From the NCBI GenBank assembly GCA_017439185.1, contig JAFRTM010000023.1, positions 49,106-113,105 on the forward strand: a stretch of DNA of 64,000 nt, given 5' to 3'. Origin of the DNA: Bacteroidales bacterium (lineage in GTDB: Bacteria; Bacteroidota; Bacteroidia; Bacteroidales; P3). The notes beneath the pieces are model-generated. The model saw nothing but the letters and a program-made list of their open reading frames with translations. It searched no databases and was not told the DNA's origin. Positions 1-64,000 of the stretch are shown one piece after another. Positions within the stretch are counted from its first letter, which is position 1. Every line of letters begins with the position of its first letter. The position numbers were made by a program, and so were the translations under genes.

Positions 1-1
1 G

Positions 2-1018
2 GAAGGTTATGCCACAGGCGACGAATCCATTATGGAGAAGCAGGCCAACGCTGTATACAATTATTTCTGCCATCGGAGTTACTCCCCCTTTCCTGTTCGA
101 ATCAGTTACAACCCCATCCATTGTTCGTGCCACGGCGACACCGTCGAGACCCTCCGCTACGAGGTGCCTTCTACGGTGAGCGTCTTCCGCTGCTCCGAAC
201 TTCCCGAGAGCCGCCTGTTGCTCAACAAGACCATCTCACTCAAAGGAGCGGTGCTCGTCACCTTCCACAACAACCCGCCCGAGGTGATAGGGACCGGCAA
301 CGGATGCTACCTCCCCGCCTCCGACACCACCATACGCAGCTACTACGCCTCCCTCGCCATGCCCAAGGGAGCCGTCTATTCGGTCACAGGCACTAAAGAC
401 ACCTGCCCCGACCCTCTCGAGATAAGAATCGAGGAACATCTTGACTACAAAGAACTCGTGGAACGCTATTTCCTCATCCCTCACCGCAAATATATCCTGC
501 TGCAACTGGGCTACATAGTCCTCCACAGCAACTTCAACCGCGCCGTCGGCGAATGTGCCGCACCTCTCCCCGACTCCATAATGGTACGGTTCCCCATCAC
601 CGCCGACCAGTGGGCCGGCAAGATACGCATCTTCGGCAAGAAACTCAACAACAAAGGAGTTCCCGAATATAAAGCCCTCACCACCAAGAAACTCAAGTCC
701 AAAGACAAGGTCAACATCACCATCCAAGCCGGCATCAACGCGGCGATGCTCGACACCATATACCTCGGCAAACGCATACAGCCCGACGAGATAAGCACCT
801 ATTTCTACCCCGCCATCAGCGAGGTGGAAGAAGGCTCGTTCGCTTTCGGCGGACGACACTACAAAGCCTTCAAGGTCGACAAGCACGGCACCTACCAGAT
901 AAAGCCCGCCCTGCGGGCGCTCCTCCGCATCATAGAGGCCGACGACGAGGAAGAGGTGGACCAGCCCGCCCCCGCACCGCGCAAACCCAAGAAAGGCGAG
1001 GACGAATCCTTAGATTGA
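2..1018 (+). CDS. Hypothetical protein, 5'-truncated by window edge
   Basis: The frame is open from the first bases of the window (reading EGYATGDESI before the first Met at 32), so the gene most likely begins upstream and this is its C-terminal ~338 residues. I do not recognise the family. There is no membrane segment in the visible part. It is Cys-poor and has a mixed alpha/beta look, with a charged, Pro-rich tail (DDEEEVDQPAPAPRKPKKGED) that looks disordered. It ends 44 bp before panB on the same strand, so the two could be co-transcribed, but nothing ties it to pantothenate synthesis. Codon use is GC-rich like the neighbouring backbone genes. Confidence is high that it is coding and none for function. 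Confidence 0.75.
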   Translation, partial: EGYATGDESIMEKQANAVYNYFCHRSYSPFPVRISYNPIHCSCHGDTVETLRYEVPSTVSVFRCSELPESRLLLNKTISLKGAVLVTFHNNPPEVIGTGNGCYLPASDTTIRSYYASLAMPKGAVYSVTGTKDTCPDPLEIRIEEHLDYKELVERYFLIPHRKYILLQLGYIVLHSNFNRAVGECAAPLPDSIMVRFPITADQWAGKIRIFGKKLNNKGVPEYKALTTKKLKSKDKVNITIQAGINAAMLDTIYLGKRIQPDEISTYFYPAISEVEEGSFAFGGRHYKAFKVDKHGTYQIKPALRALLRIIEADDEEEVDQPAPAPRKPKKGEDESLD

Positions 1019-1062
1019 CACTTTTATCATAATTACAGAAACCCCAAAAGTCAATAATAATC

Positions 1063-1881
1063 ATGCCTTACCTGCAAACCGATGTAACAAAAGTTACAAC
1101 ACGAGTGCTGCAAAATATGAAACTCCACGGCGAGAAGATTGCTATGCTTACCGCCTATGACTACTCGATGGCACGCCTCCTCGACGACGCCAAAATCGAT
1201 GTGGTACTGGTAGGAGACTCCGCCGCCAACGTGATGGAAGGCTACCAGACCACCCTGCCCATCACCCTCGAAGAGATGATCGTCTATGGAGCCTCAGTGG
1301 CACGCGCCATCAAGCGCGCCCTCGTGGTCGTCGACATGCCTTTCGGCACCTACCAGGGCAACTCCAAGCTGGCTCTCGCCTCGGCCATTCGCATCATGAA
1401 AGAGACCGGAGCCGACGCCGTGAAACTCGAAGGAGGCGAAGAGGTGCTCGAGAGCATCCAGCGAATACTCTCGGCAGGAATACCGGTCATGGGACATCTG
1501 GGGCTGACGCCTCAGAGCATCAACAAGTTCGGCACCTACGCCGTACGCGCCACCGACCAGGAGGAAGCCGACCGCCTGAAAAAAGACGCGCTCATACTGC
1601 AAGAGGCCGGATGCTTCGCCCTCGTGCTGGAAAAGATACCGGCAGCCCTCGCCGCCGAAGTCAGCAACACACTGAAAATTCCGACCATCGGCATCGGTGC
1701 CGGCAGCGCAGTGGACGGGCAGGTGCTGGTATTGCAGGACATGCTCGGCATAACACAACAGTTTACCCCACGCTACCTGCGCACCTACGGCTCTTTCGGC
1801 GCCGACATCTCCAACGCCATACGCCAATACATCACCGACGTGAAAGCCGTCAACTTCCCCAACGAGAAAGAACAATACTAA
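1063..1881 (+). CDS. panB: 3-methyl-2-oxobutanoate hydroxymethyltransferase
   Basis: Cytoplasmic enzyme that transfers a hydroxymethyl group from 5,10-methylene-tetrahydrofolate to 2-oxoisovalerate to make ketopantoate, the first committed step of pantothenate/CoA synthesis. The 272-residue length is normal for PanB. Family blocks are visible: [16 protein letters not shown] near residue 28, [20 protein letters not shown] (metal-binding Asp region) near 48, [11 protein letters not shown] near 88, [10 protein letters not shown] near 120, [12 protein letters not shown] near 145, and [18 protein letters not shown] near 206. The start is the first Met in frame and gives a normal N terminus. No other pantothenate gene is adjacent. 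A short repeat (ATGGTTGAG units) follows the gene. Confidence 0.95.
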
Positions 1882-1926
1882 GCTGTTTTTTCCTTTCTCA
1901 GGGACGTGCATCAGGTGGTGGTTGAT

Positions 1927-1952
1927 ATATGGTTGAGCCATGGTTGAGATAT
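1927..1952 (+). repeat. Degenerate ATGGTTGAG-unit repeat
   Basis: Three copies of a unit close to ATATGGTTGAG lie between panB and the efflux operon. Similar units occur at 42171-42212 and, inverted, at 43110-43156, all intergenic. Function unknown. They look like degenerate dispersed repeats rather than an operator. Confidence 0.5.
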
Positions 1953-2015
1953 GTTTCCTATTACTTGATCTGAGAAGTCTATATCCATTCTAATATTTTG
2001 TTTTCATTACAATAA

Positions 2016-3065
2016 ATGTCAGTCAGATATACAAAATACATTGTTATGGTGCTTGCGGCGATGGTGCTGCAAGGATGTTCGGGCCACTCGGGCGACGGCA
2101 AGACGGGCGACAGGGTGGTGAAGGTGTCGGTGATAGAGCTGGCCGACGAGAACTTCGTGGCAGGCACACGGGACTATGTGGGCACCATCGAAGAGGGTTC
2201 ATCGGTAGATCTGGGCTTCGCCGCCGCCGGCAGTCTGACAAAGCTTGCCGTGAAAGAGGGTCAGAAAGTCAAGAAAGGGCAGCTTTTGGCTACGATCGAC
2301 AACAGCACAGCCCAGAACTCCTACACGGCAGCCCAAGCCACGCTGAAGCAGGCCGAAGACGCCTACAGCCGAGCCAAGCAGGTGTACGAGAAAGGGAGCT
2401 TGCCCGAGGTGAAATGGGTGGAGATGCAGACCAAGCTGGACCAGGCGCGCTCGGTTGCCGCAGTGGCGGGGAAGAGCGTGAAAGACTGTGCCTTGTATGC
2501 CCCACGCAGCGGAGTGGTGGCGAAGAGGATGGCAGAGGTGGGTGCCATGGTGTCGCCGCTGCAGCCGGTGGTGAGGATTGTGGACATGAGTACGATGTGT
2601 GCCAAGATGAGCGTGCCCGAGTGCGACATAGCCCACGTGGAAGAGGGCGACACAGTCATCGTGACTGTCAACGCGCTGGAAGGGCGTCAATATGTAGGAG
2701 TAATCACCCAGCGCGATGTCACCGCCGACCTCTTGAGCCATTCCTATATGGTAAAGGTGCGGCTGCTCGGCAAGACGTCAGAGCTGCTGCCCGGCATGGT
2801 GTGCCGAGTCACGTTGGAGAAGCCCGAGACAAGCGGCACACCAATACGCACGATAATCATCCCCAACCGAGCAGTACAGCTCGACAGCAAAGGCGAGCGC
2901 TACGTGTGGCTGGTGGACGACAGCAACCGAGTGAAGCAGCAGTATGTGGGAATCGGAGACCTCTCGCCTCACGGAGTGGTGGTGAGTTCGGGTCTTGAAA
3001 TCGGTGACCGGGTGGTCACCGACGGAACTCAGAAAGTGGCTACAGGAACCAAGGTAGAGTATTAG
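2016..3065 (+). CDS. RND efflux periplasmic adaptor lipoprotein
   Basis: Membrane fusion protein of a tripartite efflux pump, expected to sit in the periplasm anchored by an N-terminal lipid and to bridge the pump and the outer-membrane channel. A signal peptide ending in the lipobox LQGC (near residue 20) is followed by the lipoyl/barrel-sandwich half motif (GSVDLGFAAAGSLTKLAVKEGQKVKKGQLLATID), a helical hairpin (residues ~95-140), the second lipoyl half (APRSGVVAKRMAEVGAMV), and beta-barrel and membrane-proximal domains. It has 349 residues, usual for HlyD/AcrA-type adaptors. The pump gene starts 6 bp downstream and the channel gene follows, giving the classic adaptor-pump-channel operon. 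The substrate cannot be predicted. No regulator gene is adjacent. Confidence 0.92.
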   Translation: MSVRYTKYIVMVLAAMVLQGCSGHSGDGKTGDRVVKVSVIELADENFVAGTRDYVGTIEEGSSVDLGFAAAGSLTKLAVKEGQKVKKGQLLATIDNSTAQNSYTAAQATLKQAEDAYSRAKQVYEKGSLPEVKWVEMQTKLDQARSVAAVAGKSVKDCALYAPRSGVVAKRMAEVGAMVSPLQPVVRIVDMSTMCAKMSVPECDIAHVEEGDTVIVTVNALEGRQYVGVITQRDVTADLLSHSYMVKVRLLGKTSELLPGMVCRVTLEKPETSGTPIRTIIIPNRAVQLDSKGERYVWLVDDSNRVKQQYVGIGDLSPHGVVVSSGLEIGDRVVTDGTQKVATGTKVEY

Positions 3066-3071
3066 CAGACA

Positions 3072-6000
3072 ATGAAACGTAACGGATTTCTCGAATTGGT
3101 GGTAGATAACCCGAAGATAGTCCTGCTTCTGGTAGGCATCCTCGTGGCGTTCGGCATCTATGGCCTCGGGCAGATGAACAAGCAGGAATTTCCCGAGTTC
3201 ACGATAAGACAGGGTCTGGTCGCCGCCGTATATCCCGGAGCCTCCACCGAAGAGGTGGATCATCAGGTGACCAAGCCCATCGAGGATTACCTCTACACCT
3301 TCGTGGAGGTGGACAAAGAGAAGACCTACAGCTACACCAAGGAGGGAGTAGTCTATGTCTACGTGGAGCTGGACAACAGCGTGAACAACCAGACCGAGGT
3401 GTGGAGCAAGATACGCCACGGACTTAAAGACTTCAAAGCCAAGCTGCCTGCCGGCGTCTTGGCGGTAGTGGTAGTCGACGACTTCGGCAACACATCGTCG
3501 CTGCTCATCACCATGGACTCGAAAGACAAGACCTACCGCGAGATGGAGGGCTACATGAGCCTGCTGAAAAAACGGCTACGCAGTGTAGAGGCCGTAGGCA
3601 ACATCAAGTCGTTCGGGGAGCAGAAAGAGGAGATATCGGTATATGTAGACCGCGAGAAGCTTGCCAACTACGGCATAAGCCAGCAGACCCTCTCGGCGGT
3701 GCTTTTCAGTCAGGGGTTTCTCACGGTAGGCGGCACGGTGAGCGACGAAGAGGAAGAGCTGCCGCTACATGTGCAAAGTCCCTACAAGTCGGAATACGAG
3801 CTATCGGAGCAGGTGATATTCACGGCACCCACGGGGCAGACCATAAGACTCAAAGACGTGGCACTCATAGAACGCCGCTATGAGACCCCGACAAGCTATA
3901 TCACCAAAGACGGCAACCAGGCACTGGTGCTGTCGGTGGAGATGCGGTCGGGCAACAACATAGTGAAGTTCGGCGAAGAGGTGGACAAGGTGCTGAAAGA
4001 CTTCCAGCGTACGCTGCCCGACGGAGTGTCCCTCTACCGTATCACCGACCTGCCCCAGGTGGTGGACGACTCTATATGGTCATTCTTCAAAGACCTGCTG
4101 ACAGCGATGCTGGTGGTAATAGCGGTGATGTTGCTGCTTTTCCCCCTGCAGTCGGCGCTGATTCCAGCCATAGAAATACCTCTCACCACGGCCGTCACCT
4201 TCTCGGTGATGTACATCATAGGCTACGAGATGAACATCGTGACCCTCGCCTCGCTGATAGTGACGCTCGGCATGATGGTCGACGACTCCATAGTGATGGT
4301 AGACGGATATATGGACAACATACGCCACGGGCAACAGCCGCGCGAAGCCGCCATCCAGAGCGCCAAGACCTTCTTCCCCTCGCTCGTGGTGGCCACGCTC
4401 TCTATCTCCGCCATCTTTTTCCCCTACCTCTTCACCATGCACGGCCCCCTCGCCGACTTTGTGAAGTTCTTCCCCACCACCATCACCATCTCGCTCACCA
4501 TCTCCCTCGCCCTCGCCATGCTGCTTACCCCGTGGCTGGAGACCAAGATGCTCAAGAACCGTACGATGCCCAGCCGCCGTGGCTTTGCCAAAGTGCAGAA
4601 CCATTTCTTCGAGACCTTGGAAGGGGGCTACGAACAATTGCTGCAACAATGTTTCAGACATCCCAAGGTGACGATAGCCGCCGGCGTCGCCAACGTGCTG
4701 CTGGCGGTGGTCCTCTTCCTTGTCATGCCCTTGCAACTGATGCCGAAAGCCGAGCGCGACAGTTTTGCCGTGGAGATATATCTGCCGACCAGCAGCACCC
4801 TGGAGCAGACCGGCGAAGTGTGCAGCCGATTCCAGGAGGTGCTGGAAGCCGATCCCGACATCAAGACCGTCACCACTTTCGTAGGCTCGTCATCGCCCCG
4901 TTTCATGGCAGCCTATTCGCCCAAGATGCCCGCCAAGAACTTCGCCCAGATGATAGTGAAAACCGCCAACCCCAAAACCACGGAAAGGGTGGTGGAACGC
5001 TACAAAGACTCCTATATCGACTCGATGGCCAACGCAACAATAAGGATCAAGCAACTCGACTACCAAGCCGTCGCCAATCCCATAGAGGTACGGTTGCGAG
5101 GAGAGGATGTCGCCGAGTTGATGCAGTATGCCGACACCCTCAAACGCCATCTTACCGAAATCGACGATCTGGTATGGGTACATAGCGATATGGAAGGCTA
5201 CCAACCCACCGTGAAGATAGAGCTAAAACCCGACGAAGCCTCGCGACTGGGTGTCACCAAGGCACTACTTTCCTCGAACTTGGCCATGCTCTACGGCGGA
5301 GTGCCGCTCACCACGGTGTGGGAAGACGACTATGGAGTGGCAGTAAAGCTCTACACCAGCGAAGAGAGCGACTCCGTTTCGCTGCCCGACATAGCCTCCA
5401 CCCTTGTGCCGACCTCCGTTCCCGGCGTATGGGTACCACTTTCGCAAGTAGCCACCGTCACACCCGACTGGCAGCCCTCGCAGATAGCCCACCGCAACGG
5501 CATGCCGTGCGTCACAGTAGGAGCCGACCTGCGATTCGGAAAGAGCCAGCCCAAGACCATGAAAAAGGTGAAAGCCTATGTCAACAACGATTTCAAAGAG
5601 ATACTGCCCGACGACATAGAGCTGACCTATGGCGGACTCGACGCAGTCAACGACGACACCATTGGAGATATAGCCATAGGACTAGTTGCCTCAGTACTCA
5701 TAGTGTTTTTCTTCTTGCTGTTCAACTTCAAGAAGATAAGGCTCACCCTGCTCTCGCTGTGCGGCACACTGCTATGCCTGTTAGGAGCATTTCTGGGGCT
5801 TGCCATCTTCCACTGCGACATAAGCCTCACAGCCATCATCGGCATCGTGAGCCTTATAGGCATCAACGTGCGCAACAACATAGTGATGTTCGACTATGCC
5901 GAACAGCTGCGCACCGAAGGCAGGTCGGTGCGCGAGGCCGCCTTTGAGGCAGGACGCCGGCGTATGCGTCCTATCTTCCTGACCTCCACCACCACTGCAG

Positions 6001-6158
6001 TCGGCGTTATACCAATGATAATACACCGCAGCGCTTTGTGGATGCCTATGGGCATAGTCATCTGCTTCGGCATTCTCTTCGCCATCGTGTTCATTGTCAC
6101 CGTGATGCCTGTGGCCTATTGGAAACTTTTCGACAACAAATTCAGCAACAACAGATAA
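3072..6158 (+). CDS. RND efflux pump, AcrB/HAE1-like inner membrane transporter
   Basis: Proton-driven resistance-nodulation-division transporter of 1,028 residues, the normal length. TM1 is at residues ~14-32. The first porter domain follows (FPEFTIRQGLVAAVYPGAS, then VDKEKTYSYTKEGVVYVYVEL). The TM4 proton-relay motif VTLGMMVDDSIVMVDGYMDN carries the two adjacent Asp expected for proton transfer. The second half has a periplasmic loop and the TM10-12 block GIVSLIGINVRNNIVMFDY and RPIFLTSTTTAVGVIPM. It lies 6 bp after the adaptor gene and 11 bp before the channel gene, so the three are surely co-transcribed. It resembles the multidrug branch (HAE1) more than the heavy-metal branch, but the substrate is an inference only. 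Confidence 0.95.
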   Translation: MKRNGFLELVVDNPKIVLLLVGILVAFGIYGLGQMNKQEFPEFTIRQGLVAAVYPGASTEEVDHQVTKPIEDYLYTFVEVDKEKTYSYTKEGVVYVYVELDNSVNNQTEVWSKIRHGLKDFKAKLPAGVLAVVVVDDFGNTSSLLITMDSKDKTYREMEGYMSLLKKRLRSVEAVGNIKSFGEQKEEISVYVDREKLANYGISQQTLSAVLFSQGFLTVGGTVSDEEEELPLHVQSPYKSEYELSEQVIFTAPTGQTIRLKDVALIERRYETPTSYITKDGNQALVLSVEMRSGNNIVKFGEEVDKVLKDFQRTLPDGVSLYRITDLPQVVDDSIWSFFKDLLTAMLVVIAVMLLLFPLQSALIPAIEIPLTTAVTFSVMYIIGYEMNIVTLASLIVTLGMMVDDSIVMVDGYMDNIRHGQQPREAAIQSAKTFFPSLVVATLSISAIFFPYLFTMHGPLADFVKFFPTTITISLTISLALAMLLTPWLETKMLKNRTMPSRRGFAKVQNHFFETLEGGYEQLLQQCFRHPKVTIAAGVANVLLAVVLFLVMPLQLMPKAERDSFAVEIYLPTSSTLEQTGEVCSRFQEVLEADPDIKTVTTFVGSSSPRFMAAYSPKMPAKNFAQMIVKTANPKTTERVVERYKDSYIDSMANATIRIKQLDYQAVANPIEVRLRGEDVAELMQYADTLKRHLTEIDDLVWVHSDMEGYQPTVKIELKPDEASRLGVTKALLSSNLAMLYGGVPLTTVWEDDYGVAVKLYTSEESDSVSLPDIASTLVPTSVPGVWVPLSQVATVTPDWQPSQIAHRNGMPCVTVGADLRFGKSQPKTMKKVKAYVNNDFKEILPDDIELTYGGLDAVNDDTIGDIAIGLVASVLIVFFFLLFNFKKIRLTLLSLCGTLLCLLGAFLGLAIFHCDISLTAIIGIVSLIGINVRNNIVMFDYAEQLRTEGRSVREAAFEAGRRRMRPIFLTSTTTAVGVIPMIIHRSALWMPMGIVICFGILFAIVFIVTVMPVAYWKLFDNKFSNNR

Positions 6159-6169
6159 ACGATACTCCT

Positions 6170-7585
6170 ATGCAGCGCTTCCTAATCTTCATCGTAACAC
6201 TATTGCTCACAGTCCAGCTGTGTGCCCAGACCCTTACCCTCGATTCCTGCCGAGCCTATGCCCTGAAGAACCAGGCAACCCTCGCCAACGCACGCCTCGA
6301 GCTGCAGTCGGCCAAGGAGACCAAGCGAGCCACCTTTACAAAATATTTCCCCTCGCTCAGTCTCGCCGCTGCCTATTTTCATTCTCGCGACTACCTCATC
6401 GACGTCTCTTCCCAGTCGTCGGGAGCACAAATCGATGCGACAGTGTCATTCGACGGACAAACCATAGACAGCCGAATCTCCAATCTGCAGGCACGACTGG
6501 ATCAAGCAGGAATTGATTTCAACATCCGGTCGGAGATAGACAACTTCATGGACCGCATCTCGGTCGATGCCACCCTGAAGATGCTCGACCACGGTTTTTT
6601 CGCCAACGCGCTGCTCACCCAGCCCATCTTCGCCGGCGGACGTATCGTCAACGGCAACCGGCTGGCGCAACTCGGGGTAGACGTCGCCGAGCTCAAGCTC
6701 CTTATGCGCGAAGACGAGGTGCTGCTCAATGTCGAGCAGTATTACTGGCAAGCCCTCGCCCTGCGGCTGAAAACCGAGACCCTGTCCCAAGCCCTATGTC
6801 TCCTCGACACCCTCGAGCGCGACGCCTCCACCGGCGTCCAGGCAGGAGTGATAGCCAAAGGAGACCTTCTGAAGGTACGCCTACGCCACAACGAACTGCA
6901 AGCCGACAGCAACCGGCTGCAGAACGGCTACCGGCTGGCCATGCGCGCCCTTTGCCAATACATAGGAATAGAGTACAACCCATCATATACTCTTGACACA
7001 TCCACCCTTTCGCTATTGACATTGGAGCCGTTGTCCGAAGCCGACACCTCTGTCTCCAACCGTATGGAGTATCGCCTCCTGCAGAAAGCCGAGGAGGCCG
7101 AGCGGCTGCAAACCAAGATACTTGTGGGCGAGTCGCTGCCCCAACTCGCCGTAGGTGCCACCTATGGTGCCAACAACATAGTGGGCGACATCAAGCACAA
7201 CGGCATCCTCTTCGCCACCCTTTCCATCCCCCTCTCCGCCTGGTGGGAGACCGGCCACAATATCAAGAAACAGCGAATAGCGCAGCAGATAGCCGCCAAC
7301 AACCGCAACAATAACGCCCAGCTGATGCAGCTCCAGCAGCAGCAGTCCTTCGACGAGTTGCAACACGCCTGCCGCCTCCTCCCCCTCCGCCGGCAGGCCG
7401 TCTCCGACGCCGAGGAGAACCTCCAGGAGACCCGCAACTACTACGACGCCGGCCTTGCCCCAGTCAGCGACCTTCTGCAAGCCGAGAGTCTTCTTTCGCA
7501 GGCCCGCAACCAGCTTGCAGACCAACTCATAGACTGCAAAATCAAAGAACTCACCTACCGCCAGCAGACCACCGCCCGCCGGTAA
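6170..7585 (+). CDS. TolC-family outer membrane efflux channel
   Basis: Outer-membrane exit duct for the RND pump encoded just upstream. The start at 6170 is chosen because it lies 11 bp after the pump stop and gives a clean signal peptide (MQRFLIFIVTLLLTVQLCAQ). A longer reading from 6038 would overlap the pump gene and lack a signal. The 471-residue mature form has the two internally similar OEP repeats typical of TolC: LTLDSCRAYALKNQATLANARLE near the N terminus, long coiled-coil helices, and the second half with LPQLAVGATYGANN, then NLQETRNYYDAGLAPVSDLLQAESLLSQARNQL at the end. The gene ends the operon; a small hairpin (AAGAAC/GTTCTT, 7614-7627) and dispersed repeats follow. Confidence 0.9.
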   Translation: MQRFLIFIVTLLLTVQLCAQTLTLDSCRAYALKNQATLANARLELQSAKETKRATFTKYFPSLSLAAAYFHSRDYLIDVSSQSSGAQIDATVSFDGQTIDSRISNLQARLDQAGIDFNIRSEIDNFMDRISVDATLKMLDHGFFANALLTQPIFAGGRIVNGNRLAQLGVDVAELKLLMREDEVLLNVEQYYWQALALRLKTETLSQALCLLDTLERDASTGVQAGVIAKGDLLKVRLRHNELQADSNRLQNGYRLAMRALCQYIGIEYNPSYTLDTSTLSLLTLEPLSEADTSVSNRMEYRLLQKAEEAERLQTKILVGESLPQLAVGATYGANNIVGDIKHNGILFATLSIPLSAWWETGHNIKKQRIAQQIAANNRNNNAQLMQLQQQQSFDELQHACRLLPLRRQAVSDAEENLQETRNYYDAGLAPVSDLLQAESLLSQARNQLADQLIDCKIKELTYRQQTTARR

Positions 7586-7587
7586 TT

Positions 7588-7665
7588 CCAACGTTTCCGA
7601 AAAGCGAGAACAGAAGAACTTGTTCTTATGTCGAGCCGAGGAAACGTCTTTTGCGCAGCAAAAAA
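7588..7665 (-). repeat. Dispersed structured repeat, copy 1 (family R1)
   Basis: This ~78-bp segment is homologous, in inverted orientation, to 42093-42172. Read on the minus strand it has a small hairpin (TTTTGC/GCAAAA) followed by an outer stem GACGTTTCC ... GGAAACGT enclosing about 45 nt. In the other copy the same stem reads GACGTTATC ... GATAACGT, so the differing bases keep the pairing. Shorter, more decayed copies are at 12793-12836 and 27242-27273. All are intergenic. See the findings. Confidence 0.6.
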
Positions 7666-7756
7666 CATATCAACATTAAACCTATCCACATTAAACCTAT
7701 CCACCTATCAACATTAAACTTATCCACATATCAACATTAAACCTATCCACTTTCAA
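7666..7756 (-). repeat. Tandem TTTAATGTTGATA / GTGGATAGG repeats
   Basis: Five or so degenerate tandem units (on the plus strand CATATCAACATTAAAC and CTATCCACATTAAAC) fill the space between the convergent efflux operon and mutS2. Related units occur at 34324-34370 and inside the methylase gene at 19700-19756. It looks like a slippage-prone simple satellite. No function is evident. Confidence 0.55.
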
Positions 7757-7758
7757 CT

Positions 7759-10197
7759 TCACTTGAGCTTAACCAACGTTATGCCGTCGCCGCCCAGCTC
7801 TATATGTTCCGAGCCGAACCATTCCACATTCCTGTCGGCTTTGAGATAGTCGCGAATCATAGTTTTCAGTATACCGAAGCCTTTGCCGTGCAAGATTTTC
7901 AGGTCCCGCTCGCCCAGCAGCTGAGCCTCGTCGAGGAAACGGGTCAGTTCCGCCAACGCCTCCTCCCCTCTCATTCCACGCACATCGAGAGTCGGGTTGA
8001 AGTATTTGCGTTTCTCGTTGATTTCGTCGTATATCGACTGGAACCGGCTGTTCTTGCGGCTCGTCCGGTCCGCCGGTATCGTCTTCTTCTTGCTCTTCGT
8101 CAGGCGGTTTATGGCTATAGTCATCCTCACCGAGTTGCTCTCCACCACCGCTTTCTTGCCCTGCAGGGCCACCACCTGTCCGTATGTCTGTTCCCCGTCC
8201 ACCATCACTATGTCGCCCACCTCTATCGGTCCTTCGGCCACCTCCTCCTTCGGTTCCTCCGCCGGTGCCGGCGTGGCCGACCGCTTCCGCCGTTCCTTGT
8301 GGGCAGCCGTCTCCCTCTGCTGTTCTTCCGCCAACGATTCACCCTTCTGCCGTAGACGTTCGCGAGCCTGCTGAGTACGTTCCTTCTCAGCCTGAGCCGA
8401 TTTTATGTCGCTTATAGTCTGTTCGACAGCCCTATTGGCATCGGCTACAATCTCTTTTGCCTCGGTGCGGGCCTTGCTCAGAATCTCGTATTTTCGCGAT
8501 TCCAGGTTGTCGCTAAGCCTACGGTATTTCTCCACCACCTCGTTGAGCAGCCGGTCCATCTGTTCCAGTTCCGCCTCTTTCTCGGCAAGAGTCCGTTTTT
8601 CCACCTCCAGCTGCTGCACCTGCTGTTCGAAGTTCAGCATCTCACGTCCCGCACGTTCGGCAGCATTGTCGAGGATTTCCTGCGGGAGACCGATATTTGT
8701 GGCTATCTCGAAAGCGAACGAGCTGCCTGCGTGGCCTATGGCAAGACGGTAAAGCGGTCTCAGGTTCTCGCTGTCGAAGAGCATAGCCCCGTTGACAATC
8801 CCCTCGTGGCGGTCGGCCATCAGCTTGAGGTCGGCAAAATGGGTAGTCACCACCCCGTAAGCACCTCTCTCGTACAGCTCCTCGAGCACAGCCTCGGCTA
8901 TGGCGCATCCCGAACGGGGCTCGGTGCCGCCACCCAGCTCGTCGAGCAGGAACAGAGTCTTGTCGTCAGCGTCGGCCAACAGCTCTTTCATATTCTGCAG
9001 GTGCGACGAATAGGTGCTCAAGTCGCTCTCTATCGACTGCTGGTCTCCGATGTCGATAAACTCCTTGTCGAAGATGCCGAACTCCGACGTCTCGCGGCAG
9101 GGGACGAGCAGTCCGCACTGCATCATATATTGTATCAGACCTATAGCTTTCAAGCACACCGACTTGCCTCCTGCGTTAGGTCCCGAGATGATAAGAATGC
9201 GGTGTTCCCGGTCCATCGTCAAGTCGAACGGCACCACCTCCTTGCCTTCCCTTTGGTGGAACAGCAGCGGATGACGGGCTTCCAGCCATCCGAACATCTG
9301 GCGGTCGTTGACCACCGGCATTCCGGCCTTCAGCTCTATCGCCAGCTTAGCTTTAGCCCTGACAAAGTCAATACGGGCAAGCACCCAGTAAGCGTTTACG
9401 AATATGTCTATCGCCGGACGTATCGAGTCGCTTATTCTCAGCAGTATCTTCTGTATCTCATGTTTCTCGGCGAATTCCAGTTCCCTCAAGTCGTTGTTGA
9501 GTTCCACCACCTCGGCAGGTTCGAGGTAAGCCGTCTGGCGTGTCGCCGACTCGTCGTGTATGAGTCCTTTCATCTTGCGGCGGTGGGTGTCGAGCATCGG
9601 AATCACCATGCGGCCGTTGCGTATGGTCACCTCGCCGTTCTCCGGAGCCCATCCCTCACGCTTGGCTTTCGCCAGCGATCGGCTTATCTGGCTGTCCACC
9701 TCGCCCCTCTTGCGGAAGAGTTCACGCCGTATGTCACGCAAAGTCTCAGTTGCATCGTCGTATATCTCCCCCTTGTCGTCGATGGTCTTGTCTATCAGGC
9801 GTATTATCTGCCTGTCTATCTCTATATGGCTTGCCAGTTCCGCCAGCTCGGGATTTTTCGCCGCCCGTTCCTCGTCGGCGAAATAGTGCATACAGGCCTC
9901 TATGGTGTGGAGCGACACTTTCATATCGAACAGTTCCGCCTGTTCCATCCTTGTGTTGCCCACCCTCAGGTGCTGCAGCATCGGCGTCATGTCTATGAAG
10001 TCCTGCGCCGGGAAGCTGTTGTCCATAAGCATTATCTGGCGCATCTCCTCCACCTGCCTGAGGCTGCGGACGATTCGGTCGTATCGCGTCTCGAAAACCA
10101 TATCCCTGGCCATCTGTGCCGCCAGCTCGTTGGTACAGAATTCCAGGACCATCTCCCTTATCTTGTCGAAACCTATCTTTGCTTCTATGTTGTTCAC
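7759..10197 (-). CDS. mutS2: MutS2 family ATPase/endonuclease
   Basis: MutS2 proteins act on branched DNA and suppress homologous recombination in some bacteria; Bacillus MutS2 is also a ribosome-collision factor (RqcU). Which role applies here is unknown. The 812-residue protein has the usual order: MutS core helices, Walker A (ISGPNAGGKSV near residue 337), ABC-type signature and Walker B (LFLLDELGGGTEP), a long coiled coil (~515-660), a KOW-like segment (IEVGDIVMVDGEQTYGQVVAL), and a C-terminal Smr nuclease domain (LDVRGMRGEEAL near 733 and HGKGFG). The mismatch-recognition N domain of MutS is absent, as expected. It is the last gene of ribF - LRR - amidase - mutS2, starting 15 bp after the amidase stop. 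Confidence 0.95.
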   Translation of the reverse strand: MNNIEAKIGFDKIREMVLEFCTNELAAQMARDMVFETRYDRIVRSLRQVEEMRQIMLMDNSFPAQDFIDMTPMLQHLRVGNTRMEQAELFDMKVSLHTIEACMHYFADEERAAKNPELAELASHIEIDRQIIRLIDKTIDDKGEIYDDATETLRDIRRELFRKRGEVDSQISRSLAKAKREGWAPENGEVTIRNGRMVIPMLDTHRRKMKGLIHDESATRQTAYLEPAEVVELNNDLRELEFAEKHEIQKILLRISDSIRPAIDIFVNAYWVLARIDFVRAKAKLAIELKAGMPVVNDRQMFGWLEARHPLLFHQREGKEVVPFDLTMDREHRILIISGPNAGGKSVCLKAIGLIQYMMQCGLLVPCRETSEFGIFDKEFIDIGDQQSIESDLSTYSSHLQNMKELLADADDKTLFLLDELGGGTEPRSGCAIAEAVLEELYERGAYGVVTTHFADLKLMADRHEGIVNGAMLFDSENLRPLYRLAIGHAGSSFAFEIATNIGLPQEILDNAAERAGREMLNFEQQVQQLEVEKRTLAEKEAELEQMDRLLNEVVEKYRRLSDNLESRKYEILSKARTEAKEIVADANRAVEQTISDIKSAQAEKERTQQARERLRQKGESLAEEQQRETAAHKERRKRSATPAPAEEPKEEVAEGPIEVGDIVMVDGEQTYGQVVALQGKKAVVESNSVRMTIAINRLTKSKKKTIPADRTSRKNSRFQSIYDEINEKRKYFNPTLDVRGMRGEEALAELTRFLDEAQLLGERDLKILHGKGFGILKTMIRDYLKADRNVEWFGSEHIELGGDGITLVKLK

Positions 10198-10212
10198 CTC
10201 TATTATTCTCTT

Positions 10213-10998
10213 TTAATCGAAATCCAGAAAGAAAGGCCAGTGTCTGCGGAATTGCAGCAATTTTCCCTTCTCCAGTGTCGCGCTGGCGGTGGTCTCCTCC
10301 CCTGCCGGGCATTCGGTGATCACCAAACCCTTATAGTCTATCGCCACGCTGTTGCCGGTATAAGGTATCTCTGCGCCGTCGCTCCCCACTCGGTTCACCC
10401 CCACGGCGTAGGCCTGGTTCTCTATGGCGCGGGCTTTCAGCAGGGTCGTCCAAGCCTCGTGGCGGCTTCCCGGCCAGTTGGCGCACACCAGCAGCAGGTC
10501 GTAGTCCATCGCCTCCGTCGCCCCTCCGTTCCTCAGCCATTTGGGGAACCGCAGGTCGTAGCACACGGCCGGCTTCACCCGCCATCCTCGCCATTCGAAC
10601 ACCACCTTCTCCTTTCCTCGCGCCACCTGACGGTCTTCGCCGCTGACGCGGAAAGTGTGGGCCTTGTCATAATGTCCGCCGGTGCCGTCGGGCGCCACCC
10701 AGTGCAGCCTGTTGTATGTCCTGCCGTCGTGGCTGTCTCTCACCACCCACGTGCCCACCGTCAGGCAGTCGTGCTCCGCCGCCATCTGGCGCATGAAGCG
10801 GTAGGTCTCGCCCCCTTCCTCCTCGGCCAGCTGCCCCATCCCTTCGCCGAAACCGGTGGTGAAAGTCTCCGGCACCACGAAGATGTCCGTCCTTCCGTCC
10901 ACCTTTTCCAGTGCGGCCTTCACCTTGGCGCGGTTCTCTTCGGGAGCCTGCCACAGTATATCCTGTTGGTAGTATGTTATCTTCAGTAAGTCGTTCAT
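10213..10998 (-). CDS. Omega-amidase / nitrilase superfamily hydrolase (YafV-like)
   Basis: Carbon-nitrogen hydrolase, probably hydrolysing the omega-amide of 2-oxoglutaramate or 2-oxosuccinamate (metabolite repair of transamination by-products). The triad is visible: Glu in VVPETFTTGF (near residue 43), Lys in HYDKAHTF and Cys in KPAVCYDLRFPKWLRN. The 261-residue length matches YafV/Nit2. The start at 10998 is chosen because its ATG overlaps the stop of the upstream LRR gene (ATGA), giving translational coupling, and because the N terminus then matches the family (LKITYYQQDILWQ). A longer reading upstream would run through the LRR gene in another frame. No signal peptide, so cytoplasmic. Confidence 0.9.
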   Translation of the reverse strand: MNDLLKITYYQQDILWQAPEENRAKVKAALEKVDGRTDIFVVPETFTTGFGEGMGQLAEEEGGETYRFMRQMAAEHDCLTVGTWVVRDSHDGRTYNRLHWVAPDGTGGHYDKAHTFRVSGEDRQVARGKEKVVFEWRGWRVKPAVCYDLRFPKWLRNGGATEAMDYDLLLVCANWPGSRHEAWTTLLKARAIENQAYAVGVNRVGSDGAEIPYTGNSVAIDYKGLVITECPAGEETTASATLEKGKLLQFRRHWPFFLDFD

Positions 10999-11564
10999 CG
11001 GCAGTTGCAACTGATGGTCCATAATTTCTTCACCGAAGGGAGAATCTCGCATATCGCCGTCGCCTGCTCCTCGGAGAGGTAGCATTCGCGCATATCCAAT
11101 ATTTTCAAGTTGCCGTCGAGGGTGGCGAAAGTCAGCGGCAGCTCCGTGACCCCCGTCTGCCATATCACAAGACGTTCCAGGTTGTACAGCGCCCCCATGC
11201 TCGGCGGGAGTTCCTGCAGCGGGTTGCGGTTGAGGTCTATACGTCGCAGGTTGGCGAGCTGTCCCATCTCTTCGGGCAGAGTGTGGAGCCAGTTGCGTTC
11301 GAGGTTGAGCACCTCGAGGTTCTGCAACTCCCCTATCTCCGACGGTATGCTGTCTATGAAGTTGCATCCCAAGTCCAGCTCCCTCAGGTTCACGCACTTG
11401 AACACCTCTTGCGGCACCTTCTTCAGCCGCTTGTAGCGCAACTTCAGCACATACACCTTCTCCGGGTTCTTGATATCCTTCAGCGACTTGTAAACCTTGT
11501 CGGGCTGAGCGGCTACCGAAGTAGCCATCACTGCCAGTATTATTAACAAAACCACTCTTCTCAT
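10995..11564 (-). CDS. Small exported leucine-rich-repeat protein
   Basis: A 189-residue protein with a signal peptide (MRRVVLLIILAVMATSVAAQ), so periplasmic or surface-exposed. Residues ~45-150 carry about five LRR units of ~23 residues in the pattern LxxLxxLxLxxNxLxxLPxxI, for example LRELDLGCNFIDSIPSEI, LEVLNLERNWLHTLPEEM and LRRIDLNRNPLQELPPSM. Units this short form a small solenoid, usually a protein-binding surface. The binding partner is unknown. Its start overlaps the ribF stop and its stop overlaps the amidase start, both by ATGA, so expression is coupled to two cytoplasmic metabolic enzymes. That is an odd pairing for an exported protein. Confidence 0.85.
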   Translation of the reverse strand: MRRVVLLIILAVMATSVAAQPDKVYKSLKDIKNPEKVYVLKLRYKRLKKVPQEVFKCVNLRELDLGCNFIDSIPSEIGELQNLEVLNLERNWLHTLPEEMGQLANLRRIDLNRNPLQELPPSMGALYNLERLVIWQTGVTELPLTFATLDGNLKILDMRECYLSEEQATAICEILPSVKKLWTISCNCR

Positions 11565-12499
11565 ACGCCTAAGAGTTTAATTGCCGACAGCCTGTCCTTG
11601 TCGAGTTGTTGCGCGAGTTCTTCGGGTGTCTTAAAATGTATGATATCCCTTATACGCTCTACGAATGCCACGCTCTCCCGCTTGCCGTAGAGGTCGTCGC
11701 AGGCCTCCAGCACGTTCACCTCCAACGTCTTCTCCTCATGTCCGAAGGTGGGCTGACCGCCCCAGTTCGCCATTCCCCTGCATGTCGTCCGGCCACTCGT
11801 GAGCCTCACCGCATAAACTCCCTCCTTCGGCATCGCCTTGCGGCGGTTCCCTATCTCTATATTCGCCGTGGGAAAACCCAGTCCCCGCCCCACCTGACGG
11901 CCGTGCACCACGGTGCCGGAGACCTCATAGCAATATCCCAGCATCCTGTTCGCCAGGCTTATGTCGCCCCTCTCCAGCGCCTTCCTTATCTGCGTGCTGC
12001 TCACCTCCGTGCGGCCCTCTGCGGTCTCTATGATCTTGGCCTCCGCCCTCACTATCGCGCAACCCTTCTCGAGGGCCAGAGCCTCCAGGCGGTCGAAGTC
12101 GTTGTGCTTCTTGTTCCCGAACATGTTGTCGTAGCCCAGCACCAGAGTTTTCGCCTTCAGCTTCCCCACCAGGAACTCCTCGAAGAACTCGCAGGCCGAG
12201 CGTTGCGCCACCTCGGGGGTGAAATGGACCATCGCCACATGTTCCACGCCGAGGCCCTCCAGCCGCCCCAGTCGCTCCTCCGACGTAGTGAGCAAGTGGA
12301 AGCTGTTGTCGCCGAGCACCTCGCGCGGATGTCTGTCGAAGGTCACCACCACCGGTTCCAGCCCTTTCTCCCTCGCCGTAGCGAGCAACCGCTCCACTAT
12401 CAGCCGATGGCCGACATGCACGCCGTCGAACATCCCGACGGTGCACACCGACCCCCGCTCCGAGGGCCTGAAATCTTCTATGGCAGTTATCTTCATCAT
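11561..12499 (-). CDS. ribF: Bifunctional riboflavin kinase / FAD synthetase
   Basis: Makes FMN from riboflavin and ATP, then FAD from FMN and ATP. The N-terminal adenylyltransferase half has the nucleotidyltransferase motif GMFDGVHVGHRLIVERLL (residues ~22-40) and the SSTQIRKALERGDI motif near 166. The C-terminal riboflavin kinase half has VVHGRQVGRGLGFPTANIEI and PKEGVYAVRL. The 312-residue length is standard. It is the first gene of the coupled operon with the LRR protein, amidase and mutS2. I could not find a clear TAnnTTTG box upstream, and no FMN riboswitch-like fold was evident. Confidence 0.95.
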   Translation of the reverse strand: MMKITAIEDFRPSERGSVCTVGMFDGVHVGHRLIVERLLATAREKGLEPVVVTFDRHPREVLGDNSFHLLTTSEERLGRLEGLGVEHVAMVHFTPEVAQRSACEFFEEFLVGKLKAKTLVLGYDNMFGNKKHNDFDRLEALALEKGCAIVRAEAKIIETAEGRTEVSSTQIRKALERGDISLANRMLGYCYEVSGTVVHGRQVGRGLGFPTANIEIGNRRKAMPKEGVYAVRLTSGRTTCRGMANWGGQPTFGHEEKTLEVNVLEACDDLYGKRESVAFVERIRDIIHFKTPEELAQQLDKDRLSAIKLLGV

Positions 12500-12703
12500 G
12501 CAACAGTCCTAACCCTTATATAACGCAATTCCCCGCGTATTATTATATTATGGTGCAAAAAAAGTTTGCCGGGGAGCCTGCATTCTCAACTTCACCACGG
12601 CCAACAGGACGACCGCCTCATATATAAGTACGACGATGGGTAATTCTAAATCGCTATTTGGAGGTTAAAATGGGGGATTTTAGGATTTTTTAACTTTTTT
12701 ATT

Positions 12704-12733
12704 AGTGGTCAGTAGCCAATACTCAGTGGGCAG
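12704..12733 (+). repeat. R2 repeat copy (GTGGTCAGT-type)
   Basis: Degenerate GTGGTCAGTAGCCAATACTC unit. Related units occur at 27227-27242, 41984-42020, 44139-44156 (overlapping the nadC stop) and, as a perfect hairpin, 59132-59161. Confidence 0.45.
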
Positions 12734-12768
12734 TTTCTCAATAAGTTATCCTATGCTTATTGTACACA

Positions 12769-12878
12769 CATTGCACTCACATAGCACACACATTTTGCTT
12801 TGCAAGATGTGTGGCGTCGTTCGGCAATGAAAGTGCACTTACATAGCACTCTCATTGCACTCACATAGCACACACATT
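12769..12878. repeat. 26-bp perfect direct repeat flanking a decayed R1 copy
   Basis: The 26-bp segment at 12769-12794 recurs without mismatch at 12853-12878; its core is CACTCACATAGCACACACA. The 58 bp between include a decayed R1 element and a third partial unit (ACTTACATAGCACTCTC). The arrangement resembles a local duplication around a small inserted repeat. Confidence 0.6.
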
Positions 12879-13326
12879 CGGGAATTCTCTTGGTTTTGTC
12901 TTACTGGGGAGCACTTATATTCTACTTTGGCTCGGTTGTAACCCGTGACTGTGGCGTGGGATAGGTGGGATAGATTTTATAGAACATTTAGATTCGATAG
13001 AGGCTATAAAATTGGATGGGGAAATAGGTCAATACGATTGTTGAAAAATATTTTTTACAGCTAGCAAATATTTGTATGTCAACTTATTAAAGAGAGATAT
13101 TTTGTTCTTTATGATGTAAAAGTGCGATTTAAAACGAGGGTCTGTCGTACTTATATATGAGCGGCGAGCATTTTTGAGAGAGAAAACAGACAGACGGGAG
13201 TCTGCCAGATATGCCATCGAGGCAAGAGTACTTTATTTATCAGAAACAAAGGCGAAGAAGGGGTGTCTCGCCTGCAGGGGCAGGCAGTGGGCACCCACGT
13301 GAAGAGGATTACACACCAAGAAAGTT

Positions 13327-14634
13327 TTACGATTCTGCACAATGCGAAATATACGGCTCCACCATAGAAAGTGGGATATTCTCCATCCATCCCTGGTCAA
13401 CGTACTGTTTCATTGAGATTCTCAAACCCTTGAGATTTGGATATTGCACTTGTACGAAGGTCTTTAAAGACTTACTTTTCACATTTTCCTCAGCTTTCAC
13501 TTCTGTCGGAATAATCCGGCCTCCACATTGTATTATAAAATCGATTTCCAACTGGGAGTTGTCTTTGCTATAATAATACAATCCAACACCCTCGGAGGTT
13601 TTGATTTGCTCTACCACGTAATTTTCTGAGAACGCCCCCTTGAATTCGCTGAACACGTTATTGCCAAGCAATATGTCTTTGGGCGGAGTCTGCGCCATCG
13701 CCGCCATCAGACCCACGTCGAGCATATATATCTTGAACGCAGACTCCTCGGCATAGAAATTCAACGGGAACTCGGCTTTTTTGCACCTAGTGACCTTGTA
13801 CACCAAACCCGCATCGACAAGCCACTGCAGAGCCACCTCAAACTCTGCCGCCCGTGCCCCTTTCTTCAACTTACCAAACACGAATTTTTTGTTTTCCTTT
13901 GCCAACTGTGCAGGAATACTGGACCATATTAAATGTATCCGCTGAACTTCTGATTGAGTATGCTTGCTTATGTCAAAACTGTACGCCTCCAATATATCGT
14001 GCTGTATTTTTCGCGTTTCAGTGACGTCTCTTGTCGTCACAAATTCCAGTACGGCCTCCGGCATTCCTCCCACGAAGTAGTATTCGCGCAGCAGGTTCTC
14101 CAGACATTCCCGCTCCAGCTCCACTGTGCGCCAATCTTTCGACAACATTGCATCTGCTATTTTCTCTTTCCCACAGGCCATCAAATACTCCATAAACGTC
14201 ATAGGGTACATATTGAGCATATCCACCTTTCCTACCGGGAAACTTTCACCCTTGTGCATTGTCAAACCCAGCAACGAACCAGCCACCGCCACATGTAAGC
14301 CAGGCCTGTTTTCGCAGAAATATTTTAATGATGCTATGCCGTTTGGCACCTCCTGTATCTCGTCAAAGATAAGCAGGGTCTTACCATCTTCGATACTCTT
14401 ACCGGCATGTCGCTCAATATCAACTATTATCCGTTCAATATCAAAACTGCGAAAAAGGGATTCCGTAAATTCATTGTTGTGACAATTTATGTACACCTTA
14501 TTTTCAAATTCATTATCTCCAAATTGGTTGAGGATATACGTTTTTCCTACCTGCCTAGCACCGAGCAATATCAATGGTTTGTGTTTTTTTGATGCCTTCC
14601 ATTGTGATAAATTATTGTAAATCAGTCTTTTCAT
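13327..14634 (-). CDS. DUF4143-family AAA ATPase (left copy)
   Basis: A 435-residue standalone ATPase of the archaeal-ATPase-like group widespread in Bacteroidota and archaea, with an N-terminal AAA domain and a C-terminal DUF4143 domain related to PD-(D/E)XK nucleases. Walker A is PLILLGARQVGKTY (residues ~20-33) and Walker B is LLIFDEIQEVP (near 88). The C terminus has the nuclease-like pattern LEIDFIIQCGGRIIPTEVKAEENVKSKSLKTF, where Asp, Glu and Lys are spaced like a PD-ExK site. The family's biological role is not settled. The gene is paralogous to 25398-26747 (MKRLIYNNLSQWK versus MKRKIYKQLLNWR at the N terminus). Four 32-bp-spaced repeats cover its promoter region. It reads outward from the left end of the defence island. 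Confidence 0.9.
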   Translation of the reverse strand: MKRLIYNNLSQWKASKKHKPLILLGARQVGKTYILNQFGDNEFENKVYINCHNNEFTESLFRSFDIERIIVDIERHAGKSIEDGKTLLIFDEIQEVPNGIASLKYFCENRPGLHVAVAGSLLGLTMHKGESFPVGKVDMLNMYPMTFMEYLMACGKEKIADAMLSKDWRTVELERECLENLLREYYFVGGMPEAVLEFVTTRDVTETRKIQHDILEAYSFDISKHTQSEVQRIHLIWSSIPAQLAKENKKFVFGKLKKGARAAEFEVALQWLVDAGLVYKVTRCKKAEFPLNFYAEESAFKIYMLDVGLMAAMAQTPPKDILLGNNVFSEFKGAFSENYVVEQIKTSEGVGLYYYSKDNSQLEIDFIIQCGGRIIPTEVKAEENVKSKSLKTFVQVQYPNLKGLRISMKQYVDQGWMENIPLSMVEPYISHCAES

Positions 14635-14661
14635 ACAAAAATGATATTATATTTCATTTTG

Positions 14662-14692
14662 CAAATATACACTTTTATGAGGGAATAATCAA
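14662..14692 (-). promoter_or_regulatory. Predicted promoter of left DUF4143 ATPase
   Basis: On the minus strand, TATATTTG (14669-14662) matches the Bacteroidota -7 box TAnnTTTG, and TTG (14692-14690) sits 20 bp upstream. The -7 box is continuous with the first of the 32-bp-spaced repeats (GTGTATATTTGC on the minus strand). The identical 12-mer occurs at the promoter of the right DUF4143 gene. Confidence 0.6.
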
Positions 14693-14786
14693 AAAAAACT
14701 ACATTTTTATGAGGGAATAATTAAAAAAATCTACATTTTTATGAGGGAATAATTTGAAAAAACTACATTTTTATGAGGGAATGATT
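14668..14786 (-). repeat. Four phased 32-bp iterons upstream of DUF4143 gene
   Basis: Copies begin at 14668, 14700, 14732 and 14764, exactly 32 bp apart. Each contains the plus-strand core ACATTTTTATGAGGGAAT (the first has ACTTTTATGAGGGAAT). On the gene's strand the conserved core is CCCTCATAAAAATGT. The spacing, about three helical turns, puts all copies on one face of DNA, as for operator arrays or iterons. There are no unique spacers, so it is not CRISPR. Compare 25313-25390. Confidence 0.8.
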
Positions 14787-14864
14787 TGAAATTGTGAGAT
14801 GTGAATGTTGAATTGTGAATAATGGTGCCGGTGGGCACGGATTGAAAATATTTTTGAAAATCTG

Positions 14865-14894
14865 TTGTCGTTTACAGAAAAATCATTATCTTTG
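14865..14894 (+). promoter_or_regulatory. Predicted promoter of helicase-methylase operon
   Basis: TTG at 14865-14867, a 19-bp spacer, and TATCTTTG at 14887-14894 match the Bacteroides primary-sigma consensus very well. Transcription would start near 14901, leaving a leader of ~280 nt that contains the large hairpin at 14992-15108. Confidence 0.65.
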
Positions 14895-14991
14895 CAACGT
14901 CAAACAGATGTTCAACGAAAAATAAAGCACAAAAAGACAGCAAATTAGATAAAGTATAGTATATAAATATAAGCGTTTTTGCTTTTCTTAG

Positions 14992-15136
14992 TATACCCGA
15001 AATCGCCAAATTTCTAAATGTACTACACGGGAAAGTGGAAAGCGCTCACGGTAAGTTATCCGTGAGCTTTTCCGTTTGTAGTACAGGTTTTGGCGAACCT
15101 CGGGTATAGACAGAAAAAGACCTCTTCGGATAACTT
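14992..15136 (+). ncRNA. Candidate structured leader: 117-bp interrupted palindrome plus loop-complementary tail
   Basis: Four blocks pair in order across 14992-15108: TATACCCGA, TCGCCAAA, TGTACTACA and GCTCACGG, each with its reverse complement on the right arm, separated by short asymmetric internal loops. The apical loop and closing stem include AAGTTATCCG (15053-15062), which is perfectly complementary over 10 nt to CGGATAACTT at 15127-15136, allowing a pseudoknot-like or alternative fold. It lies between the promoter and the ATG of the helicase gene, so it may be a regulatory leader. Alternatively it is a MITE-like insertion. Neither strand encodes a convincing protein here. Confidence 0.55.
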
Positions 15137-15183
15137 CTTTTTTGTACTCTTTGAAAGGCGAAGCGCCAATAACGCCAAGCCTT

Positions 15184-18100
15184 ATGAGCACCAAGTTTTT
15201 CAACAATATCGAGTCGACGCTGATGGACAAGTTCCACGGTATCGCCTCTGCAATGGCCAACTTCGACATATTCCATGCTGTAGTTGGCTATTTTCGTTCT
15301 TCCGGATACTTCAAACTGCGACAGGAATTGGATGCCACACAAGAAATCAAGATTCTTGTCGGCATCAATATCGACAATCTTTTTCGTCAGTCACAAGCCG
15401 CTGGCAAGCTCTTCTTCGGTGACAAGGAGGTAAGTCTGGAACAATACTGCGAGGATTTCCTTCGCGATGTCTATCAATCGGAATACTCTTCTGAAGTGGA
15501 TGAGGGCATCCGTCAGTTCTGTGAAGATGTTTTGAGTGGACGCCTGCAACTGCGCATTCATCAAACCAAGGACCTTCACGCCAAATTCTACCTCTGCTTG
15601 CCGAAAAACCACAGCGAACACAGCGACGGCTGGGTCATTATGGGTAGCAGCAACCTCAGCGCCCAAGGCCTCGGCACTACCGAGCCGCCCCGCTATGAGC
15701 TCAATGTGGCCATGAAAGACTATGACGATGTGCATTACTGCGAAGAACAGTTCCAGCAACTCTGGAACGATGCTATTCCGGTGACCTTGGACGATGTAAG
15801 CCATATCGTCGGAAAGACCCATCTTGCACCACAAGAGCATCAACCTACACCATACGAGCTATACATGCGTATGCTCATCGACCACTTCGGCAACCAGGTG
15901 GAAGACGACTTCATTCCCCAACTGCCCGACAATTACGACAACCTCACCTACCAGCGCGACGCGGTGGTGCAGGGCTACGACATCATGATGCGGCACGGGG
16001 GCTGTTTCATTGCCGATGTGGTGGGCTTGGGCAAGACCGTGGTGGCCGCCATGATTGCCCAGCGTTTCATCGCTGCCAACGGCGACGACACCCGCATCCT
16101 CGTCATCTTCCCACCTGCAGTTAAAAGCAACTGGGAAGACACTTTTGCAGACTTCCATATCAAGAACAAATACAGCCGTTTCATCACCAACGGCAGTCTT
16201 GATAAGGTCATTGATGGCGACGGCTACGACGAGAAGGAATACTACGACCTTATCATTGTCGATGAGGCTCACAACTTCCGACACGACAGCAACGGCAACT
16301 ATGACCTGCTGCAACGTATCTGCAAGTCGGCCCGCCTCAACAAGGGTAATGTCAAAGGCGGAAAGCGCGTCCTCCTCCTCTCGGCCACACCGCTCAACAA
16401 CACGCCCGAGGATATCAAGAACCAGTTGCTGCTCTTCCAAGACACCGCCCGCTGTACGCTCGACGGCATAAGTAATATCGCCGACACCTTTGCCCCATGG
16501 ATTAAGGAATTCAAGAGCCTTATGTCACAGCGCCGTGTCCTGAGTGCCGACTACCTCACCAGCCATATCGACGATATCAACCATCAGATGCGCCACACTG
16601 TGTTGGAGAAGGTAATGGTGCGTCGCACCCGCAGCAACATCCAGCACGAACCCCGTTATGCCGGCGAGATTCATTTCCCACAACTGCTCGACCCCACCGA
16701 CCGCACCTATCAGATGTCGCCCGAGGTGCTGATGCTCTTCGTAGAGACCTACAAGAAGTTGGTGGACACTCCCACCGCCAACCTGAAAGAAGACAATCCC
16801 GAGATGTTCGACGGCAGCGGCTTGCGCTATGCCCGATATAGAGCCATAGAATATTGCCCGTCTTACAAGATTCCATCTGGCAAAACAGCAAAACACATGG
16901 CCGACTCGCTGGCCGGAATCTACCAAACCCACATGGTCAAGCGTCTAGAGAGCAGCTTCGACGCCTTCCGACGTTCTCTCCATACGCTACTTGACGCCAC
17001 CAACGGCATGATCAAGATGTTCAACGAGGACAAGGTAATCATCGCCCCCGAACTGAATGTAAAGAAACTGCAGGCCGATGGGATGGAGTTGGACGAGATA
17101 ATCGAGCTAGCCATCGGCAAGGGCTTTGAACAGAATGAGATTGTGTTCCGTGCTGCCGACTTTAATCCAGATTTCTTGCCGATGCTGGAATACGATGCCG
17201 AGGTGTTGGACATGCTCTGCAAACGATGGGACAAGGTGAAGACCGACCCCAAGTTGGATCTATTCGTCAACATGCTCCAGGACGAACTCTTCGACAAAAA
17301 CAAAAACCTCGAAGGCAAGCTGGTGGTGTTCAGCGAGAGTGTCGATACCGTCAACTATCTAGAGAAGGAACTGAAAGAACGGCTGCACCGCAGCGACATC
17401 CTTGCCGTCTGCGCCAAGAACCGCAACCGCCTGCGCGAGACCATACAGGCGAACTTCGATGCCAAATACAAGAAGGAATGGCGTAATGACTATAACATCA
17501 TCATCACCTCCGACGTGTTGGCCGAAGGTGTCAACCTGCACCGCGCCAATGTCATCGTCAACTATGACAGTCCTTGGAATGCCACCCGTCTGATGCAACG
17601 CATTGGTCGTGTGAACCGTATCGGCTCCACCGCCGACGCCATCTACAACTATATGTTCTATCCCTCCGACCCGGGCGATGCCATCATCAGCCTCAAGAAG
17701 AACTCGCTCATCAAGTTGCAGAGTTTCCATTCCGCCCTCGGCGAGGACACCCGCATCTACTCGCACGAGGAGATGGTACACGAATTCAAGCTCTTCAATG
17801 CCGACGTACGCGACGAGACCGACCGCAGCCTTGAACTGTTGCGCGAGGTGCGCGCCCTGCATGATGCTAACCCCGCGCTGTACCGCCGCATCAAGCAGCT
17901 GCCGCCCAAGAGCCGTTGCGCAAGAGCCTCGGAGAGGCTCAATCTCAATAACCCCACACAAGCCGAAGGAGCAGTGTGGGGCAACCCAAACCCCACATCC
18001 ATGCGTGCCGAAGGTACGCGACCTCAAACCATATCCTACCTCGCTTCTCCTCTTAAGAAGGCTTTCTATCTTGTCGGCGAATCCATCCGAGAACTATCCT

Positions 18101-18564
18101 TCCTTGAGGCGGCGGACATCTTCTATGCCAAGCCCGATGAGAAGGCCATACCGTTTGGCGACAGCGAGTCTCTCCATTATGAGCAGGTGCAGACAGCCTT
18201 GAAGCAATACACTCTCGACCAGCAGCGCGAGCATCAGGACGACAAGCCCAAGATTGGTAGCAAAGACAACGACGCCAAGAAAGCTGCCGCCTTCCTGCGT
18301 GAGATACGTCCTATGCTTGACGATGAAGGCCGCCATACAGTTGACCGACTGAAGCAGTTGGTGGAACGCGGCACCTACAACCAGTTGGCCGACGCCCTTA
18401 TCCGCATGTCGAAGAAACAAAAGAAAGAGCCTGTTCCCATGATTAAGATTTTGGAACAACTCGAAGAGTTGGACGGCCGTTATGGACAGCCGCAACCCGA
18501 GACGACCACCAAGCAAGTGGCGCTCACTACCGCAGACATCATCCTTTCTGAAACATTCAAATAA
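15184..18564 (+). CDS. PLD-nuclease/SNF2-like helicase, restriction-type defence protein
   Basis: An 1,126-residue protein that probably translocates on and cuts unmodified DNA. The N-terminal ~190 residues form a phospholipase D-like nuclease domain with the half motif LHAKFYL (near 132) and GSSNLS (near 153). A superfamily 2 helicase follows: DVVGLGKT (Walker A, ~277), VDEAHNFRHD (~359), LLLSATPLNN (~398), then the C-lobe with VVFSESVDTVNYLEKEL (~713), ITSDVLAEGVNLHRA and RIGRVNRIG (~805). The start at 15184 follows the structured leader. An earlier Met at 15142 would add 14 odd residues. Residues ~914-945 look like an in-frame inserted repeat. The methylase gene starts 8 bp downstream. The pair recalls the helicase-methylase-ATPase (Hma) layout as I remember it. 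Confidence 0.88.
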   Translation: MSTKFFNNIESTLMDKFHGIASAMANFDIFHAVVGYFRSSGYFKLRQELDATQEIKILVGINIDNLFRQSQAAGKLFFGDKEVSLEQYCEDFLRDVYQSEYSSEVDEGIRQFCEDVLSGRLQLRIHQTKDLHAKFYLCLPKNHSEHSDGWVIMGSSNLSAQGLGTTEPPRYELNVAMKDYDDVHYCEEQFQQLWNDAIPVTLDDVSHIVGKTHLAPQEHQPTPYELYMRMLIDHFGNQVEDDFIPQLPDNYDNLTYQRDAVVQGYDIMMRHGGCFIADVVGLGKTVVAAMIAQRFIAANGDDTRILVIFPPAVKSNWEDTFADFHIKNKYSRFITNGSLDKVIDGDGYDEKEYYDLIIVDEAHNFRHDSNGNYDLLQRICKSARLNKGNVKGGKRVLLLSATPLNNTPEDIKNQLLLFQDTARCTLDGISNIADTFAPWIKEFKSLMSQRRVLSADYLTSHIDDINHQMRHTVLEKVMVRRTRSNIQHEPRYAGEIHFPQLLDPTDRTYQMSPEVLMLFVETYKKLVDTPTANLKEDNPEMFDGSGLRYARYRAIEYCPSYKIPSGKTAKHMADSLAGIYQTHMVKRLESSFDAFRRSLHTLLDATNGMIKMFNEDKVIIAPELNVKKLQADGMELDEIIELAIGKGFEQNEIVFRAADFNPDFLPMLEYDAEVLDMLCKRWDKVKTDPKLDLFVNMLQDELFDKNKNLEGKLVVFSESVDTVNYLEKELKERLHRSDILAVCAKNRNRLRETIQANFDAKYKKEWRNDYNIIITSDVLAEGVNLHRANVIVNYDSPWNATRLMQRIGRVNRIGSTADAIYNYMFYPSDPGDAIISLKKNSLIKLQSFHSALGEDTRIYSHEEMVHEFKLFNADVRDETDRSLELLREVRALHDANPALYRRIKQLPPKSRCARASERLNLNNPTQAEGAVWGNPNPTSMRAEGTRPQTISYLASPLKKAFYLVGESIRELSFLEAADIFYAKPDEKAIPFGDSESLHYEQVQTALKQYTLDQQREHQDDKPKIGSKDNDAKKAAAFLREIRPMLDDEGRHTVDRLKQLVERGTYNQLADALIRMSKKQKKEPVPMIKILEQLEELDGRYGQPQPETTTKQVALTTADIILSETFK
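17922..18020 (+). repeat. Hairpin-rich repeat inserted in frame in the helicase gene
   Basis: Three consecutive short hairpins occur: GAGCCTC/GAGGCTC, CCCCACAC/GTGTGGGG and TGCGTGCC/GGTACGC, with GCCGAAGG in the last two loops. The encoded residues (about CARASERLNLNNPTQAEGAVWGNPNPTSMRAEGTR) are low in family character and break the flow between the helicase C-lobe and the next helical part. A related arrangement (TGTGGGGTTTG, then hairpins with CTTCGG/CTCCGG loops) is intergenic at 27147-27228. Confidence 0.55.
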
Positions 18565-18572
18565 GCAATACC

Positions 18573-21485
18573 ATGAACCCCGAGACCCTCCGTAAGATAT
18601 TCAAATCCTCGTTCAACTATACGACCTATAGCAACGAGATTGTCCACCGCCTTTTCGGCTGCAACGATGTGGCTACACGTCCCGAATTGCTTGACACCAA
18701 CGCAGACGGCGACAAGAGCTATTTCATCGGTCAGATGGAAGACACCGATGGACGTCTGTTGGGTTTCTTCTACACCCGTGTAGCCGATGGCGGCGATGTG
18801 CGCTGCAAGCGGGTGGGGCTGCGCAAGCTGATTCAGCCTTACCTGAAATATGATGTCGATGGAGCGATAGCAGCCTTTGACGATGGGAATCATTGGCGAC
18901 TGTCTTACATTTGCGACCTCAAGGAGGGGAGCACTTCGGCCAAGCGTTTCTCCTATATCCTGGGTGATGAGCAGGGGCAATACAAAACCCCGATAGAGCG
19001 ATTGGGGAAGGTGGCGGAGAAGAATGGACGTTTCAAATTGTCCGACCTCAAGGAGGCCTTCTCTGTCGATGCCCTCAGCAAGGAGTTCTTCGATGAATAC
19101 CATCGCCATTACGACATTATCATCAACGAATTGAAGCGGCAAGGGTTTGAAGGTGCCACCATTCATGATTATGTGAAGAAGATGATGGGGCGCATTGTCT
19201 TCTTGCACTTCCTGCAGAAGAAGGGCTGGCTGAATGGCAATCTTGCTTTTTTACGCGACCTTTTCTTCTTCAGTCCGCATCAAGGCGACTTCCTTGAGCA
19301 GGTGCTGGAGCCACTTTTCTTTGGAATCTTCAACACCGAGAAAGGCAATCGTGAGCAACTGTTCAAGGCAAAAAAATGGGATATGGGCTTGTTGGATGAT
19401 TGGAAGGAGTTGCCGTATCTGAATGGCGGACTTTTTGAACGTGATGCTGTCGATGAACAAAATATCACTTTGCCGGCTTCGCTCTTTGAGGACTTGTTCA
19501 CCTTTATGGCCTCCTACAACTTCACTGTTGACGAGAACGACCCCGACGATGCCGAAGTGGGTGTCGACCCCGAGATGCTGGGCAAAATCTTCGAGTCGCT
19601 CCTCGAGGATAACAAAGCCAAAGGCGTCTTCTACACCCCCAAGGAGATTGTGCGCTATATGTGCAAAGAATCGCTTATAGCATACCTTGCAAGCTCTCTT
19701 GATAAGTTGAATGATCCCAGTTCCATATCATCGAATAAACATATCAACCTATCAACAAGTATTCGAAATTTTGTCGAGACTCATGAGTTTCCTGCGGAGT
19801 TGGCTCCTTACTGCGGCGTCCTTGACACTGCCCTCCGCGAGGTGAAAATCTGTGACCCCGCCATTGGTAGCGGTGCTTTCCCTATGGGCCTTTTGAACGA
19901 GTTGTGGCGTTGCCGCGAGGCAATAGAAGAGACCTCATCCCGTGTTGAGTTAAAGAAAGAAATTATCGAGAACAACATCTACGGTGTCGATATAGAGAAA
20001 GGTGCTATTGATATCGCCCGCTTGCGTTTCTGGTTAAGTATCGTAGTGGATGCCGAGGAGCCGGAGCCCCTGCCCAACTTTGACTACAAGTTTATGCAGG
20101 GTAACAGCCTTATCGAAAGTTTCGAGGGCTTTGACCTCAGCCATATCAGCGACCGCTTGAGAGGAGGACAACCCACCTCGCGACAACTAGTGATCGGTCT
20201 CGACAGCCACTTGAGCCGTCAGAACCTACAGCGTTTTCTGCGCGAATATTTCTCTGTTACCGACCATCAGCAGAAAGCCAATATGCGACAGTCCATCAAC
20301 GAAGAGGTAAAGACCCTTATCCGCGAGAGCATCGGTGGTACCCCCACTTCCCTCACAAAGTTAGAGAAGATGGATTGTTCCGCCAACCAAGACATCTTCC
20401 TCTGGCACACATGGTTTAAAGACATCTTCGACAACGGTGGCTTTGATATCGTCATCGGCAATCCGCCGTATGGGGCTAAATACTCTGAAGAATGTAAGAA
20501 ATACTACAAAGCGAATTATATTACAGCCAAAACTATATCTGGTAAACAAAAAGGGTCACTTGACACCTTTACTCTTTTTATTGAACACGGCTATAACATT
20601 TTGAAGAGAAACGGGAATTTAGCATATATCGTACCAATTGCATTGACATCAAGTGAGTCACTTACAGGTGTACATAGAATTCTTTTGGACAAATGTGATA
20701 ATATCCGCATTTCATCTTATGCAGTGAGACCTAAACCTGTTTTTGAAAGAGCAGTTGTTAATACATCAATTCTTCTATTTGTAAAGACAGAGAATAAGTG
20801 CCAACACATATACTCCACAAAGATGCACCGGAGGAATGAGGGAATATTTAATTTGCAATACTTGGTTGACCATCTACAGTATGTTGATGTAAAGGACTAC
20901 ATTCTATATGGGAGAATACCCAAAATAGGAAGTGATATGGAGAAGGACATCCTTTATAAACTTTTTAGGAACAACAAACTCAAAACATACTTGAAATCTA
21001 ATGGTTTTCCAGTTGTTTATCGCTTTGCAGGTGGAAGATATTTCAAAGTTGTGACAAATTATAGCAATGGTTCTTCAGCAGAGAGGAATCTGTATTTTGA
21101 CGACAAAGAATTTGCAAATGCGGTAGGATGTATATTAAGTAGTAATCTATCGTTCTGGTTCTATCAGATTATTTCTGACAATCTTAACTGGAAGAGTTAT
21201 GAGATAGAAAACTTTACAATACCTAATTTGGAACATTCCCACATTGAATACTTGTCTCAACTATATGGTCGTTATTTAAATGATATAGAAAAGAATGCTA
21301 ATATCAGAGAAACCACAGGATCATCTTCTTACAATGTTGATACATTTAAAGAATACAAAATTGTCCGTTCAAAATCCATTATCGACGAGATAGACGACTA
21401 TATAGGCCCTTTGTATGGATTGACGCAAGAGGAAATTGACTTCGTTAAAAACTATGAATTGGAATTTCGTATGGCCGGAGAATAA
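18573..21485 (+). CDS. Eco57I/BREX-like N6-adenine DNA methyltransferase with mosaic C terminus
   Basis: A 970-residue DNA methylase expected to mark self DNA for the upstream helicase-nuclease. Motif X/I region: DPEMLGKIFESLLEDNKAKGVFYTPKEIVRYM (~330), then SAM motif I DPAIGSGAFP (~428), a motif II-like GVDIEKGAIDIARLRFWLSIV (~475), and catalytic motif IV NPPYG (~630), which denotes N6-adenine methylation. The region after NPPYG (~635-935) is the expected target-recognition part. There the DNA turns strongly AT-rich (from ~20,470), whereas 18,573-20,460 is GC-balanced, which suggests a swapped specificity domain. A short repeat-derived stretch lies at 19,700-19,756. The start lies 8 bp after the helicase stop. 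Confidence 0.9.
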   Translation: MNPETLRKIFKSSFNYTTYSNEIVHRLFGCNDVATRPELLDTNADGDKSYFIGQMEDTDGRLLGFFYTRVADGGDVRCKRVGLRKLIQPYLKYDVDGAIAAFDDGNHWRLSYICDLKEGSTSAKRFSYILGDEQGQYKTPIERLGKVAEKNGRFKLSDLKEAFSVDALSKEFFDEYHRHYDIIINELKRQGFEGATIHDYVKKMMGRIVFLHFLQKKGWLNGNLAFLRDLFFFSPHQGDFLEQVLEPLFFGIFNTEKGNREQLFKAKKWDMGLLDDWKELPYLNGGLFERDAVDEQNITLPASLFEDLFTFMASYNFTVDENDPDDAEVGVDPEMLGKIFESLLEDNKAKGVFYTPKEIVRYMCKESLIAYLASSLDKLNDPSSISSNKHINLSTSIRNFVETHEFPAELAPYCGVLDTALREVKICDPAIGSGAFPMGLLNELWRCREAIEETSSRVELKKEIIENNIYGVDIEKGAIDIARLRFWLSIVVDAEEPEPLPNFDYKFMQGNSLIESFEGFDLSHISDRLRGGQPTSRQLVIGLDSHLSRQNLQRFLREYFSVTDHQQKANMRQSINEEVKTLIRESIGGTPTSLTKLEKMDCSANQDIFLWHTWFKDIFDNGGFDIVIGNPPYGAKYSEECKKYYKANYITAKTISGKQKGSLDTFTLFIEHGYNILKRNGNLAYIVPIALTSSESLTGVHRILLDKCDNIRISSYAVRPKPVFERAVVNTSILLFVKTENKCQHIYSTKMHRRNEGIFNLQYLVDHLQYVDVKDYILYGRIPKIGSDMEKDILYKLFRNNKLKTYLKSNGFPVVYRFAGGRYFKVVTNYSNGSSAERNLYFDDKEFANAVGCILSSNLSFWFYQIISDNLNWKSYEIENFTIPNLEHSHIEYLSQLYGRYLNDIEKNANIRETTGSSSYNVDTFKEYKIVRSKSIIDEIDDYIGPLYGLTQEEIDFVKNYELEFRMAGE
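19700..19756. repeat. Repeat-derived segment within methylase gene (R4-like)
   Basis: TTGATAAGTTGAATG at 19700-19714 and the opposite-strand unit CATATCAACCTATCAAC at 19740-19756 both match the intergenic TTGATAGGTTGAATG family (34324-34370, 7666-7756). They encode roughly LDKLNDPSSISSNKHINLST, a linker-like stretch. The frame is kept. Confidence 0.45.
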
Positions 21486-21596
21486 ACACACATGATAACA
21501 CTACAAAATCATATGAAAAAAACACTGTAAAAGAACAGAGTTATTAATTGAATTCTCCAGATTTTCAAGTAAATCATGCCTGTTGATAAGTTTTTC

Positions 21597-21626
21597 TTGT
21601 TAACAATTATTTTTTTTGTATTTTTG
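21597..21626 (+). promoter_or_regulatory. Predicted promoter of PARIS-like gene pair
   Basis: TTG (21597-21599), a 19-bp spacer, and TATTTTTG (21619-21626) fit the TAnnTTTG pattern. The ATPase ATG is at 21648, giving a leader of about 15 nt. It indicates expression separate from the methylase operon. Confidence 0.6.
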
Positions 21627-21647
21627 CAAACAAAACAGATATATTGT

Positions 21648-22931
21648 ATGGCATCAAGCATTATCAAACATGTAGAGATTAAGAAGCTCTGGGGCGTAAA
21701 AACAATTTCAACAGATTTTGACGAACACGTCAATATTTTTATTGGAATAAATGGTTCAAGCAAAACGACTTTTTTGAACTTGATTGAAGCATCTTTATCT
21801 GTTGATTTGAAGATGTTTTTGTCTATAGATTTTGAAAAAATAACCATTAGTTTTCAAAGTGACTCCGTAAAAAAAATTTGTGTAACCAAAAAAGAAAAAG
21901 ACGGAGATTTCTTTGTTGACTATGCATTCGATGACGAAGAGCCAATTGATATCCCTTGTAATGACATAATAATCCAAAGAGCATATAGAATTCCCATTAG
22001 ATATAGGGAATCGTTAAACTTTGTCAGACAAAAGATGCATGAATTAATCAACATTTCTTGGCTTTCTGTAAATCGAGATAATGCCAATGTCGGTGAATTC
22101 GAAAGACACGATTATGAACGCGGAAGTAATATGGTTGATAACAAACTTAAAGAACTTGCACACAACTTAATTCTGTACCAGTTAAAGTTAGAATCTGATT
22201 CTAGCAGAATTGCAGATCACTTTAAGGAAAATGTTTTATCTTTGATGTTATATGATGAAACATCAGACCGTTATAATGGCGAAGAAATATCACAATATAG
22301 CTCATCGGATACACAAGCAATGCAAACAGAATTGTTTAAAGCATTTAATGCTTTAGGAGTAGCTAGGGACAAAAGCTTAGCAATTAAAAATCACGTTAAT
22401 AAGATAAAAGAAGTACTCGATAATATTACAAACCACGAACAAATCACCATAGATGAGGCATTTGTACTCGCTTTAATAAAAAGGACTTTTTCCATCATAG
22501 AAATTTCCAAAAATCATGAATCTCAAAAAAAGGAGATCTTTGCTCCAATAGAAAAATTTAATAAGTGTTTAAAAAGATTCATGCCTGATAAGACTTTTAA
22601 ATTGAATGGCAATAACGAAGGTGGATTGGGAATTGTACTTAAAGAAGATAAAAAGGAGGATATACCTATTGGTCTTTCTTCCCTTTCATCCGGAGAAAAA
22701 CAATTGTTCATTTTAATTACTGAAGCTCTTCTTCAAAAAGGACTTCCTCATTTGTTTATTGCAGATGAACCAGAATTATCTCTTCATATTGGATGGCAAA
22801 GGCTGGTTATTGGTGAGTTGCTGGAAATGAATCCGAATGCTCAGATAATCATTGCAACACATTCACCGGAAATAGCAGGGAAATACCCGAACAATATTAT
22901 AAATATGAAAAATATTACAAGATATGAATGA
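21648..22931 (+). CDS. AAA_15/ABC-type ATPase, PARIS AriA-like
   Basis: A 427-residue SMC/OLD-like ATPase. Walker A is IGINGSSKTTFLN (~30), the ABC signature is LSSGEKQLFIL (~346), Walker B is LFIADEPELSLH (~369) and the H-switch is IIATHSPEIAG near the end; the central ~150-330 part is helical. Its stop overlaps the start of a DUF4435 gene by 8 bp. This AAA_15 plus DUF4435 pairing is the definition of PARIS (AriA plus AriB), in which AriA forms an oligomeric scaffold that senses phage anti-restriction proteins and releases the AriB effector. The start at 21648 fits the promoter; an upstream Met at 21576 would lie before it. AT-rich DNA suggests transfer. An alternative is the ATPase of a helicase-methylase-ATPase system. 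Confidence 0.82.
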   Translation: MASSIIKHVEIKKLWGVKTISTDFDEHVNIFIGINGSSKTTFLNLIEASLSVDLKMFLSIDFEKITISFQSDSVKKICVTKKEKDGDFFVDYAFDDEEPIDIPCNDIIIQRAYRIPIRYRESLNFVRQKMHELINISWLSVNRDNANVGEFERHDYERGSNMVDNKLKELAHNLILYQLKLESDSSRIADHFKENVLSLMLYDETSDRYNGEEISQYSSSDTQAMQTELFKAFNALGVARDKSLAIKNHVNKIKEVLDNITNHEQITIDEAFVLALIKRTFSIIEISKNHESQKKEIFAPIEKFNKCLKRFMPDKTFKLNGNNEGGLGIVLKEDKKEDIPIGLSSLSSGEKQLFILITEALLQKGLPHLFIADEPELSLHIGWQRLVIGELLEMNPNAQIIIATHSPEIAGKYPNNIINMKNITRYE

Positions 22932-23811
22932 TTCGACTAAGAATGAACTACCATATTCTAATGAGGCGTTAAGTGTTATTCATTCATTTTATGGAAAAAA
23001 GTGTATGGTATATGTTGAGGGAGATGATGATGTCAGTTTTTGGGACGCCATTTTTGAGAAAGCAGTTTCGAATGATTTGTATGAAATTGAGCCTCTTGGC
23101 GGTATTAGCGGGGAGTTGAAAAAATATATACAGAAAATATTGAAAGGCGAAGTGAGAAATGTTATAATAGCATGTGATAATGATTATACAGCCTATTTGA
23201 ATACAGCCCCATATAGTAGTCCATATATTATTACGACATATGGCTATTCTATTGAGAATACTATGTTCTGTCCGTCAAATATTGCTGTTTATTTAAAAAG
23301 GTTGTCTAAAAGTACAAACAGCTATATGGATGTGGTTATAAAATGGTATGATGATTTTTGTGAAAAGGCAAAGATGTTGTTGCCATATGACATCGCTAAT
23401 TTTATTAATGTATGGAATGGATCTACCGAACCAATGACAAGTTTTTTGGGTGATAATTGTTGTCGTTTTTTAGAGAATACATCTTCTCCCAAATTGGATC
23501 ATGGTAAAATTACACAGTATATAGATTCGCATAAAGGAGAATATCCTGATAATATGATATCAACTATAACCGAAAAGATAAATAATGACGAGCGTGGCAT
23601 TAGGAATATACTAAAAGGACATTTCCTCACAAATGGTGTAATGAATCTCATTACGAAAGAAACAAGAGCCGTGGGGCACACGACAAAAATTGAAAAAAAT
23701 CAAATGTATGCCACATTTTGTAGTTGTATAGTACCATGTCCACAACTCTGCCAAGAAAGGAAAGAAATAGTTGATAAAATAAAGAAAGCTTTTGAAAAAT
23801 TATCAAAATAA
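22924..23811 (+). CDS. DUF4435 TOPRIM-like nuclease, PARIS AriB-like effector
   Basis: A 295-residue protein with a TOPRIM-type acidic layout: MVYVEGDDDVSFW (~34-46, the conserved Glu), IIACDNDYTAY (~81-91, the DxD) and YSIENTMF (~110), followed by a helical C-terminal half. These are the DUF4435 features known from PARIS AriB, which in Escherichia coli is a tRNA nuclease that stops growth when released from AriA. The start overlaps the ATPase stop (8 bp), so the two are translationally coupled. The strongly AT-rich sequence is unlike backbone genes. The target RNA in this organism cannot be told from sequence. Confidence in the family is high; activity is inferred. Confidence 0.82.
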   Translation: MNDSTKNELPYSNEALSVIHSFYGKKCMVYVEGDDDVSFWDAIFEKAVSNDLYEIEPLGGISGELKKYIQKILKGEVRNVIIACDNDYTAYLNTAPYSSPYIITTYGYSIENTMFCPSNIAVYLKRLSKSTNSYMDVVIKWYDDFCEKAKMLLPYDIANFINVWNGSTEPMTSFLGDNCCRFLENTSSPKLDHGKITQYIDSHKGEYPDNMISTITEKINNDERGIRNILKGHFLTNGVMNLITKETRAVGHTTKIEKNQMYATFCSCIVPCPQLCQERKEIVDKIKKAFEKLSK

Positions 23812-23903
23812 TTGAACAGGACACCTCTTCAGAGTTTATTTGGAATAAAAGAGGCTAAAATATATATAAAGCGAAAGTAATCCATAATTAGAAAACCGAC
23901 AAT

Positions 23904-25073
23904 ATGTCAAAGATAAATATATTTATAAGCTCTACCTGCAAAGACTTGCACCAAGACCGTTTGGTCTTAAAGAACGGAATTGAGAATTTAGGACACAATG
24001 TGATTCTTTCGGAATCATTTACATTTCCTATTGATCCGTCTAAGAACACTATAGACAACTGCATTGACATTGTCCGTAATGAGGCTGACATCTTTATTCT
24101 CATAATAAAAGACAACTACGGGACCATTGTTCCGCGAACGGGTCGCTCTGTTACACATATGGAACTCCAAACGGCACAGGATAAGGGCATACCCATCTAC
24201 ACATTCACAAATAGCGAGACGCTACGACAGAAAGTGTTGTTAGAGGGTCAGCTTAATGAAGACTCTGAATTTCTAAAAGTATGCAAGTTTATAGATGAGG
24301 TTAGACAGGAGAGAAGTCTTTGGAATTTCGAATACAGTGGTGTTGATGACATTCTCAATACTATAAAAACGCAGTTGTCTATTTTGATGAAACACTCTTT
24401 GTCGGCGCGAAACAAGGTTGATGCCATTGATAAAAAATGGATTTTTCCTCATATCTCACCAGAGGCATATCGCTTGCTTGTCTATAAGGAGAAAAACTAT
24501 GTGGAACGGTTCTTCTTCCAAGTGATGAAAGATGAGATGGAACGCCATGTGGACTTGAAACTTGACTACAAATATTCTCACCTTCTCAACGCCGGGTATA
24601 CACAGAAAAGCCTACGTGAGTTTGCAAGATGGATTAATGATATTTTTGATGAAATTGCTTTCTATTTAAGATCTGAAATAAAGTTGGAGACAGCATTCTT
24701 CGATTCCTATAAAGAGGATGACTCAGATTTCCGTCAACTGTACCATGTGGCAAAACGATTTGCAAATAGATTTGCAGATATGCTGGAGCTGGGGATACAT
24801 CTGAAATCGGAATATGTATATCCTGAATATGCTTCTATCCAAAGCAGAATATCGAGAATAGTTGAAAATGCCATTTCTCAACTGGAGAATCTACCACAGT
24901 CTGCTCTGGATGCCATTGAAAAAATTTGTAAAGACGAAATAGCTGCAAATTCTGAGATATCTGCAAATATGGAATTCCCCAGCATCATAGATGTCTCTGA
25001 TAAAGAAATGGAAGAACTTGCCAGTGAGATAAAACAAATTGTGGAACATATTAAGGCAAGAGCAAAAGAATAA
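23904..25073 (+). CDS. DUF4062 domain protein
   Basis: A 389-residue protein. Residues 1-~115 are a DUF4062 domain: INIFISSTCKDLHQDRLVLKNGIENLGH, then a Ser/Pro-rich segment, IVRNEADIFILIIKDNYGTIVP and SVTHMELQTAQDKGIPIYTF. The domain has a flavodoxin/TIR-like Rossmannoid look and often heads signalling or defence proteins. The remainder is helical with no recognisable effector. It starts 92 bp after the PARIS-like pair on the same strand and shares its AT-rich composition. It could be a separate anti-phage or stress protein or an accessory to its neighbours. No clear promoter or terminator was seen in between, so read-through from the PARIS promoter is possible. Confidence 0.75.
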   Translation: MSKINIFISSTCKDLHQDRLVLKNGIENLGHNVILSESFTFPIDPSKNTIDNCIDIVRNEADIFILIIKDNYGTIVPRTGRSVTHMELQTAQDKGIPIYTFTNSETLRQKVLLEGQLNEDSEFLKVCKFIDEVRQERSLWNFEYSGVDDILNTIKTQLSILMKHSLSARNKVDAIDKKWIFPHISPEAYRLLVYKEKNYVERFFFQVMKDEMERHVDLKLDYKYSHLLNAGYTQKSLREFARWINDIFDEIAFYLRSEIKLETAFFDSYKEDDSDFRQLYHVAKRFANRFADMLELGIHLKSEYVYPEYASIQSRISRIVENAISQLENLPQSALDAIEKICKDEIAANSEISANMEFPSIIDVSDKEMEELASEIKQIVEHIKARAKE

Positions 25074-25312
25074 TGTGAGTTGATTTCATAGAATCCACAA
25101 AGAAGGATTGTATAACCCACAAAGAAGGGAATGATGGAATCTGAAATGCGTTTGCTCCTCAAGGTAGCAGGCCGTGTCTCCTGCGGTTCCAGGCAGAATA
25201 TGTGATTTTTCGGATTGATTATGTCTTTTTTTACTTATAATATGTATGTCTTCAGGATGATAATTCGTTATAAGAACGACTTGATTATCAGGAAATTGTT
25301 TGCTGTACATAT

Positions 25313-25390
25313 AAAAATGTGTAATTTTACAGTGTTCAATATTGGAAAAATGTGTATATTTGCATCGGAAAATAATATAAAAATGTGTAA
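25313..25390 (+). repeat. Three phased 33-bp iterons at right DUF4143 promoter
   Basis: AAAAATGTGTA copies start at 25313, 25346 and 25379, exactly 33 bp apart. Two are preceded by AT to give ATAAAAATGT, the same core found on the coding strand of the left DUF4143 gene's repeats. The middle copy runs straight into the -7 box (GTGTATATTTGC). The last copy ends 7 bp before the ATG at 25398, where a bound repressor would block initiation. Confidence 0.75.
25355..25362 (+). promoter_or_regulatory. Predicted -7 box of right DUF4143 gene
   Basis: TATATTTG matches TAnnTTTG. No good TTG is seen 19-20 bp upstream. The box is embedded in the phased repeat array, so activity is probably controlled by whatever binds the repeats. 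Confidence 0.55.
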
Positions 25391-25397
25391 ATAGAGC

Positions 25398-26747
25398 ATG
25401 AAAAGGAAGATATACAAGCAATTGCTAAACTGGAGGAGCAGCAAGGAGAAAAAGCCCCTAATTATTGGTGGTGCAAGACAGGTAGGGAAGACCTATTCTG
25501 TCCGTGAATTTGGACAGTCGTATAGCTCGTTTATAGAGATTAACTTCATTACACAGCCTTTCTATAAGCAGATATTCTCAGAAGGGTACAATGTGGATGA
25601 TGTCGTCAAGCAGATCTCGTTTCTCAACCCCAATGCCAAGTTTATCGAAGGGGACACGCTGATTTTCTTTGATGAGCTACAGGAGTATCCCGACTGCTCT
25701 ACATCGCTCAAATTCTTCAAAGAGGATGGGCGATATGATGTTATATGCTCTGGCTCGATGATGGGACTGAACTACAAGGACATCACTTCAAACAGCGTAG
25801 GGTACAAGACTGATGTTATGATGTATTCGATGGACTTCGAGGAGTTTCTGTGGGCGAAAGGGTATGACGAGAGCTTTGTTGAGATGCTGCTGTCGCACCT
25901 GATTGACCTTCGGCCTTTCAACGACCTGGAGATGCGACGGCTGGATTCGCTGTTTCTTGACTACGTTGTCACGGGCGGGATGCCGGATGTGGTTGCCACT
26001 TTTATCAATGAGGGGAATTTCTCGAACGTGATGCCGCTGCAACGTCAGCTGTTGGCCGACTACGAGGAAGACATTATCAAATACGCCCAAGGTCTCGATA
26101 AGGCCAAAATAAGAAGTGTCTACAGGAACATTCCCGTGTTTCTGGCCAAAGAAAACAAGAAATTCCAGATAACCAAGGTGGCCAAAAACGCCCGCAGCCG
26201 CGAGTATGCAGGATGTGTGGAATGGTTGAGGGATGCCGGCATTGTCAATGTGTGCCACTGCCTGAATTTTCCAGAGTTGCCTTTGAAAGGCAACTATGAC
26301 GAAAGCAAATACAAACTCTACTACCACGACAACGGGTTGCTGATGGCTGCATTGGACGAGGAATCGAGCATGGACCTTCGGCAGAACCGCAATCTCGGTG
26401 TGTACAAAGGTGCCGTGTATGAGAACATCGTATCGGAGGCGCTGACAAAACAGGGCTACAAGCTTTATTACTACAAAACGGAGAATGCCCAGCTGGAGAT
26501 GGATTTCTTTGTCCGCGACAGCACGACGCTTATTCCTGTGGAAGTGAAAACCACTACGGGTGCCACTCCGTCATTGAACAAACTAATCGACAGAGACAGC
26601 TATCCTGATGTGAAATGGGGAATCAAACTGAGCCACCAAAACATTGGCTTCAACGGCAAATTCTACACGTTTCCGTACTATTGCTCTTTCTTGTTGAAAC
26701 GATGGATGGAAAGCTTGAACAAGCAGTCAGAAGCAGTTAAAAAGTAG
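25398..26747 (+). CDS. DUF4143-family AAA ATPase (right copy)
   Basis: A 449-residue paralogue of 13327-14634. Walker A is PLIIGGARQVGKTYSV (~21-36) and Walker B is DTLIFFDELQEYPDC (~90). The C terminus has the nuclease-like pattern AQLEMDFFVRDSTTLIPVEVKTTTGATPSLNKL, with Asp and Glu-x-Lys spaced as in PD-(D/E)XK folds. The family is common in Bacteroidota, often in many copies, and its cellular task is unproven. Composition is nearer the backbone than the PARIS/DUF4062 genes. It faces outward at the right edge of the island, mirroring the left copy. Expression is probably controlled through the 33-bp repeats covering its promoter. Confidence 0.9.
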   Translation: MKRKIYKQLLNWRSSKEKKPLIIGGARQVGKTYSVREFGQSYSSFIEINFITQPFYKQIFSEGYNVDDVVKQISFLNPNAKFIEGDTLIFFDELQEYPDCSTSLKFFKEDGRYDVICSGSMMGLNYKDITSNSVGYKTDVMMYSMDFEEFLWAKGYDESFVEMLLSHLIDLRPFNDLEMRRLDSLFLDYVVTGGMPDVVATFINEGNFSNVMPLQRQLLADYEEDIIKYAQGLDKAKIRSVYRNIPVFLAKENKKFQITKVAKNARSREYAGCVEWLRDAGIVNVCHCLNFPELPLKGNYDESKYKLYYHDNGLLMAALDEESSMDLRQNRNLGVYKGAVYENIVSEALTKQGYKLYYYKTENAQLEMDFFVRDSTTLIPVEVKTTTGATPSLNKLIDRDSYPDVKWGIKLSHQNIGFNGKFYTFPYYCSFLLKRWMESLNKQSEAVKK

Positions 26748-26866
26748 CGCAAAAGTAAGTACCTTATAGCAACACCCCAGAAGAAAAATAGTGTTAAATT
26801 TTCACAGCTTCTATTGTAGAAAAAAGTAGCAATTTTGCAAACTAATGCTTTTTAAACTTAGCTAAT

Positions 26867-27094
26867 ATGGAGACAATACTAGACTATAACCCTACTGACA
26901 AAGAGCTCAAAAGGTTTGGAGGTAGAAAAAACGTTGAACTAACCATTGACAAAGGTTTGTATGAGATTGACGATAACAGGTTATACGACCTAGGATTGTT
27001 GTTCGCTGGTCGTGGCGACAAGAAAAAGGCGAAGGAGTATTTCTCACAGATAGAGCATAAGGAGATGCTTGCCACACTGGTAGAGGATTTTTAG
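26867..27094 (+). CDS. Small conserved-looking protein, 75 aa
   Basis: A 75-residue soluble protein with no signal or membrane segment. It opens METILDYNPTDKELKRFGG and later has NRLYDLGLLFAGRGDKKKAKEYFSQI, which resembles a single tetratricopeptide-like helix pair (tandem helices with the Ala/Tyr pattern). I recall similar METILDYNPT openings in other Bacteroidales small proteins, but cannot name a function. A weak CAATTTTG box lies near 26830. It follows the right DUF4143 gene by 119 bp. Confidence 0.65.
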   Translation: METILDYNPTDKELKRFGGRKNVELTIDKGLYEIDDNRLYDLGLLFAGRGDKKKAKEYFSQIEHKEMLATLVEDF

Positions 27095-27146
27095 AAAAAT
27101 CTTTCAATGTTTTCTAGTTCAATTCTATTGAAGATTGTTTCAACCT

Positions 27147-27228
27147 GTGTGGGGTTTGCTCCCTTCGGTCACAGGCCTGCGAGCAGGCAGACCAAGATAA
27201 TGTGCCTCCGGCACATGGAGTTAGATGG
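27147..27228 (+). repeat. Intergenic hairpin-rich repeat (related to helicase insert)
   Basis: TGTGGGGTTTG is followed by small hairpins with CTTCGG and CTCCGG loops (for example GCCTGC/GCAGGC and TGTGCC/GGCACA). The order and loop motifs parallel the reverse complement of 17922-18020. Confidence 0.4.
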
Positions 27229-27310
27229 GCAGTGGTCAGTGGTTTGCTCTTTGAGCAAGACGTTTTTTGGCGGAATAGGACTTATAGGACCTATAAGACT
27301 TATAAGACCT
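27227..27310 (+). repeat. Composite of R2, R1 fragment and AGGACTTATA repeats
   Basis: An R2 unit (AGTGGTCAGTGG) leads into a truncated R1 element (27242-27273; hairpin TTGCTC/GAGCAA then GACGTT) and then AGGACTTATAGGACCTATAAG repeats like those at 42020-42060. The same order R2 then R5/R1 is found at 41984-42172. Confidence 0.5.
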
Positions 27311-27318
27311 GCCCACTG

Positions 27319-27360
27319 ACAACAAAAAAGGGGCTCCAATCAGGAGTCCCTTTTGTTGTT
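27319..27360 (-). terminator. Rho-independent terminator of floA operon
   Basis: An inverted repeat with GGGGCTCC/GGAGTCCC core extends into ACAACAAAA/TTTTGTTGT arms, so it can act on either strand. It lies 14 bp past the floA stop. Confidence 0.75.
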
Positions 27361-27373
27361 TTGGCTTTATTAT

Positions 27374-28360
27374 TTATTTCTCGGTGGTCTTGGGGGCGGG
27401 CTTGCCGGCGGGTGCGGAGATGCTCTCGCGCATGGAGGTGTCGGCCTGTATGTTCTTCATACGGTAATAGTCCATGATTCCGAGATTGCCGCTACGGAAA
27501 GCCTCGGCCATGGCTCTCGGCACTTCGGCTTCGGCCTCGATCACCTTGGCTTTCATCTCCTGGGCTTTGGCTTTCATCTCCTGCTCCTGTGCTACTGCCA
27601 TAGCTCGGCGGCTCTCGGCGGCGGCCTGTGCCACGTTCTTGTCGGCGTTGGCCTGGTCCATCTGCAGCTGTGCTCCTATGTTCTTACCGACGTCGATGTC
27701 GGCGATATCGATGGAGAGGATCTCGAAAGCCGTGCCGCTGTCAAGACCTTTGGTAAGCACCAGCTTGGATATCGAGTCGGGATTCTCGAGCACCTGCTTG
27801 TGGCTGACGGCCGAGCCGATGGAGGTCACTATACCTTCGCCCACACGTGCCAGGATGGTCTCTTCGCCGGCTCCTCCCACCAGTTGCTTGATATTGGTGC
27901 GCACCGTGACACGGGCTTTGGCTATCAGCTGGATGCCGTCTTTGGCCACGGCAGCCACGGGAGGAGTGTCGATAACCTTAGGGTTGACCGAAGTCTGCAC
28001 CGCTTTCAGCACGTCGCGTCCAGCAAGGTCTATAGCCGTAGCCGTCTTGAAGTCGAGGTTCATATTGGCCTTGTCGGCAGAGATGAGCGCGTTGACCACG
28101 GAGGTCACCCTTCCGCCTGCCAGGTAGTGAGCTTCCAGCTCGTTCTGCGAGAGCTTCAAACCGGCCTTGGAGGCGGAGATCATATTGTTGACGATGACAC
28201 GCGGCGGCACCTTTCTGAAACGCATGAACACAAGCTGTACCAGCGAGGTGTGCACTCCAGAGATGAGCGCCTGAAACCAGATGCCGATGGGGAAAAAGAT
28301 AAGAAAGATGATGAGCGCAATGACGCACACCACTACGATTACGATTGTTTGAACTTCCAT
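27374..28360 (-). CDS. floA: Flotillin-like protein FloA
   Basis: A membrane-associated SPFH-type scaffold that organises functional membrane microdomains. An N-terminal hydrophobic hairpin ([27 protein letters not shown], residues 3-30) anchors it. The conserved central region includes [19 protein letters not shown] and [20 protein letters not shown], and a Glu/Ala-rich coiled coil (~235-290: [25 protein letters not shown]) drives oligomerisation. The 328-residue length is normal for bacterial FloA. The gene lies 21 bp downstream of an nfeD gene, its usual partner, at the end of a same-strand run that begins with porU. Confidence 0.95.
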
Positions 28361-28381
28361 AGGTTTTACTTTTATTTATTA

Positions 28382-28867
28382 TTACTTATTTTCTGCGTCT
28401 GTCGTTATCTCGCGCACGTCGATGCGGTAGCCTTCGACGGCGACCACCTCGATGGGGCGGTCGGGATCGATGAAATGGTTGATGGCGTGGACCTCCACCG
28501 TCTCACCCTCGATGACCGCCTTGCCAGTAGGCGCGAGGCGGGCTATGGTAGTGCCGCGAGCCCCTTTGCTGATGGCGGTCTTGTCCACTTGGTTCACCTT
28601 GCTGTCCGACTCCTCTTTGAGGCTGAAACGCTTCCACGTCTTGGTCTTCAGCAGCACCACGAGGAACGCCACCGCTGCCACTATCGACACCAGCAGCGCT
28701 ATCGTGCCGAATGTGTTGCCAAAGGCTTGGTAGGACCACACTATGCCTCCGGCCAGCAGCAGGAATCCCAACACACCGGCCACTCCGCCGGGCAACGCCA
28801 CTATCTCGAGAGTCAAAAGCACCAGTCCCAAAAGGAGCATCACTATTATAAGAATTATCGTCGTCAT
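28382..28867 (-). CDS. NfeD-like membrane protein
   Basis: A 161-residue partner of FloA. The N-terminal half holds three to four hydrophobic segments (TIILIIVMLLLGLVLLTLEIVALPGGVAGVLGFLLLAGGIVW). The C-terminal half is an OB-fold domain with KGARGTTIARLAPTGKAVIEGETVEVHA, the NfeD signature. It is the short form without the ClpP-like protease domain. NfeD1b-flotillin pairs are conserved. It starts 12 bp after the clpS stop, so it belongs to the same transcript. Confidence 0.9.
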   Translation of the reverse strand: MTTIILIIVMLLLGLVLLTLEIVALPGGVAGVLGFLLLAGGIVWSYQAFGNTFGTIALLVSIVAAVAFLVVLLKTKTWKRFSLKEESDSKVNQVDKTAISKGARGTTIARLAPTGKAVIEGETVEVHAINHFIDPDRPIEVVAVEGYRIDVREITTDAENK

Positions 28868-28879
28868 ATATCTATGATT

Positions 28880-29161
28880 TTAATGTACTATTTCTGAAGT
28901 TATCTGTTTGTTGAGGAGGGCGGTGTGCATCGGCAGCAGAGCCTCGTACGAGTCGTTTTTCACCACACATTTGCCCTTGTAGTGACAGATGATGGCACAC
29001 TGTTCCGCCTGGCTTTCGGTGTGACGGCAGATGTCGACGAGCGCTTTGATCACATAGTCGAACGTGTGTACGTCGTCGTTGTAGATTAGCAGCCGGCACC
29101 CTTCGTCACTGAGTGTGGCGAGGTCTTCGTTCTGCTGGGTATTTGTCTTGGTCTGTTCCAT
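28880..29161 (-). CDS. clpS: ATP-dependent Clp protease adaptor ClpS
   Basis: A 93-residue adaptor that hands N-degron substrates to ClpAP/ClpCP. Family motifs are visible: LLIYNDDVHTFDYVIKALVDIC (the DDxHTF substrate-binding loop) and AEQCAIICHYKGKCVVKN. The start at 29161 is chosen because it follows the ispF stop by 7 bp and gives the normal short polar N-terminal tail. Extending upstream would overlap ispF and add a nonsensical Arg/Pro-rich stretch. The context in the porU-floA run is not functionally telling. Confidence 0.92.
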   Translation of the reverse strand: MEQTKTNTQQNEDLATLSDEGCRLLIYNDDVHTFDYVIKALVDICRHTESQAEQCAIICHYKGKCVVKNDSYEALLPMHTALLNKQITSEIVH

Positions 29162-29168
29162 AGCCGAA

Positions 29169-29651
29169 TCAGTTTTCTTTAGTTTCGAGCAACACGCTGG
29201 CCTGTGCGGCGATTCCCTCTTCCCTTCCCACGAAGCCGAGGCGCTCGGTGGTGGTGGCCTTGACCGACACCTGGCCCACTTCCACACCTGCCGCGGTGGC
29301 TATGGCCTCGCGCATAAGAGGGATATATGGTGCCAGCTTGGGGCGTTGGGCGCACACCACGCTGTCGATGTTGACCACGCGGTAGCCCTCGTCGGCGAGG
29401 AGCCTCACGGTGTGGGCGAGCAGCAGCTTGCTGTCGATGCCTTTGAACTGCGGGTCGGTGTCGGGGAAATGCTGCCCGATGTCGCCCAGGGCGGCGGCAC
29501 CCAGGAGGGCGTCGCAGATGGCGTGTATCAGCACGTCGGCATCGCTATGTCCGGCAAGCCCCAGCGGATAATCCACCCTGACGCCTCCTATCCACAGCTC
29601 ACGCCCTTCGGCGAGCTGGTGGACATCGTAGCCTATGCCTGTACGTATCAT
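29169..29651 (-). CDS. ispF: 2-C-methyl-D-erythritol 2,4-cyclodiphosphate synthase
   Basis: Fifth enzyme of the non-mevalonate isoprenoid pathway, releasing CMP to make MEcPP. A 160-residue trimeric enzyme with RTGIGYDVHQLAEGR (metal-binding Asp-x-His) at the N terminus, GHSDADVLIHAICDALLGAAALGDIGQHFPDTD in the middle and KATTTERLGFVGREEGIAAQA at the end. It sits 6 bp after porV and 7 bp before clpS. Confidence 0.96.
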   Translation of the reverse strand: MIRTGIGYDVHQLAEGRELWIGGVRVDYPLGLAGHSDADVLIHAICDALLGAAALGDIGQHFPDTDPQFKGIDSKLLLAHTVRLLADEGYRVVNIDSVVCAQRPKLAPYIPLMREAIATAAGVEVGQVSVKATTTERLGFVGREEGIAAQASVLLETKEN

Positions 29652-29657
29652 TGATTA

Positions 29658-30860
29658 TTAGTCGTTATCTTTGTTGAAGGACACTTTCTTTCCGAAGTTC
29701 ACGCTCAGCGATATCCTCAGCGTGTTGGTCAGCGGGTTGTTGCTGATGGTGGTGGTGGGGATGAGGTACGAGAAGTCGAAGGCGAAGATGTTGTAGCGAA
29801 TGCCGGCACCGACCGTGAGGTACTGACGGCCGCCCTTATACTTGTTCTCGTAGAAATATCCCAGTCGGGCGGCGAACATGCCGTTATACCAATACTCCAC
29901 ACCCGCCGACAGCTGAAGCTCCTGCATCTCCTCTTTGAATCCGAGCGGTGCGTCATAGAAACTCTTTATGGCGCCCGAGATAACGCCCGTACGGTGGTAC
30001 TCGGCACGGTTGGCGTAGTATTTGCTTGCGCTGTCGCCCGGCGTGATGGGAGTAGGCACCAGCAGCTTGTTCACGTCGAAGAGCACGTTTACCTTGTTGT
30101 AGCTGTCCACATTATATGTATAGCGGGCTCCCAGCCTGAGGTTGGCAGGCAGGAACTCGTTGTCGGTGTCGTCGTCGGAATAGCGCAGCTTGGCGCCGAG
30201 GTTGCTGATAAATCCGCCCACCGCAAACTCTTGCTGCTGGTCTATCTCTTTCTGGTAGTATATACCGAGGTCGGCGGCGATGCTGTTGGCCGCCTTGGTG
30301 GAGGAGTAGCCGCTGCCGTCGAAGAGGGTCATGCCGTTGGTGAGGTCCGAACGGATATAGCGCACCGTGGCGCCCAGCGAGAGACCGTCGGTGACGAGTA
30401 TCGAGTAGCTGGCGTCTATTGCGAACTCGTTGGGATGGTAGGTTCCGCGGTCGTTGCCTTCGCCGTCGGTGCTCTGAATCTCGCCCAGCGAGAAATAGGT
30501 GGCCGACAGAGCGACAGCGTGACGGTTGTTGATCTTGTAGAAACCACCCAGGTAGAGGAGGTTCATGTCGTTGACTCCCAGGTGGCGCATCCACGGGGTG
30601 TAGGTGGTGGAGATGCTTCCGTTGAGGTCGCTCTGCACAAACTTCGCGTTGTTCCAGTGGGCGCTGTAGGCGTCGGGAGTCGAAGCCACTCCCGCGTCGC
30701 CGAGGCCGCTGGCGGTGGCGTCGGGAGCCAGCAGCAACACCGGCATGCCGGTAGATATCCAGTTGCTCCGCTGGGTGTTCTGTCCCGTGATGGGAGTCTG
30801 AGCCTTCACGCTCAGCACCATCACGCCCAACATTATTATCGTTACGATTGTCTTCTTCAT
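29658..30860 (-). CDS. porV: T9SS outer membrane protein PorV
   Basis: PorV (LptO) is a FadL-like outer-membrane beta-barrel that collects T9SS cargo at the surface and passes it to the sortase PorU. The 400-residue protein has a signal peptide (MKKTIVTIIMLGVMVLSVKA), the PorV-type start after it (ITGQNTQRSNWISTGMPVLLLAPDATASGLGDAGVASTPDAYSAHWN) and a beta-rich remainder ending with an aromatic/strand pattern. The start at 30860 is preferred to an upstream Met because it opens directly with the signal peptide. It lies 76 bp after porU on the same strand; porU-porV adjacency is conserved across Bacteroidota. Confidence 0.93.
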   Translation of the reverse strand: MKKTIVTIIMLGVMVLSVKAQTPITGQNTQRSNWISTGMPVLLLAPDATASGLGDAGVASTPDAYSAHWNNAKFVQSDLNGSISTTYTPWMRHLGVNDMNLLYLGGFYKINNRHAVALSATYFSLGEIQSTDGEGNDRGTYHPNEFAIDASYSILVTDGLSLGATVRYIRSDLTNGMTLFDGSGYSSTKAANSIAADLGIYYQKEIDQQQEFAVGGFISNLGAKLRYSDDDTDNEFLPANLRLGARYTYNVDSYNKVNVLFDVNKLLVPTPITPGDSASKYYANRAEYHRTGVISGAIKSFYDAPLGFKEEMQELQLSAGVEYWYNGMFAARLGYFYENKYKGGRQYLTVGAGIRYNIFAFDFSYLIPTTTISNNPLTNTLRISLSVNFGKKVSFNKDND

Positions 30861-30936
30861 TTCTTTACTGTTTTCTTTCGCTCTGATTAATTTTTGCACC
30901 TATATAAACTGCAAACTTGTGTTTTTATTGTCTGCA

Positions 30937-33900
30937 CTATCTAATTTTAACTATTTTTGTGTGAGAGCGCGACTTGCTGCCGTCTTTCGACAGGGCGGTG
31001 ATACGCACCATATAGACGCCGTCGGCCACCGGTGTCCCCTTGTCGCTCTGCATGTCCCAGTCGACCGCCACCACGTAGGAGTTCTCGTTCAGAGCGGGCT
31101 TTATCACTCTCACCACCTGTCCGCTACTGCTGTATATGGCAATCTCCAAGCTTTTCAGCTGCGAGAGGGAGTTGTGCTCGTAGTGAATGGTGGTCCTTCC
31201 GCGGCTGGGGTTGGGATAGACGAAGCAGCGGCCCGTCACCAGGCTGTCGCTGCTGTGCACTATGAAGTTGACCCGTGCCGTAGCCGAGTAGTTGAAGATG
31301 TTCCACGCCTTGAGGCTCACCGTGTGCTCGCCGGGGGCGAGGGCCGTGAGGCCGTAGTTCACCGTGCCGCGGTGGCTGTCGTAGAGGTCGGTCTCGTAGA
31401 AGTCGTTGAGCACTATCTGGTTGTTGGGGTTGTCGTCCACCAGCGCCATGATGTCGTGGCCGATTCCCGTGCCGGCCGAGTTGATGCCCACCTTGTCGTA
31501 GAGACGGGCATAGATGTAGGGGTTCTCGTCGGTGATGCCGCCGTTGCGGAAGGTGGTGTCGTTGATATAGAGTTTTATCTCGGGACGGCATTCGGTGAGG
31601 TCGGCGTTCTCGTCAAAGCCTCCCAGCATCAGGTTCCCGTATTGTCCGCTGGCGCAGTCGCTCGCGCTCTTGGCGAAATGGCTCAGCTTCGCGTAATCAT
31701 ATTTATATGCCACGTCGCGCGGCACTATGAACTTGTATTCGAAGCGGCCGCCAGTGACGGTGACGCGGCCCCTGTAAAGCACGCTGTTTCTGAGGGAGAA
31801 CGCCACCTCGGTCCCTTCGTTGTCGTTGGCGAGGGTGTGGGTCTTGGCGGGGCGGTCATAGACCGTGGCGTAGAGCACCCCGTCGAAGCCGTCCATCAGC
31901 TGGCCCGAAGGGTTACGCACCTCGCCTGCCACCGTCACCTCCGACAGCACCTTGGCGCTGTCGGCCACTCCGGCCACCACCTCGTGGCCGTTGATCTTGG
32001 TCACCACCACCTGGTTTTGCGGTATGGAGAGTTTCAAGGCGGGGTCGCCCAGCAGCACGAAGCTGTGGCTCACACTCGTGGCGTTCTTGGCGAGACGCAA
32101 GGCGTCGCCCACGCTGTTGCCGGGGGTTATGGCGTTGACGCACACGTCGCTGTTGAAACGCTGTATGTGGCCTATGGGACGTGACGCCGTCACCGTGGCT
32201 ATCGCTCCCCCCTGGGCGTTGAGCAGGTGCTCGCAGCCGCACACCTCGCTGAGCTTGTCGAAACGGCCGTAGCTGCACGTGCTCGTCACGAAGAAAGCCA
32301 GCTGGTCCTTGTTGGTGTACGAGGCCGCGTCGTTGGGCTCTATATACCTTTCCGTGCCTATATATTCTATAGAGCCGTGGCCCACGTAGTTGAACATCAG
32401 GCAGCCGTAGTTCAGTATCTTCCACAAGGCGTTGTTTACGTCGGGATAATAGGAGCCGATGGCGCCCGACTGCTGCTGGTAGGCGTCGGCATAGACTTTC
32501 TCTATATTGAACACGGGATAGAGCGACTCTATGTTGTTGGCCATGCTTTCCGACGAGGAGACAAACACCGTGTCGCCCGGACTCGACGGGTCGGCGTCGT
32601 CGGCCAGGAAGGCCAGCTTGTTACGCCAGTCGCCCCTTATCTCCTCCTTCGGCAGGTCGCTGCGCTCGAGGTAGCGCCTTATCTTTTCCACCATCCTGTT
32701 GGCCTCCATCACGTTGCGGGCCGGCAGACGCCCTATTCCCACGTCGAGGCTCTCGCTCTGCGACGAGCTCTCGCCGTCGTCGAGATAGCCGAACATGTCG
32801 TCGGTGCCGTAGCTGCCGCCCTCGTCGGTGAACGACACCTCGCTCTGGCAGGTCAGTATCGTAGGATAGTTGTTTCCGAGAATATCTTTGTTGTCGTAAG
32901 TCCCCTGGCCGAACAGCAGCAGGTAACGCGGCCCATTGTCGCCTACAGCCTGCGCCCTTTTCCTCATCATCCTCAGCAGCTCCCTGACGGCCATCGGGTC
33001 GGCACGGCCGCTCGAGAACTCGTTATACACCTTCTGCGGCGTCACCACCAGCGAACTCAATCCGTCGTATATCATGTGCATCTCTGCCACCTCTTCGGCT
33101 TGCTGCACAAACAGCGGGTGAGTCACTATCACCAGGTCCACCGACTCCTCGCCGTGAAGGTCCTGGTTCTCCACACGCTCCACACGGATTGGTGCAACAT
33201 ACGACGTACCGTCGAACATTACATAATGACCAACCCTTTCCGTTGAATCCACAAAGGTCACCTCGCCACCGTTCCTCGTCAGCGACATCTCCTTCACTTC
33301 TCCGTGATTCCCCACGTTCCACACCCTCATTTTAGCGTTAGTGCTCCTTATCTTGAATGTCGCCACATTGCCAGACCCCACATGCTGCAGGTTCCACACC
33401 TCCGTCTGTCCGCTCCCGAACGTCAGCGGCACCGTGGCGTTCACCTCTATGAAATCCAGATAGCCGTTAGCCATATTGTTGGTCGGCACATATTCCACCG
33501 TCACCACCGGGTTGGCCCCTGCCGCCAGATAGGCCTGGCGCAAAGTCTGGTAGGGATAATGCTCGCTGCAGCTCACCCACGTGCGGTTGCCGTTATACGA
33601 CACGTCGAACCTCGCCGGCTCCGCCGACATGCTCGCCACCGCAGTCCTTATGCGCATCATGGTGCCGGACACCGGTGCCGGCAATCCCAGCGTGAACGAA
33701 CGCTGCGGATTCATCGACGAGAACTTCTCCCCGACCCATATCTGTCCCGTCTCGTGCGTGTTCACCACATCGTTGTCTATCACGTTTACCGCCGTATAAT
33801 TCTCTATCACGTCGCTTGCCGACACTCCCACACTTCGTTCCTCCACAGCCTTATCCGTAGACGCGTCTAAGCACACGAAATAATAGTTCGACTTGGCATA

Positions 33901-34323
33901 AGGGTTACGCCGGTGCTCCATAGTCCCGTGGTCGGAGTTATAGACCCAGTCATCAGCCCCCTCCACATAAAACACCAGCTCGTCATTGCCGTCAAAACGG
34001 CCGTTACCGTTCACGTCCCTCTTCATCACAGCCACCTGCTCCAAATCGTTCTTCCTCGTGCCGTCGTTCAACAGCTTCATCTGGCCGCCGCCATTGCCGT
34101 AAACCGCTATCTTCGACAACTCCAACCCATTAACATGACCCGCTCCTAAATCGTTAACCGAGAGCCGGCACACCCCAGTCCTGTTCACCTCAATCCTATA
34201 CCAAAGACCGCTGCTCAGCACCGAATGGGCGGCATATTCCTGCCCGACTGCGACAGCCGACAGGCACACCACCGACACAACGGTCAGCACAACACGACGA
34301 AATATGACGTTTATATGGTGCAT
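30937..34323 (-). CDS. porU: T9SS sortase PorU
   Basis: Surface C25-type (gingipain-fold) cysteine peptidase that removes the sorting domain of T9SS cargo and couples cargo to A-LPS. The 1,128-residue protein has a signal peptide (MHHINVIFRRVVLTVVSVVCLSAVAVG), an N-terminal beta region, and the peptidase domain with LLFGQGTYDNKDILGNNYPTILTCQSE, GIGRLPARNVMEANRMVEKI, the catalytic His in NYVGHGSIEYIG (~647) and Cys in FVTSTCSYGRFD (~680). It ends in an Ig-like part and its own CTD-like domain (FVYPNPSRGRTTIHY and GVYMVRITALSKDG). It heads the porU-porV-ispF-clpS-nfeD-floA run. Length and order match PorU. Confidence 0.94.
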   Translation of the reverse strand: MHHINVIFRRVVLTVVSVVCLSAVAVGQEYAAHSVLSSGLWYRIEVNRTGVCRLSVNDLGAGHVNGLELSKIAVYGNGGGQMKLLNDGTRKNDLEQVAVMKRDVNGNGRFDGNDELVFYVEGADDWVYNSDHGTMEHRRNPYAKSNYYFVCLDASTDKAVEERSVGVSASDVIENYTAVNVIDNDVVNTHETGQIWVGEKFSSMNPQRSFTLGLPAPVSGTMMRIRTAVASMSAEPARFDVSYNGNRTWVSCSEHYPYQTLRQAYLAAGANPVVTVEYVPTNNMANGYLDFIEVNATVPLTFGSGQTEVWNLQHVGSGNVATFKIRSTNAKMRVWNVGNHGEVKEMSLTRNGGEVTFVDSTERVGHYVMFDGTSYVAPIRVERVENQDLHGEESVDLVIVTHPLFVQQAEEVAEMHMIYDGLSSLVVTPQKVYNEFSSGRADPMAVRELLRMMRKRAQAVGDNGPRYLLLFGQGTYDNKDILGNNYPTILTCQSEVSFTDEGGSYGTDDMFGYLDDGESSSQSESLDVGIGRLPARNVMEANRMVEKIRRYLERSDLPKEEIRGDWRNKLAFLADDADPSSPGDTVFVSSSESMANNIESLYPVFNIEKVYADAYQQQSGAIGSYYPDVNNALWKILNYGCLMFNYVGHGSIEYIGTERYIEPNDAASYTNKDQLAFFVTSTCSYGRFDKLSEVCGCEHLLNAQGGAIATVTASRPIGHIQRFNSDVCVNAITPGNSVGDALRLAKNATSVSHSFVLLGDPALKLSIPQNQVVVTKINGHEVVAGVADSAKVLSEVTVAGEVRNPSGQLMDGFDGVLYATVYDRPAKTHTLANDNEGTEVAFSLRNSVLYRGRVTVTGGRFEYKFIVPRDVAYKYDYAKLSHFAKSASDCASGQYGNLMLGGFDENADLTECRPEIKLYINDTTFRNGGITDENPYIYARLYDKVGINSAGTGIGHDIMALVDDNPNNQIVLNDFYETDLYDSHRGTVNYGLTALAPGEHTVSLKAWNIFNYSATARVNFIVHSSDSLVTGRCFVYPNPSRGRTTIHYEHNSLSQLKSLEIAIYSSSGQVVRVIKPALNENSYVVAVDWDMQSDKGTPVADGVYMVRITALSKDGSKSRSHTKIVKIR

Positions 34324-34625
34324 GTTGATAGGTTGATAGGTTGAACGTTGATAGGTTGAATGTTTATATGTTTTTTACTTCGTAAATAATCATCACATAT
34401 ATAACGCAACTATACATTATTTATTATATAAGCCACCCATTTTTAACATTTTTAACCACCGCCTGACCCGAACGAGAGTCGAATGAAACATGGAGGGAAT
34501 ATGGAGCGACTATGGAGAGGATATAGACCCTCCAAATCACAAAAAAACTTAAAAAACGGAAAACGTATCGTCAATAAAAAAAAACTTCGTAATTTTGCAC
34601 CCCGAGAAACAAACGTTCCACCCCA
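34324..34625. other. Divergent intergenic region between porU and GNAT gene
   Basis: It begins with four degenerate TTGATAGG/GTTGAATG units (34324-34370) directly upstream of the porU start, followed by AT-rich DNA that presumably holds the porU promoter; I could not assign its boxes. A TAATTTTG box for the GNAT gene is at 34590-34597. Confidence 0.5.
34590..34597 (+). promoter_or_regulatory. Predicted -7 box of GNAT gene
   Basis: TAATTTTG matches TAnnTTTG and lies 28 bp before the ATG. No matching TTG is seen upstream. Confidence 0.4.
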
Positions 34626-35159
34626 ATGGCACACATCACACAAGGCACACTCACCCTTCGCAACGCCACATCCGACGAGGTCTCCCAAGCCTTCGACATC
34701 ATCGTCGGACGCATACAGTGGATGGACCTCAAAGGCATCCGCCAGTGGAACGTCACACGCTACCTCGAACGCTTCCCCTATTCCTATTACGTCGAGAAGC
34801 AGCAATCCGGCGAGCTCTACCTCCTCTTTGACCGTTCCACGCTCCTCGCCACCGCCGTCCTCAAGACCGCCGACGACCGCTGGCCAGCCGAAGCCCATCG
34901 CCAGCCCGCGCTCTACCTCCACAACTTCGCCACCGTCCCCGGCCATCCCGGCTCAGGACTACGTTTTCTCGACCTCGCCGAGCAGCTCACCGCAACCCTC
35001 GGATACAGCTTCCTCAGGCTCGACTGCGCCGTCGACAACCCTTTCCTCAACGACTACTACCACGCCCTCGGATACTCCCCCGCCGGCACCTGCACCCACG
35101 GCCTCTACCAAGGCATTCTCCGTCAGAAAAAAATGGCCCCAAAGGCACCGAAATCATAA
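34626..35159 (+). CDS. GNAT-family N-acetyltransferase
   Basis: A 177-residue cytoplasmic acetyl-CoA-dependent transferase of unknown substrate. The GNAT core is recognisable: LRNATSDEVSQAFDIIVGRIQWM at the start, a strand with ALYLHNFATVPGHPGSGLRFLDLAEQL (the acetyl-CoA pyrophosphate loop, here GHPGSG) and LRLDCAVDNPFLNDYYHALGYSPAGT, the common ending in which DN...YY..LGY packs on the cofactor. The start at 34626 is preferred because the alternative frame from 34483 is a composition artefact. It stands alone between the divergent porU and the porP gene. Confidence 0.85.
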   Translation: MAHITQGTLTLRNATSDEVSQAFDIIVGRIQWMDLKGIRQWNVTRYLERFPYSYYVEKQQSGELYLLFDRSTLLATAVLKTADDRWPAEAHRQPALYLHNFATVPGHPGSGLRFLDLAEQLTATLGYSFLRLDCAVDNPFLNDYYHALGYSPAGTCTHGLYQGILRQKKMAPKAPKS

Positions 35160-35454
35160 AAACTCCTAAAATGTTAAAAAATTAACTTTTATTAATGTAA
35201 CCTTTGAAACAAAAAACACTCTCTTCCGTTAAAATGGGCATAAGAAAAAACACTAAAAATACTCGTAAATACAAAAAAGGCACCTCAATCTTAACACAAT
35301 TAACGCCTCCTGTTGAAAAAATAATACACTGATACTCAACGACAAATAAAATATTTTTATAAATAATATTGTCATTTCAAAAAAAAATCGTAATATTGCT
35401 TTTCAAAATTAAGCACATAATATAAATAGAAATAGTAGAACTAACATAACGATT
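35160..35454. other. AT-rich 295-bp upstream region of porP
   Basis: No coding potential. It carries the porP promoter near its right end. Otherwise I see only A/T runs and no strong hairpin. Confidence 0.5.
35369..35398 (+). promoter_or_regulatory. Predicted promoter of porP-gldJ
   Basis: TTG (35369-35371), a 19-bp spacer, and TAATATTG (35391-35398), one base off TAnnTTTG. Start of transcription would be near 35405, about 50 nt before the ATG. Confidence 0.5.
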
Positions 35455-36462
35455 ATGAAAAAACGCGTACGTCGGATAGTAGCAATCGCAGCGCTCGTAA
35501 TCATCAGCCTGCAAGGCGTAAAAGCCCAAGACATTGGATTCTCCCAATTCTATGCTAATCCATTGTATCTCAACCCCGCAATGGCCGGTTCCAAGATCGC
35601 GCCCAACTTCTCGCTCACCTATCGCTGCCAATGGCCAGCACTTACCAGCGCCTACCAGACAGCATCCTTGAGTTACGACCAGTATATCGACAAGTTGCAC
35701 GGTTCCATCGGTGCCATATTCCTCTACGACCGTCAGGGTGACCACGGCGCACTCAACACCTTCTACGGTGGATTCATGTACGCCTTCCGTTTCAACCTCA
35801 CACGCGAAGTATTCATGAACATCGCCCTCCAGGCCTCCGTGTTCAACGTACACCTCAACTGGGACCTCAACTACCTCCACTTCCCCGACCAGATCGACCC
35901 CTCACAAGGATTCGTCAACCAGACTTCCGCACAGCCTCCTGAGAACAACAGCAAATGGAACGCCGACTTCAGCGCTGGCGTCATGGTTTACGGTACCGGT
36001 TGGTATGCCGGTGCGGCAGGTTCCCACCTCAGCCGTCCCGACCAGGGATTCTACTCCGTCGACCGTATCCCCATCAAAGTCACCGTCCACGGCGGTGGTA
36101 TGATCAACCTCGCAAAAGAAAAACGCCGTACCTCCACCCTCGGACTCGGCACTCCTATAATCTCCCCCAACTTCATCTACCAGTACCAGGGCACCTTCCA
36201 CTACTTCAACTACGGTGTCTATCTCGACTGGGAACCCTTCCTGGTTGGTGTGTGGTATCGTAACGGTGTAGAGAACTCCGACGCTTTCATCTTCCTCGCC
36301 GGTATCCAGTGGGATCACTACAAAGTGGGTTACTCCTACGACGTCACCGTGTCGAAACTCGCCAACAACACCCACGGCGCACACGAGGTCACCCTCGGAG
36401 TACTCCTCCCCGTGCCTCAGCAGAAACAGAAAGTCAGAGCAATACGCTGCCCGTCCTTCTAA
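35455..36462 (+). CDS. porP: PorP/SprF family T9SS outer membrane protein
   Basis: A 335-residue outer-membrane protein of the PorP/SprF family, which works with the T9SS ring and motor or with a specific cargo. It has a signal peptide (VRRIVAIAALVIISLQGVKA) followed by the family opening QDIGFSQFYANPLYLNPAMAGSKIAPNFSLTYRCQWPAL, then a regular strand pattern to a C terminus with GIQWDHYKVGYSYDVTVSKLANNTHGAHEVTLGVLLP, typical of the family. The gldJ gene follows 66 bp later. Because SprF paralogues are often cargo-linked, its assignment to the core PorP rather than a paralogue rests on the gldJ context. Confidence 0.85.
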   Translation: MKKRVRRIVAIAALVIISLQGVKAQDIGFSQFYANPLYLNPAMAGSKIAPNFSLTYRCQWPALTSAYQTASLSYDQYIDKLHGSIGAIFLYDRQGDHGALNTFYGGFMYAFRFNLTREVFMNIALQASVFNVHLNWDLNYLHFPDQIDPSQGFVNQTSAQPPENNSKWNADFSAGVMVYGTGWYAGAAGSHLSRPDQGFYSVDRIPIKVTVHGGGMINLAKEKRRTSTLGLGTPIISPNFIYQYQGTFHYFNYGVYLDWEPFLVGVWYRNGVENSDAFIFLAGIQWDHYKVGYSYDVTVSKLANNTHGAHEVTLGVLLPVPQQKQKVRAIRCPSF

Positions 36463-36528
36463 TAATATAATAGATTCACGCACGCGTACATTATAATTAT
36501 TTGAAACAAATAAATACATCAATAGAAT

Positions 36529-38097
36529 ATGAAGATTCTGAAAGTTACAGGCCTCGCACTTCTCGCACTCTTCGTGCTCACAAGCTGCGGCAGTAAGAAA
36601 AAGTCAGCAGGCACCGGTTGGAACTACAACGATCCCAACTGGGGCGGCTTCGAAGTCTCCGAATACAACGAGCAGCCCACCTCTCCGGGACTCGTGTTCA
36701 TCGAGGGCGGCGCCTTCACCATGGGCTACGTCACCGACGACTCCCGTTTCCAGTGGAACAACACTGCCCACCAGGTCACCGTCTCCTCCTTCTATCTGGA
36801 CGAGTGCGAAGTGTCCAACGTCATGTATCGTGAGTTCACTTATTGGATGCAACGCGCTTACGGTGAGGAATATCCCGAACGTGTAGCCGACATCTACCCC
36901 GACACCAACGCTTGGCGCGACAAGCTCGCTTGGCGTGAGAGCTTCGTGGACCACTACTTCACCAGCCCCGTATATGACGAATATCCCGTCGTCGGAGTCT
37001 CCTGGGAGCAGGCCAACAAATACTGCACCTGGCGTACTGACCGCGTCAACGAGAAGATCCTCGTAGACATGGGTGTCATAGTCCTCGACCAGACCGACCT
37101 CCGCGGTGAGACCGCCTTCCAGACCGACGTATATCTCGCCGGCCAGTACCGTGGTGAGAGCAAGACCGAGCTCACCAACCTCGACCCCGCCGCCGGTGGC
37201 GAACCCCGCCAGGTACGTCGCGAGGATGGTATCCTCCAGCCCAACTACCGTCTCCCGACCGAGGCTGAATGGGAATTCGCCGCTCTCGGACAGATCGGCT
37301 CCACCTTCGACGAGCGTCAAGTCGAGCACAAGACCTATCCTTGGGCAGGTCACAGCCTGCGTTCGGCCAACAAAGCATACTACGGCCAGTTCCTCGCCAA
37401 CTTCAAACGCTCGCGCGGAGATGCCATGGGTATAGCCGGCAACCTCAACGACGCTTGGGACTACACCGCTCCCGTGAAATGGTATTTCCCCAACGACTAC
37501 GGTCTCTATCACATGGCCGGCAACGTGGCTGAGTGGTGCATGGACGTCTTCCGTAAAGACGTTGACCCCGTCGGAGGCGAAGACCTCAACCCCTTCCGTG
37601 GTAACATCTACAAAGCTCCCGTGTATGTCGATGACGAAATCGCCATCAACGACACCACCGGCGGCATAGAATATAAAAACGAGGACGTCGACCTCAACCG
37701 TCGCAACTACCGTCAGGCCAACAACGTCAACTACCTCGACGGTGACTACGCCTCCAACATCTACGACTACGACGGCCAGTCGGCTATTACCGAGTGGGTC
37801 AACAACAGCGATGAAGAAGACGAAGAGGAAGGTGGCGGCGAAGAGGAAGAAGGTGGCAGCACCCTCGACAACCCCGACAGCGTTACCAACATGATGTACC
37901 GTCGTAACACTCCCCGTCAGAGCGACGTAACCTCTCTGACCGACAACAAGGTCCGCGTGGTAAAGGGCGGCAGCTGGAAAGACCGCTCCTACTGGATGCA
38001 AGCCGGCACACGTCGCTTCTACGACCAGGACAAGTCCACCTCGTGGATCGGATTCCGTTGCGCTATGGACCGTCTCGGTTCGCGCTCCGGCAGATAA
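36529..38097 (+). CDS. gldJ: T9SS/gliding lipoprotein GldJ
   Basis: A 522-residue lipoprotein (lipobox LTSC near residue 20) with a formylglycine-generating-enzyme-like fold used structurally in the T9SS ring. It matches GldJ better than GldK by its opening after the lipobox (TGWNYNDPNWGGFEV...PGLVFIEGGAFTMGYVTDD..WNNTAHQVTVSSFYLDECEVSN) and by YPVVGVSWEQANKYCTWRTDRVNE. The FGE core continues with YRLPTEAEWEFAALG, GLYHMAGNVAEWCMDVF and VRVVKGGSWKDRSYWM. Residues ~425-445 form an unusual acidic Gly/Glu run (EEDEEEGGGEEEEGG). Neighbouring porU/porV and porP parallel the gldJ-porU-porV block I recall in Flavobacterium. porL, porM and porN are not in this window. Confidence 0.88.
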   Translation: MKILKVTGLALLALFVLTSCGSKKKSAGTGWNYNDPNWGGFEVSEYNEQPTSPGLVFIEGGAFTMGYVTDDSRFQWNNTAHQVTVSSFYLDECEVSNVMYREFTYWMQRAYGEEYPERVADIYPDTNAWRDKLAWRESFVDHYFTSPVYDEYPVVGVSWEQANKYCTWRTDRVNEKILVDMGVIVLDQTDLRGETAFQTDVYLAGQYRGESKTELTNLDPAAGGEPRQVRREDGILQPNYRLPTEAEWEFAALGQIGSTFDERQVEHKTYPWAGHSLRSANKAYYGQFLANFKRSRGDAMGIAGNLNDAWDYTAPVKWYFPNDYGLYHMAGNVAEWCMDVFRKDVDPVGGEDLNPFRGNIYKAPVYVDDEIAINDTTGGIEYKNEDVDLNRRNYRQANNVNYLDGDYASNIYDYDGQSAITEWVNNSDEEDEEEGGGEEEEGGSTLDNPDSVTNMMYRRNTPRQSDVTSLTDNKVRVVKGGSWKDRSYWMQAGTRRFYDQDKSTSWIGFRCAMDRLGSRSGR

Positions 38098-38131
38098 CCT
38101 AAGAATCCATAGTTTTATGAATTTTATTCAG

Positions 38132-38170
38132 GAGAAAGGATGTTCCTAACGAACATCCTTCTCTCTTTTT
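38132..38170 (+). terminator. Rho-independent terminator after gldJ
   Basis: A strong stem (GAGAAAGGATGTTC/GAACATCCTTCTCTC, loop CTAAC) is followed directly by TTTTT. It lies 35 bp past the gldJ stop and isolates the next gene. Confidence 0.85.
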
Positions 38171-38205
38171 ATATCTTACAATTCCCTTTCCCCATCACCA
38201 CATCT

Positions 38206-40284
38206 ATGACACGTAAAACCTTATATTACTCCATAGCGGTGCTCGTGATTACAGCGCTGGCCGCCTGCTCGCACGACGAGAACCCGGAAGTCCTGAGCCA
38301 GTGGCAATACGAATACGACGGCACATGGCACAACGCCACCGTCCCTTCGTGCATCCATACCGACCTGATGGCCGACTCGCTGATTCCCGACCCCTTCATC
38401 GGCACCAACCAGGACAGCGTGGGCTGGGTCGCCGAACTCCAATGGCGCTACCGTACCACCTTCACCCGTGAGCAGGCCAAAGGAAAGAAATACCTGCTGT
38501 TCGAGAGCCTGCAAACCTACGCCGCCGTGCTCGTCAACGGCGACACGCTGCTCCACGCCTGCAACATGTTCCACCCCTACAGCCTGCGTCTCTCCGACAT
38601 CACGCTCCGCGACACCAACACGATAGAAATCGTCTTCGACCCGGTAAAAGTCCACGACTCCCTCCTCGCCGCCCAACACTCTTATAAACTTCCCGACCGC
38701 CGCGCCTTCAGCCGCAACGCTCCCTACCAGCAGGGCTGGGACTGGGGGCCGGTGCTGCCCACCGTGGGAATCGTCGGCAACGTATATCTCTCGCGTAAAG
38801 CGGAGCCGCCGATGGCACCGGTGGCCAAGAGCGAATTCTTCGACCAGCACCACATAACCTTCGAGGCGAAGGAGGACAGCACAGGCCTCGCCTACACGTT
38901 CTACGACAACGGCGAGCCCGTCTTCGTGAAAGGGGCCAACTGGATTCCCGTCCACAGCTTCCCGACAGACAATGCGGCAAACAGGGAGCGTTACCGTTAC
39001 CTCCTCACCCAAGCCAGGCGGCAAGGGATGAACATGATAAGGGTGTGGGGCGGAGGAATCTACGAGCAGGACTATTTCTTCGACCTGTGCGACTCGCTGG
39101 GACTTATGGTGTGGATGGACTTCAACTATTCGTGTGCCCTCTATCCCGCCGACTCCCGCTTCCTCGACGAAGCCCAAGCCGAAGCCGAGTGGCAAGTGCG
39201 GCGTATCGGCCGCCACCCGTGCGTGGTGCTGTGGTGCGGAAACAACGAGGTGGAGAACGGCTTCCAGGACTGGGGCTGGCCGAAGCAGTTCGGCTGGGAC
39301 GACGAGACCATGGCCCAGTTGCGCCACGGCATAGACACCCTCTTCGGCGAAGACGGCATACTCCACCGTGCGGTGAAGAAGTACGACCCCAAAAGACGTC
39401 CCTACGTGACGAGCTCCCCACTCTACGGCTGGGGACACCCCGAGTGCTGCACCCACGGCGACTCCCACTATTGGGGAGTGTGGTGGGGCGAGCTGCCCTT
39501 TGAGGTTTACAGAGAGAAGACCGGCCGCTTTATGAGCGAATACGGCTTCCAGAGCTATCCCGACTATTCCACCGTCTGCCGTTTCTGCCCCGAGAGCGAG
39601 CGTTCCATAGACTCGCCCACCATGAAAGCCCACCAGAAACACGGCCGGGGAGTGGAGATTATAGACAAGGCGATGAGGCAATATTACGGAGTCGATTCCA
39701 AGACGCTGAGCCTCGAAGACTACTGCTATGTGTCGCAGTTGCTGCAGGCGTGGGGCATGGGTTACGGCATACTCTGCCACCTGCAAGCCCAACCGCGCTG
39801 CATGGGAACCCTCTACTGGCAGCTGAACGACTGCTGGCCCGTGGCCTCATGGAGCAGCATCGATTACTATGGCAACCTCAAGGCTCTACACTATCGCGCT
39901 CAAGCCCTGTTCTCTGACTCTGCCGACCTCCAAGCCTGGGAGGAATACTACAAGACATATCCCAAAGACCTTAAGCTGAAACGCGAGGACTACCGTATGA
40001 CCTATCGCGCCACGGCAGAAGGGTTGGAGGTAGATATAGTAAGCGACGGATATCTGAGGGACGTGATGCTGCAGACGACGCCACACATCGACGGCTGGTG
40101 GGAGACCAACTACTTCGACCTCCACGGGGGAGAGCATGTAACAGTGAAGTTCCACCCACGCAATCCCGGCGAAGACCTCTCCGATGTCAAGGTCACGCTG
40201 AAATGCCTCAACGACATCTACTACAACCTATTCTTAGAAGAATGGAATAAACACATTATCGTCTGCGACGTCACTCCGACTTGA
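38206..40284 (+). CDS. GH2 beta-mannosidase-like lipoprotein, Ig-like domain missing
   Basis: A 692-residue exo-beta-mannosidase-like enzyme that would trim mannose from glycans. The start at 38206 gives a lipoprotein signal (lipobox LAAC); an earlier Met falls inside the gldJ terminator. The N-terminal sugar-binding domain (~45-200) is followed almost at once by the TIM barrel (GEPVFVKGANWIP ~245). The acid/base Glu is in WCGNNEVENG and the nucleophile Glu in MSEYGFQS. Typical family members are ~850-890 residues with a ~110-residue Ig-like domain between these parts, which is nearly absent here. The catalytic residues remain, so it may still be active. Its 3' end overlaps the convergent DUF486 gene by 14 bp. 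Confidence 0.88.
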   Translation: MTRKTLYYSIAVLVITALAACSHDENPEVLSQWQYEYDGTWHNATVPSCIHTDLMADSLIPDPFIGTNQDSVGWVAELQWRYRTTFTREQAKGKKYLLFESLQTYAAVLVNGDTLLHACNMFHPYSLRLSDITLRDTNTIEIVFDPVKVHDSLLAAQHSYKLPDRRAFSRNAPYQQGWDWGPVLPTVGIVGNVYLSRKAEPPMAPVAKSEFFDQHHITFEAKEDSTGLAYTFYDNGEPVFVKGANWIPVHSFPTDNAANRERYRYLLTQARRQGMNMIRVWGGGIYEQDYFFDLCDSLGLMVWMDFNYSCALYPADSRFLDEAQAEAEWQVRRIGRHPCVVLWCGNNEVENGFQDWGWPKQFGWDDETMAQLRHGIDTLFGEDGILHRAVKKYDPKRRPYVTSSPLYGWGHPECCTHGDSHYWGVWWGELPFEVYREKTGRFMSEYGFQSYPDYSTVCRFCPESERSIDSPTMKAHQKHGRGVEIIDKAMRQYYGVDSKTLSLEDYCYVSQLLQAWGMGYGILCHLQAQPRCMGTLYWQLNDCWPVASWSSIDYYGNLKALHYRAQALFSDSADLQAWEEYYKTYPKDLKLKREDYRMTYRATAEGLEVDIVSDGYLRDVMLQTTPHIDGWWETNYFDLHGGEHVTVKFHPRNPGEDLSDVKVTLKCLNDIYYNLFLEEWNKHIIVCDVTPT

Positions 40285-40648
40285 GGAAGGCGAAAAACAC
40301 AGCAGCAATCATCAGGAGGAACGAAACTATATTGTTCCACCTGATGGGTTCCCCTTTGAACACGGTGGCTACAATTACCGTAAAAACGGTGAGAGATATG
40401 ACTTCCTGAATAATCTTCAGCTGCATCAGGTTGAACGGGCCTCCGTTGATTGCCGAGCCTATGCGGTTGGCGGGAATCATGGCGCAGTATTCAAAAAGAG
40501 CCAATCCCCACGAAAGGAGTATTATGGCGAAGAGAGGCCAGTCAGTGATGAGTTTCATCTGCTGCAGCTTGAGGTTACCGTACCAGGCGAAAGTCATAAA
40601 CACATTGCTCACCACGAGCAGTATTATGGTCAAGAGTGCTCTGTTCAT
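40271..40648 (-). CDS. DMT-type small membrane protein, DUF486
   Basis: A 125-residue protein with four membrane helices (LLTIILLVVSNVFMTFAWYG, LFAIILLSWGLALFEYCAMIPA, VISLTVFTVIVATVF and IVSFLLMIAAVFFAFL), matching the DUF486 family of small EmrE-like DMT membrane proteins, function unknown. The conserved middle PANRIGSAINGGPFNLMQLKIIQEVISL is intact. The start at 40648 is chosen because its A is the last base of the cinA stop (TAATG), a coupling overlap. Confidence 0.88.
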   Translation of the reverse strand: MNRALLTIILLVVSNVFMTFAWYGNLKLQQMKLITDWPLFAIILLSWGLALFEYCAMIPANRIGSAINGGPFNLMQLKIIQEVISLTVFTVIVATVFKGEPIRWNNIVSFLLMIAAVFFAFLKSE

Positions 40649-41901
40649 TATCGTGGCAGGGGTTTGTTGTTTACAATACGGATGAGCGAAGCGAGAGCCT
40701 CGTTGACGGCGCGGTCGATGTTCTGCTGCCGGCGGCTGCCATAGTGGGAGCAGAAAACCACGGTGGAAGAGGACGACGCCACGGCAATCCATACCGTGCC
40801 GACAGGATTTTCGTCGGTGCCGCCCGTGGGGCCTGCCACCCCGGTGGTGGCGATGGCATAGTCGGCGGAGAGACGGGAGCGGACTCCTTCGGCCATCTCC
40901 CTTGCCGTCTGTTCGCTTACCGCGCCATAGGATTCCAGCGTCTCCTCCTTTACACCAAGGGCGCTATGCTTTACCTCGTTGCAATAGGACACCACGCCCC
41001 CTTTGAACCACTGCGAGGCGCCAGCTATGGCGGTGAGGCGCGAAGCTATGGTGCCGCCCGTGCAGCTCTCGGCGGTGGCGAGGGTGATATTCTTGTCGGC
41101 CAAGGTGGCAGCAGCCAACTCGGGAAGCGACTCATAGTCCTCGCCCACTATGTATTTGCCGGCGAGGGCATAGAGACCCTGCAGCTGAGTTGTTATCTCT
41201 TGCCTCAGGGTTTCCTGGTTGTCGCCCACCGATGTGAGGCGAAGCTTCACCACACCCGCCTGAGGGAGATAGGCGAGGCTTATGTGCTGCGGGAGTTGCA
41301 GCTCCCACGGCTCTATGAGGTCGGAGAGGAAACTCTCGCCGATGCCTTGCACGAGGATGTTCTTGGTTACTATGGCGCCCGTGTGGAAGTGACGCTGCAG
41401 ACGGGGGACAATCTCGTGGACCATCAGGTGCTCCATCTCGAAGGGGACGCCCGGGAGCGAGACGAGCACATGGCCGTCACGTTCGAACCACATGGCGGGA
41501 GCGGTGCCCAAGGAGTTGTTGATCATCGTGCAGGCACGCGGAACCCACGCCTGCTGACGGTTGATAGGGGTGAGAGGGTAGTTGCGGCGAGCGAAGATAC
41601 GCTCGATGTTGGCGAGGGCTTCGGCGTTCTCGTATAGTTCCGACTGGAAGAGGTCGCAGAGGACCGTTTTGGTGATGTCGTCCTTGGTGGGGCCGAGGCC
41701 GCCCGTGAGGAGCGTTATGTCGCAAGAGGCGAGAGAGTCGGAAACAGCGGCAGTGATGTCCTCGCGGTTGTCGCCGATGGTGAGCACACGGACGACGCGG
41801 AAGCCGGCCGAGGTGAGCAGCTGCGACATCACAGAGGCGTTGGTGTTCACCACCTGCCCGATAAGCAACTCGTCGCCGATATTGAGAATTGTAACGTTCA
41901 T
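40648..41901 (-). CDS. cinA: CinA: ADP-ribose pyrophosphatase / NMN amidohydrolase
   Basis: A 417-residue full-length CinA. The N-terminal MoCF-type COG1058 domain (MNVTILNIGDELLIGQVVNTNASVMSQ and LLTGGLGPTKDDITK) is followed by the C-terminal NMN deamidase domain (ATAESCTGGTIASRLTAIAGASQWFKGGVVSYCNEVK and ATTGVAGPTGGT), with the catalytic Ser in ESCTGG. It recycles NMN to nicotinate mononucleotide in the pyridine nucleotide cycle. The start at 41901 matches the family N terminus. The nadC gene lies ~1.4 kb away on the other strand, so two NAD genes are near each other but not in one operon. Confidence 0.94.
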   Translation of the reverse strand: MNVTILNIGDELLIGQVVNTNASVMSQLLTSAGFRVVRVLTIGDNREDITAAVSDSLASCDITLLTGGLGPTKDDITKTVLCDLFQSELYENAEALANIERIFARRNYPLTPINRQQAWVPRACTMINNSLGTAPAMWFERDGHVLVSLPGVPFEMEHLMVHEIVPRLQRHFHTGAIVTKNILVQGIGESFLSDLIEPWELQLPQHISLAYLPQAGVVKLRLTSVGDNQETLRQEITTQLQGLYALAGKYIVGEDYESLPELAAATLADKNITLATAESCTGGTIASRLTAIAGASQWFKGGVVSYCNEVKHSALGVKEETLESYGAVSEQTAREMAEGVRSRLSADYAIATTGVAGPTGGTDENPVGTVWIAVASSSSTVVFCSHYGSRRQQNIDRAVNEALASLIRIVNNKPLPR

Positions 41902-41983
41902 AGTGATATTAAACAAATGTAATAACGGAAACAGAGTCCTTTTATTGTGTTTTGAGGATTCTTTCATATTTGGTCGGGGAAAA

Positions 41984-42060
41984 AGTGGTCAGTGGCCAGT
42001 GGCCAGTAGTCAGTGGTTGGTAGGAGGCACATAGGACATTGATAGGACTTTCATAGGACT
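41984..42060 (+). repeat. R2 plus AGGAGGCACATAGGA repeats
   Basis: GTGGTCAGTGGCCAGTGG and GTAGTCAGTGG units (R2) run into TAGGAGGCACATAGGACATT and two TCATAGGACTT/TGATAGGACTT units. The AGGAGGCACATAGGA core recurs at 51408-51422. Confidence 0.5.
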
Positions 42061-42092
42061 TAGGTTAAGGTCAAGTTAATATCAAGTTAAAG

Positions 42093-42172
42093 GTTTTGCT
42101 CTTGCGAGCAAGACGTTATCTTCGCTCGGCATAAATGTAAACTTTTCTGCTCTCGCTTTTCGATAACGTTGG
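42093..42172 (+). repeat. Dispersed structured repeat, copy 2 (family R1)
   Basis: Hairpin TTGCTC/GAGCAA, then an outer stem ACGTTATC ... GATAACGT enclosing a ~44-nt internal part. It is homologous along its whole length to the reverse complement of 7588-7665, with stem differences that keep pairing. Confidence 0.6.
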
Positions 42173-42212
42173 TTAATGGTTGGTTAATGGTTGAGCCATG
42201 GTTGATTCGATA
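42171..42212 (+). repeat. ATGGTTGAG-unit repeat
   Basis: TGGTTAATGGT units run into ATGGTTGAGCCATGGTTGA, matching 1927-1952 and, inverted, 43110-43156. Confidence 0.45.
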
Positions 42213-42594
42213 TTCAGCCGTGTTTCGGAGGAGGAAAAAAGATGTGCTCTCGGGGAGAAGAACGGGTTGGTGAAACGGGGCTGGAAATCAGAGGGATATT
42301 GCGACGTTAAGATTATTTAACATTTTTTATATGTTAAAATGGGTCTTAAAAAGGGGGTTGAGGGGTTCATATATATAAGAGGGCATAAGTTTTTGAAGTT
42401 TATGAGGGGCTTAGTGGCGAGGTGCGGCAGTAAGGTAAACGGGCGGAAGGGAACACAATAAAAATGAGAAAATTGCGTTATAAAGGCAAGGGAAATTAAG
42501 TAATGGTCAAAGAAAATTTTAATAGGGATGTCAGAAAATGGAAGTTTTTGAAACTAATATATAATAGGGGACAATTTGTAAAAATGGATCGAGA

Positions 42595-43084
42595 TTGGAA
42601 AAGGTAAGAGGTGACATATTGAGGATTCTGATTGGACTTGCGGTTGTCATGTTGTGGGTGCCGTGCGGGGTGGCGCAGAATGCCTCGTGCGGGAGGCAGT
42701 CGTGCGTGGGAGAGGATTTCTGGGTCACGTTCCTCTGCAACGATGACGACCCTGCCAACGCGCTGCTGTCGGTGATAGCCACAGGGTCACAGCAGGCTCG
42801 CCACCGAGGTCCGAGCAATATGGTTCCCCAACATCCTCGCCCCGAGCGAATCGCTTAACAACTACTTCAAAGCCTTCACGAGTTGCCAAGTGGCGGAATT
42901 TGAGATACACCTGTTCAACCGCTGGGGCCTGCTGGTGTGGCACACCACCGACATCGACGACAGATGGGACGGAACCCACAACGGCACCCCTGTGCCGCAA
43001 GAGGCATACGTGTACCGGTGGTATATGAAAGACATCCACGGCAAGGAGTGGCGAGGGACCGGAATGGTGAATCTTGTAAGATGA
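42595..43084 (+). pseudogene. Remnant of a large T9SS-exported protein
   Basis: The 5' part encodes a signal peptide and mature N terminus (ILIGLAVVMLWVPCGVAQNASCGRQSCVGEDFWVTFLCNDDDPANALLSVIATG), with TTG as the only usable start (42595 or 42619). Near 42800-42820 the reading frame shifts to one that encodes a complete gliding-type T9SS sorting domain (IWFPNILAPSESLNNYF...EIHLFNRWGLLVWHTTD..WDGTHNGTPVPQEAYVYRWYMKD..GTGMVNLVR, stop 43084). What is left is head and tail of a cell-surface protein whose middle, normally hundreds of residues, has been deleted out of frame. The tail resembles that of the giant gene at 59212. Confidence 0.8.
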
Positions 43085-43109
43085 AAAAAAGGACTATCTC
43101 AAAGTAATA

Positions 43110-43156
43110 CCAACCATATCTCAACCATATCTCAACCATATATGAACCATATATCG
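43110..43156 (-). repeat. Tandem ATATGGTTGAG repeat, 11-bp unit
   Basis: On the minus strand, ATATGGTTCAT, ATATGGTTGAG, ATATGGTTGAG and ATGGTTGG follow in tandem, just after the pseudogene stop. Confidence 0.6.
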
Positions 43157-43229
43157 CCTGCACGATATTTTTTCTCGGGAAACAAAGATACTTGGTCTAG
43201 GGAATATTCAAAAAAAACTTCGTTTTTTC

Positions 43230-43259
43230 TTGCTATTTTGCTTAACTTTAGTATCTTTG
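43230..43259 (+). promoter_or_regulatory. Predicted promoter of nadC-yihY run
   Basis: TTG (43230-43232), a 19-bp spacer, and TATCTTTG (43252-43259) match the Bacteroidota consensus exactly. Start of transcription near 43266, ~40 nt before the ATG. Confidence 0.65.
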
Positions 43260-43304
43260 TTGGTTAAAACCGTGCAGTGACAAAGCACGTAGAACATTGA
43301 TATT

Positions 43305-44156
43305 ATGAAAGATATAGAGAATTTAAACGAGTTGATAGCGTCGGCATTAAGGGAAGATATAGGCGACGGGGACCATTCGACGCTGGCTTGTATCCCTGCC
43401 GAAGCCGAGGGGAGCGCAAAAATTTGGGCGAAAGCCGACGGCATAATATGCGGCTGCGAAGTGGGCAGACAGGTGTTCTCCATGGTTGACCCGACGCTGA
43501 GGGTGGAAGTGATGAAAGAGGACGGCAGCGAGGTGAGAAGAGGCGACACGGTGATGATGGTTTACGGCCACTCGGCAAGCATACTGACGGCAGAGCGTAC
43601 GGTGCTGAACTTCATGCAGCGGATGAGCGGCATAGCCACGGAGACGCACCGGATGGTGGACATGCTCGATGGCTTGAACACACGCCTGCTGGACACGAGG
43701 AAGACGACACCCAACATGCGGCTGTTGGAGAAATACGCGGTGGCATGCGGCGGCGGCACCAACCACAGGATAGGGCTGTACGACATGGTGATGCTGAAGG
43801 ACAACCACATAGACTTTGCGGGAGGCATAGAGGCAGCCATAGACAGGACTCACGAATATCTGAAAGCCAAAGGTAAGAATCTCAAGATAGAGATAGAGGT
43901 GAGGTCGATGGACGAGCTGGAGAGGGTGATGGCGCACGGCGGAGTGGACAGGATCATGCTCGACAATTTCGACACCGCCACACTGCGCAAGGCGGTGGAG
44001 CGTATCGGCGGAAAGTACGAAACCGAAGCGAGCGGCGGCATCACAGAGAAGACGCTGAGGGAGTATGCCGAGACGGGAGTGGACTTCATCTCGGTGGGTG
44101 CGCTGACTCACCATATCAAGAGCCTGGATTTGAGTTTAGTGGTCAGTAATCAGTAG
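43305..44156 (+). CDS. nadC: Nicotinate-nucleotide pyrophosphorylase (carboxylating)
   Basis: Quinolinate phosphoribosyltransferase of de novo NAD synthesis. The 283-residue length is normal. Motifs: IASALREDIGDGDHSTLACIP at the start, ERTVLNFMQRMSGIATETHRMV, LDTRKTTPNMRLLEKYAVACGGGTNHRIGLYDMVMLKDNHI (PRPP and quinolinate site), EIEVRSMDELERV and ETEASGGITEKTLREYAETGVDFISVGALTH. The last residues (LVVSNQ and stop) are encoded by an R2 dispersed repeat (GTGGTCAGTAATCAGTAG) that overlaps the stop codon. yihY follows after 6 bp. Confidence 0.96.
   Translation: MKDIENLNELIASALREDIGDGDHSTLACIPAEAEGSAKIWAKADGIICGCEVGRQVFSMVDPTLRVEVMKEDGSEVRRGDTVMMVYGHSASILTAERTVLNFMQRMSGIATETHRMVDMLDGLNTRLLDTRKTTPNMRLLEKYAVACGGGTNHRIGLYDMVMLKDNHIDFAGGIEAAIDRTHEYLKAKGKNLKIEIEVRSMDELERVMAHGGVDRIMLDNFDTATLRKAVERIGGKYETEASGGITEKTLREYAETGVDFISVGALTHHIKSLDLSLVVSNQ
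44139..44156 (+). repeat. R2 repeat overlapping nadC stop codon
   Basis: GTGGTCAGTAATCAGTAG encodes the final VVSNQ and the TAG stop of nadC, and closely matches the intergenic R2 units at 12704, 27227 and 41984. Confidence 0.5.
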
Positions 44157-44162
44157 GCATCT

Positions 44163-45248
44163 ATGGGATTCCGGCAGCAAATAGGCGATATATGGAAACA
44201 TATCACACAGCGGACACTCGAGCCGCGGCAGTGGGTCATGATGGTATATCGCAAATTTGCGAGCGGCAAGATACTGCACTTTCTACATCATTATAGCGTG
44301 CCCGGATATGTAGGGGTGAGATGGGACGAAGTTCTGAAAAGTTTTTTCAAGGAACTATTCTCAGGAGATACAAACCAACGAGCCAAGTCTCTGTCGTTTT
44401 CGTTTCTGGTGGCTTTCCCGCCTATGCTTGTTTTTCTAATGACCTTAATAGCGTATCTTCCTCTGGACGGGGTACAGGATGAATTTCTCAAGAATTTGGG
44501 AGATGTGTTGCCCGGCAAAATATATGCAACGGTATCCAATACAGTGAACGACATAATGGGGAACAAACGTGAGAACCTGCAGTTTTTTGGCTTAGTTTTT
44601 TCGGTGTGGCCTGCGGCTAGCGGTTTAAACTCACTGTTCCGGAGTTTCCGAAACCCCAAGGTTGAGGCCAAGACGCGCCCATGGATTCTGCGTATAACAA
44701 TGAGTGTGGGAATGGTTCTACTGCTGTATGTGTTGATCATAATGGCATTGGTACTTATGATGGAATATCACCATTTGGTGGACCTGCTTACTGACCAAGG
44801 AGTAATACGGTGGTCGGAAAACCTTAGGCAGGCGGTTGGTATTGGACGTTGGGTAGTGCTTGCCATTGCCCTGCTGATAGTAATCAACCTGATGTACTTC
44901 CTGATTGACTACTATTGGATGAAGAGCAGTCATGAGCGAATGGGATTCTTCAGTATAGGAGCTATCATAACTTCGGGAATGTTTATGTTGTTCACGTGGG
45001 GATTTGAAATTTACCTCGACAACTTCAACAACTACAACCTGCTCTACGGCTCGATAGGAACCCTGCTGGTGATCTTTATGTGGATATACCTCAACTGCCG
45101 AATGCTGTTGGTAGGCTACGAACTCAACCGCAGCATCCTCGGAGTCAGGAAAGACAAAGAACAACGCTACAGTAACTGGAGCGAACGAGTATCCATCACG
45201 GCGAAAAAGTTTCGCCGTTTCAGAAAGACTAAAAGAACAAACAAATAA
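44163..45248 (+). CDS. YihY/BrkB-family inner membrane protein
   Basis: A 361-residue membrane protein with about six hydrophobic helices (SFLVAFPPMLVFLMTLIAYLPL, FFGLVFSVWPAASGLNSLFRSF, ITMSVGMVLLLYVLIIMALVLMM, WVVLAIALLIVINLMYFLIDYYWM, IGAIITSGMFMLFTWGFEIYL and NLLYGSIGTLLVIFMWIYLNCRMLLVGYELN). The order and the last helix pair with YGSIGTLLVIFMWIY are diagnostic of the YihY/BrkB family, whose role in the cell is not settled. It has a basic cytoplasmic tail (AKKFRRFRKTKRTNK). It lies 6 bp after nadC and 6 bp before the methyltransferase gene. Confidence 0.92.
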   Translation: MGFRQQIGDIWKHITQRTLEPRQWVMMVYRKFASGKILHFLHHYSVPGYVGVRWDEVLKSFFKELFSGDTNQRAKSLSFSFLVAFPPMLVFLMTLIAYLPLDGVQDEFLKNLGDVLPGKIYATVSNTVNDIMGNKRENLQFFGLVFSVWPAASGLNSLFRSFRNPKVEAKTRPWILRITMSVGMVLLLYVLIIMALVLMMEYHHLVDLLTDQGVIRWSENLRQAVGIGRWVVLAIALLIVINLMYFLIDYYWMKSSHERMGFFSIGAIITSGMFMLFTWGFEIYLDNFNNYNLLYGSIGTLLVIFMWIYLNCRMLLVGYELNRSILGVRKDKEQRYSNWSERVSITAKKFRRFRKTKRTNK

Positions 45249-45254
45249 AAGACA

Positions 45255-46478
45255 ATGATAATAGAACGTGCCGGCGGAAAAGATCTGCCAAAAAATCCTA
45301 TCAAGGGCGAGCAATTCAAAATGATAGCCAAGACGATGATGGGCCTCGAAGAGGTCCTCGCCGAGGAGCTGCGAGAAATGGGAGCCGAAAACATAGAGTT
45401 GCTCACACGAGCTGTATCCTTCACAGGCGACATGCGCCTGCTCTACCGTGCCAACTACAGCTGCCGTACCGCTTTGGCAATACTGAAACCCTTCGCCGAA
45501 TTCGAAGCCAACAGCACCGACGAGCTCTACGACCAAGTGTACCGCCTGCCGTGGGAGAAGATCCTCGACGTGGACGGCACCTTTATGATAGACTCGTCCT
45601 GCTCGGGCGAGATATTCACCCACTCCTACTATGCCGCCCTCAAGACGAAGGACGCCATAGCCGACCGCTTCCGCAAGATGTTCGGCCGACGCCCCTCCAT
45701 AGACACCGAGAACGCCGAGTATAAGTTCAACCTCCACATCGCCGACAACCACGTGACCCTGCTGCTGAACTCGAGCGGCGAGAGCCTGCACAAACGCGGC
45801 TACCGTCAGGGAGTGGGAGTGGCTCCACTCAACGAGGTGTTGGCGGCTGGCATCATAAAACTCTCGGGGTGGAAGTGCGACTGCCACCTGATGGACCCAA
45901 TGTGTGGCTCGGGAACGATACTTATAGAAGCCGCCATGCTCGCCAACAACATACCAGCACAGTACTACCGTGGCGACCGCTTCTCGTTCAAGAGGTGGAA
46001 AGAGTTCAACCTCCTCGACTGGAAGAGCGTGAAAGAGGAAGAGAACCGCAAGATAGGCTCGCTCGACTTCGAATACGAGATATGGGGCAACGACATAGAC
46101 ATGACGGTGTTGCAGCAAGCCGAGAAGAACCTCGAGTATGCCAAGCTCCACCACGACGTGATGCTCTACCACGGCTCGTTCGTTGACCAAAAGCCACCCG
46201 AGGGACGTTGCATCATCATCACCAACCCGCCCTACGGCGAACGCATAAAGGTCGATGACCTCAACAACCTCTACGAGCAGCTCGGCAGCACCTTCAAGCA
46301 CCTCTACGGCTCCGACTGCCAAGTGTGGCTCATCACATCCGACTTCGAGGCGATGAAACACATAGGACTCAAGCCCTCCAAGAAGATAGCGCTGCTCAAC
46401 GGCTCGCTCGACTGCCGACTGCTGCAGTTCCAACTCTACGAGGGTTCCCCCAAACACACGTCCGATGCCACCGATTGA
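45255..46478 (+). CDS. RlmL/YpsC-like THUMP-domain rRNA N2-guanine methyltransferase
   Basis: A 407-residue SAM-dependent RNA methyltransferase, probably acting on 23S rRNA m2G2445 as RlmL's first domain does. An N-terminal ferredoxin-like/THUMP region (MIAKTMMGLEEVLAEELREMGAENIE...YRANYSCRTALAILKPFAEF; ~20-165) precedes the Rossmann domain with MDPMCGSGTILIEAAMLANN (motif I) and catalytic IITNPPYGERI (motif IV). It is the single-domain type without the RlmK half. Its last 14 bp overlap queG, another RNA-modification gene. Met at 45321 is an alternative start that fits the THUMP beginning equally well. Confidence 0.9.
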   Translation: MIIERAGGKDLPKNPIKGEQFKMIAKTMMGLEEVLAEELREMGAENIELLTRAVSFTGDMRLLYRANYSCRTALAILKPFAEFEANSTDELYDQVYRLPWEKILDVDGTFMIDSSCSGEIFTHSYYAALKTKDAIADRFRKMFGRRPSIDTENAEYKFNLHIADNHVTLLLNSSGESLHKRGYRQGVGVAPLNEVLAAGIIKLSGWKCDCHLMDPMCGSGTILIEAAMLANNIPAQYYRGDRFSFKRWKEFNLLDWKSVKEEENRKIGSLDFEYEIWGNDIDMTVLQQAEKNLEYAKLHHDVMLYHGSFVDQKPPEGRCIIITNPPYGERIKVDDLNNLYEQLGSTFKHLYGSDCQVWLITSDFEAMKHIGLKPSKKIALLNGSLDCRLLQFQLYEGSPKHTSDATD

Positions 46479-47421
46479 GGCAGACCTTGTAAAACGACTG
46501 GCCGCCCAAGTGGGGTTCCACGCCTGCGGCATCGCCGAGGCGCGATCACTGCCCGACTATCTAGACGACCTCAACTATTGGCTCAGCCACAACTACCACG
46601 GCGATATGTCATACATGCAACGTAACGCCGACAAGCGCAGCAATCCCCTGCAGCTGCTTCCCCAGGCACGCAGCGTCATCTCCGTGTTGCTTGCCTACAA
46701 GACACCGCCGCTCCATTCGGGAGTTCCCAAGATAGCCCGTTTTGCCTGCCTCCCCGACTACCACGACGAGGTGAAACAGCGACTCTTCCGCCTCGCCGAC
46801 CTTCTGAAAGAGCATTACCCCGAAATCAAAGGACGTCCGTTCTGCGACACCGCGCCCCACAGCGACAAACTGTGGGCACAGCAGGCAGGGCTGGGATGGA
46901 TTGGGCGCAACTCGCTCCTTGTAAACCCCACCTACGGCACGTTCCACAACATAGGGTCGCTGGTCATAGACCATCCTACAGACCACTACGACACGCCCAT
47001 CTCCAACCACTGCGACGACTGCCACCGCTGCCAAGAGGCTTGTCCCAACAAAGCGCTCGCCACCTCGCCTAACGGCCATCCCTGCCTCATAGCCACCCGC
47101 TGCAACGCCTACCATACTATAGAATCGCATGCCAAAGCTCTGCCCGACGACATACACCTGAGAGGTTATGTCTATGGCTGCGACATCTGCCAGGACGCCT
47201 GTCCCTACAACGCTACCGCTCCCCTCTCGGCAAAATTGTCCGAAGATATAGCCGAAAAAATAAAACTCCTCGTCGATGCCGACGAAGAGACTTTTATTCA
47301 TCTCACACGAAACACCCCTCTACAACGTATTTCCTATAGCCAATGGCGGCGCAATCTCGCTCACCTCAACCGGCAACCATACAAACCTTCCACTCCTCCC
47401 CTACCTTCTTCATCTGAGTGA
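46465..47421 (+). CDS. queG: Epoxyqueuosine reductase QueG
   Basis: Cobalamin- and [4Fe-4S]-dependent enzyme that reduces epoxyqueuosine to queuosine at tRNA position 34. Two cluster motifs are visible: CDDCHRCQEACPNKA (~190) and CDICQDACPYNATAP (~240). The N-terminal part has the family start AAQVGFHACGIAEARSLPDYLDDLNYWLSHNYHGDMSYMQRNADKRSNP and a cobalamin-region GRPFCDTAPHSDKLWAQQAGLGWIGRNSLLVNPTYGTF. The length, 318 residues, is the short form without the C-terminal HEAT repeat. It overlaps the upstream methyltransferase gene by 14 bp, and its 3' end overlaps the convergent lipoprotein gene by 56 bp. Confidence 0.95.
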   Translation: MPPIEADLVKRLAAQVGFHACGIAEARSLPDYLDDLNYWLSHNYHGDMSYMQRNADKRSNPLQLLPQARSVISVLLAYKTPPLHSGVPKIARFACLPDYHDEVKQRLFRLADLLKEHYPEIKGRPFCDTAPHSDKLWAQQAGLGWIGRNSLLVNPTYGTFHNIGSLVIDHPTDHYDTPISNHCDDCHRCQEACPNKALATSPNGHPCLIATRCNAYHTIESHAKALPDDIHLRGYVYGCDICQDACPYNATAPLSAKLSEDIAEKIKLLVDADEETFIHLTRNTPLQRISYSQWRRNLAHLNRQPYKPSTPPLPSSSE

Positions 47422-47752
47422 ACAGGGTGTCGCTTTCTGCCGCGTCGCTCATCTTCACTGCCACCACAGCACCACGTCCAGTGGAATCCATCTCGGTACC
47501 TATCACGTCGAGACGGGCGGTCATACCTTCGAACATCATCCTCAGCCAGGCACTCATCAGCTCGTAATCCTCCTCGTCGGTGTCGCTCAGGCGCAACGCC
47601 TCGTTATAGTTTCCCTGCATCAAAGCCGTGTTAAAAGCCGTGGCAGTGTCGGCGGGATTGTTGCCGTCGGTAGTTTTTTCGTCGTCACCGCCGCATGCCG
47701 CCAAGCCACACAAAGCACTCGCTATCAATATACTATATAAGAATTTTCGCAT
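47366..47752 (-). CDS. Small lipoprotein, DUF4878-like
   Basis: A 128-residue lipoprotein (MRKFLYSILIASALCGLAACGGDD; lipobox LAAC). After a short acidic linker it has a compact alpha+beta part, DTATAFNTALMQGNYNEALRLSDTDEEDYELMSAWLRMMF...VVAVKMSDAAESDTLFTQMKKVGEEWKVCM, which resembles the DUF4878/NTF2-like lipoprotein group common in Bacteroidales. Function unknown. The start at 47752 begins right at the signal. A TAnnTTTG box (47784-47777, minus) lies 24 bp upstream. Its last 56 bp are antisense to the end of queG. Confidence 0.8.
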   Translation of the reverse strand: MRKFLYSILIASALCGLAACGGDDEKTTDGNNPADTATAFNTALMQGNYNEALRLSDTDEEDYELMSAWLRMMFEGMTARLDVIGTEMDSTGRGAVVAVKMSDAAESDTLFTQMKKVGEEWKVCMVAG

Positions 47753-47776
47753 ACTTATTTCTTTCTTTTGAAGGTG

Positions 47777-47784
47777 CAAAGATA
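47777..47784 (-). promoter_or_regulatory. Predicted -7 box of lipoprotein gene
   Basis: On the minus strand TATCTTTG matches TAnnTTTG. The nearest TTG is 22 bp upstream, slightly long. Confidence 0.4.
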
Positions 47785-47841
47785 CACATTATTTTTTATA
47801 TAGCGACAATTCCCTCCGCAGGTAAACGTTAAAAAAACATA

Positions 47842-47874
47842 AAACGGGTGCCACCACTTGAATGACACCCGTTT
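47842..47874 (-). terminator. Rho-independent terminator of pepC-like gene
   Basis: Stem AAACGGGTG/CACCCGTTT; on the minus strand it is followed by a T-rich run (ATGTTTTTTT). It lies 28 bp past the peptidase stop. Confidence 0.7.
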
Positions 47875-47902
47875 AGATTATTTGACGTCCGAGTTCCGGC
47901 CG

Positions 47903-49156
47903 TTATCTTTTCTTAGTTTTCTTGCCACTGTTGCTGTCGGAGATGCCGAGTTTGGCTTTGATTGCCGGAGGAATGGCGTCTTTGTGGACCACGATATTCA
48001 TGGTCTTGTAACGTACGAAAGCCTTGGAGCAGAAGAAGTTGCCACCAAATTCACCGTTATATTTGCCCCAGCTGTTCTTCACCATGTAGTACTCGTTGCC
48101 CATCTGGTCTTTGGCAGTTCCGAAGATAAGCATGCCGTGGTCGTCAGTGGTTTCCCAGTTGTCGTAAGCCTGCTGACGCTCCTCCTGGGTCACCCAGCGC
48201 TGCGGAGTGGGATGGTTGGCTGCCTCGTCGGCTATGTCGGAGGCTTTCATGCCAGTCCAATGAGCCTGGTCGCTGCCTACTCCGGTCTTGGGGGCTTCTG
48301 TAGCCGGCAGTACGGCGAAGCCTTTGCGGCTGTAGCGGAAGCCCGGCTCGCTGACGTCGGCACCCCATGCCACGGTGTAGCCCTGTTCGATGGAGTAGTC
48401 GAAGATTTCCATCAACTCGTCGAGCGGCACGTTGTAGCTCAGACCCCAACGCCAGTTGTCCTGGATTTCGATGACGAACTGCTCGTAGAAAGGATGGTGA
48501 GTGAAGGAGGTGATGCTCACGTAGTCGTCAGGGTTGAGTCCGAGGCTTTCGGCGAAGCTCTTCGGGGTGTAGGTCTTGCCCTGATAGGTGAACTTCTCGG
48601 GGATTTTGCCGAGGTAGGTCTCGTGGACCGCAGCGATAGCTTTCATCCACAGCGGCTGCCCGTCGGGGCCGGACTGCAGTTTCTTCAGCTTGCCTTTTGC
48701 GACAGCTGCCACCATAGCGTCGGTGAGGGCGCTGAGCTCGGTGTGGTTGGAGAGAGTGTCACCATACATGGCGCCGGCAGGCATTATCTCGTCGGGCACC
48801 ATGCCGTAGTTGCGGAGACAGTAGAGCACGTCGTTGAAGGCACCGCCTTGCGAGAAGGAGACGTCGCCGTGGGTGCGCACTGCAGCGGCAGCACGGTCGT
48901 TATATGTCTTTTCCACAACATACATCTCACTGAGGTCATATTCCCCTTTGCCAAGGCGGAGCAGTTCGCTCTCGAGGAAGGCGATGCTGCTGTAGCTCCA
49001 GCAGGTTCCGGCGTTGTTCTGGTTCTTAACCGAGGTGATGGGCAGGACCTTGATGGTGTCGAACTTGTAACCCTCGTCCTCGCTCTTCTCTTCCTGCTGA
49101 GCCATTGCGGGCAGACAGAGAGCCGCCACGGCGAGCATTAAAATCACTTTTTTCAT
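47903..49156 (-). CDS. Exported C1-family (bleomycin hydrolase-like) aminopeptidase
   Basis: A 417-residue papain-fold peptidase of the PepC/bleomycin hydrolase subgroup. Unusually for PepC it has a signal peptide (MKKVILMLAVAALCLPAMA), so it acts in the periplasm or outside. The catalytic Cys is in QNNAGTCWSYSSIAFLESE (~45), the His in DDHGMLIFGTAKD (~350) and the Asn in YYMVKNSWGKYNGEFGGNFF. Such exported forms in Bacteroidales resemble Porphyromonas secreted C1 peptidases. The C terminus (AKLGISDSNSGKKTKKR) shows no T9SS sorting domain. It lies alone, flanked by a terminator and a TAnnTTTG box at 49210-49203. Confidence 0.9.
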   Translation of the reverse strand: MKKVILMLAVAALCLPAMAQQEEKSEDEGYKFDTIKVLPITSVKNQNNAGTCWSYSSIAFLESELLRLGKGEYDLSEMYVVEKTYNDRAAAAVRTHGDVSFSQGGAFNDVLYCLRNYGMVPDEIMPAGAMYGDTLSNHTELSALTDAMVAAVAKGKLKKLQSGPDGQPLWMKAIAAVHETYLGKIPEKFTYQGKTYTPKSFAESLGLNPDDYVSITSFTHHPFYEQFVIEIQDNWRWGLSYNVPLDELMEIFDYSIEQGYTVAWGADVSEPGFRYSRKGFAVLPATEAPKTGVGSDQAHWTGMKASDIADEAANHPTPQRWVTQEERQQAYDNWETTDDHGMLIFGTAKDQMGNEYYMVKNSWGKYNGEFGGNFFCSKAFVRYKTMNIVVHKDAIPPAIKAKLGISDSNSGKKTKKR

Positions 49157-49202
49157 TGTCTTTCAGGTATTTGTTATTATTCTATTATTTTCTATCCGTC
49201 TG

Positions 49203-49210
49203 CAAAGATA
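49203..49210 (-). promoter_or_regulatory. Predicted -7 box of pepC-like gene
   Basis: Minus-strand TATCTTTG. The -33 TTG is not evident. An AATAATCG/CGATTATT inverted repeat (49224-49249) lies just upstream and might end rsmG transcription or overlap an operator. Confidence 0.4.
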
Positions 49211-49283
49211 CGAAATATTTTTTAATAATCGCGGGAACTCACGATTATTTTTATGCGACAGGCAAAAAAAGAAAAACTTTCAC

Positions 49284-49913
49284 TCACACGCTGAGGTACA
49301 CTACCCGCTTCTCCTCGAACCACGGCAGAGGATAGAAGTCGTGGACTTCCCACGTCCGTGGGCGTTTGCCGAAGGGTGCCAGTTCCTTCCTAAGGTCGCC
49401 CCCTTTGAGGTAGAGTATGCCGTTGTGCAGCTCGTGGTAGTTGCTTCTGCTCACCTTCTTCTTGACCCATCCGTAGAACTCGGGCAGCGCGGTCACAGCA
49501 CGGCTCACCACGAAGTCATATTCCCCCGTGAGGCTTTCGGCTCTTGCCTGCAGCACGGTGCAGTTCTGCAATCCCAGTTGCTCCACCACGTCGCTCACCA
49601 CCTTTATCTTCTTTCCCACGCTGTCCACCAGTGTGAACTTCGTGTCGGGGAACATCACTGCCAACGGCACTCCCGGGAAGCCACCGCCCGTGCCCACGTC
49701 AAGAATCTCCGCCATAGGTTTGAACGGCTGCACCTTGGCAATAGCCAAGGAGTGCAGAACGTGGTGCTCGTAGAAGTTCTCCATATCCTTGCGCGAGATG
49801 ACGTTGATTTTCTCGTTCCACTCGCTGTAAAGTCCCTCCATGGCGGCGTACTGTTCTTTCTGACGCTCGCCGAGGTCGGGGAAATAATTCAACAGAAGGT
49901 CGATGCCGCTCAT
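49284..49913 (-). CDS. rsmG: 16S rRNA m7G527 methyltransferase RsmG
   Basis: A 209-residue SAM-dependent enzyme that methylates N7 of G527 in 16S rRNA. Motifs: NYFPDLGERQKEQYAAMEGLYSEWNEKINVISRKDMENFYEHHVLHSLA at the N terminus, AEILDVGTGGGFPGVPLAVMFPDTKFTLVDSVGKK (SAM site) and YDFVVSRAVTALPEF. The start at 49913 overlaps the upstream lipoprotein stop (ATGA). A longer reading would run into that gene. Confidence 0.95.
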   Translation of the reverse strand: MSGIDLLLNYFPDLGERQKEQYAAMEGLYSEWNEKINVISRKDMENFYEHHVLHSLAIAKVQPFKPMAEILDVGTGGGFPGVPLAVMFPDTKFTLVDSVGKKIKVVSDVVEQLGLQNCTVLQARAESLTGEYDFVVSRAVTALPEFYGWVKKKVSRSNYHELHNGILYLKGGDLRKELAPFGKRPRTWEVHDFYPLPWFEEKRVVYLSV

Positions 49914-50299
49914 TTCACCGCCGACTTGGTTACCCTGTATTTCTGCGACAGGCCTTGGTAGTCGCTCAGTTTGAGGTAATAGACGCCCGCCTCGAACGGT
50001 TCGAAATCCAAGCGGAAGTCGATGGTGTTCCATACCGCCTTGGCTTTGGGTTTGCCCTCGCGGTCCTGTATCTCTATGTATATCACCTGGCCGTTGGTTG
50101 CCTCGCGTCTCAGTCGCAGCGCATGTTTCTTCGCGATCGGGGTCACACGGATATCGGCTCCGAGGGATTGGGCGTCGTTGCTTTCGAAGACACGCTCGAT
50201 GGTGTAGGTCTCCTTGATGCGCTTACCTTCCTCTTGGCTGCTCGCACACGAGCAGAAGAGTATTACACTGGATATTATGGCTATGAGGTACCGCGGCAT
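49910..50299 (-). CDS. Small lipoprotein of unknown function
   Basis: A 129-residue lipoprotein (MPRYLIAIISSVILFCSCASSQ; lipobox FCSC). The mature part is beta-rich: RVFESNDAQSLGADIRVTPIAKKHALRLRREATNGQVIYIEIQDREGKPKAKAVWNTIDFRLDFEPFEAGVYYLKLSDYQGLSQKYRVTKSAV. The end (FEAGVYYLKL...QKYRV) resembles a small Ig/T9SS-CTD-like strand pair, but it is too short for a sorting signal. No family recognised. Its stop overlaps the rsmG start, and it lies 19 bp after the sigma factor gene. Confidence 0.8.
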   Translation of the reverse strand: MPRYLIAIISSVILFCSCASSQEEGKRIKETYTIERVFESNDAQSLGADIRVTPIAKKHALRLRREATNGQVIYIEIQDREGKPKAKAVWNTIDFRLDFEPFEAGVYYLKLSDYQGLSQKYRVTKSAVK

Positions 50300-50318
50300 G
50301 GGAGTTGAGAATTGAAGA

Positions 50319-51179
50319 TTACAAATATGACATCAAGCCTTTGGCCTTGCTTGAGTTCTTGAGGCGTTTCAATCCCTTTTCCTTAATCTGACGTACGCGC
50401 TCGCGTGTGAGGCCGAACTTCATGGCTATCTCGTCGAGGCTCAGCGGGTGAGGGATGCCGATGCCGAAGTACATCTTTATCACCTCGCGCTCGTATTCCG
50501 TCAGTGCGGTAAGAGCCCGCTCAATCTCGAGGCTCAGGCTTTCCTTCATCAGGAGGTCGTCGGTCGGCGGAGTGTCCTCGTTAGGGAGCACGTCCACGAA
50601 GTTGGTGTCCTCGTCGGCCACCAACGGTGCGTCGATGCTTATGTGGCGACCGCTGATGCCGAGTATGGCCTTAATCTTGTCAACCGGCATATCGAGCCTT
50701 TCGGCCACCTCTTCGTCTGAAGGGGGACGTTCCAGTTCCTGCTCCAGTCGGCTAATCTCTTTCTTCAGTTTGTTCAGTGCACCCAGCTGGTTGGCCGGCA
50801 GACGCACTATGCGAGAGTTCTCGGCGATTGCCTGCAGAATGGCCTGACGAATCCACCACACGGCGTAGGATATGAACTTGAATCCTCGTGTCTCGTCGAA
50901 GCGTTTGGCCGCCTTGATAAGTCCCACGTTACCTTCGTTGATGAGGTCGGGGAGCGAGAGGCCTTGGTTCTGGTATTGCTTGGCTACGGATACCACGAAA
51001 CGCAGGTTGCTCTTGGTGAGGCGGTCGAGAGCTTCCTGGTCGCCCTGTTTGATGCGCTGAGCCAGCTGCACCTCCTCTTCGGGGGTCAGCAGTTCCTCGC
51101 TGCAGATGTCCTGCAAATATTTGTCGAGCGACTTGATGTCGCGGTTGGTAATACTATGAGTAATCTTTAACTGACGCAT
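50319..51179 (-). CDS. rpoD: Primary sigma factor (sigma-70/RpoD)
   Basis: A 286-residue housekeeping sigma factor of the short Bacteroidota type without region 1.1. Region 1.2 is [27 protein letters not shown]. Region 2 is [61 protein letters not shown]. Region 3 is [17 protein letters not shown]. Region 4 is [44 protein letters not shown]. This class recognises TTTG/TAnnTTTG promoters, which are seen repeatedly in the window. It is followed at 19 bp by a lipoprotein gene and rsmG, apparently on one transcript. The upstream promoter could not be assigned. Confidence 0.96.
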
Positions 51180-51781
51180 ATCTTCTAACTTTTCACTACT
51201 AATAACGCAGAAATTATAAAAATGTTACGCAGAGTTGAAAATTTAACATTTTAAGGGGTCGGTAGAATGAGCGGGCTTTGTTTCCTTCTATATACGTATA
51301 CTCTTTTTTCGAACTTTTTTTGGGGTTATTGGAATGTTTTTTTCAACAGTGGCTATTGTGACGATTGCGACAGTTGTGACAGTTGTATTTTAGATGGTCA
51401 CAGATAGGAGGCACATAGGAGGCCTATTCGACCAAGGTCCGTATTTCGGCAGGGGATAATATATATCTTTAAAAGATATATACCCCCCCGAAAGGAGAGA
51501 GGGTTGAGATATGAGTTTTGAGTTTTAAGTTTTAAGTTATGAGTTAATATTTTTTTTGCGTAAAGTGCAAAAAAAGTCATGAAAAAGGGTATGCATATAT
51601 TGAGGGGGCAATGTTTCCGAGCAGGAAAGCATAGAGTTCTTTGACATATTGTATATAGGAATAGCGGGAAGGGAGCGGGAGGCGGAGGGCCGCCTCCAAG
51701 GAGTGGGATCAGGGCAAAAGAGAAGAGGCGGACCTTGCGGCACCGCCTCTCTTCTCTAAAAAACTATGGATTTTGACGGTC
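51180..51781. other. 602-bp intergenic region with repeats and hairpins
   Basis: It holds an AGGAGGCACATAGGA unit (51408-51422), a TATATATCTTT/AAAGATATATA palindrome (51460-51482), GAGTTTTAAGTT simple repeats (51510-51542), a GAGTTCTTTGACATATTG stretch (~51635-51651) like that seen in Bacteroidota rRNA leaders though no rRNA follows, a GGAGGCGG/CCGCCTCC hairpin (51678-51697), and the rocD terminator. No gene seen. Confidence 0.55.
51719..51757 (-). terminator. Terminator of ornithine aminotransferase gene
   Basis: Stem AGAGAAGAGGCGG paired with CCGCCTCTCTTCTCT (two-base bulge), followed on the minus strand by TTTTG. It lies 25 bp past the stop codon. Confidence 0.65.
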
Positions 51782-53002
51782 TTATTCGAAACTCTTGAGG
51801 GCCTGTTTGATGAGTTCCATAGCCTCACGGAGCTGCTCTTCGGTGATAACCAGAGGAGGAGCGAAGCGGATGATGTGCTGATGGGTGGGTTTGGCGAGGA
51901 CACCGAGGTCGCGCATCTTCAGGCAGACATCCCAAGCCTCTTTGCCGTTGCGGGGCTTGATGATGATGGCGTTGAGGAGGCCTTTACCACGCACCTTCTC
52001 GATCATCGGGCTCTCGAATTTGCTCATCTCCTCGCGGAATATCTTACCGAGACGGTCGGCGTTCTCCATGAGGTGCTCGTCCTTGATGACCTGGAGGGCT
52101 GCGATAGATACCTTGGCTGCGATGGGGTTGCCGCCGAAGGTGGAGCCGTGCTCACCGGGCTTGATGTTGAGCATGATGTCGTCGTCGGCCAAAACAGCAG
52201 ACACGGGCATTACGCCGCCACCGAGGGCCTTGCCGAGGATGAGGATGTCGGGACGTACGCCTTCGTGGTCGCAGGCGAGCATCTTACCGGTACGGGCGAT
52301 ACCGCACTGTACCTCGTCGGCCATGAAGAGGACGTTGTATTTTTTGCAGATGTCGTAGCATTTCTTGAGGTAGCCGTCGTCCGGTACATAGACGCCAGCC
52401 TCGCCCTGTATGGGTTCGAGGAGGAAACCGGCAATCTTGTCGCCTTCAGCAGCGAGAACCTTCTCGAGAGCCGACGGATCGTTGTAAGGAATGCGGACGA
52501 AGCCGGGAGTCATGGGGCCGTAGTTGGCGTAGGACTCTGGGTCGTTGGACATGGTGATAATGGTGATGGTGCGACCGTGGAAGTTGCCTTCGCAGCAGAC
52601 GATTTTCACCTCGTCGTTCTTGATGCCTTTCTTGACGACACCCCAACGGCGAGCCAGTTTCAGAGCGGTCTCGTCGGCTTCGGCACCAGAGTTCATAGGC
52701 AGAACTTTCTCGTAGCCGAAATACTCGGTGACGTATTTTTCCCACTCGCCGAGGCAGTTGTTATAGAAAGCACGGGAAGAGAGGGTGAGCTGATGGGCCT
52801 GGTCGCACATCGCCTTCACGATCTTCGGGTGGCAGTGACCCTGGTTCACTGCGGAGTAGGCCGACAGGAAGTCGAAATATTTCTTTCCTTCGCAATCCCA
52901 CACAAAGGCACCTTCGCCTTTTGCGAGCACTACGGGTAGCGGATGATAGTTATGGGCGCCGTATTTGGCTTCCATTTCCATGAATTCTTCTGATTTTGTC
53001 AT
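51782..53002 (-). CDS. rocD: Ornithine--oxo-acid aminotransferase
   Basis: PLP enzyme converting ornithine and 2-oxoglutarate to glutamate semialdehyde and glutamate. The 406-residue class III aminotransferase shows [50 protein letters not shown] at the N terminus (the OAT-type substrate Tyr), [19 protein letters not shown] (PLP phosphate), [18 protein letters not shown] (the Asp that holds the PLP pyridine) and [18 protein letters not shown] with the Schiff-base Lys in GKALGGG. The start at 53002 gives the family N terminus. It stands alone, with a terminator behind and a TAnnTTTG box in front. Confidence 0.94.
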
Positions 53003-53094
53003 AATATTATTTTTTAGATACAATTGTTATTATTTATTTGATTACAAATTTCTTATGGTCGTTTTTACACACTTTCGCCCCTAAAAAATTTTTG

Positions 53095-53102
53095 CAAATA
53101 TA
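53095..53102 (-). promoter_or_regulatory. Predicted -7 box of rocD
   Basis: On the minus strand TATATTTG matches TAnnTTTG. No TTG at the right spacing. The leader would be ~85 nt. Confidence 0.45.
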
Positions 53103-53153
53103 CAATTTATTTTATGATTGTTGAGTTATTATATAAGAAAAATTTTTCAACCG

Positions 53154-54845
53154 ATGGAAAAAAAGGAGCAATGCATACTGTCAGTCAGGGACTTGGGCAT
53201 AGAATTCAGAAGCGAGGGAGGATGGCGGCGAGTGGTCAACGGAGTGGATTTCGACCTGTATAAAGGTCGCACGCTTGGAATAGTGGGCGAGTCGGGATCG
53301 GGCAAGAGCGTAAGCTCCATGGCCCTAATGGGGCTGCTGCCTAAGCTGGCGTCACGCATAGCCTCGGGCAGTGCCATATTCTACGGCGACGGCAAGCCCG
53401 TGGACCTCCTCACACTCGACGAGAAGGCGATGCGCCACTATCGCGGCAATCACCTCTCGATGGTGTTCCAAGAGCCGATGACGAGCCTCAACCCAGTGAA
53501 GAAATGCGGAGCCCAGGTGGTGGAGATGCTGCGGCAACACGAGAAGGTAAGCGACAAGGAAGCACGCTCACGCGTCCTCGACCTCTTCAACGAGGTGCTT
53601 CTCCCCCGCCCCGAGAAGATTTTCGACTCCTATCCCCACAAAATCAGCGGCGGACAGAAACAGAGAGTGATGATAGCGATGGCACTGGTGTGCAACCCCT
53701 CGATAGTGATAGCCGACGAGCCTACCACCGCCCTCGACGTAACGGTGCAGAAGACCATTCTACAACTCCTGCGATCCCTACAGCAGAAGCACGACATAGC
53801 CATAATCTTCATCTCCCACGACCTCGGCGTCATCGCACAGATCGCCGACGACATAGCGGTGATGTACCATGGCGAGATCGTTGAGCACGGCGAAGCCGCC
53901 GAAGTGCTGCACTCGCCCCAACATCCCTATACCCGCGGACTCCTCGCCTGCCGCCCACCGCTCGACCGCCGGCCCCTGCGACTGCCCACCGTGAGCGACT
54001 TCCTCGAAGGGAAAGAGGCCAGTGCCGACGAGGCCCCGGCCTTTGAACCCTCCGACGACGTACCGCTCCTCAGCGTAAGCCATTGGACGGTCACCTACCC
54101 CATAAAGAAAAGCCTCTTCGGCAAGGTGAAGCAAGAGCTGAGAGCAGTGGACGACGTGTCGTTCGACATCTACCGCGGCGAGACCCTCGGCCTCGTAGGC
54201 GAAAGCGGATGCGGCAAGACGACCCTCGGACGAAGCCTGCTGCAACTCATAGAACACTCGTCGGGCGAGGTGACCTACAAAGGAGAACGCCTCGACCGCC
54301 TCTCCCCCTCGAAAATGCGACACCTCCGCACCCGTCTGCAAATAATATTCCAAGACCCCTACTCCTCGCTCAACCCCCGCCTTACCGTAGGGGAAGCCAT
54401 TGCCGAACCCCTCAAAGTACACCACCGCAGCCTTACGGCCACCCAAAGACGCGAAAAGGTGCTGAACATCATGGAGCAGGTGGGACTCACTCCCGAATGC
54501 TACAACCGCTACCCCCACGAGTTCAGCGGCGGACAGCGCCAGAGAGTGTGCATAGCACGCGCCCTCATCATGGAGCCCGAGCTGGTGATATGCGACGAGA
54601 GTGTGTCGGCCCTGGACGTGAGTGTGCAGGCACAGGTGCTCAACCTGCTCAACGACCTCAAACGGCGCTACGGCTTTACCTATCTTTTTATCACCCACGA
54701 CCTCTCGGTGGTAAAGTTCATCAGCGACCGCATAATGGTGATGCAGAAAGGCAAGATGGTGGAATTGGCTCCCGCCGACGACATCTACGACCACCCACAA
54801 CAGGAATACACCCGCAAGCTCATCGACGCCATACCGAGGGTATAG
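53154..54845 (+). CDS. Fused Opp/Dpp-type ABC transporter ATPase
   Basis: A 563-residue protein with two ABC ATPase domains in one chain, like YejF or fused DppD-DppF. Domain 1: GIVGESGSGKSVSSMALMGLLPK (Walker A ~40), HKISGGQKQRVMIAMALVCNPSIVIADEPTTALDVTVQ, IIFISHDLGVIAQIADDIAVMYHGEIVE. Domain 2: LGLVGESGCGKTTLGRSLLQL, HEFSGGQRQRVCIARALIMEPELVICDESVSALDVSVQ, LFITHDLSVV. The YxHPYTRGLLAC and QEYTRKLIDAIP endings are typical of peptide importers. No permease or binding-protein gene is adjacent, so it must work with subunits encoded elsewhere. The start at 53154 is preferred over 53118. Confidence 0.92.
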   Translation: MEKKEQCILSVRDLGIEFRSEGGWRRVVNGVDFDLYKGRTLGIVGESGSGKSVSSMALMGLLPKLASRIASGSAIFYGDGKPVDLLTLDEKAMRHYRGNHLSMVFQEPMTSLNPVKKCGAQVVEMLRQHEKVSDKEARSRVLDLFNEVLLPRPEKIFDSYPHKISGGQKQRVMIAMALVCNPSIVIADEPTTALDVTVQKTILQLLRSLQQKHDIAIIFISHDLGVIAQIADDIAVMYHGEIVEHGEAAEVLHSPQHPYTRGLLACRPPLDRRPLRLPTVSDFLEGKEASADEAPAFEPSDDVPLLSVSHWTVTYPIKKSLFGKVKQELRAVDDVSFDIYRGETLGLVGESGCGKTTLGRSLLQLIEHSSGEVTYKGERLDRLSPSKMRHLRTRLQIIFQDPYSSLNPRLTVGEAIAEPLKVHHRSLTATQRREKVLNIMEQVGLTPECYNRYPHEFSGGQRQRVCIARALIMEPELVICDESVSALDVSVQAQVLNLLNDLKRRYGFTYLFITHDLSVVKFISDRIMVMQKGKMVELAPADDIYDHPQQEYTRKLIDAIPRV

Positions 54846-54870
54846 TCCCCTAGTGACGTCAGGAAACAAA

Positions 54871-54896
54871 AAAGGGGACACAAATGTGTTCCCTTT
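54871..54896. terminator. Bidirectional terminator between ABC ATPase and dksA-like gene
   Basis: Near-perfect stem AAAGGGGACACA/TGTGTTCCCTTT with a 2-nt loop; A-rich on the left and T-rich on the right, so it can work for both convergent genes. Confidence 0.75.
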
Positions 54897-54920
54897 ATAT
54901 TTGAGCTATGTTTTCTTCGA

Positions 54921-55322
54921 CTAACGACGCTTGCCCTGATCCATCTTGGCCTCGATGCTCATAGTTGCATGAGGTACGATACGCAAACGCTCCTTGGGTA
55001 TGAGCTTGCCCGTGACGCGGCAGATGCCATAGGTGCCGTTCTCGATGCGGATAAGGGCCGCTTCCAGGTCGCGGATGAAGCGCTGCTGACGGGCGGCAAG
55101 CTTAGCATTTTCCTCTTTCGACAGCACATTGCTACCCTCCTCAAGGGTCTTGAAGGTGGGAGCTGTGTCGTTGGCCTCGTTCTCATTGCCAGCCATCGCC
55201 GCCAATTGCATATCGAGATTTCTCTTGGCTTCTTCTATCTTTTTAAGTATAAGCTCTTTGAACTCCTGCAGCTCTTCGGGTGAGTAGCATGTCTTTTCCG
55301 GTGTTTCGTTTTTCTTTGCCAT
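54921..55322 (-). CDS. DksA/TraR-family protein lacking zinc cysteines
   Basis: A 133-residue protein with the DksA layout: a coiled-coil hairpin (~15-90: FKELILKKIEEAKRNLDMQLAAM...ENAKLAARQQRFIRDLEAALIRIENGTYG) and a C-terminal globular part ICRVTGKLIPKERLRIVPHATMSIEAK. In canonical DksA this part has four zinc-binding Cys (CxxC-x17-CxxC). Here only one Cys remains (YGICRVTGK), so it probably does not bind zinc. It should reach into the RNA polymerase secondary channel and affect initiation, possibly with ppGpp. Highly charged with a basic end (MDQGKRR). Monocistronic, with a good promoter at 55428-55458. Confidence 0.88.
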   Translation of the reverse strand: MAKKNETPEKTCYSPEELQEFKELILKKIEEAKRNLDMQLAAMAGNENEANDTAPTFKTLEEGSNVLSKEENAKLAARQQRFIRDLEAALIRIENGTYGICRVTGKLIPKERLRIVPHATMSIEAKMDQGKRR

Positions 55323-55427
55323 AATCTCTCCTATTTTATGGTTACTTGCTTTTTTACTGCGTCAATTCAGAGTTGACTACCTGATTTTCAATCTTCTGGA
55401 TATATTATTACCTCTATGATATTTTTG

Positions 55428-55458
55428 CAAAGATAACAACATTTCTTCAATCCTCCAA
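55428..55458 (-). promoter_or_regulatory. Predicted promoter of dksA-like gene
   Basis: On the minus strand, TTG (55458-55456), a 20-bp spacer, and TATCTTTG (55435-55428). The leader of ~100 nt shows no strong structure. Confidence 0.6.
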
Positions 55459-55467
55459 AAAGATTTA

Positions 55468-56007
55468 TCAACATTTTTTGTTATTATCTTCCAAATACAA
55501 GTCTATCAAGCCATTAGGTGCTGCAATATATATCGTCTTCGCATCGCGGTCAACTTTCTTTATCACCTGGTCGATGACAGGTACGAGGATCTCGATGTCC
55601 CCGTTCATGATCTGGAACAGAGGCTGAGCAGGGTACTCGATCACCGAAGCCACCTGCCCTATGTCGCCATGCTGCTCGTCCACCACCTTGAAACCCTTTA
55701 TCTCGTGGAAATAGAACTGGTTGCCCGTGAGTTTAGGCAGCAGGTCGAGCGGCAGATAAAGGTCACGTCCCATGAGGCCCGGCAGCTCGTCGTTGCCGAC
55801 GTCCTCCAACGCCACCACCGCCTTGTTGCCGTTTAGGCGCAGGCTTTTCACGAAATAGGGAACCAAACCGTTCTTCGTCTCCACAAAGAACAAGTCGAGC
55901 TGTTCGTATTCCTCAGGGTTGTCCACATCGAGAAAGAGAACCATCTCCCCTTTCACCCCGAAAGGTTTCGTGATGCGGCCCAGATAATAGCATTCTTCTT
56001 TTGTCAT
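55468..56007 (-). CDS. rimM: Ribosome maturation factor RimM
   Basis: A 179-residue factor that binds ribosomal protein S19 and helps 30S head maturation. The N-terminal RimM barrel shows YYLGRITKPFGVKGEMVLFLDVDNPEEYEQLDLFFVE, the linker is NGNKAVVALEDVGNDELPGLMGRDLYLPLDLLP, and the C-terminal PRC-barrel contains GFKVVDEQHGDIGQVASVIEYPAQPLFQI and EILVPVIDQVIKKVDRDAKTIYI. It lies 90 bp downstream of rpsP with a hairpin in between. rpsP-rimM adjacency is widely conserved. Confidence 0.95.
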   Translation of the reverse strand: MTKEECYYLGRITKPFGVKGEMVLFLDVDNPEEYEQLDLFFVETKNGLVPYFVKSLRLNGNKAVVALEDVGNDELPGLMGRDLYLPLDLLPKLTGNQFYFHEIKGFKVVDEQHGDIGQVASVIEYPAQPLFQIMNGDIEILVPVIDQVIKKVDRDAKTIYIAAPNGLIDLYLEDNNKKC

Positions 56008-56024
56008 CGTCTTGCTTTACAAGG

Positions 56025-56061
56025 AGAGACGTGCCTCGCCTCGCGGGTGTGACACGTCTCT
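56025..56061 (-). other. Hairpin between rpsP and rimM
   Basis: Stem AGAGACGTG/CACGTCTCT with a 19-nt GC-rich loop that can fold further (CCCGCGAGG). No U-run follows on the minus strand, so it may be a processing or attenuation site rather than a terminator. Confidence 0.5.
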
Positions 56062-56097
56062 GTGTTTGTTTGCCTGATGTAATCGACTTCCTCGATC

Positions 56098-56667
56098 TTA
56101 CTCAGCGGCGGGAGCTTCGGTTGCTTCGGCTGCGGGAGCTTCGGTCGTCTCAGCTGCTGCCTCGGCGGCTTCAGCCTCAGCTTTGGCTGCTGCCTCGGCC
56201 TCAGCGGCTGCTTTACGCTTAGCGGCGACTACCTCGGCCTTAGCCTCGTTGTGCTTGCGCTCGGCCTCCATACGGGCTTTTGCGACATCGCGCTTTGCGC
56301 TCTCGGCGTTGCTCTTGGCACTTGCGACTTTGGCATCCTTAGCCTGCTTCCACTCGTTGAATCTGGCATCAGCCACTTCTTGGGAAATAGCGCCCTTCTC
56401 GACACCGATCTGCAGGTGACGACGCAGCAACACTCCTTTGTAGGAGAGAATCCTGCGTACTGTGGGGCTCGGCTGTGCGCCGTTCTTCAGCCACTGTACT
56501 GCACTTTCCTCGTTCAACTCGATGGTTGCGGGGTTCGTCAGGGGGTTGTAAGTTCCCAGTTTCTCGATAAATCTTCCGTCGCGTGGTGCTCGACCATCCG
56601 CTACAACGATGTGGTAGAAGGGTTGATTCTTCTTTCCATGACGTTGCAATCTCATTCTTGCTGGCAT
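56098..56667 (-). CDS. rpsP: 30S ribosomal protein S16 with long Ala/Glu-rich C-terminal extension
   Basis: Residues 1-~85 are standard S16 ([39 protein letters not shown], then [27 protein letters not shown]). The other ~100 residues are a charged helical part ([46 protein letters not shown]) followed by an acidic Ala-rich tail with TTEAPAAE repeats. S16 is normally 80-90 residues, and Bacteroidota proteins often carry extended tails, but this one more than doubles the length. The rimM gene follows. It has a strong promoter at 56721-56750. Confidence 0.94.
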
Positions 56668-56720
56668 AATGCTCTGTGTTTTAGATTGTTAATAAATATT
56701 TTCCTTTTTAATTGGAATTG

Positions 56721-56750
56721 CAAAGATACACATTAATTTTTAATTGGCAA
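56721..56750 (-). promoter_or_regulatory. Predicted promoter of rpsP-rimM
   Basis: On the minus strand, TTG (56750-56748), a 19-bp spacer, and TATCTTTG (56728-56721). Start of transcription near 56714, ~47 nt before the ATG. Confidence 0.65.
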
Positions 56751-56770
56751 ATTTTTTGCCTCTTTTTTCG

Positions 56771-57655
56771 CTATTTTTTCAGATTTTTGCTTCTCAGGTA
56801 AGCGTCGAAAGTGTTCTCCAAGAGAGACACAATGGTGAGAGGACCTACACCGCCGGGCACAGGAGTCACCCAGCTGCACTTGGCGTCCACCTCGCCGTGT
56901 TTCACGTCGCCGAGGAGACGGAAGCCGTTCTTCTTGGTAGAATCGGCAATTCTGTGGATTCCCACATCGACCACCACCGCACCCTCTTTCACCATATCGG
57001 CGGTGACAAACTCGGGTTTGCCTATGGCCACTATTAAGATGTCGGCTTGCCTTGTGATGCTCGGCAAGTCGGCGGTTTTACTATGACAGAGGGTCACCGT
57101 GCTGTTCAGCGCCTTACGGCTCATAAGGTTGGCCATAGGCGTACCTACGATGTTGCTTCTGCCAACCACCACACAGTGCTTCCCTTCGGTTTCGATGCCG
57201 TAACGCTGCAGCAACGTCACAATTCCCTTGGGAGTGGCGGGAAGAAAAGCCTCCTCGCCGAGCACCATACGTCCTATGTTTATCGGCGAAAAACCGTCAA
57301 CATCCTTATTGGGGTTTATGGCGTTGATAACCCTGCGCTCGTCAATATGTTTCGGGAGAGGCAGCTGCACTATGAAGCCATCCACCTCGTCGTCGTTATT
57401 CAGAAATTCAATAGACTCCATCAACTCCGCCTCGGTAGTGGTGGCTGGGAATCGATAAACCGACGAGATGAAGCCCACCTCCTTACTCGACTTCTCCTTG
57501 TTGGCCACGTATGTCTGCGACGCACCGTCGTCACCTACCAATATCGCCGCCAAATGTGGAGGACGCTGTCCTTCCATAGTGAAATGCCTTACACGATTTG
57601 CTATCTCGTCTTTGATTTGTGCGGCAAGCTCCTTGCCATTGAGTATCTGTGTCAT
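56771..57655 (-). CDS. folD: Methylenetetrahydrofolate dehydrogenase/cyclohydrolase
   Basis: Bifunctional one-carbon enzyme that interconverts 5,10-methylene-, methenyl- and 10-formyl-tetrahydrofolate using NADP. The 294-residue protein has LAAILVGDDGASQTYVANKEKSSKEVGF (catalytic Tyr and Lys), DGFIVQLPLPKHIDERRVINAINPNKDVDGFSPINIGRMVLGE, VVVGRSNIVGTPMANLM (cofactor loop) and the end motif VTPVPGGVGPLTIVSLLENT. It begins 11 bp after ffh, so the two are co-transcribed. Confidence 0.96.
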   Translation of the reverse strand: MTQILNGKELAAQIKDEIANRVRHFTMEGQRPPHLAAILVGDDGASQTYVANKEKSSKEVGFISSVYRFPATTTEAELMESIEFLNNDDEVDGFIVQLPLPKHIDERRVINAINPNKDVDGFSPINIGRMVLGEEAFLPATPKGIVTLLQRYGIETEGKHCVVVGRSNIVGTPMANLMSRKALNSTVTLCHSKTADLPSITRQADILIVAIGKPEFVTADMVKEGAVVVDVGIHRIADSTKKNGFRLLGDVKHGEVDAKCSWVTPVPGGVGPLTIVSLLENTFDAYLRSKNLKK

Positions 57656-57666
57656 AGTCTTTGTTG

Positions 57667-58992
57667 TTATCTTTTACGCTGAGGCACCTTGGGGAGTTTT
57701 CCTTTGTTGGACGACACCTTCTTCATCATCTTCCGCGTCTCTTCAAACTGTTTCAGGAATCGGTTGACCTCCTGAATAGACCGGCCACTTCCCGCTGCTA
57801 TACGCTGCTTTCTGCTGCCGTTGAGACACGAAGGATTCTTTCTCTCATACGGCGTCATCGACCCTATTATCGACTCGATGGGGACAAAGGCATCATCGCC
57901 GATTTCCACATCCTTGGTCACCTTATCCATCCCCGGTATCATACCCATAAGGTCCTTAATGCTTCCCATCTTCTTTATCTGGGCCATCTGGGCCAAGAAG
58001 TCCTCGAAGTTGTATTCGTTATGGATAATCTTCTTCTGAATACGCCGAGCCTCTTCCTCGTCATACTGCTCCTGAGCCCTCTCCACCAACGACACCACAT
58101 CTCCCATACCCAATATCCTGCTCGCCATACGGTCGGGGTGGAACACGTCAAGGGCATCCATCTTCTCGCCGATACCGACAAACTTTATCGGTTTGTCAAC
58201 CGTATAACGTATGGTCAGTGCCGCACCGCCACGGGTGTCGCCGTCGAGTTTTGTCAGCACCACTCCGTCATAATCGATTCTCTCGTTGAAAGCCTTAGCC
58301 GTATTCACAGCGTCCTGACCCGTCATAGAATCGACCACGAACAAAGTCTCTTGAGGTTTCAGAGACTCCTTCAGTGCCGCAATCTCGTCCATCATCTCCT
58401 CGTCGACAGCCAGACGTCCGGCAGTATCGACTATCACCACATCGGTCTTTCTCTGCTGAGCCAACTTCACGGCCTTCTGAGCGATATCCACCGGGTTGCG
58501 GTTGCCCTCCTCCGTGAACACTTCCACACCTATCTGACCGCCAAGAGTCTGCAACTGGCTCACAGCAGCAGGCCTATATACGTCGCCTGCCACCAAAAGT
58601 ACACTTTTCCCCTTCTTGGTCTTCAGATAATTGGCAAGCTTCGCCGAGAAAGTAGTCTTACCCGAACCTTGCAATCCTGCAATCAACACAATGGCCGGCT
58701 GCCCTTTCACATTCAACTCCACACTCTCGCCTCCCATCAGTTTCGTCAGTTCCTCGTGCACAATCTTCACCATCAACTGACCTGGCTCAATGCTCTGTAT
58801 CACGCCTCTTCCCATAGCGTCAGCCTTCACCTTGTCGGTAAACTCCTTCGCTATCGGATAGCTGACGTCCGCCTCAAGCAAAGCCTTTCTGACCTCCTTC
58901 ACGGTCTCCGCCACATTAATATCGGTAATCTTTCCTTTGCCCCTCAGCGAGTGTAACGCTTTCTCTATCTTACTACTAAGACTTTCAAACAT
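57667..58992 (-). CDS. ffh: Signal recognition particle GTPase Ffh
   Basis: SRP54 homologue that binds signal sequences of nascent inner-membrane proteins and targets ribosomes to FtsY. The 441-residue protein shows the N domain (~1-90), the G domain with GLQGSGKTTFSAKLANYL (G1), DTAGRLAVDEEMM and TKLDGDTRGGAAL, and the M domain with MGSIKDLMGMIPGMDKV and the RNA-binding segment RIAAGSGRSIQEVNRFLKQFEETRKMMKK. Co-transcribed with folD. A TAnnTTTG box lies 27 bp upstream. Confidence 0.97.
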   Translation of the reverse strand: MFESLSSKIEKALHSLRGKGKITDINVAETVKEVRKALLEADVSYPIAKEFTDKVKADAMGRGVIQSIEPGQLMVKIVHEELTKLMGGESVELNVKGQPAIVLIAGLQGSGKTTFSAKLANYLKTKKGKSVLLVAGDVYRPAAVSQLQTLGGQIGVEVFTEEGNRNPVDIAQKAVKLAQQRKTDVVIVDTAGRLAVDEEMMDEIAALKESLKPQETLFVVDSMTGQDAVNTAKAFNERIDYDGVVLTKLDGDTRGGAALTIRYTVDKPIKFVGIGEKMDALDVFHPDRMASRILGMGDVVSLVERAQEQYDEEEARRIQKKIIHNEYNFEDFLAQMAQIKKMGSIKDLMGMIPGMDKVTKDVEIGDDAFVPIESIIGSMTPYERKNPSCLNGSRKQRIAAGSGRSIQEVNRFLKQFEETRKMMKKVSSNKGKLPKVPQRKR

Positions 58993-59018
58993 ACATTTAT
59001 TATATTATAATCAAACTG

Positions 59019-59026
59019 CAAAGATA
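59019..59026 (-). promoter_or_regulatory. Predicted -7 box of ffh-folD
   Basis: Minus-strand TATCTTTG. The -33 position is T-rich without a clear TTG. Confidence 0.45.
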
Positions 59027-59131
59027 CGATATTTTTTTGTAAAAATAGAAAAACTGCCATATTTTTTTACCATTTCAGTGAAACGCGATACCTCGATAGG
59101 CTTTATTGGCAAAGGTTATCACCTATATGCA

Positions 59132-59161
59132 GTCAGCGGCCAGTGTTTACTGGCCGCTGAC
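59132..59161 (-). terminator. Perfect 13-bp hairpin after giant T9SS cargo gene (R2-derived)
   Basis: GTCAGCGGCCAGT/ACTGGCCGCTGAC with a GTTT loop, 51 bp past the stop of the cargo gene. The arms resemble the R2 dispersed repeat (GTCAGTGGCCAGTG). No clear U-run follows, so the terminator role is only likely. Confidence 0.5.
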
Positions 59162-59211
59162 CACGAAGTGATATATGCTGGAATTATCGTCTATCGACAA
59201 TCCCTTGACCA

Positions 59212-62200
59212 CTACCTTAGCAGAGTCACCGTGCCGACCTTCGTCTGCAAAGCCTCAGGATTTGCATCGTAACGGTAATTTACACGATAGGTGTACGCTG
59301 CCGTCGGGCAGTCAGCGTTGGTGCCTTGGTGTTTGCCGTCCCAGTACTCATCAGACGATGTGCTGTGGAACACTATCAAACCTTCACGGTTGTACACCCA
59401 CACCTCCATCTCGATAATGCCGTTGCCAACAGGTCCCCACAGGTTGTTGCTGCTGCTACCCGGCGTGAACACATTCGGCACGAATATGCAGTCGTGGCGA
59501 TAAGGTATGGCCACTATCGACGTGTCGGCACACTGGCCGCTCGTGGCAATCAGCATAATCTCCACCGAATCCTCAAGCACATTGGGATGAGCCTGGTAGT
59601 TACCTTGTATGTGCTGCGTCTGCTGGTGGTAGTGACTACCGTTGACGAACCACTCATAGGTTATGTAGTTGAGGAATCCGTGGGTGTGGTAATCGGCATA
59701 CCAAGTAGGATTGTCCAGTGTAACCGCATTCGGACGTACCGTCATATCAGCGATTGGTACGATGAACTCTTCAACCGATATGCTCTCGCTCTGCGGGCAC
59801 CAATGATTGTCGCCATAGGAAGCCGTGACAGTATAAGTTGTAGGCTCCGGAGGTGCAACCCTTATTATCTGATTATCGGCCTGTCCGTTCAACTCTCCGT
59901 GGTGCGGACGTGCCGACCAATGATACTGGTCGCCTTGACTGTTAGCCATAAGCCTGTAATATCCGCTGTCACAGTTGTTGTACTGGTCGATGGTGATCAC
60001 CAATGTCGGCAACACGATCAAATCGACGGTATAGGTACTGTCGCAACCATAAATACTATGGTACACATGCGAGTAGGAGCCCGTCTCGGTATAAGAGTCG
60101 CCGTGGAAGTGGTAAACATCGCCTTCGCACAACGAGTCGCGCATACGGAAGATGTATGTAGGCTTGATGGTCAAGTGGAGAGTCACCAAGCTGTCGCAAC
60201 CCCACATATTGGTGAACATGTGCGTAGGCTCGGCGTCGGACGTGTAGGTCTGACCATACCACTCAAAGCGGTCGCACTCGAGTGCACTGGTATCTCCGGT
60301 ATTTGAATAATGGATGGTGAGGTAGAGTGTCACCGTAGAGTCGCATCCGACAGCGTTACCGTTACGGAACACATAAGTCGGCGAGGTAGTGGAAGCAGTG
60401 TAGGTCTGTCCGTTGCCGCGATCCCATGTGTAGCTGTCGCACTCGGTAACATAGTCTATGCCGAAGCTCTGGTAGTTCACCGTCAAGGCCAGATATACCA
60501 CACTGTCGCAACCAGACTCCGTGGTCGTGCTCCAACGATAGGTGCCGGTTGTGGTGTAGGTGCCACCGTTGGTCTCCCATGTGTAGGTGTCGCACGCCGT
60601 CTCGGCAAGGCGGGTAATTATGGTGTCGGCCACCGTTATGTTACCCTCGAAAGTCTCCGTCGGACAGCCGTAGAGGCTTGTGGCGGTAATGACATAGTTG
60701 CCACTTGCATTGGGATGTCCGCTCACCACTGAGGACGAAGCGTTGTAGGTTATGCCGCTCGGCAATCCTGTGACTGCCACGCTGGCGTGTTCATAATGTA
60801 CATTGACCGGAACCATATTGCCGCCGGCGCAAACCACCTGATCAAGAGGATCACCGGTGGTGAGCACCACCAACGGATAGATGGTCACCGTGACATCGTC
60901 CGATGCCTGGCAGCCGTTTCCGTCGGTAATGGTGACGGTATAGGTTGTAGTGTCGGCAGGCGTTGCCACAACGACAGTGCCTGTAGTCGCCGAAAGACCA
61001 TTGGCAGGTGTCCACTCATAGGATGGAGTGCCCTCGTTGCTGCTACCACCCGTAGCGGTCAGTCGTGTGCTCTCGTTCAAGCAGATTGCCACATCGCTCG
61101 AAGCATTCACATATACATCGTTGGCCTGTACGGTCACCGGTATGGTGATGCTCTGCTCGTTGCCGCATTCGTCTGTCACTGTCACAGTTGTCGGGAAGGT
61201 CTGTGCCGTCCGCAGCTGTGCCACCAGCGAGTCGGCCGACGGCACCTGTCTGACGAATGTCACAGCTCCGTTGCAGTTGTCTGTAGAGGCATCCACAACT
61301 ATCTGGCTCAGGTCAGGTATGCTGAACTGACAGTTGCCAGCAGGCACAGCAGACTGGGCTGCTATTGGGTTGATGGTAGGAGCAATGGTATCTTTCACTA
61401 TATAGCTGTATGTCCACACGTACTCAAGACCTGAGCAGTCAACATAAGTGTATGTGTACTTCACCGAATCCTGGCAGCTGTTGGTCGGCATTGTCACCAC
61501 TGGTGCAGGTGCTGGCAAGATATTGCCACACACATCCTCCACCTCGGGCAATACCGTAGGAGCTGCCGTATCGCCCATACAGGCAACAACCCTTCTGGTT
61601 TCCACATTACCATTCTGATGAGGAGCCGTAGTCCTGTCTATTGTGTAAGTGTATGTCCAGAATCCTTCACGTCCTACGCAATCCTCATAGCGGTAAGTGA
61701 ATGCTATAGTTCCTTCACAATTGTCTATTGTCCAGTTGGTATCGGAGTTGAACAACGTAGAAGGTATGATGCTGTCGCAGTTGTTGGTCACCACAGGAGC
61801 CGTCGGGACAGAAACTTCGCTCAAGCACTCTACATTTGTCCCGTCGTTCTGCGGCACCTCATACATATCGGGCGAAATCCTATAAGTGTAGCTCCATGTG
61901 TAGTCAACGGCATTCACAGTGTAAGTGTATGTGAACGTCGAGTCTCCACATCCGCCTGCCGTTACCGTGTTGGAGGTGCTGGTAAGAACCAGAGGTTGCT
62001 CAACACCGCACACCGTCACCGTCGGGATTCTCGGAGTTCCTGTAGTACTCGGCACCACTATCTCGCTCACACAACGGACCTCTACAGTATCGTCGGGCAC
62101 TCTTGTAAAGGTCTCAGGATTGACCACGTATGTATAAGTCCACGTACTGTCGTGTCCCGCGCAATCGGTATAACGATACTGATAGGTAACCGTACCCGTG

Positions 62201-64000
62201 CCGTCCGGGTTCATCGCTGGCACGCTGTCGGCTATGAGCACCGGCACTATCTCGCGACCACACACATCGTGTATCGTCACTGCCCCTGGGTTAGTGGCAT
62301 CCACTGCGCAAGCCCTGTTGTCCGTCACATCGGCCGGCACCTCGGCTATGACTTCTGGCAACCTCACATGGTAAGTGAAGTACCAATAGCTCTTCAGCGT
62401 CTCGTCACAGTCGGTATAGGTGTAGGTGTACATCTTGTCGAAGTCGCAGCCGGTTCCCACCTGTGTGATCAACGAATCGGTAATCACAGCCTCTATGTTC
62501 TCTCCGCAGCTGTTCCTTGCATTCGGCACATACATCGCCGCCAGCGGCTGTGCCAGATTTGCACACACCACCGTGCTGTCGGTCCTAAATCCCGTTGCAT
62601 TCACCGTAGGAGCAACCGTGTGGTCGATTCTGTAAATATATACCCAGTTGTGCTCGTGGCCGGCGCAATCCCTATATTTATAGGTATAGGTCAGGCGGCC
62701 TTCGCAATCTGGTTCGTCGCTCCTTACCGTGTCCACAGGTATCAGCACCTCCTGGCAATAGGACTTCACCACAGGCAATGTCCATGTGCAACCTGTCTCA
62801 CCTGCGCCGTATGCGTCTGCCACGCACTCTACAATGCTGCTGTCGTTGTCAGGCATCGTGAAGTCGGGCTGGTTGATATGGTAGGTAAATGTCCAGTCGT
62901 TGGTGTGTCCTGCACAGTCGCTATAGGTATATACATACTCTATATCGCCGTTACATGCAGGTGCCGCTGTCGGATATCCAGCTTTCAGCACCGGTGCGTT
63001 GAGGACTGTGTCACAGTGGTTGGTCACCGTCGGCAGTGTTATCAAGCTGCCAGCCTCGCCGGCTGCCAATGCCTCGGCTGCACAGTCGATGTTGCCTTGT
63101 CCGTTCTCGGGCATCACGTCGGCAAAGTCATCGGGGCTTACAATGAATACGGCACTCCAATTGTAATCCACCGTGTTCACCGTATATGTCCACGTGTGTA
63201 TTATCTTGCCGCAACCTCCAGCTGTCACCTCGTTGGTAACCACAGGACCAGTAACCGGCACCGTCACACCACACACCGTAGGAGTCGGCTTGGTATAGAG
63301 AGCCTCTACAGCCTCGGTAGTGCAGTGGATGTCTATCGTGTCGTTATCCCTCAGCGAGAAGTCGGCCGGGTTGATAGTATACACATAACTCCACACACTG
63401 TCGTGTCCAGCACAGTCGGTATAGGTATAGGTATGCGTTATCGTACCGGTACCATCGGGATTCATAGCGGAAATGCTGTCGGTATATACCGGCACTATCT
63501 CACGACCACACACATCGTGTATCGTCACTGCTCCCGGATTGACTGCATCTACTGCGCAAGCCCTTACGTCTGCTCCATCGGCAGGCACTTCGGCTATAAT
63601 TTCTGGCAACCTCACATGGTAGGTGTAGTACCAGTAGCTCTTCAGCGTCTCGTCGCAGTCGGTATAGGTGTAGGTGTACTTCTTGTCGAAGTCGCAGCCG
63701 GTTCCCACCTGTGTGATCAACGAATCGGTTATCACAGCCTCTATGTTCTCTCCACAGCTGTTCCTTGCATTCGGCACATACATCGCTGCCAGCGGCTGTG
63801 CCAGATTTGCACATGTTACCGTGCTCTCGTTGTCATAGCCCGTAGCGTTCACCGTGGGAGCAACCGTGTGGTCGATTCTGTAGATATATACCCAGTTGTG
63901 CTCGTGGCCGGCGCAATCTCTATATTTATAGGTATAGGTCAGGCGGCCTTCGCAATCGGGTTCGTCGCTCCTCACCGTGTCCACAGGTATCAGCACCTCC
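59212..64000 (-). CDS. Giant repeat-rich T9SS-exported surface protein (3' part; 5' end beyond window)
   Basis: The frame is open to the right edge, so only the C-terminal ~1,595 residues are seen. The first ~960 are HYR-like modules of ~80 residues with the pattern TYTYTDCAGHDSVWSYVYTI and paired Cys, organised in a higher-order unit of 416 residues. The next ~350 are Ig/PKD-like parts, including CDSYTWDRGNGQTYTAS-type units ending in GCDSTVTLYLTIHY. The end is a gliding-type sorting domain: CIFVPNVFTPGSSSNNLWGPVGNGIIEMEVWVYNREGLIVFHSTSSDEYWDGKHQGTNADCPTAAYTYRVNY...GTVTLLR. This would be cleaved or recognised during export through the type IX system. Probably an adhesin, by analogy. Confidence 0.9.
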   Translation of the reverse strand, partial: EVLIPVDTVRSDEPDCEGRLTYTYKYRDCAGHEHNWVYIYRIDHTVAPTVNATGYDNESTVTCANLAQPLAAMYVPNARNSCGENIEAVITDSLITQVGTGCDFDKKYTYTYTDCDETLKSYWYYTYHVRLPEIIAEVPADGADVRACAVDAVNPGAVTIHDVCGREIVPVYTDSISAMNPDGTGTITHTYTYTDCAGHDSVWSYVYTINPADFSLRDNDTIDIHCTTEAVEALYTKPTPTVCGVTVPVTGPVVTNEVTAGGCGKIIHTWTYTVNTVDYNWSAVFIVSPDDFADVMPENGQGNIDCAAEALAAGEAGSLITLPTVTNHCDTVLNAPVLKAGYPTAAPACNGDIEYVYTYSDCAGHTNDWTFTYHINQPDFTMPDNDSSIVECVADAYGAGETGCTWTLPVVKSYCQEVLIPVDTVRSDEPDCEGRLTYTYKYRDCAGHEHNWVYIYRIDHTVAPTVNATGFRTDSTVVCANLAQPLAAMYVPNARNSCGENIEAVITDSLITQVGTGCDFDKMYTYTYTDCDETLKSYWYFTYHVRLPEVIAEVPADVTDNRACAVDATNPGAVTIHDVCGREIVPVLIADSVPAMNPDGTGTVTYQYRYTDCAGHDSTWTYTYVVNPETFTRVPDDTVEVRCVSEIVVPSTTGTPRIPTVTVCGVEQPLVLTSTSNTVTAGGCGDSTFTYTYTVNAVDYTWSYTYRISPDMYEVPQNDGTNVECLSEVSVPTAPVVTNNCDSIIPSTLFNSDTNWTIDNCEGTIAFTYRYEDCVGREGFWTYTYTIDRTTAPHQNGNVETRRVVACMGDTAAPTVLPEVEDVCGNILPAPAPVVTMPTNSCQDSVKYTYTYVDCSGLEYVWTYSYIVKDTIAPTINPIAAQSAVPAGNCQFSIPDLSQIVVDASTDNCNGAVTFVRQVPSADSLVAQLRTAQTFPTTVTVTDECGNEQSITIPVTVQANDVYVNASSDVAICLNESTRLTATGGSSNEGTPSYEWTPANGLSATTGTVVVATPADTTTYTVTITDGNGCQASDDVTVTIYPLVVLTTGDPLDQVVCAGGNMVPVNVHYEHASVAVTGLPSGITYNASSSVVSGHPNASGNYVITATSLYGCPTETFEGNITVADTIITRLAETACDTYTWETNGGTYTTTGTYRWSTTTESGCDSVVYLALTVNYQSFGIDYVTECDSYTWDRGNGQTYTASTTSPTYVFRNGNAVGCDSTVTLYLTIHYSNTGDTSALECDRFEWYGQTYTSDAEPTHMFTNMWGCDSLVTLHLTIKPTYIFRMRDSLCEGDVYHFHGDSYTETGSYSHVYHSIYGCDSTYTVDLIVLPTLVITIDQYNNCDSGYYRLMANSQGDQYHWSARPHHGELNGQADNQIIRVAPPEPTTYTVTASYGDNHWCPQSESISVEEFIVPIADMTVRPNAVTLDNPTWYADYHTHGFLNYITYEWFVNGSHYHQQTQHIQGNYQAHPNVLEDSVEIMLIATSGQCADTSIVAIPYRHDCIFVPNVFTPGSSSNNLWGPVGNGIIEMEVWVYNREGLIVFHSTSSDEYWDGKHQGTNADCPTAAYTYRVNYRYDANPEALQTKVGTVTLLR
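62434..64000 (-). repeat. 1,248-bp tandem coding repeat
   Basis: Matching segments lie 1,248 bp (416 codons) apart. For example, the run starting CTTGTCGAAGTCGCAGCCGG at 62434 recurs at 63682 with near-identity around it. At protein level QEVLIPVDTVRSDEPDCEG and AAMYVPNARNSCGENIEAV repeat. Nearly two copies are visible, and more may lie beyond the window. Confidence 0.8.

Follow-up and report, generated by a model that had tools for sequence, protein, structure and literature searches.

In the accessible text of PMC12988326, PDC-S01, a single-gene phage-defence candidate in PADLOC, ranks fourth in frequency among defences across all prokaryotes and is described as an ATPase fused to a PD-(D/E)XK member; most PDCs in the core set are said to await experimental validation. 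For another defence locus, the accessible part of PMC12255303 describes RptR, which represses the promoter of a phage-defence island via three direct repeats, two of them overlapping the 5' -10 box. Plasmid iterons are, as far as the available text of PMC4980987 goes, repeats of 17-22 bp that are bound cooperatively by winged-helix Rep proteins, binding being abolished by a half-turn change in spacing; an iteron autorepressor case appears there as a title in the reference list.

Most of the DUF4143/PDC-S01 genes examined here showed two to ten direct copies of a 13-18 bp motif upstream, at a phase that was constant within each class, and such phasing appears to be the norm in this ATPase family. 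Each of the five DUF4143 genes detected in the genome under study matched PDC-S01 models; the phased array is an added property, operators and repeats being unmentioned in the accessible text of PMC12988326 and PMC13356809. The arrays resemble the RptR sites in being direct repeats that often overlap the promoter of a defence or candidate defence gene, but differ in their phase of 22-33 bp and in a motif that is private to each subfamily; RptR is also a separate small homodimeric regulator (PMC12255303, accessible part), whereas the DUF4143 effector gene is itself the sole linked gene. Like plasmid iterons they are direct repeats at helical phase, and unlike iterons they belong to proteins in which AAA+ and nuclease domains were found instead of a Rep domain. 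Archaeal Orc1/Cdc6 is an AAA+ plus winged-helix protein with origin-recognition-box repeats beside its own gene, a likeness that goes no further than this layout, since each DUF4143 subfamily has a motif of its own and the DUF4143 genes, which occur patchily, look accessory. No description of repeats upstream of the DUF4143 family was found in the open-access literature searched, which took in no preprints and few subscription papers. We class the arrays as a putative autoregulatory operator array, a known kind of element, on a family of unknown function.

The window, by which we mean the whole analysed stretch of 64,000 nucleotides, contains two PDC-S01 genes that sit amid other defence-type genes (Table 1). 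Both encoded PF13173 and PF13635 domains above the cut-off and matched the PADLOC PDC-S01 models with E values of 1.5e-153 and 2.3e-169. The right protein carries a Walker A motif at about residues 25-32, a Walker B motif at D92-E93 and PD-(D/E)XK-like residues E342/D369/E382/K384; G25, R27, G30, K31, D92, E93 and E382 were invariant among 62 sequences, and E342, D369 and K384 were present in at least 90% of them. Comparison with solved structures yielded P-loop matches to Midasin (E 2.7e-8 and 3.8e-9) and, below the threshold, matches to 2fna (E 0.026) and UPF0102 (E 0.67 and 0.47). The conserved Walker and PD-(D/E)XK-like residues, the PDC-S01 match and the defence-type neighbours together make it plausible that the protein is a nuclease effector under its own control. 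The AriA/AriB-like pair between the two genes, at 21576-23811, is PARIS-like.

Table 1. Features of the window, with positions counted from its first letter
Feature	Position	Strand	Remark
Left AAA_14 + DUF4143 gene, PDC-S01, 435 aa	13327..14634	-	
GTGTATATTTGC, -7 element joined to left-array copy four	14661..14672	-	
Left array, four TTCCCTCATAAAARTGTA copies	14668-14786	-	32-bp tandem repeat
PLD/SNF2-type helicase	15142-18564	+	between the two PDC-S01 genes
Eco57I/type IIG-like methylase	18573-21485	+	between the two PDC-S01 genes
AriA-like (ATPase)	21576-22931	+	AriA model match
AriB-like (DUF4435)	22924-23811	+	AriB model match
DUF4062 protein	23904-25073	+	no PADLOC match
Shared block, array + gene	25197..26714	+	orthologues ~90-94% identical in DNA, within non-matching flanks
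Right array copy 1	25311..25324 (core AAAAATGTGTA 25313-25323)	+	kept among orthologues
Right array copy 2	25346..25356	+	joined to -7 element; 33 bp from copy 1
Predicted -7 element TATATTTGC, Bacteroidota-type	25355..25363	+	promoter-like pattern found genome-wide
Right array copy 3	25379..25389	+	in predicted 5' UTR; 8 bp short of start codon
Right AAA_14 + DUF4143 gene, PDC-S01, 449 aa	25398..26747	+	

The preliminary description of this DNA had placed AAAAATGTGTA upstream of the right gene at 25313, 25346 and 25379, and the spacing is exactly 33 bp. It had also claimed a core common to the left and right arrays, which the counts bear out: ATAAAAATGT matched six times in the window, against 0.12 expected from shuffles, with three matches in the left array, two in the right array and one at an unrelated site at 51216; the middle copy of the right array reads GGAAAAATGT at the position of this core. 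A third claim, of an identical GTGTATATTTGC in both promoters, holds in part. The sequence is present once per array, at 25352 (+) and 14661 (-), but it is largely the general promoter consensus of the genome. With up to two mismatches, AAAAATGTGTANNTTTGC had 66 + 73 matches in the genome, compared to one for the reversed pattern; it is thus a general promoter-like pattern, and promoter background accounts for part of the identity of the copy joined to the -7 element. The -7 element TATATTTGC is predicted from the usual Bacteroidota consensus. The phasing and the outer array copies are not explained by an ordinary promoter.

The repeats of the right gene were conserved in an alignment of nine rows (the window gene and its orthologues), representing six distinct sequences. 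Only 1 of 33 repeat columns varied, compared to 12 of 37 spacer columns (Fisher p = 0.0017); variation was seen in 1 of 7 further promoter columns and, ahead of the array, in 19 of 36. The more distant orthologues, with identities of 74% and 67%, retained three copies at 33 bp amid different flanks. When the 2.15-Mb genome (92% complete) was scanned, the exact pair AAAAATGTGTA-N19..24-AAAAATGTGTA was found solely at the right array, and the left motif, with at most one mismatch, gave four sites, all at its own gene. Beyond their own genes, no regulon was seen for either window motif in this genome scan, and a regulon reading was dropped because neither motif recurs elsewhere in the genome.

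Phased arrays were found in most of class A, the DUF4143 genes of the same genus, to which the window genes belong and whose upstream regions were collected. An unsupervised 13-mer search was run on 62 non-redundant genes (upstream region of at least 200 bases, protein of at least 400 aa, less than 90% identity); L002, L004 and L005, which did not match the two class A queries, and L024, which had no start, were left out. The search returned 165 gaps, including 38 of 32 bp, 88 of 33 bp and 14 of 34 bp, and at least one gap of 31-35 bp was present in 58 of the 62 genes. The repeat score reached p <= 0.05 against shuffles in 55/62; 2 of 9 control promoters with the same core did so as well, but these had no 33-bp phase. 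Two or more consecutive gaps of 31-35 bp were observed in 72 of the 82 genes from the genus and in 57 of the 79 named orthologues, compared to 4 of 177 control upstream regions, among which L041 is itself a DUF4143 array and two matches are the single L165 region read from both sides. The corresponding figures for at least one such gap were 77/82, 69/79 and 18/177. The lag spectrum (lags 14-49, non-redundant regions) of class A stood at lag 32 in 57 of 125 and at lag 33 in 75 of 125, any other lag reaching at most 4, and 228 controls gave no more than 9 at any lag (9 at lag 33 and 1 at lag 32). A phylum-wide set, L106-L135, was weaker, with 3/28 in the strict test and 14/28 for at least one gap of 31-35 bp; several of its loci have two-copy or palindromic units when inspected by eye. 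The length filters removed L182, a 156-aa fragment, and 2 of the 30 phylum-wide loci (L110 and L130).

Other classes kept other phases. Class B comprises the relatives of the DUF4143 gene on contig C14, with 27 of 31 loci usable. It showed gaps of 23 bp (88) and 24 bp (11) among 112 and up to ten copies per array; an in-phase gap was present in 26/27 loci, and a lag-23 peak in 19 of 23 non-redundant regions. Among the relatives of the gene on contig C13 (class C), 40 of 60 gaps in 17 loci were 22 bp, 15 of the 17 loci had an in-phase gap, and all 14 non-redundant regions peaked at lag 22; the C13 gene of the window genome itself has two in-phase copies only. A fourth group, class D, had a phase of 32-33 bp in 9 of 13 loci, with lag 32 in 5/8 and lag 33 in 1/8 non-redundant regions. 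The phases of 32-33, 23-24 and 22 bp correspond to about two or three helical turns, classes A and B differing by about one turn. Upstream of the DUF4143 genes of the window genome, where the preliminary description had called for a repeat search, all five genes found have repeats, at 32, 33, 24, 23 and 22 bp; the operator logic claimed for the two window paralogues is thus common to both and to most DUF4143 genes examined.

The arrays also extended beyond the Bacteroidota. A gap of 31-35 bp was detected in 19 of 25 orthologues labelled as non-Bacteroidota (Treponema, Fibrobacter, Bacillota and Bifidobacterium), compared to 18/177 controls; many of the 25 are metagenome bins that may be mislabelled, isolates are included, and the L185 gap arises from an A-rich 13-mer. 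Two isolates are examples: four CTCATAAAAGTGT-like copies are spaced at 32 bp in Bifidobacterium oedipodis DSM 109957, and the gaps in Holdemanella porci are 35 and 32 bp. Segatella copri DSM 18205 has three copies of CCCTCATAAAA at 33 bp. Three of six plasmid relatives showed the 32-33 bp phase (Vibrio coralliilyticus, Acinetobacter towneri with one pair, and Collinsella), and a Bacteroides plasmid relative has two copies 66 bp apart and a Ruminococcus albus one two half-motifs at a distance of 32 bp. The units of the Vibrio and Acinetobacter arrays form a near-palindrome around ATGCGC, and their half-site TAAAAATGTAA resembles the window core, so that the ATAAAAATGT core is in part an old property of the presumed operators of this family. 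Near-palindromic units of about 28 bp at the 32-bp phase occur in these two plasmids (L277 and L278), and TTGAGTAAAATTACTCAA-like ones at 22 bp in class C, for example L287; such units suggest a dimer per repeat.

The position of the arrays relative to the predicted promoter was determined for the 118 of 127 array genes of class A (those labelled Bacteroidota or carrying no label, redundant genes included) that had a TAnnTTTG element in the last 170 bases, the other nine being left out. A copy lay over the promoter, taken as about 26 bases before to 22 bases after the element, in 112 of the 118, compared to a mean of 38 and a maximum of 53 under random placement; the six exceptions have arrays wholly upstream. 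Overlap was also the usual arrangement in class C (11/13) and class D (8/9). Class B was different. Counting genes with both an in-phase array and the element (loci within L246-L273), 18 of 22 arrays were wholly upstream of the predicted promoter and 4 of 22 were over it, so simple blocking of RNA polymerase does not cover this class. Repeats acting in an RNA leader were disfavoured because copies precede the predicted transcription start.

The motifs differed between subfamilies (TTCCCTCATAAAAATGTA, TGGAAAAAGTTGTA, ATTTGGTGYAAAA, GGATTATGTGAAA, GCCAACTGCCGTG and others), and motif similarity tracked protein similarity (Mantel r = 0.27-0.29, p = 0.001, n = 76 non-redundant genes), the correlation being weak for pairs below 45% protein identity (r = 0.09, p = 0.031). 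Two left-type genes at about 66% identity, L067 and L093, have the exact core TTCCCTCATAAAA at matching positions, and five more distant left-type genes are without it. With overall identity removed, residues 181-205 best explained motif similarity among pairs of 40-85% identity (family-wise p = 0.023); when all pairs were included, residues 25-49, inside the ATPase, ranked first (family-wise p = 0.037). The winged helix of the family is presumably the start of DUF4143, at about residues 229-289 (also given as ~240-285), and the association of residues 229-289 was significant pointwise only. The preliminary description had proposed private repeat variants that co-vary with the DNA-binding part of the protein: the motifs are private and follow the protein, but covariation with a DNA-binding part is only suggestive.

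Two observations bear on which protein reads the arrays. Among 48 orthologous class A loci for which 1.5 kb or more was available on either side, the flank cluster with the widest distribution was present in 5, and no conserved neighbour, separate regulator or toxin-antitoxin partner gene recurred in more than 5 of the 48. The gene also moves together with its array, as a block from about 25197 to 26714 that recurs with sharp edges where the flanks differ from those of the window. With no other gene consistently linked, the encoded protein is the simplest reader of the array. A two-gene toxin-antitoxin operon was rejected for class A loci because no conserved partner gene is present.

The data suggest that each ATPase is probably self-regulating, through cooperative binding to a phased operator of its own. 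We infer autoregulation from the position, privacy and conservation of the arrays and from the absence of another linked gene; the mostly upstream arrays of class B lower our confidence. The winged-helix part at the start of DUF4143 would read the motif, and the AAA+ part would fix the spacing of the protomers, so that cooperative assembly of subunits could proceed along a single face of the DNA. Where it covers the promoter, such a complex would block RNA polymerase and keep the gene low; in class B, with the array upstream, it would have to act from a distance or otherwise. Loss of the complex, by titration, nucleotide change or phage take-over, would release the gene, and the PD-(D/E)XK-type nuclease would rise. 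As private, phase-locked DNA targets, the arrays predict what a DUF4143 protein binds, with which spacing and with which specificity, and permit such target prediction from sequence alone. They also offer many natural protein-operator pairs for learning recognition rules, and a genomic signature for intact and decayed members of the family.

A possible but doubtful extension is that the array serves as a private address on which the ATPase forms a phase-locked AAA+ filament that holds its own nuclease parked. Stripping or titration, for example when a phage takes over the chromosome, would then free the enzyme and de-repress the gene at once. The upstream arrays of class B fit such a filament at least as well as they fit promoter blocking, and this raised its standing. 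If it were true, a defence candidate that is among the most common would be self-sensing; its classes would differ in lattice constant (22, 23 and 32-33 bp), and their address codes would be insulated from one another.

Less likely again is a mobile ATPase-nuclease cassette for which the arrays serve as recombination or insertion sites, promoter overlap being a secondary matter. The shared block of array and gene recurs among orthologues with a sharp left edge and a right edge inside the right gene, amid flanks that differ from those of the window, which indicates that the gene moves along with its array. Homology with the orthologues ends at 26714, and the stop codon ends 33 bp further on (26747); the right protein and its orthologues therefore differ in their final residues. 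A cassette would also fit the stacked arrays, some of them geneless. At L230 (G089:C131) three kinds, TGGAAAAAGTTGT x2, CGATTTGGTG x2 and TTCCCGAATGAA x3, are stacked upstream of an AAA-type gene, and at L221 and L224 arrays of different subfamilies stand head to tail with no DUF4143 gene after them. At L304 and L309, some 120-240 bp separate arrays of the class C type (AGATTTGAAGATT, 22 bp) from the class D genes downstream of them, and 2 of 27 class B genes (L002 and L267) have 23-bp repeats of the same orientation both upstream and directly downstream. The upstream position of most class B arrays points the same way, as does a weak Pfam likeness to TniB in 7 of 22 members (best E 0.015) and to IstB in 1 of 22 (E 0.0077). 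Against a cassette, no terminal repeats or target duplication were seen by eye at the block edges, and a copy is usually on the promoter in classes A, C and D. In addition, no array of the same motif was found downstream of the gene for any of 58 class A arrays (about 90-240 bp covered for most loci); single weak motif matches near L098 and L101 were the only ones downstream of class A genes.

The two-copy TGGAAAAAGTTGT array was detected in 17 of 120 genus genomes, the reversed pattern being found in none. A cognate gene followed the array in 12 of the 17, although in G043 the match covered just the first half of the gene. In the other five, G023, G008, G072, G055 and G089, the array had no cognate gene and was either stacked with other arrays or placed before unrelated genes. 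These five have the appearance of remnants, which suggests that genes turn over at arrays.

Autoregulation by the encoded protein was also weighed against control by a separate host regulator that binds the arrays, which we regard as quite improbable. Such a regulator would account for the promoter overlap and the conservation of the repeats; it would not be expected from motifs that vary by subfamily while the phase stays constant, that follow the protein and that persist in several phyla, nor from the lack of a conserved neighbour and of further sites for either window motif in the genome. Self-regulation by the ATPase also fits better than a role of the arrays as iteron-like replication or plasmid-maintenance elements, which is very unlikely. 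The phases of 22-23 bp and the winged-helix-type logic do resemble plasmid iterons, whose cooperativity depends on helical spacing (PMC4980987, accessible text). However, no replication-initiator domain was present among the Pfam matches listed for the window genes and 22 members, and the arrays lie at the promoter of the gene itself, often in long contigs of ordinary genes. From the preliminary description, which had proposed an autoregulatory or replication-like iteron system, the autoregulatory half is retained as the probable reading, and there is no indication of replication. Chance or an AT-rich promoter background, the latter named there as what would undo the proposal, is the least credible of all: although the core joined to the -7 element does match the general promoter and two same-core control promoters scored as repetitive without the phase, this reading was ruled out by the shuffles and by the 177 and 228 control upstream regions, arrays that are less AT-rich exist (for example GCCAACTGCCGTG at 24 bp), and arrays persist in phyla with other promoters.

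Viruses were searched in two ways. Three exact array patterns gave no match each in viral contigs, and no confirmed relative of the left protein was found in them; a protein search of a phage collection returned 12 records with relatives of the right protein.

Three minor observations were made along the way. The L018, L021, L022 and L137 copies are flanked on both sides by AATGCGTTAATGTG-like short repeats, which are possible recombination sites. Tandem repeats of 23 and 38 bp (ACCTATCAACATTAAACCTATCC) occupy 7663-7757 of the window and adjoin the ORF at 7759-10197. The promoter-like pattern AAAAATGTGTATCTTTGC had 139 matches with up to two mismatches in its own genome and is usable for promoter annotation in the genus.
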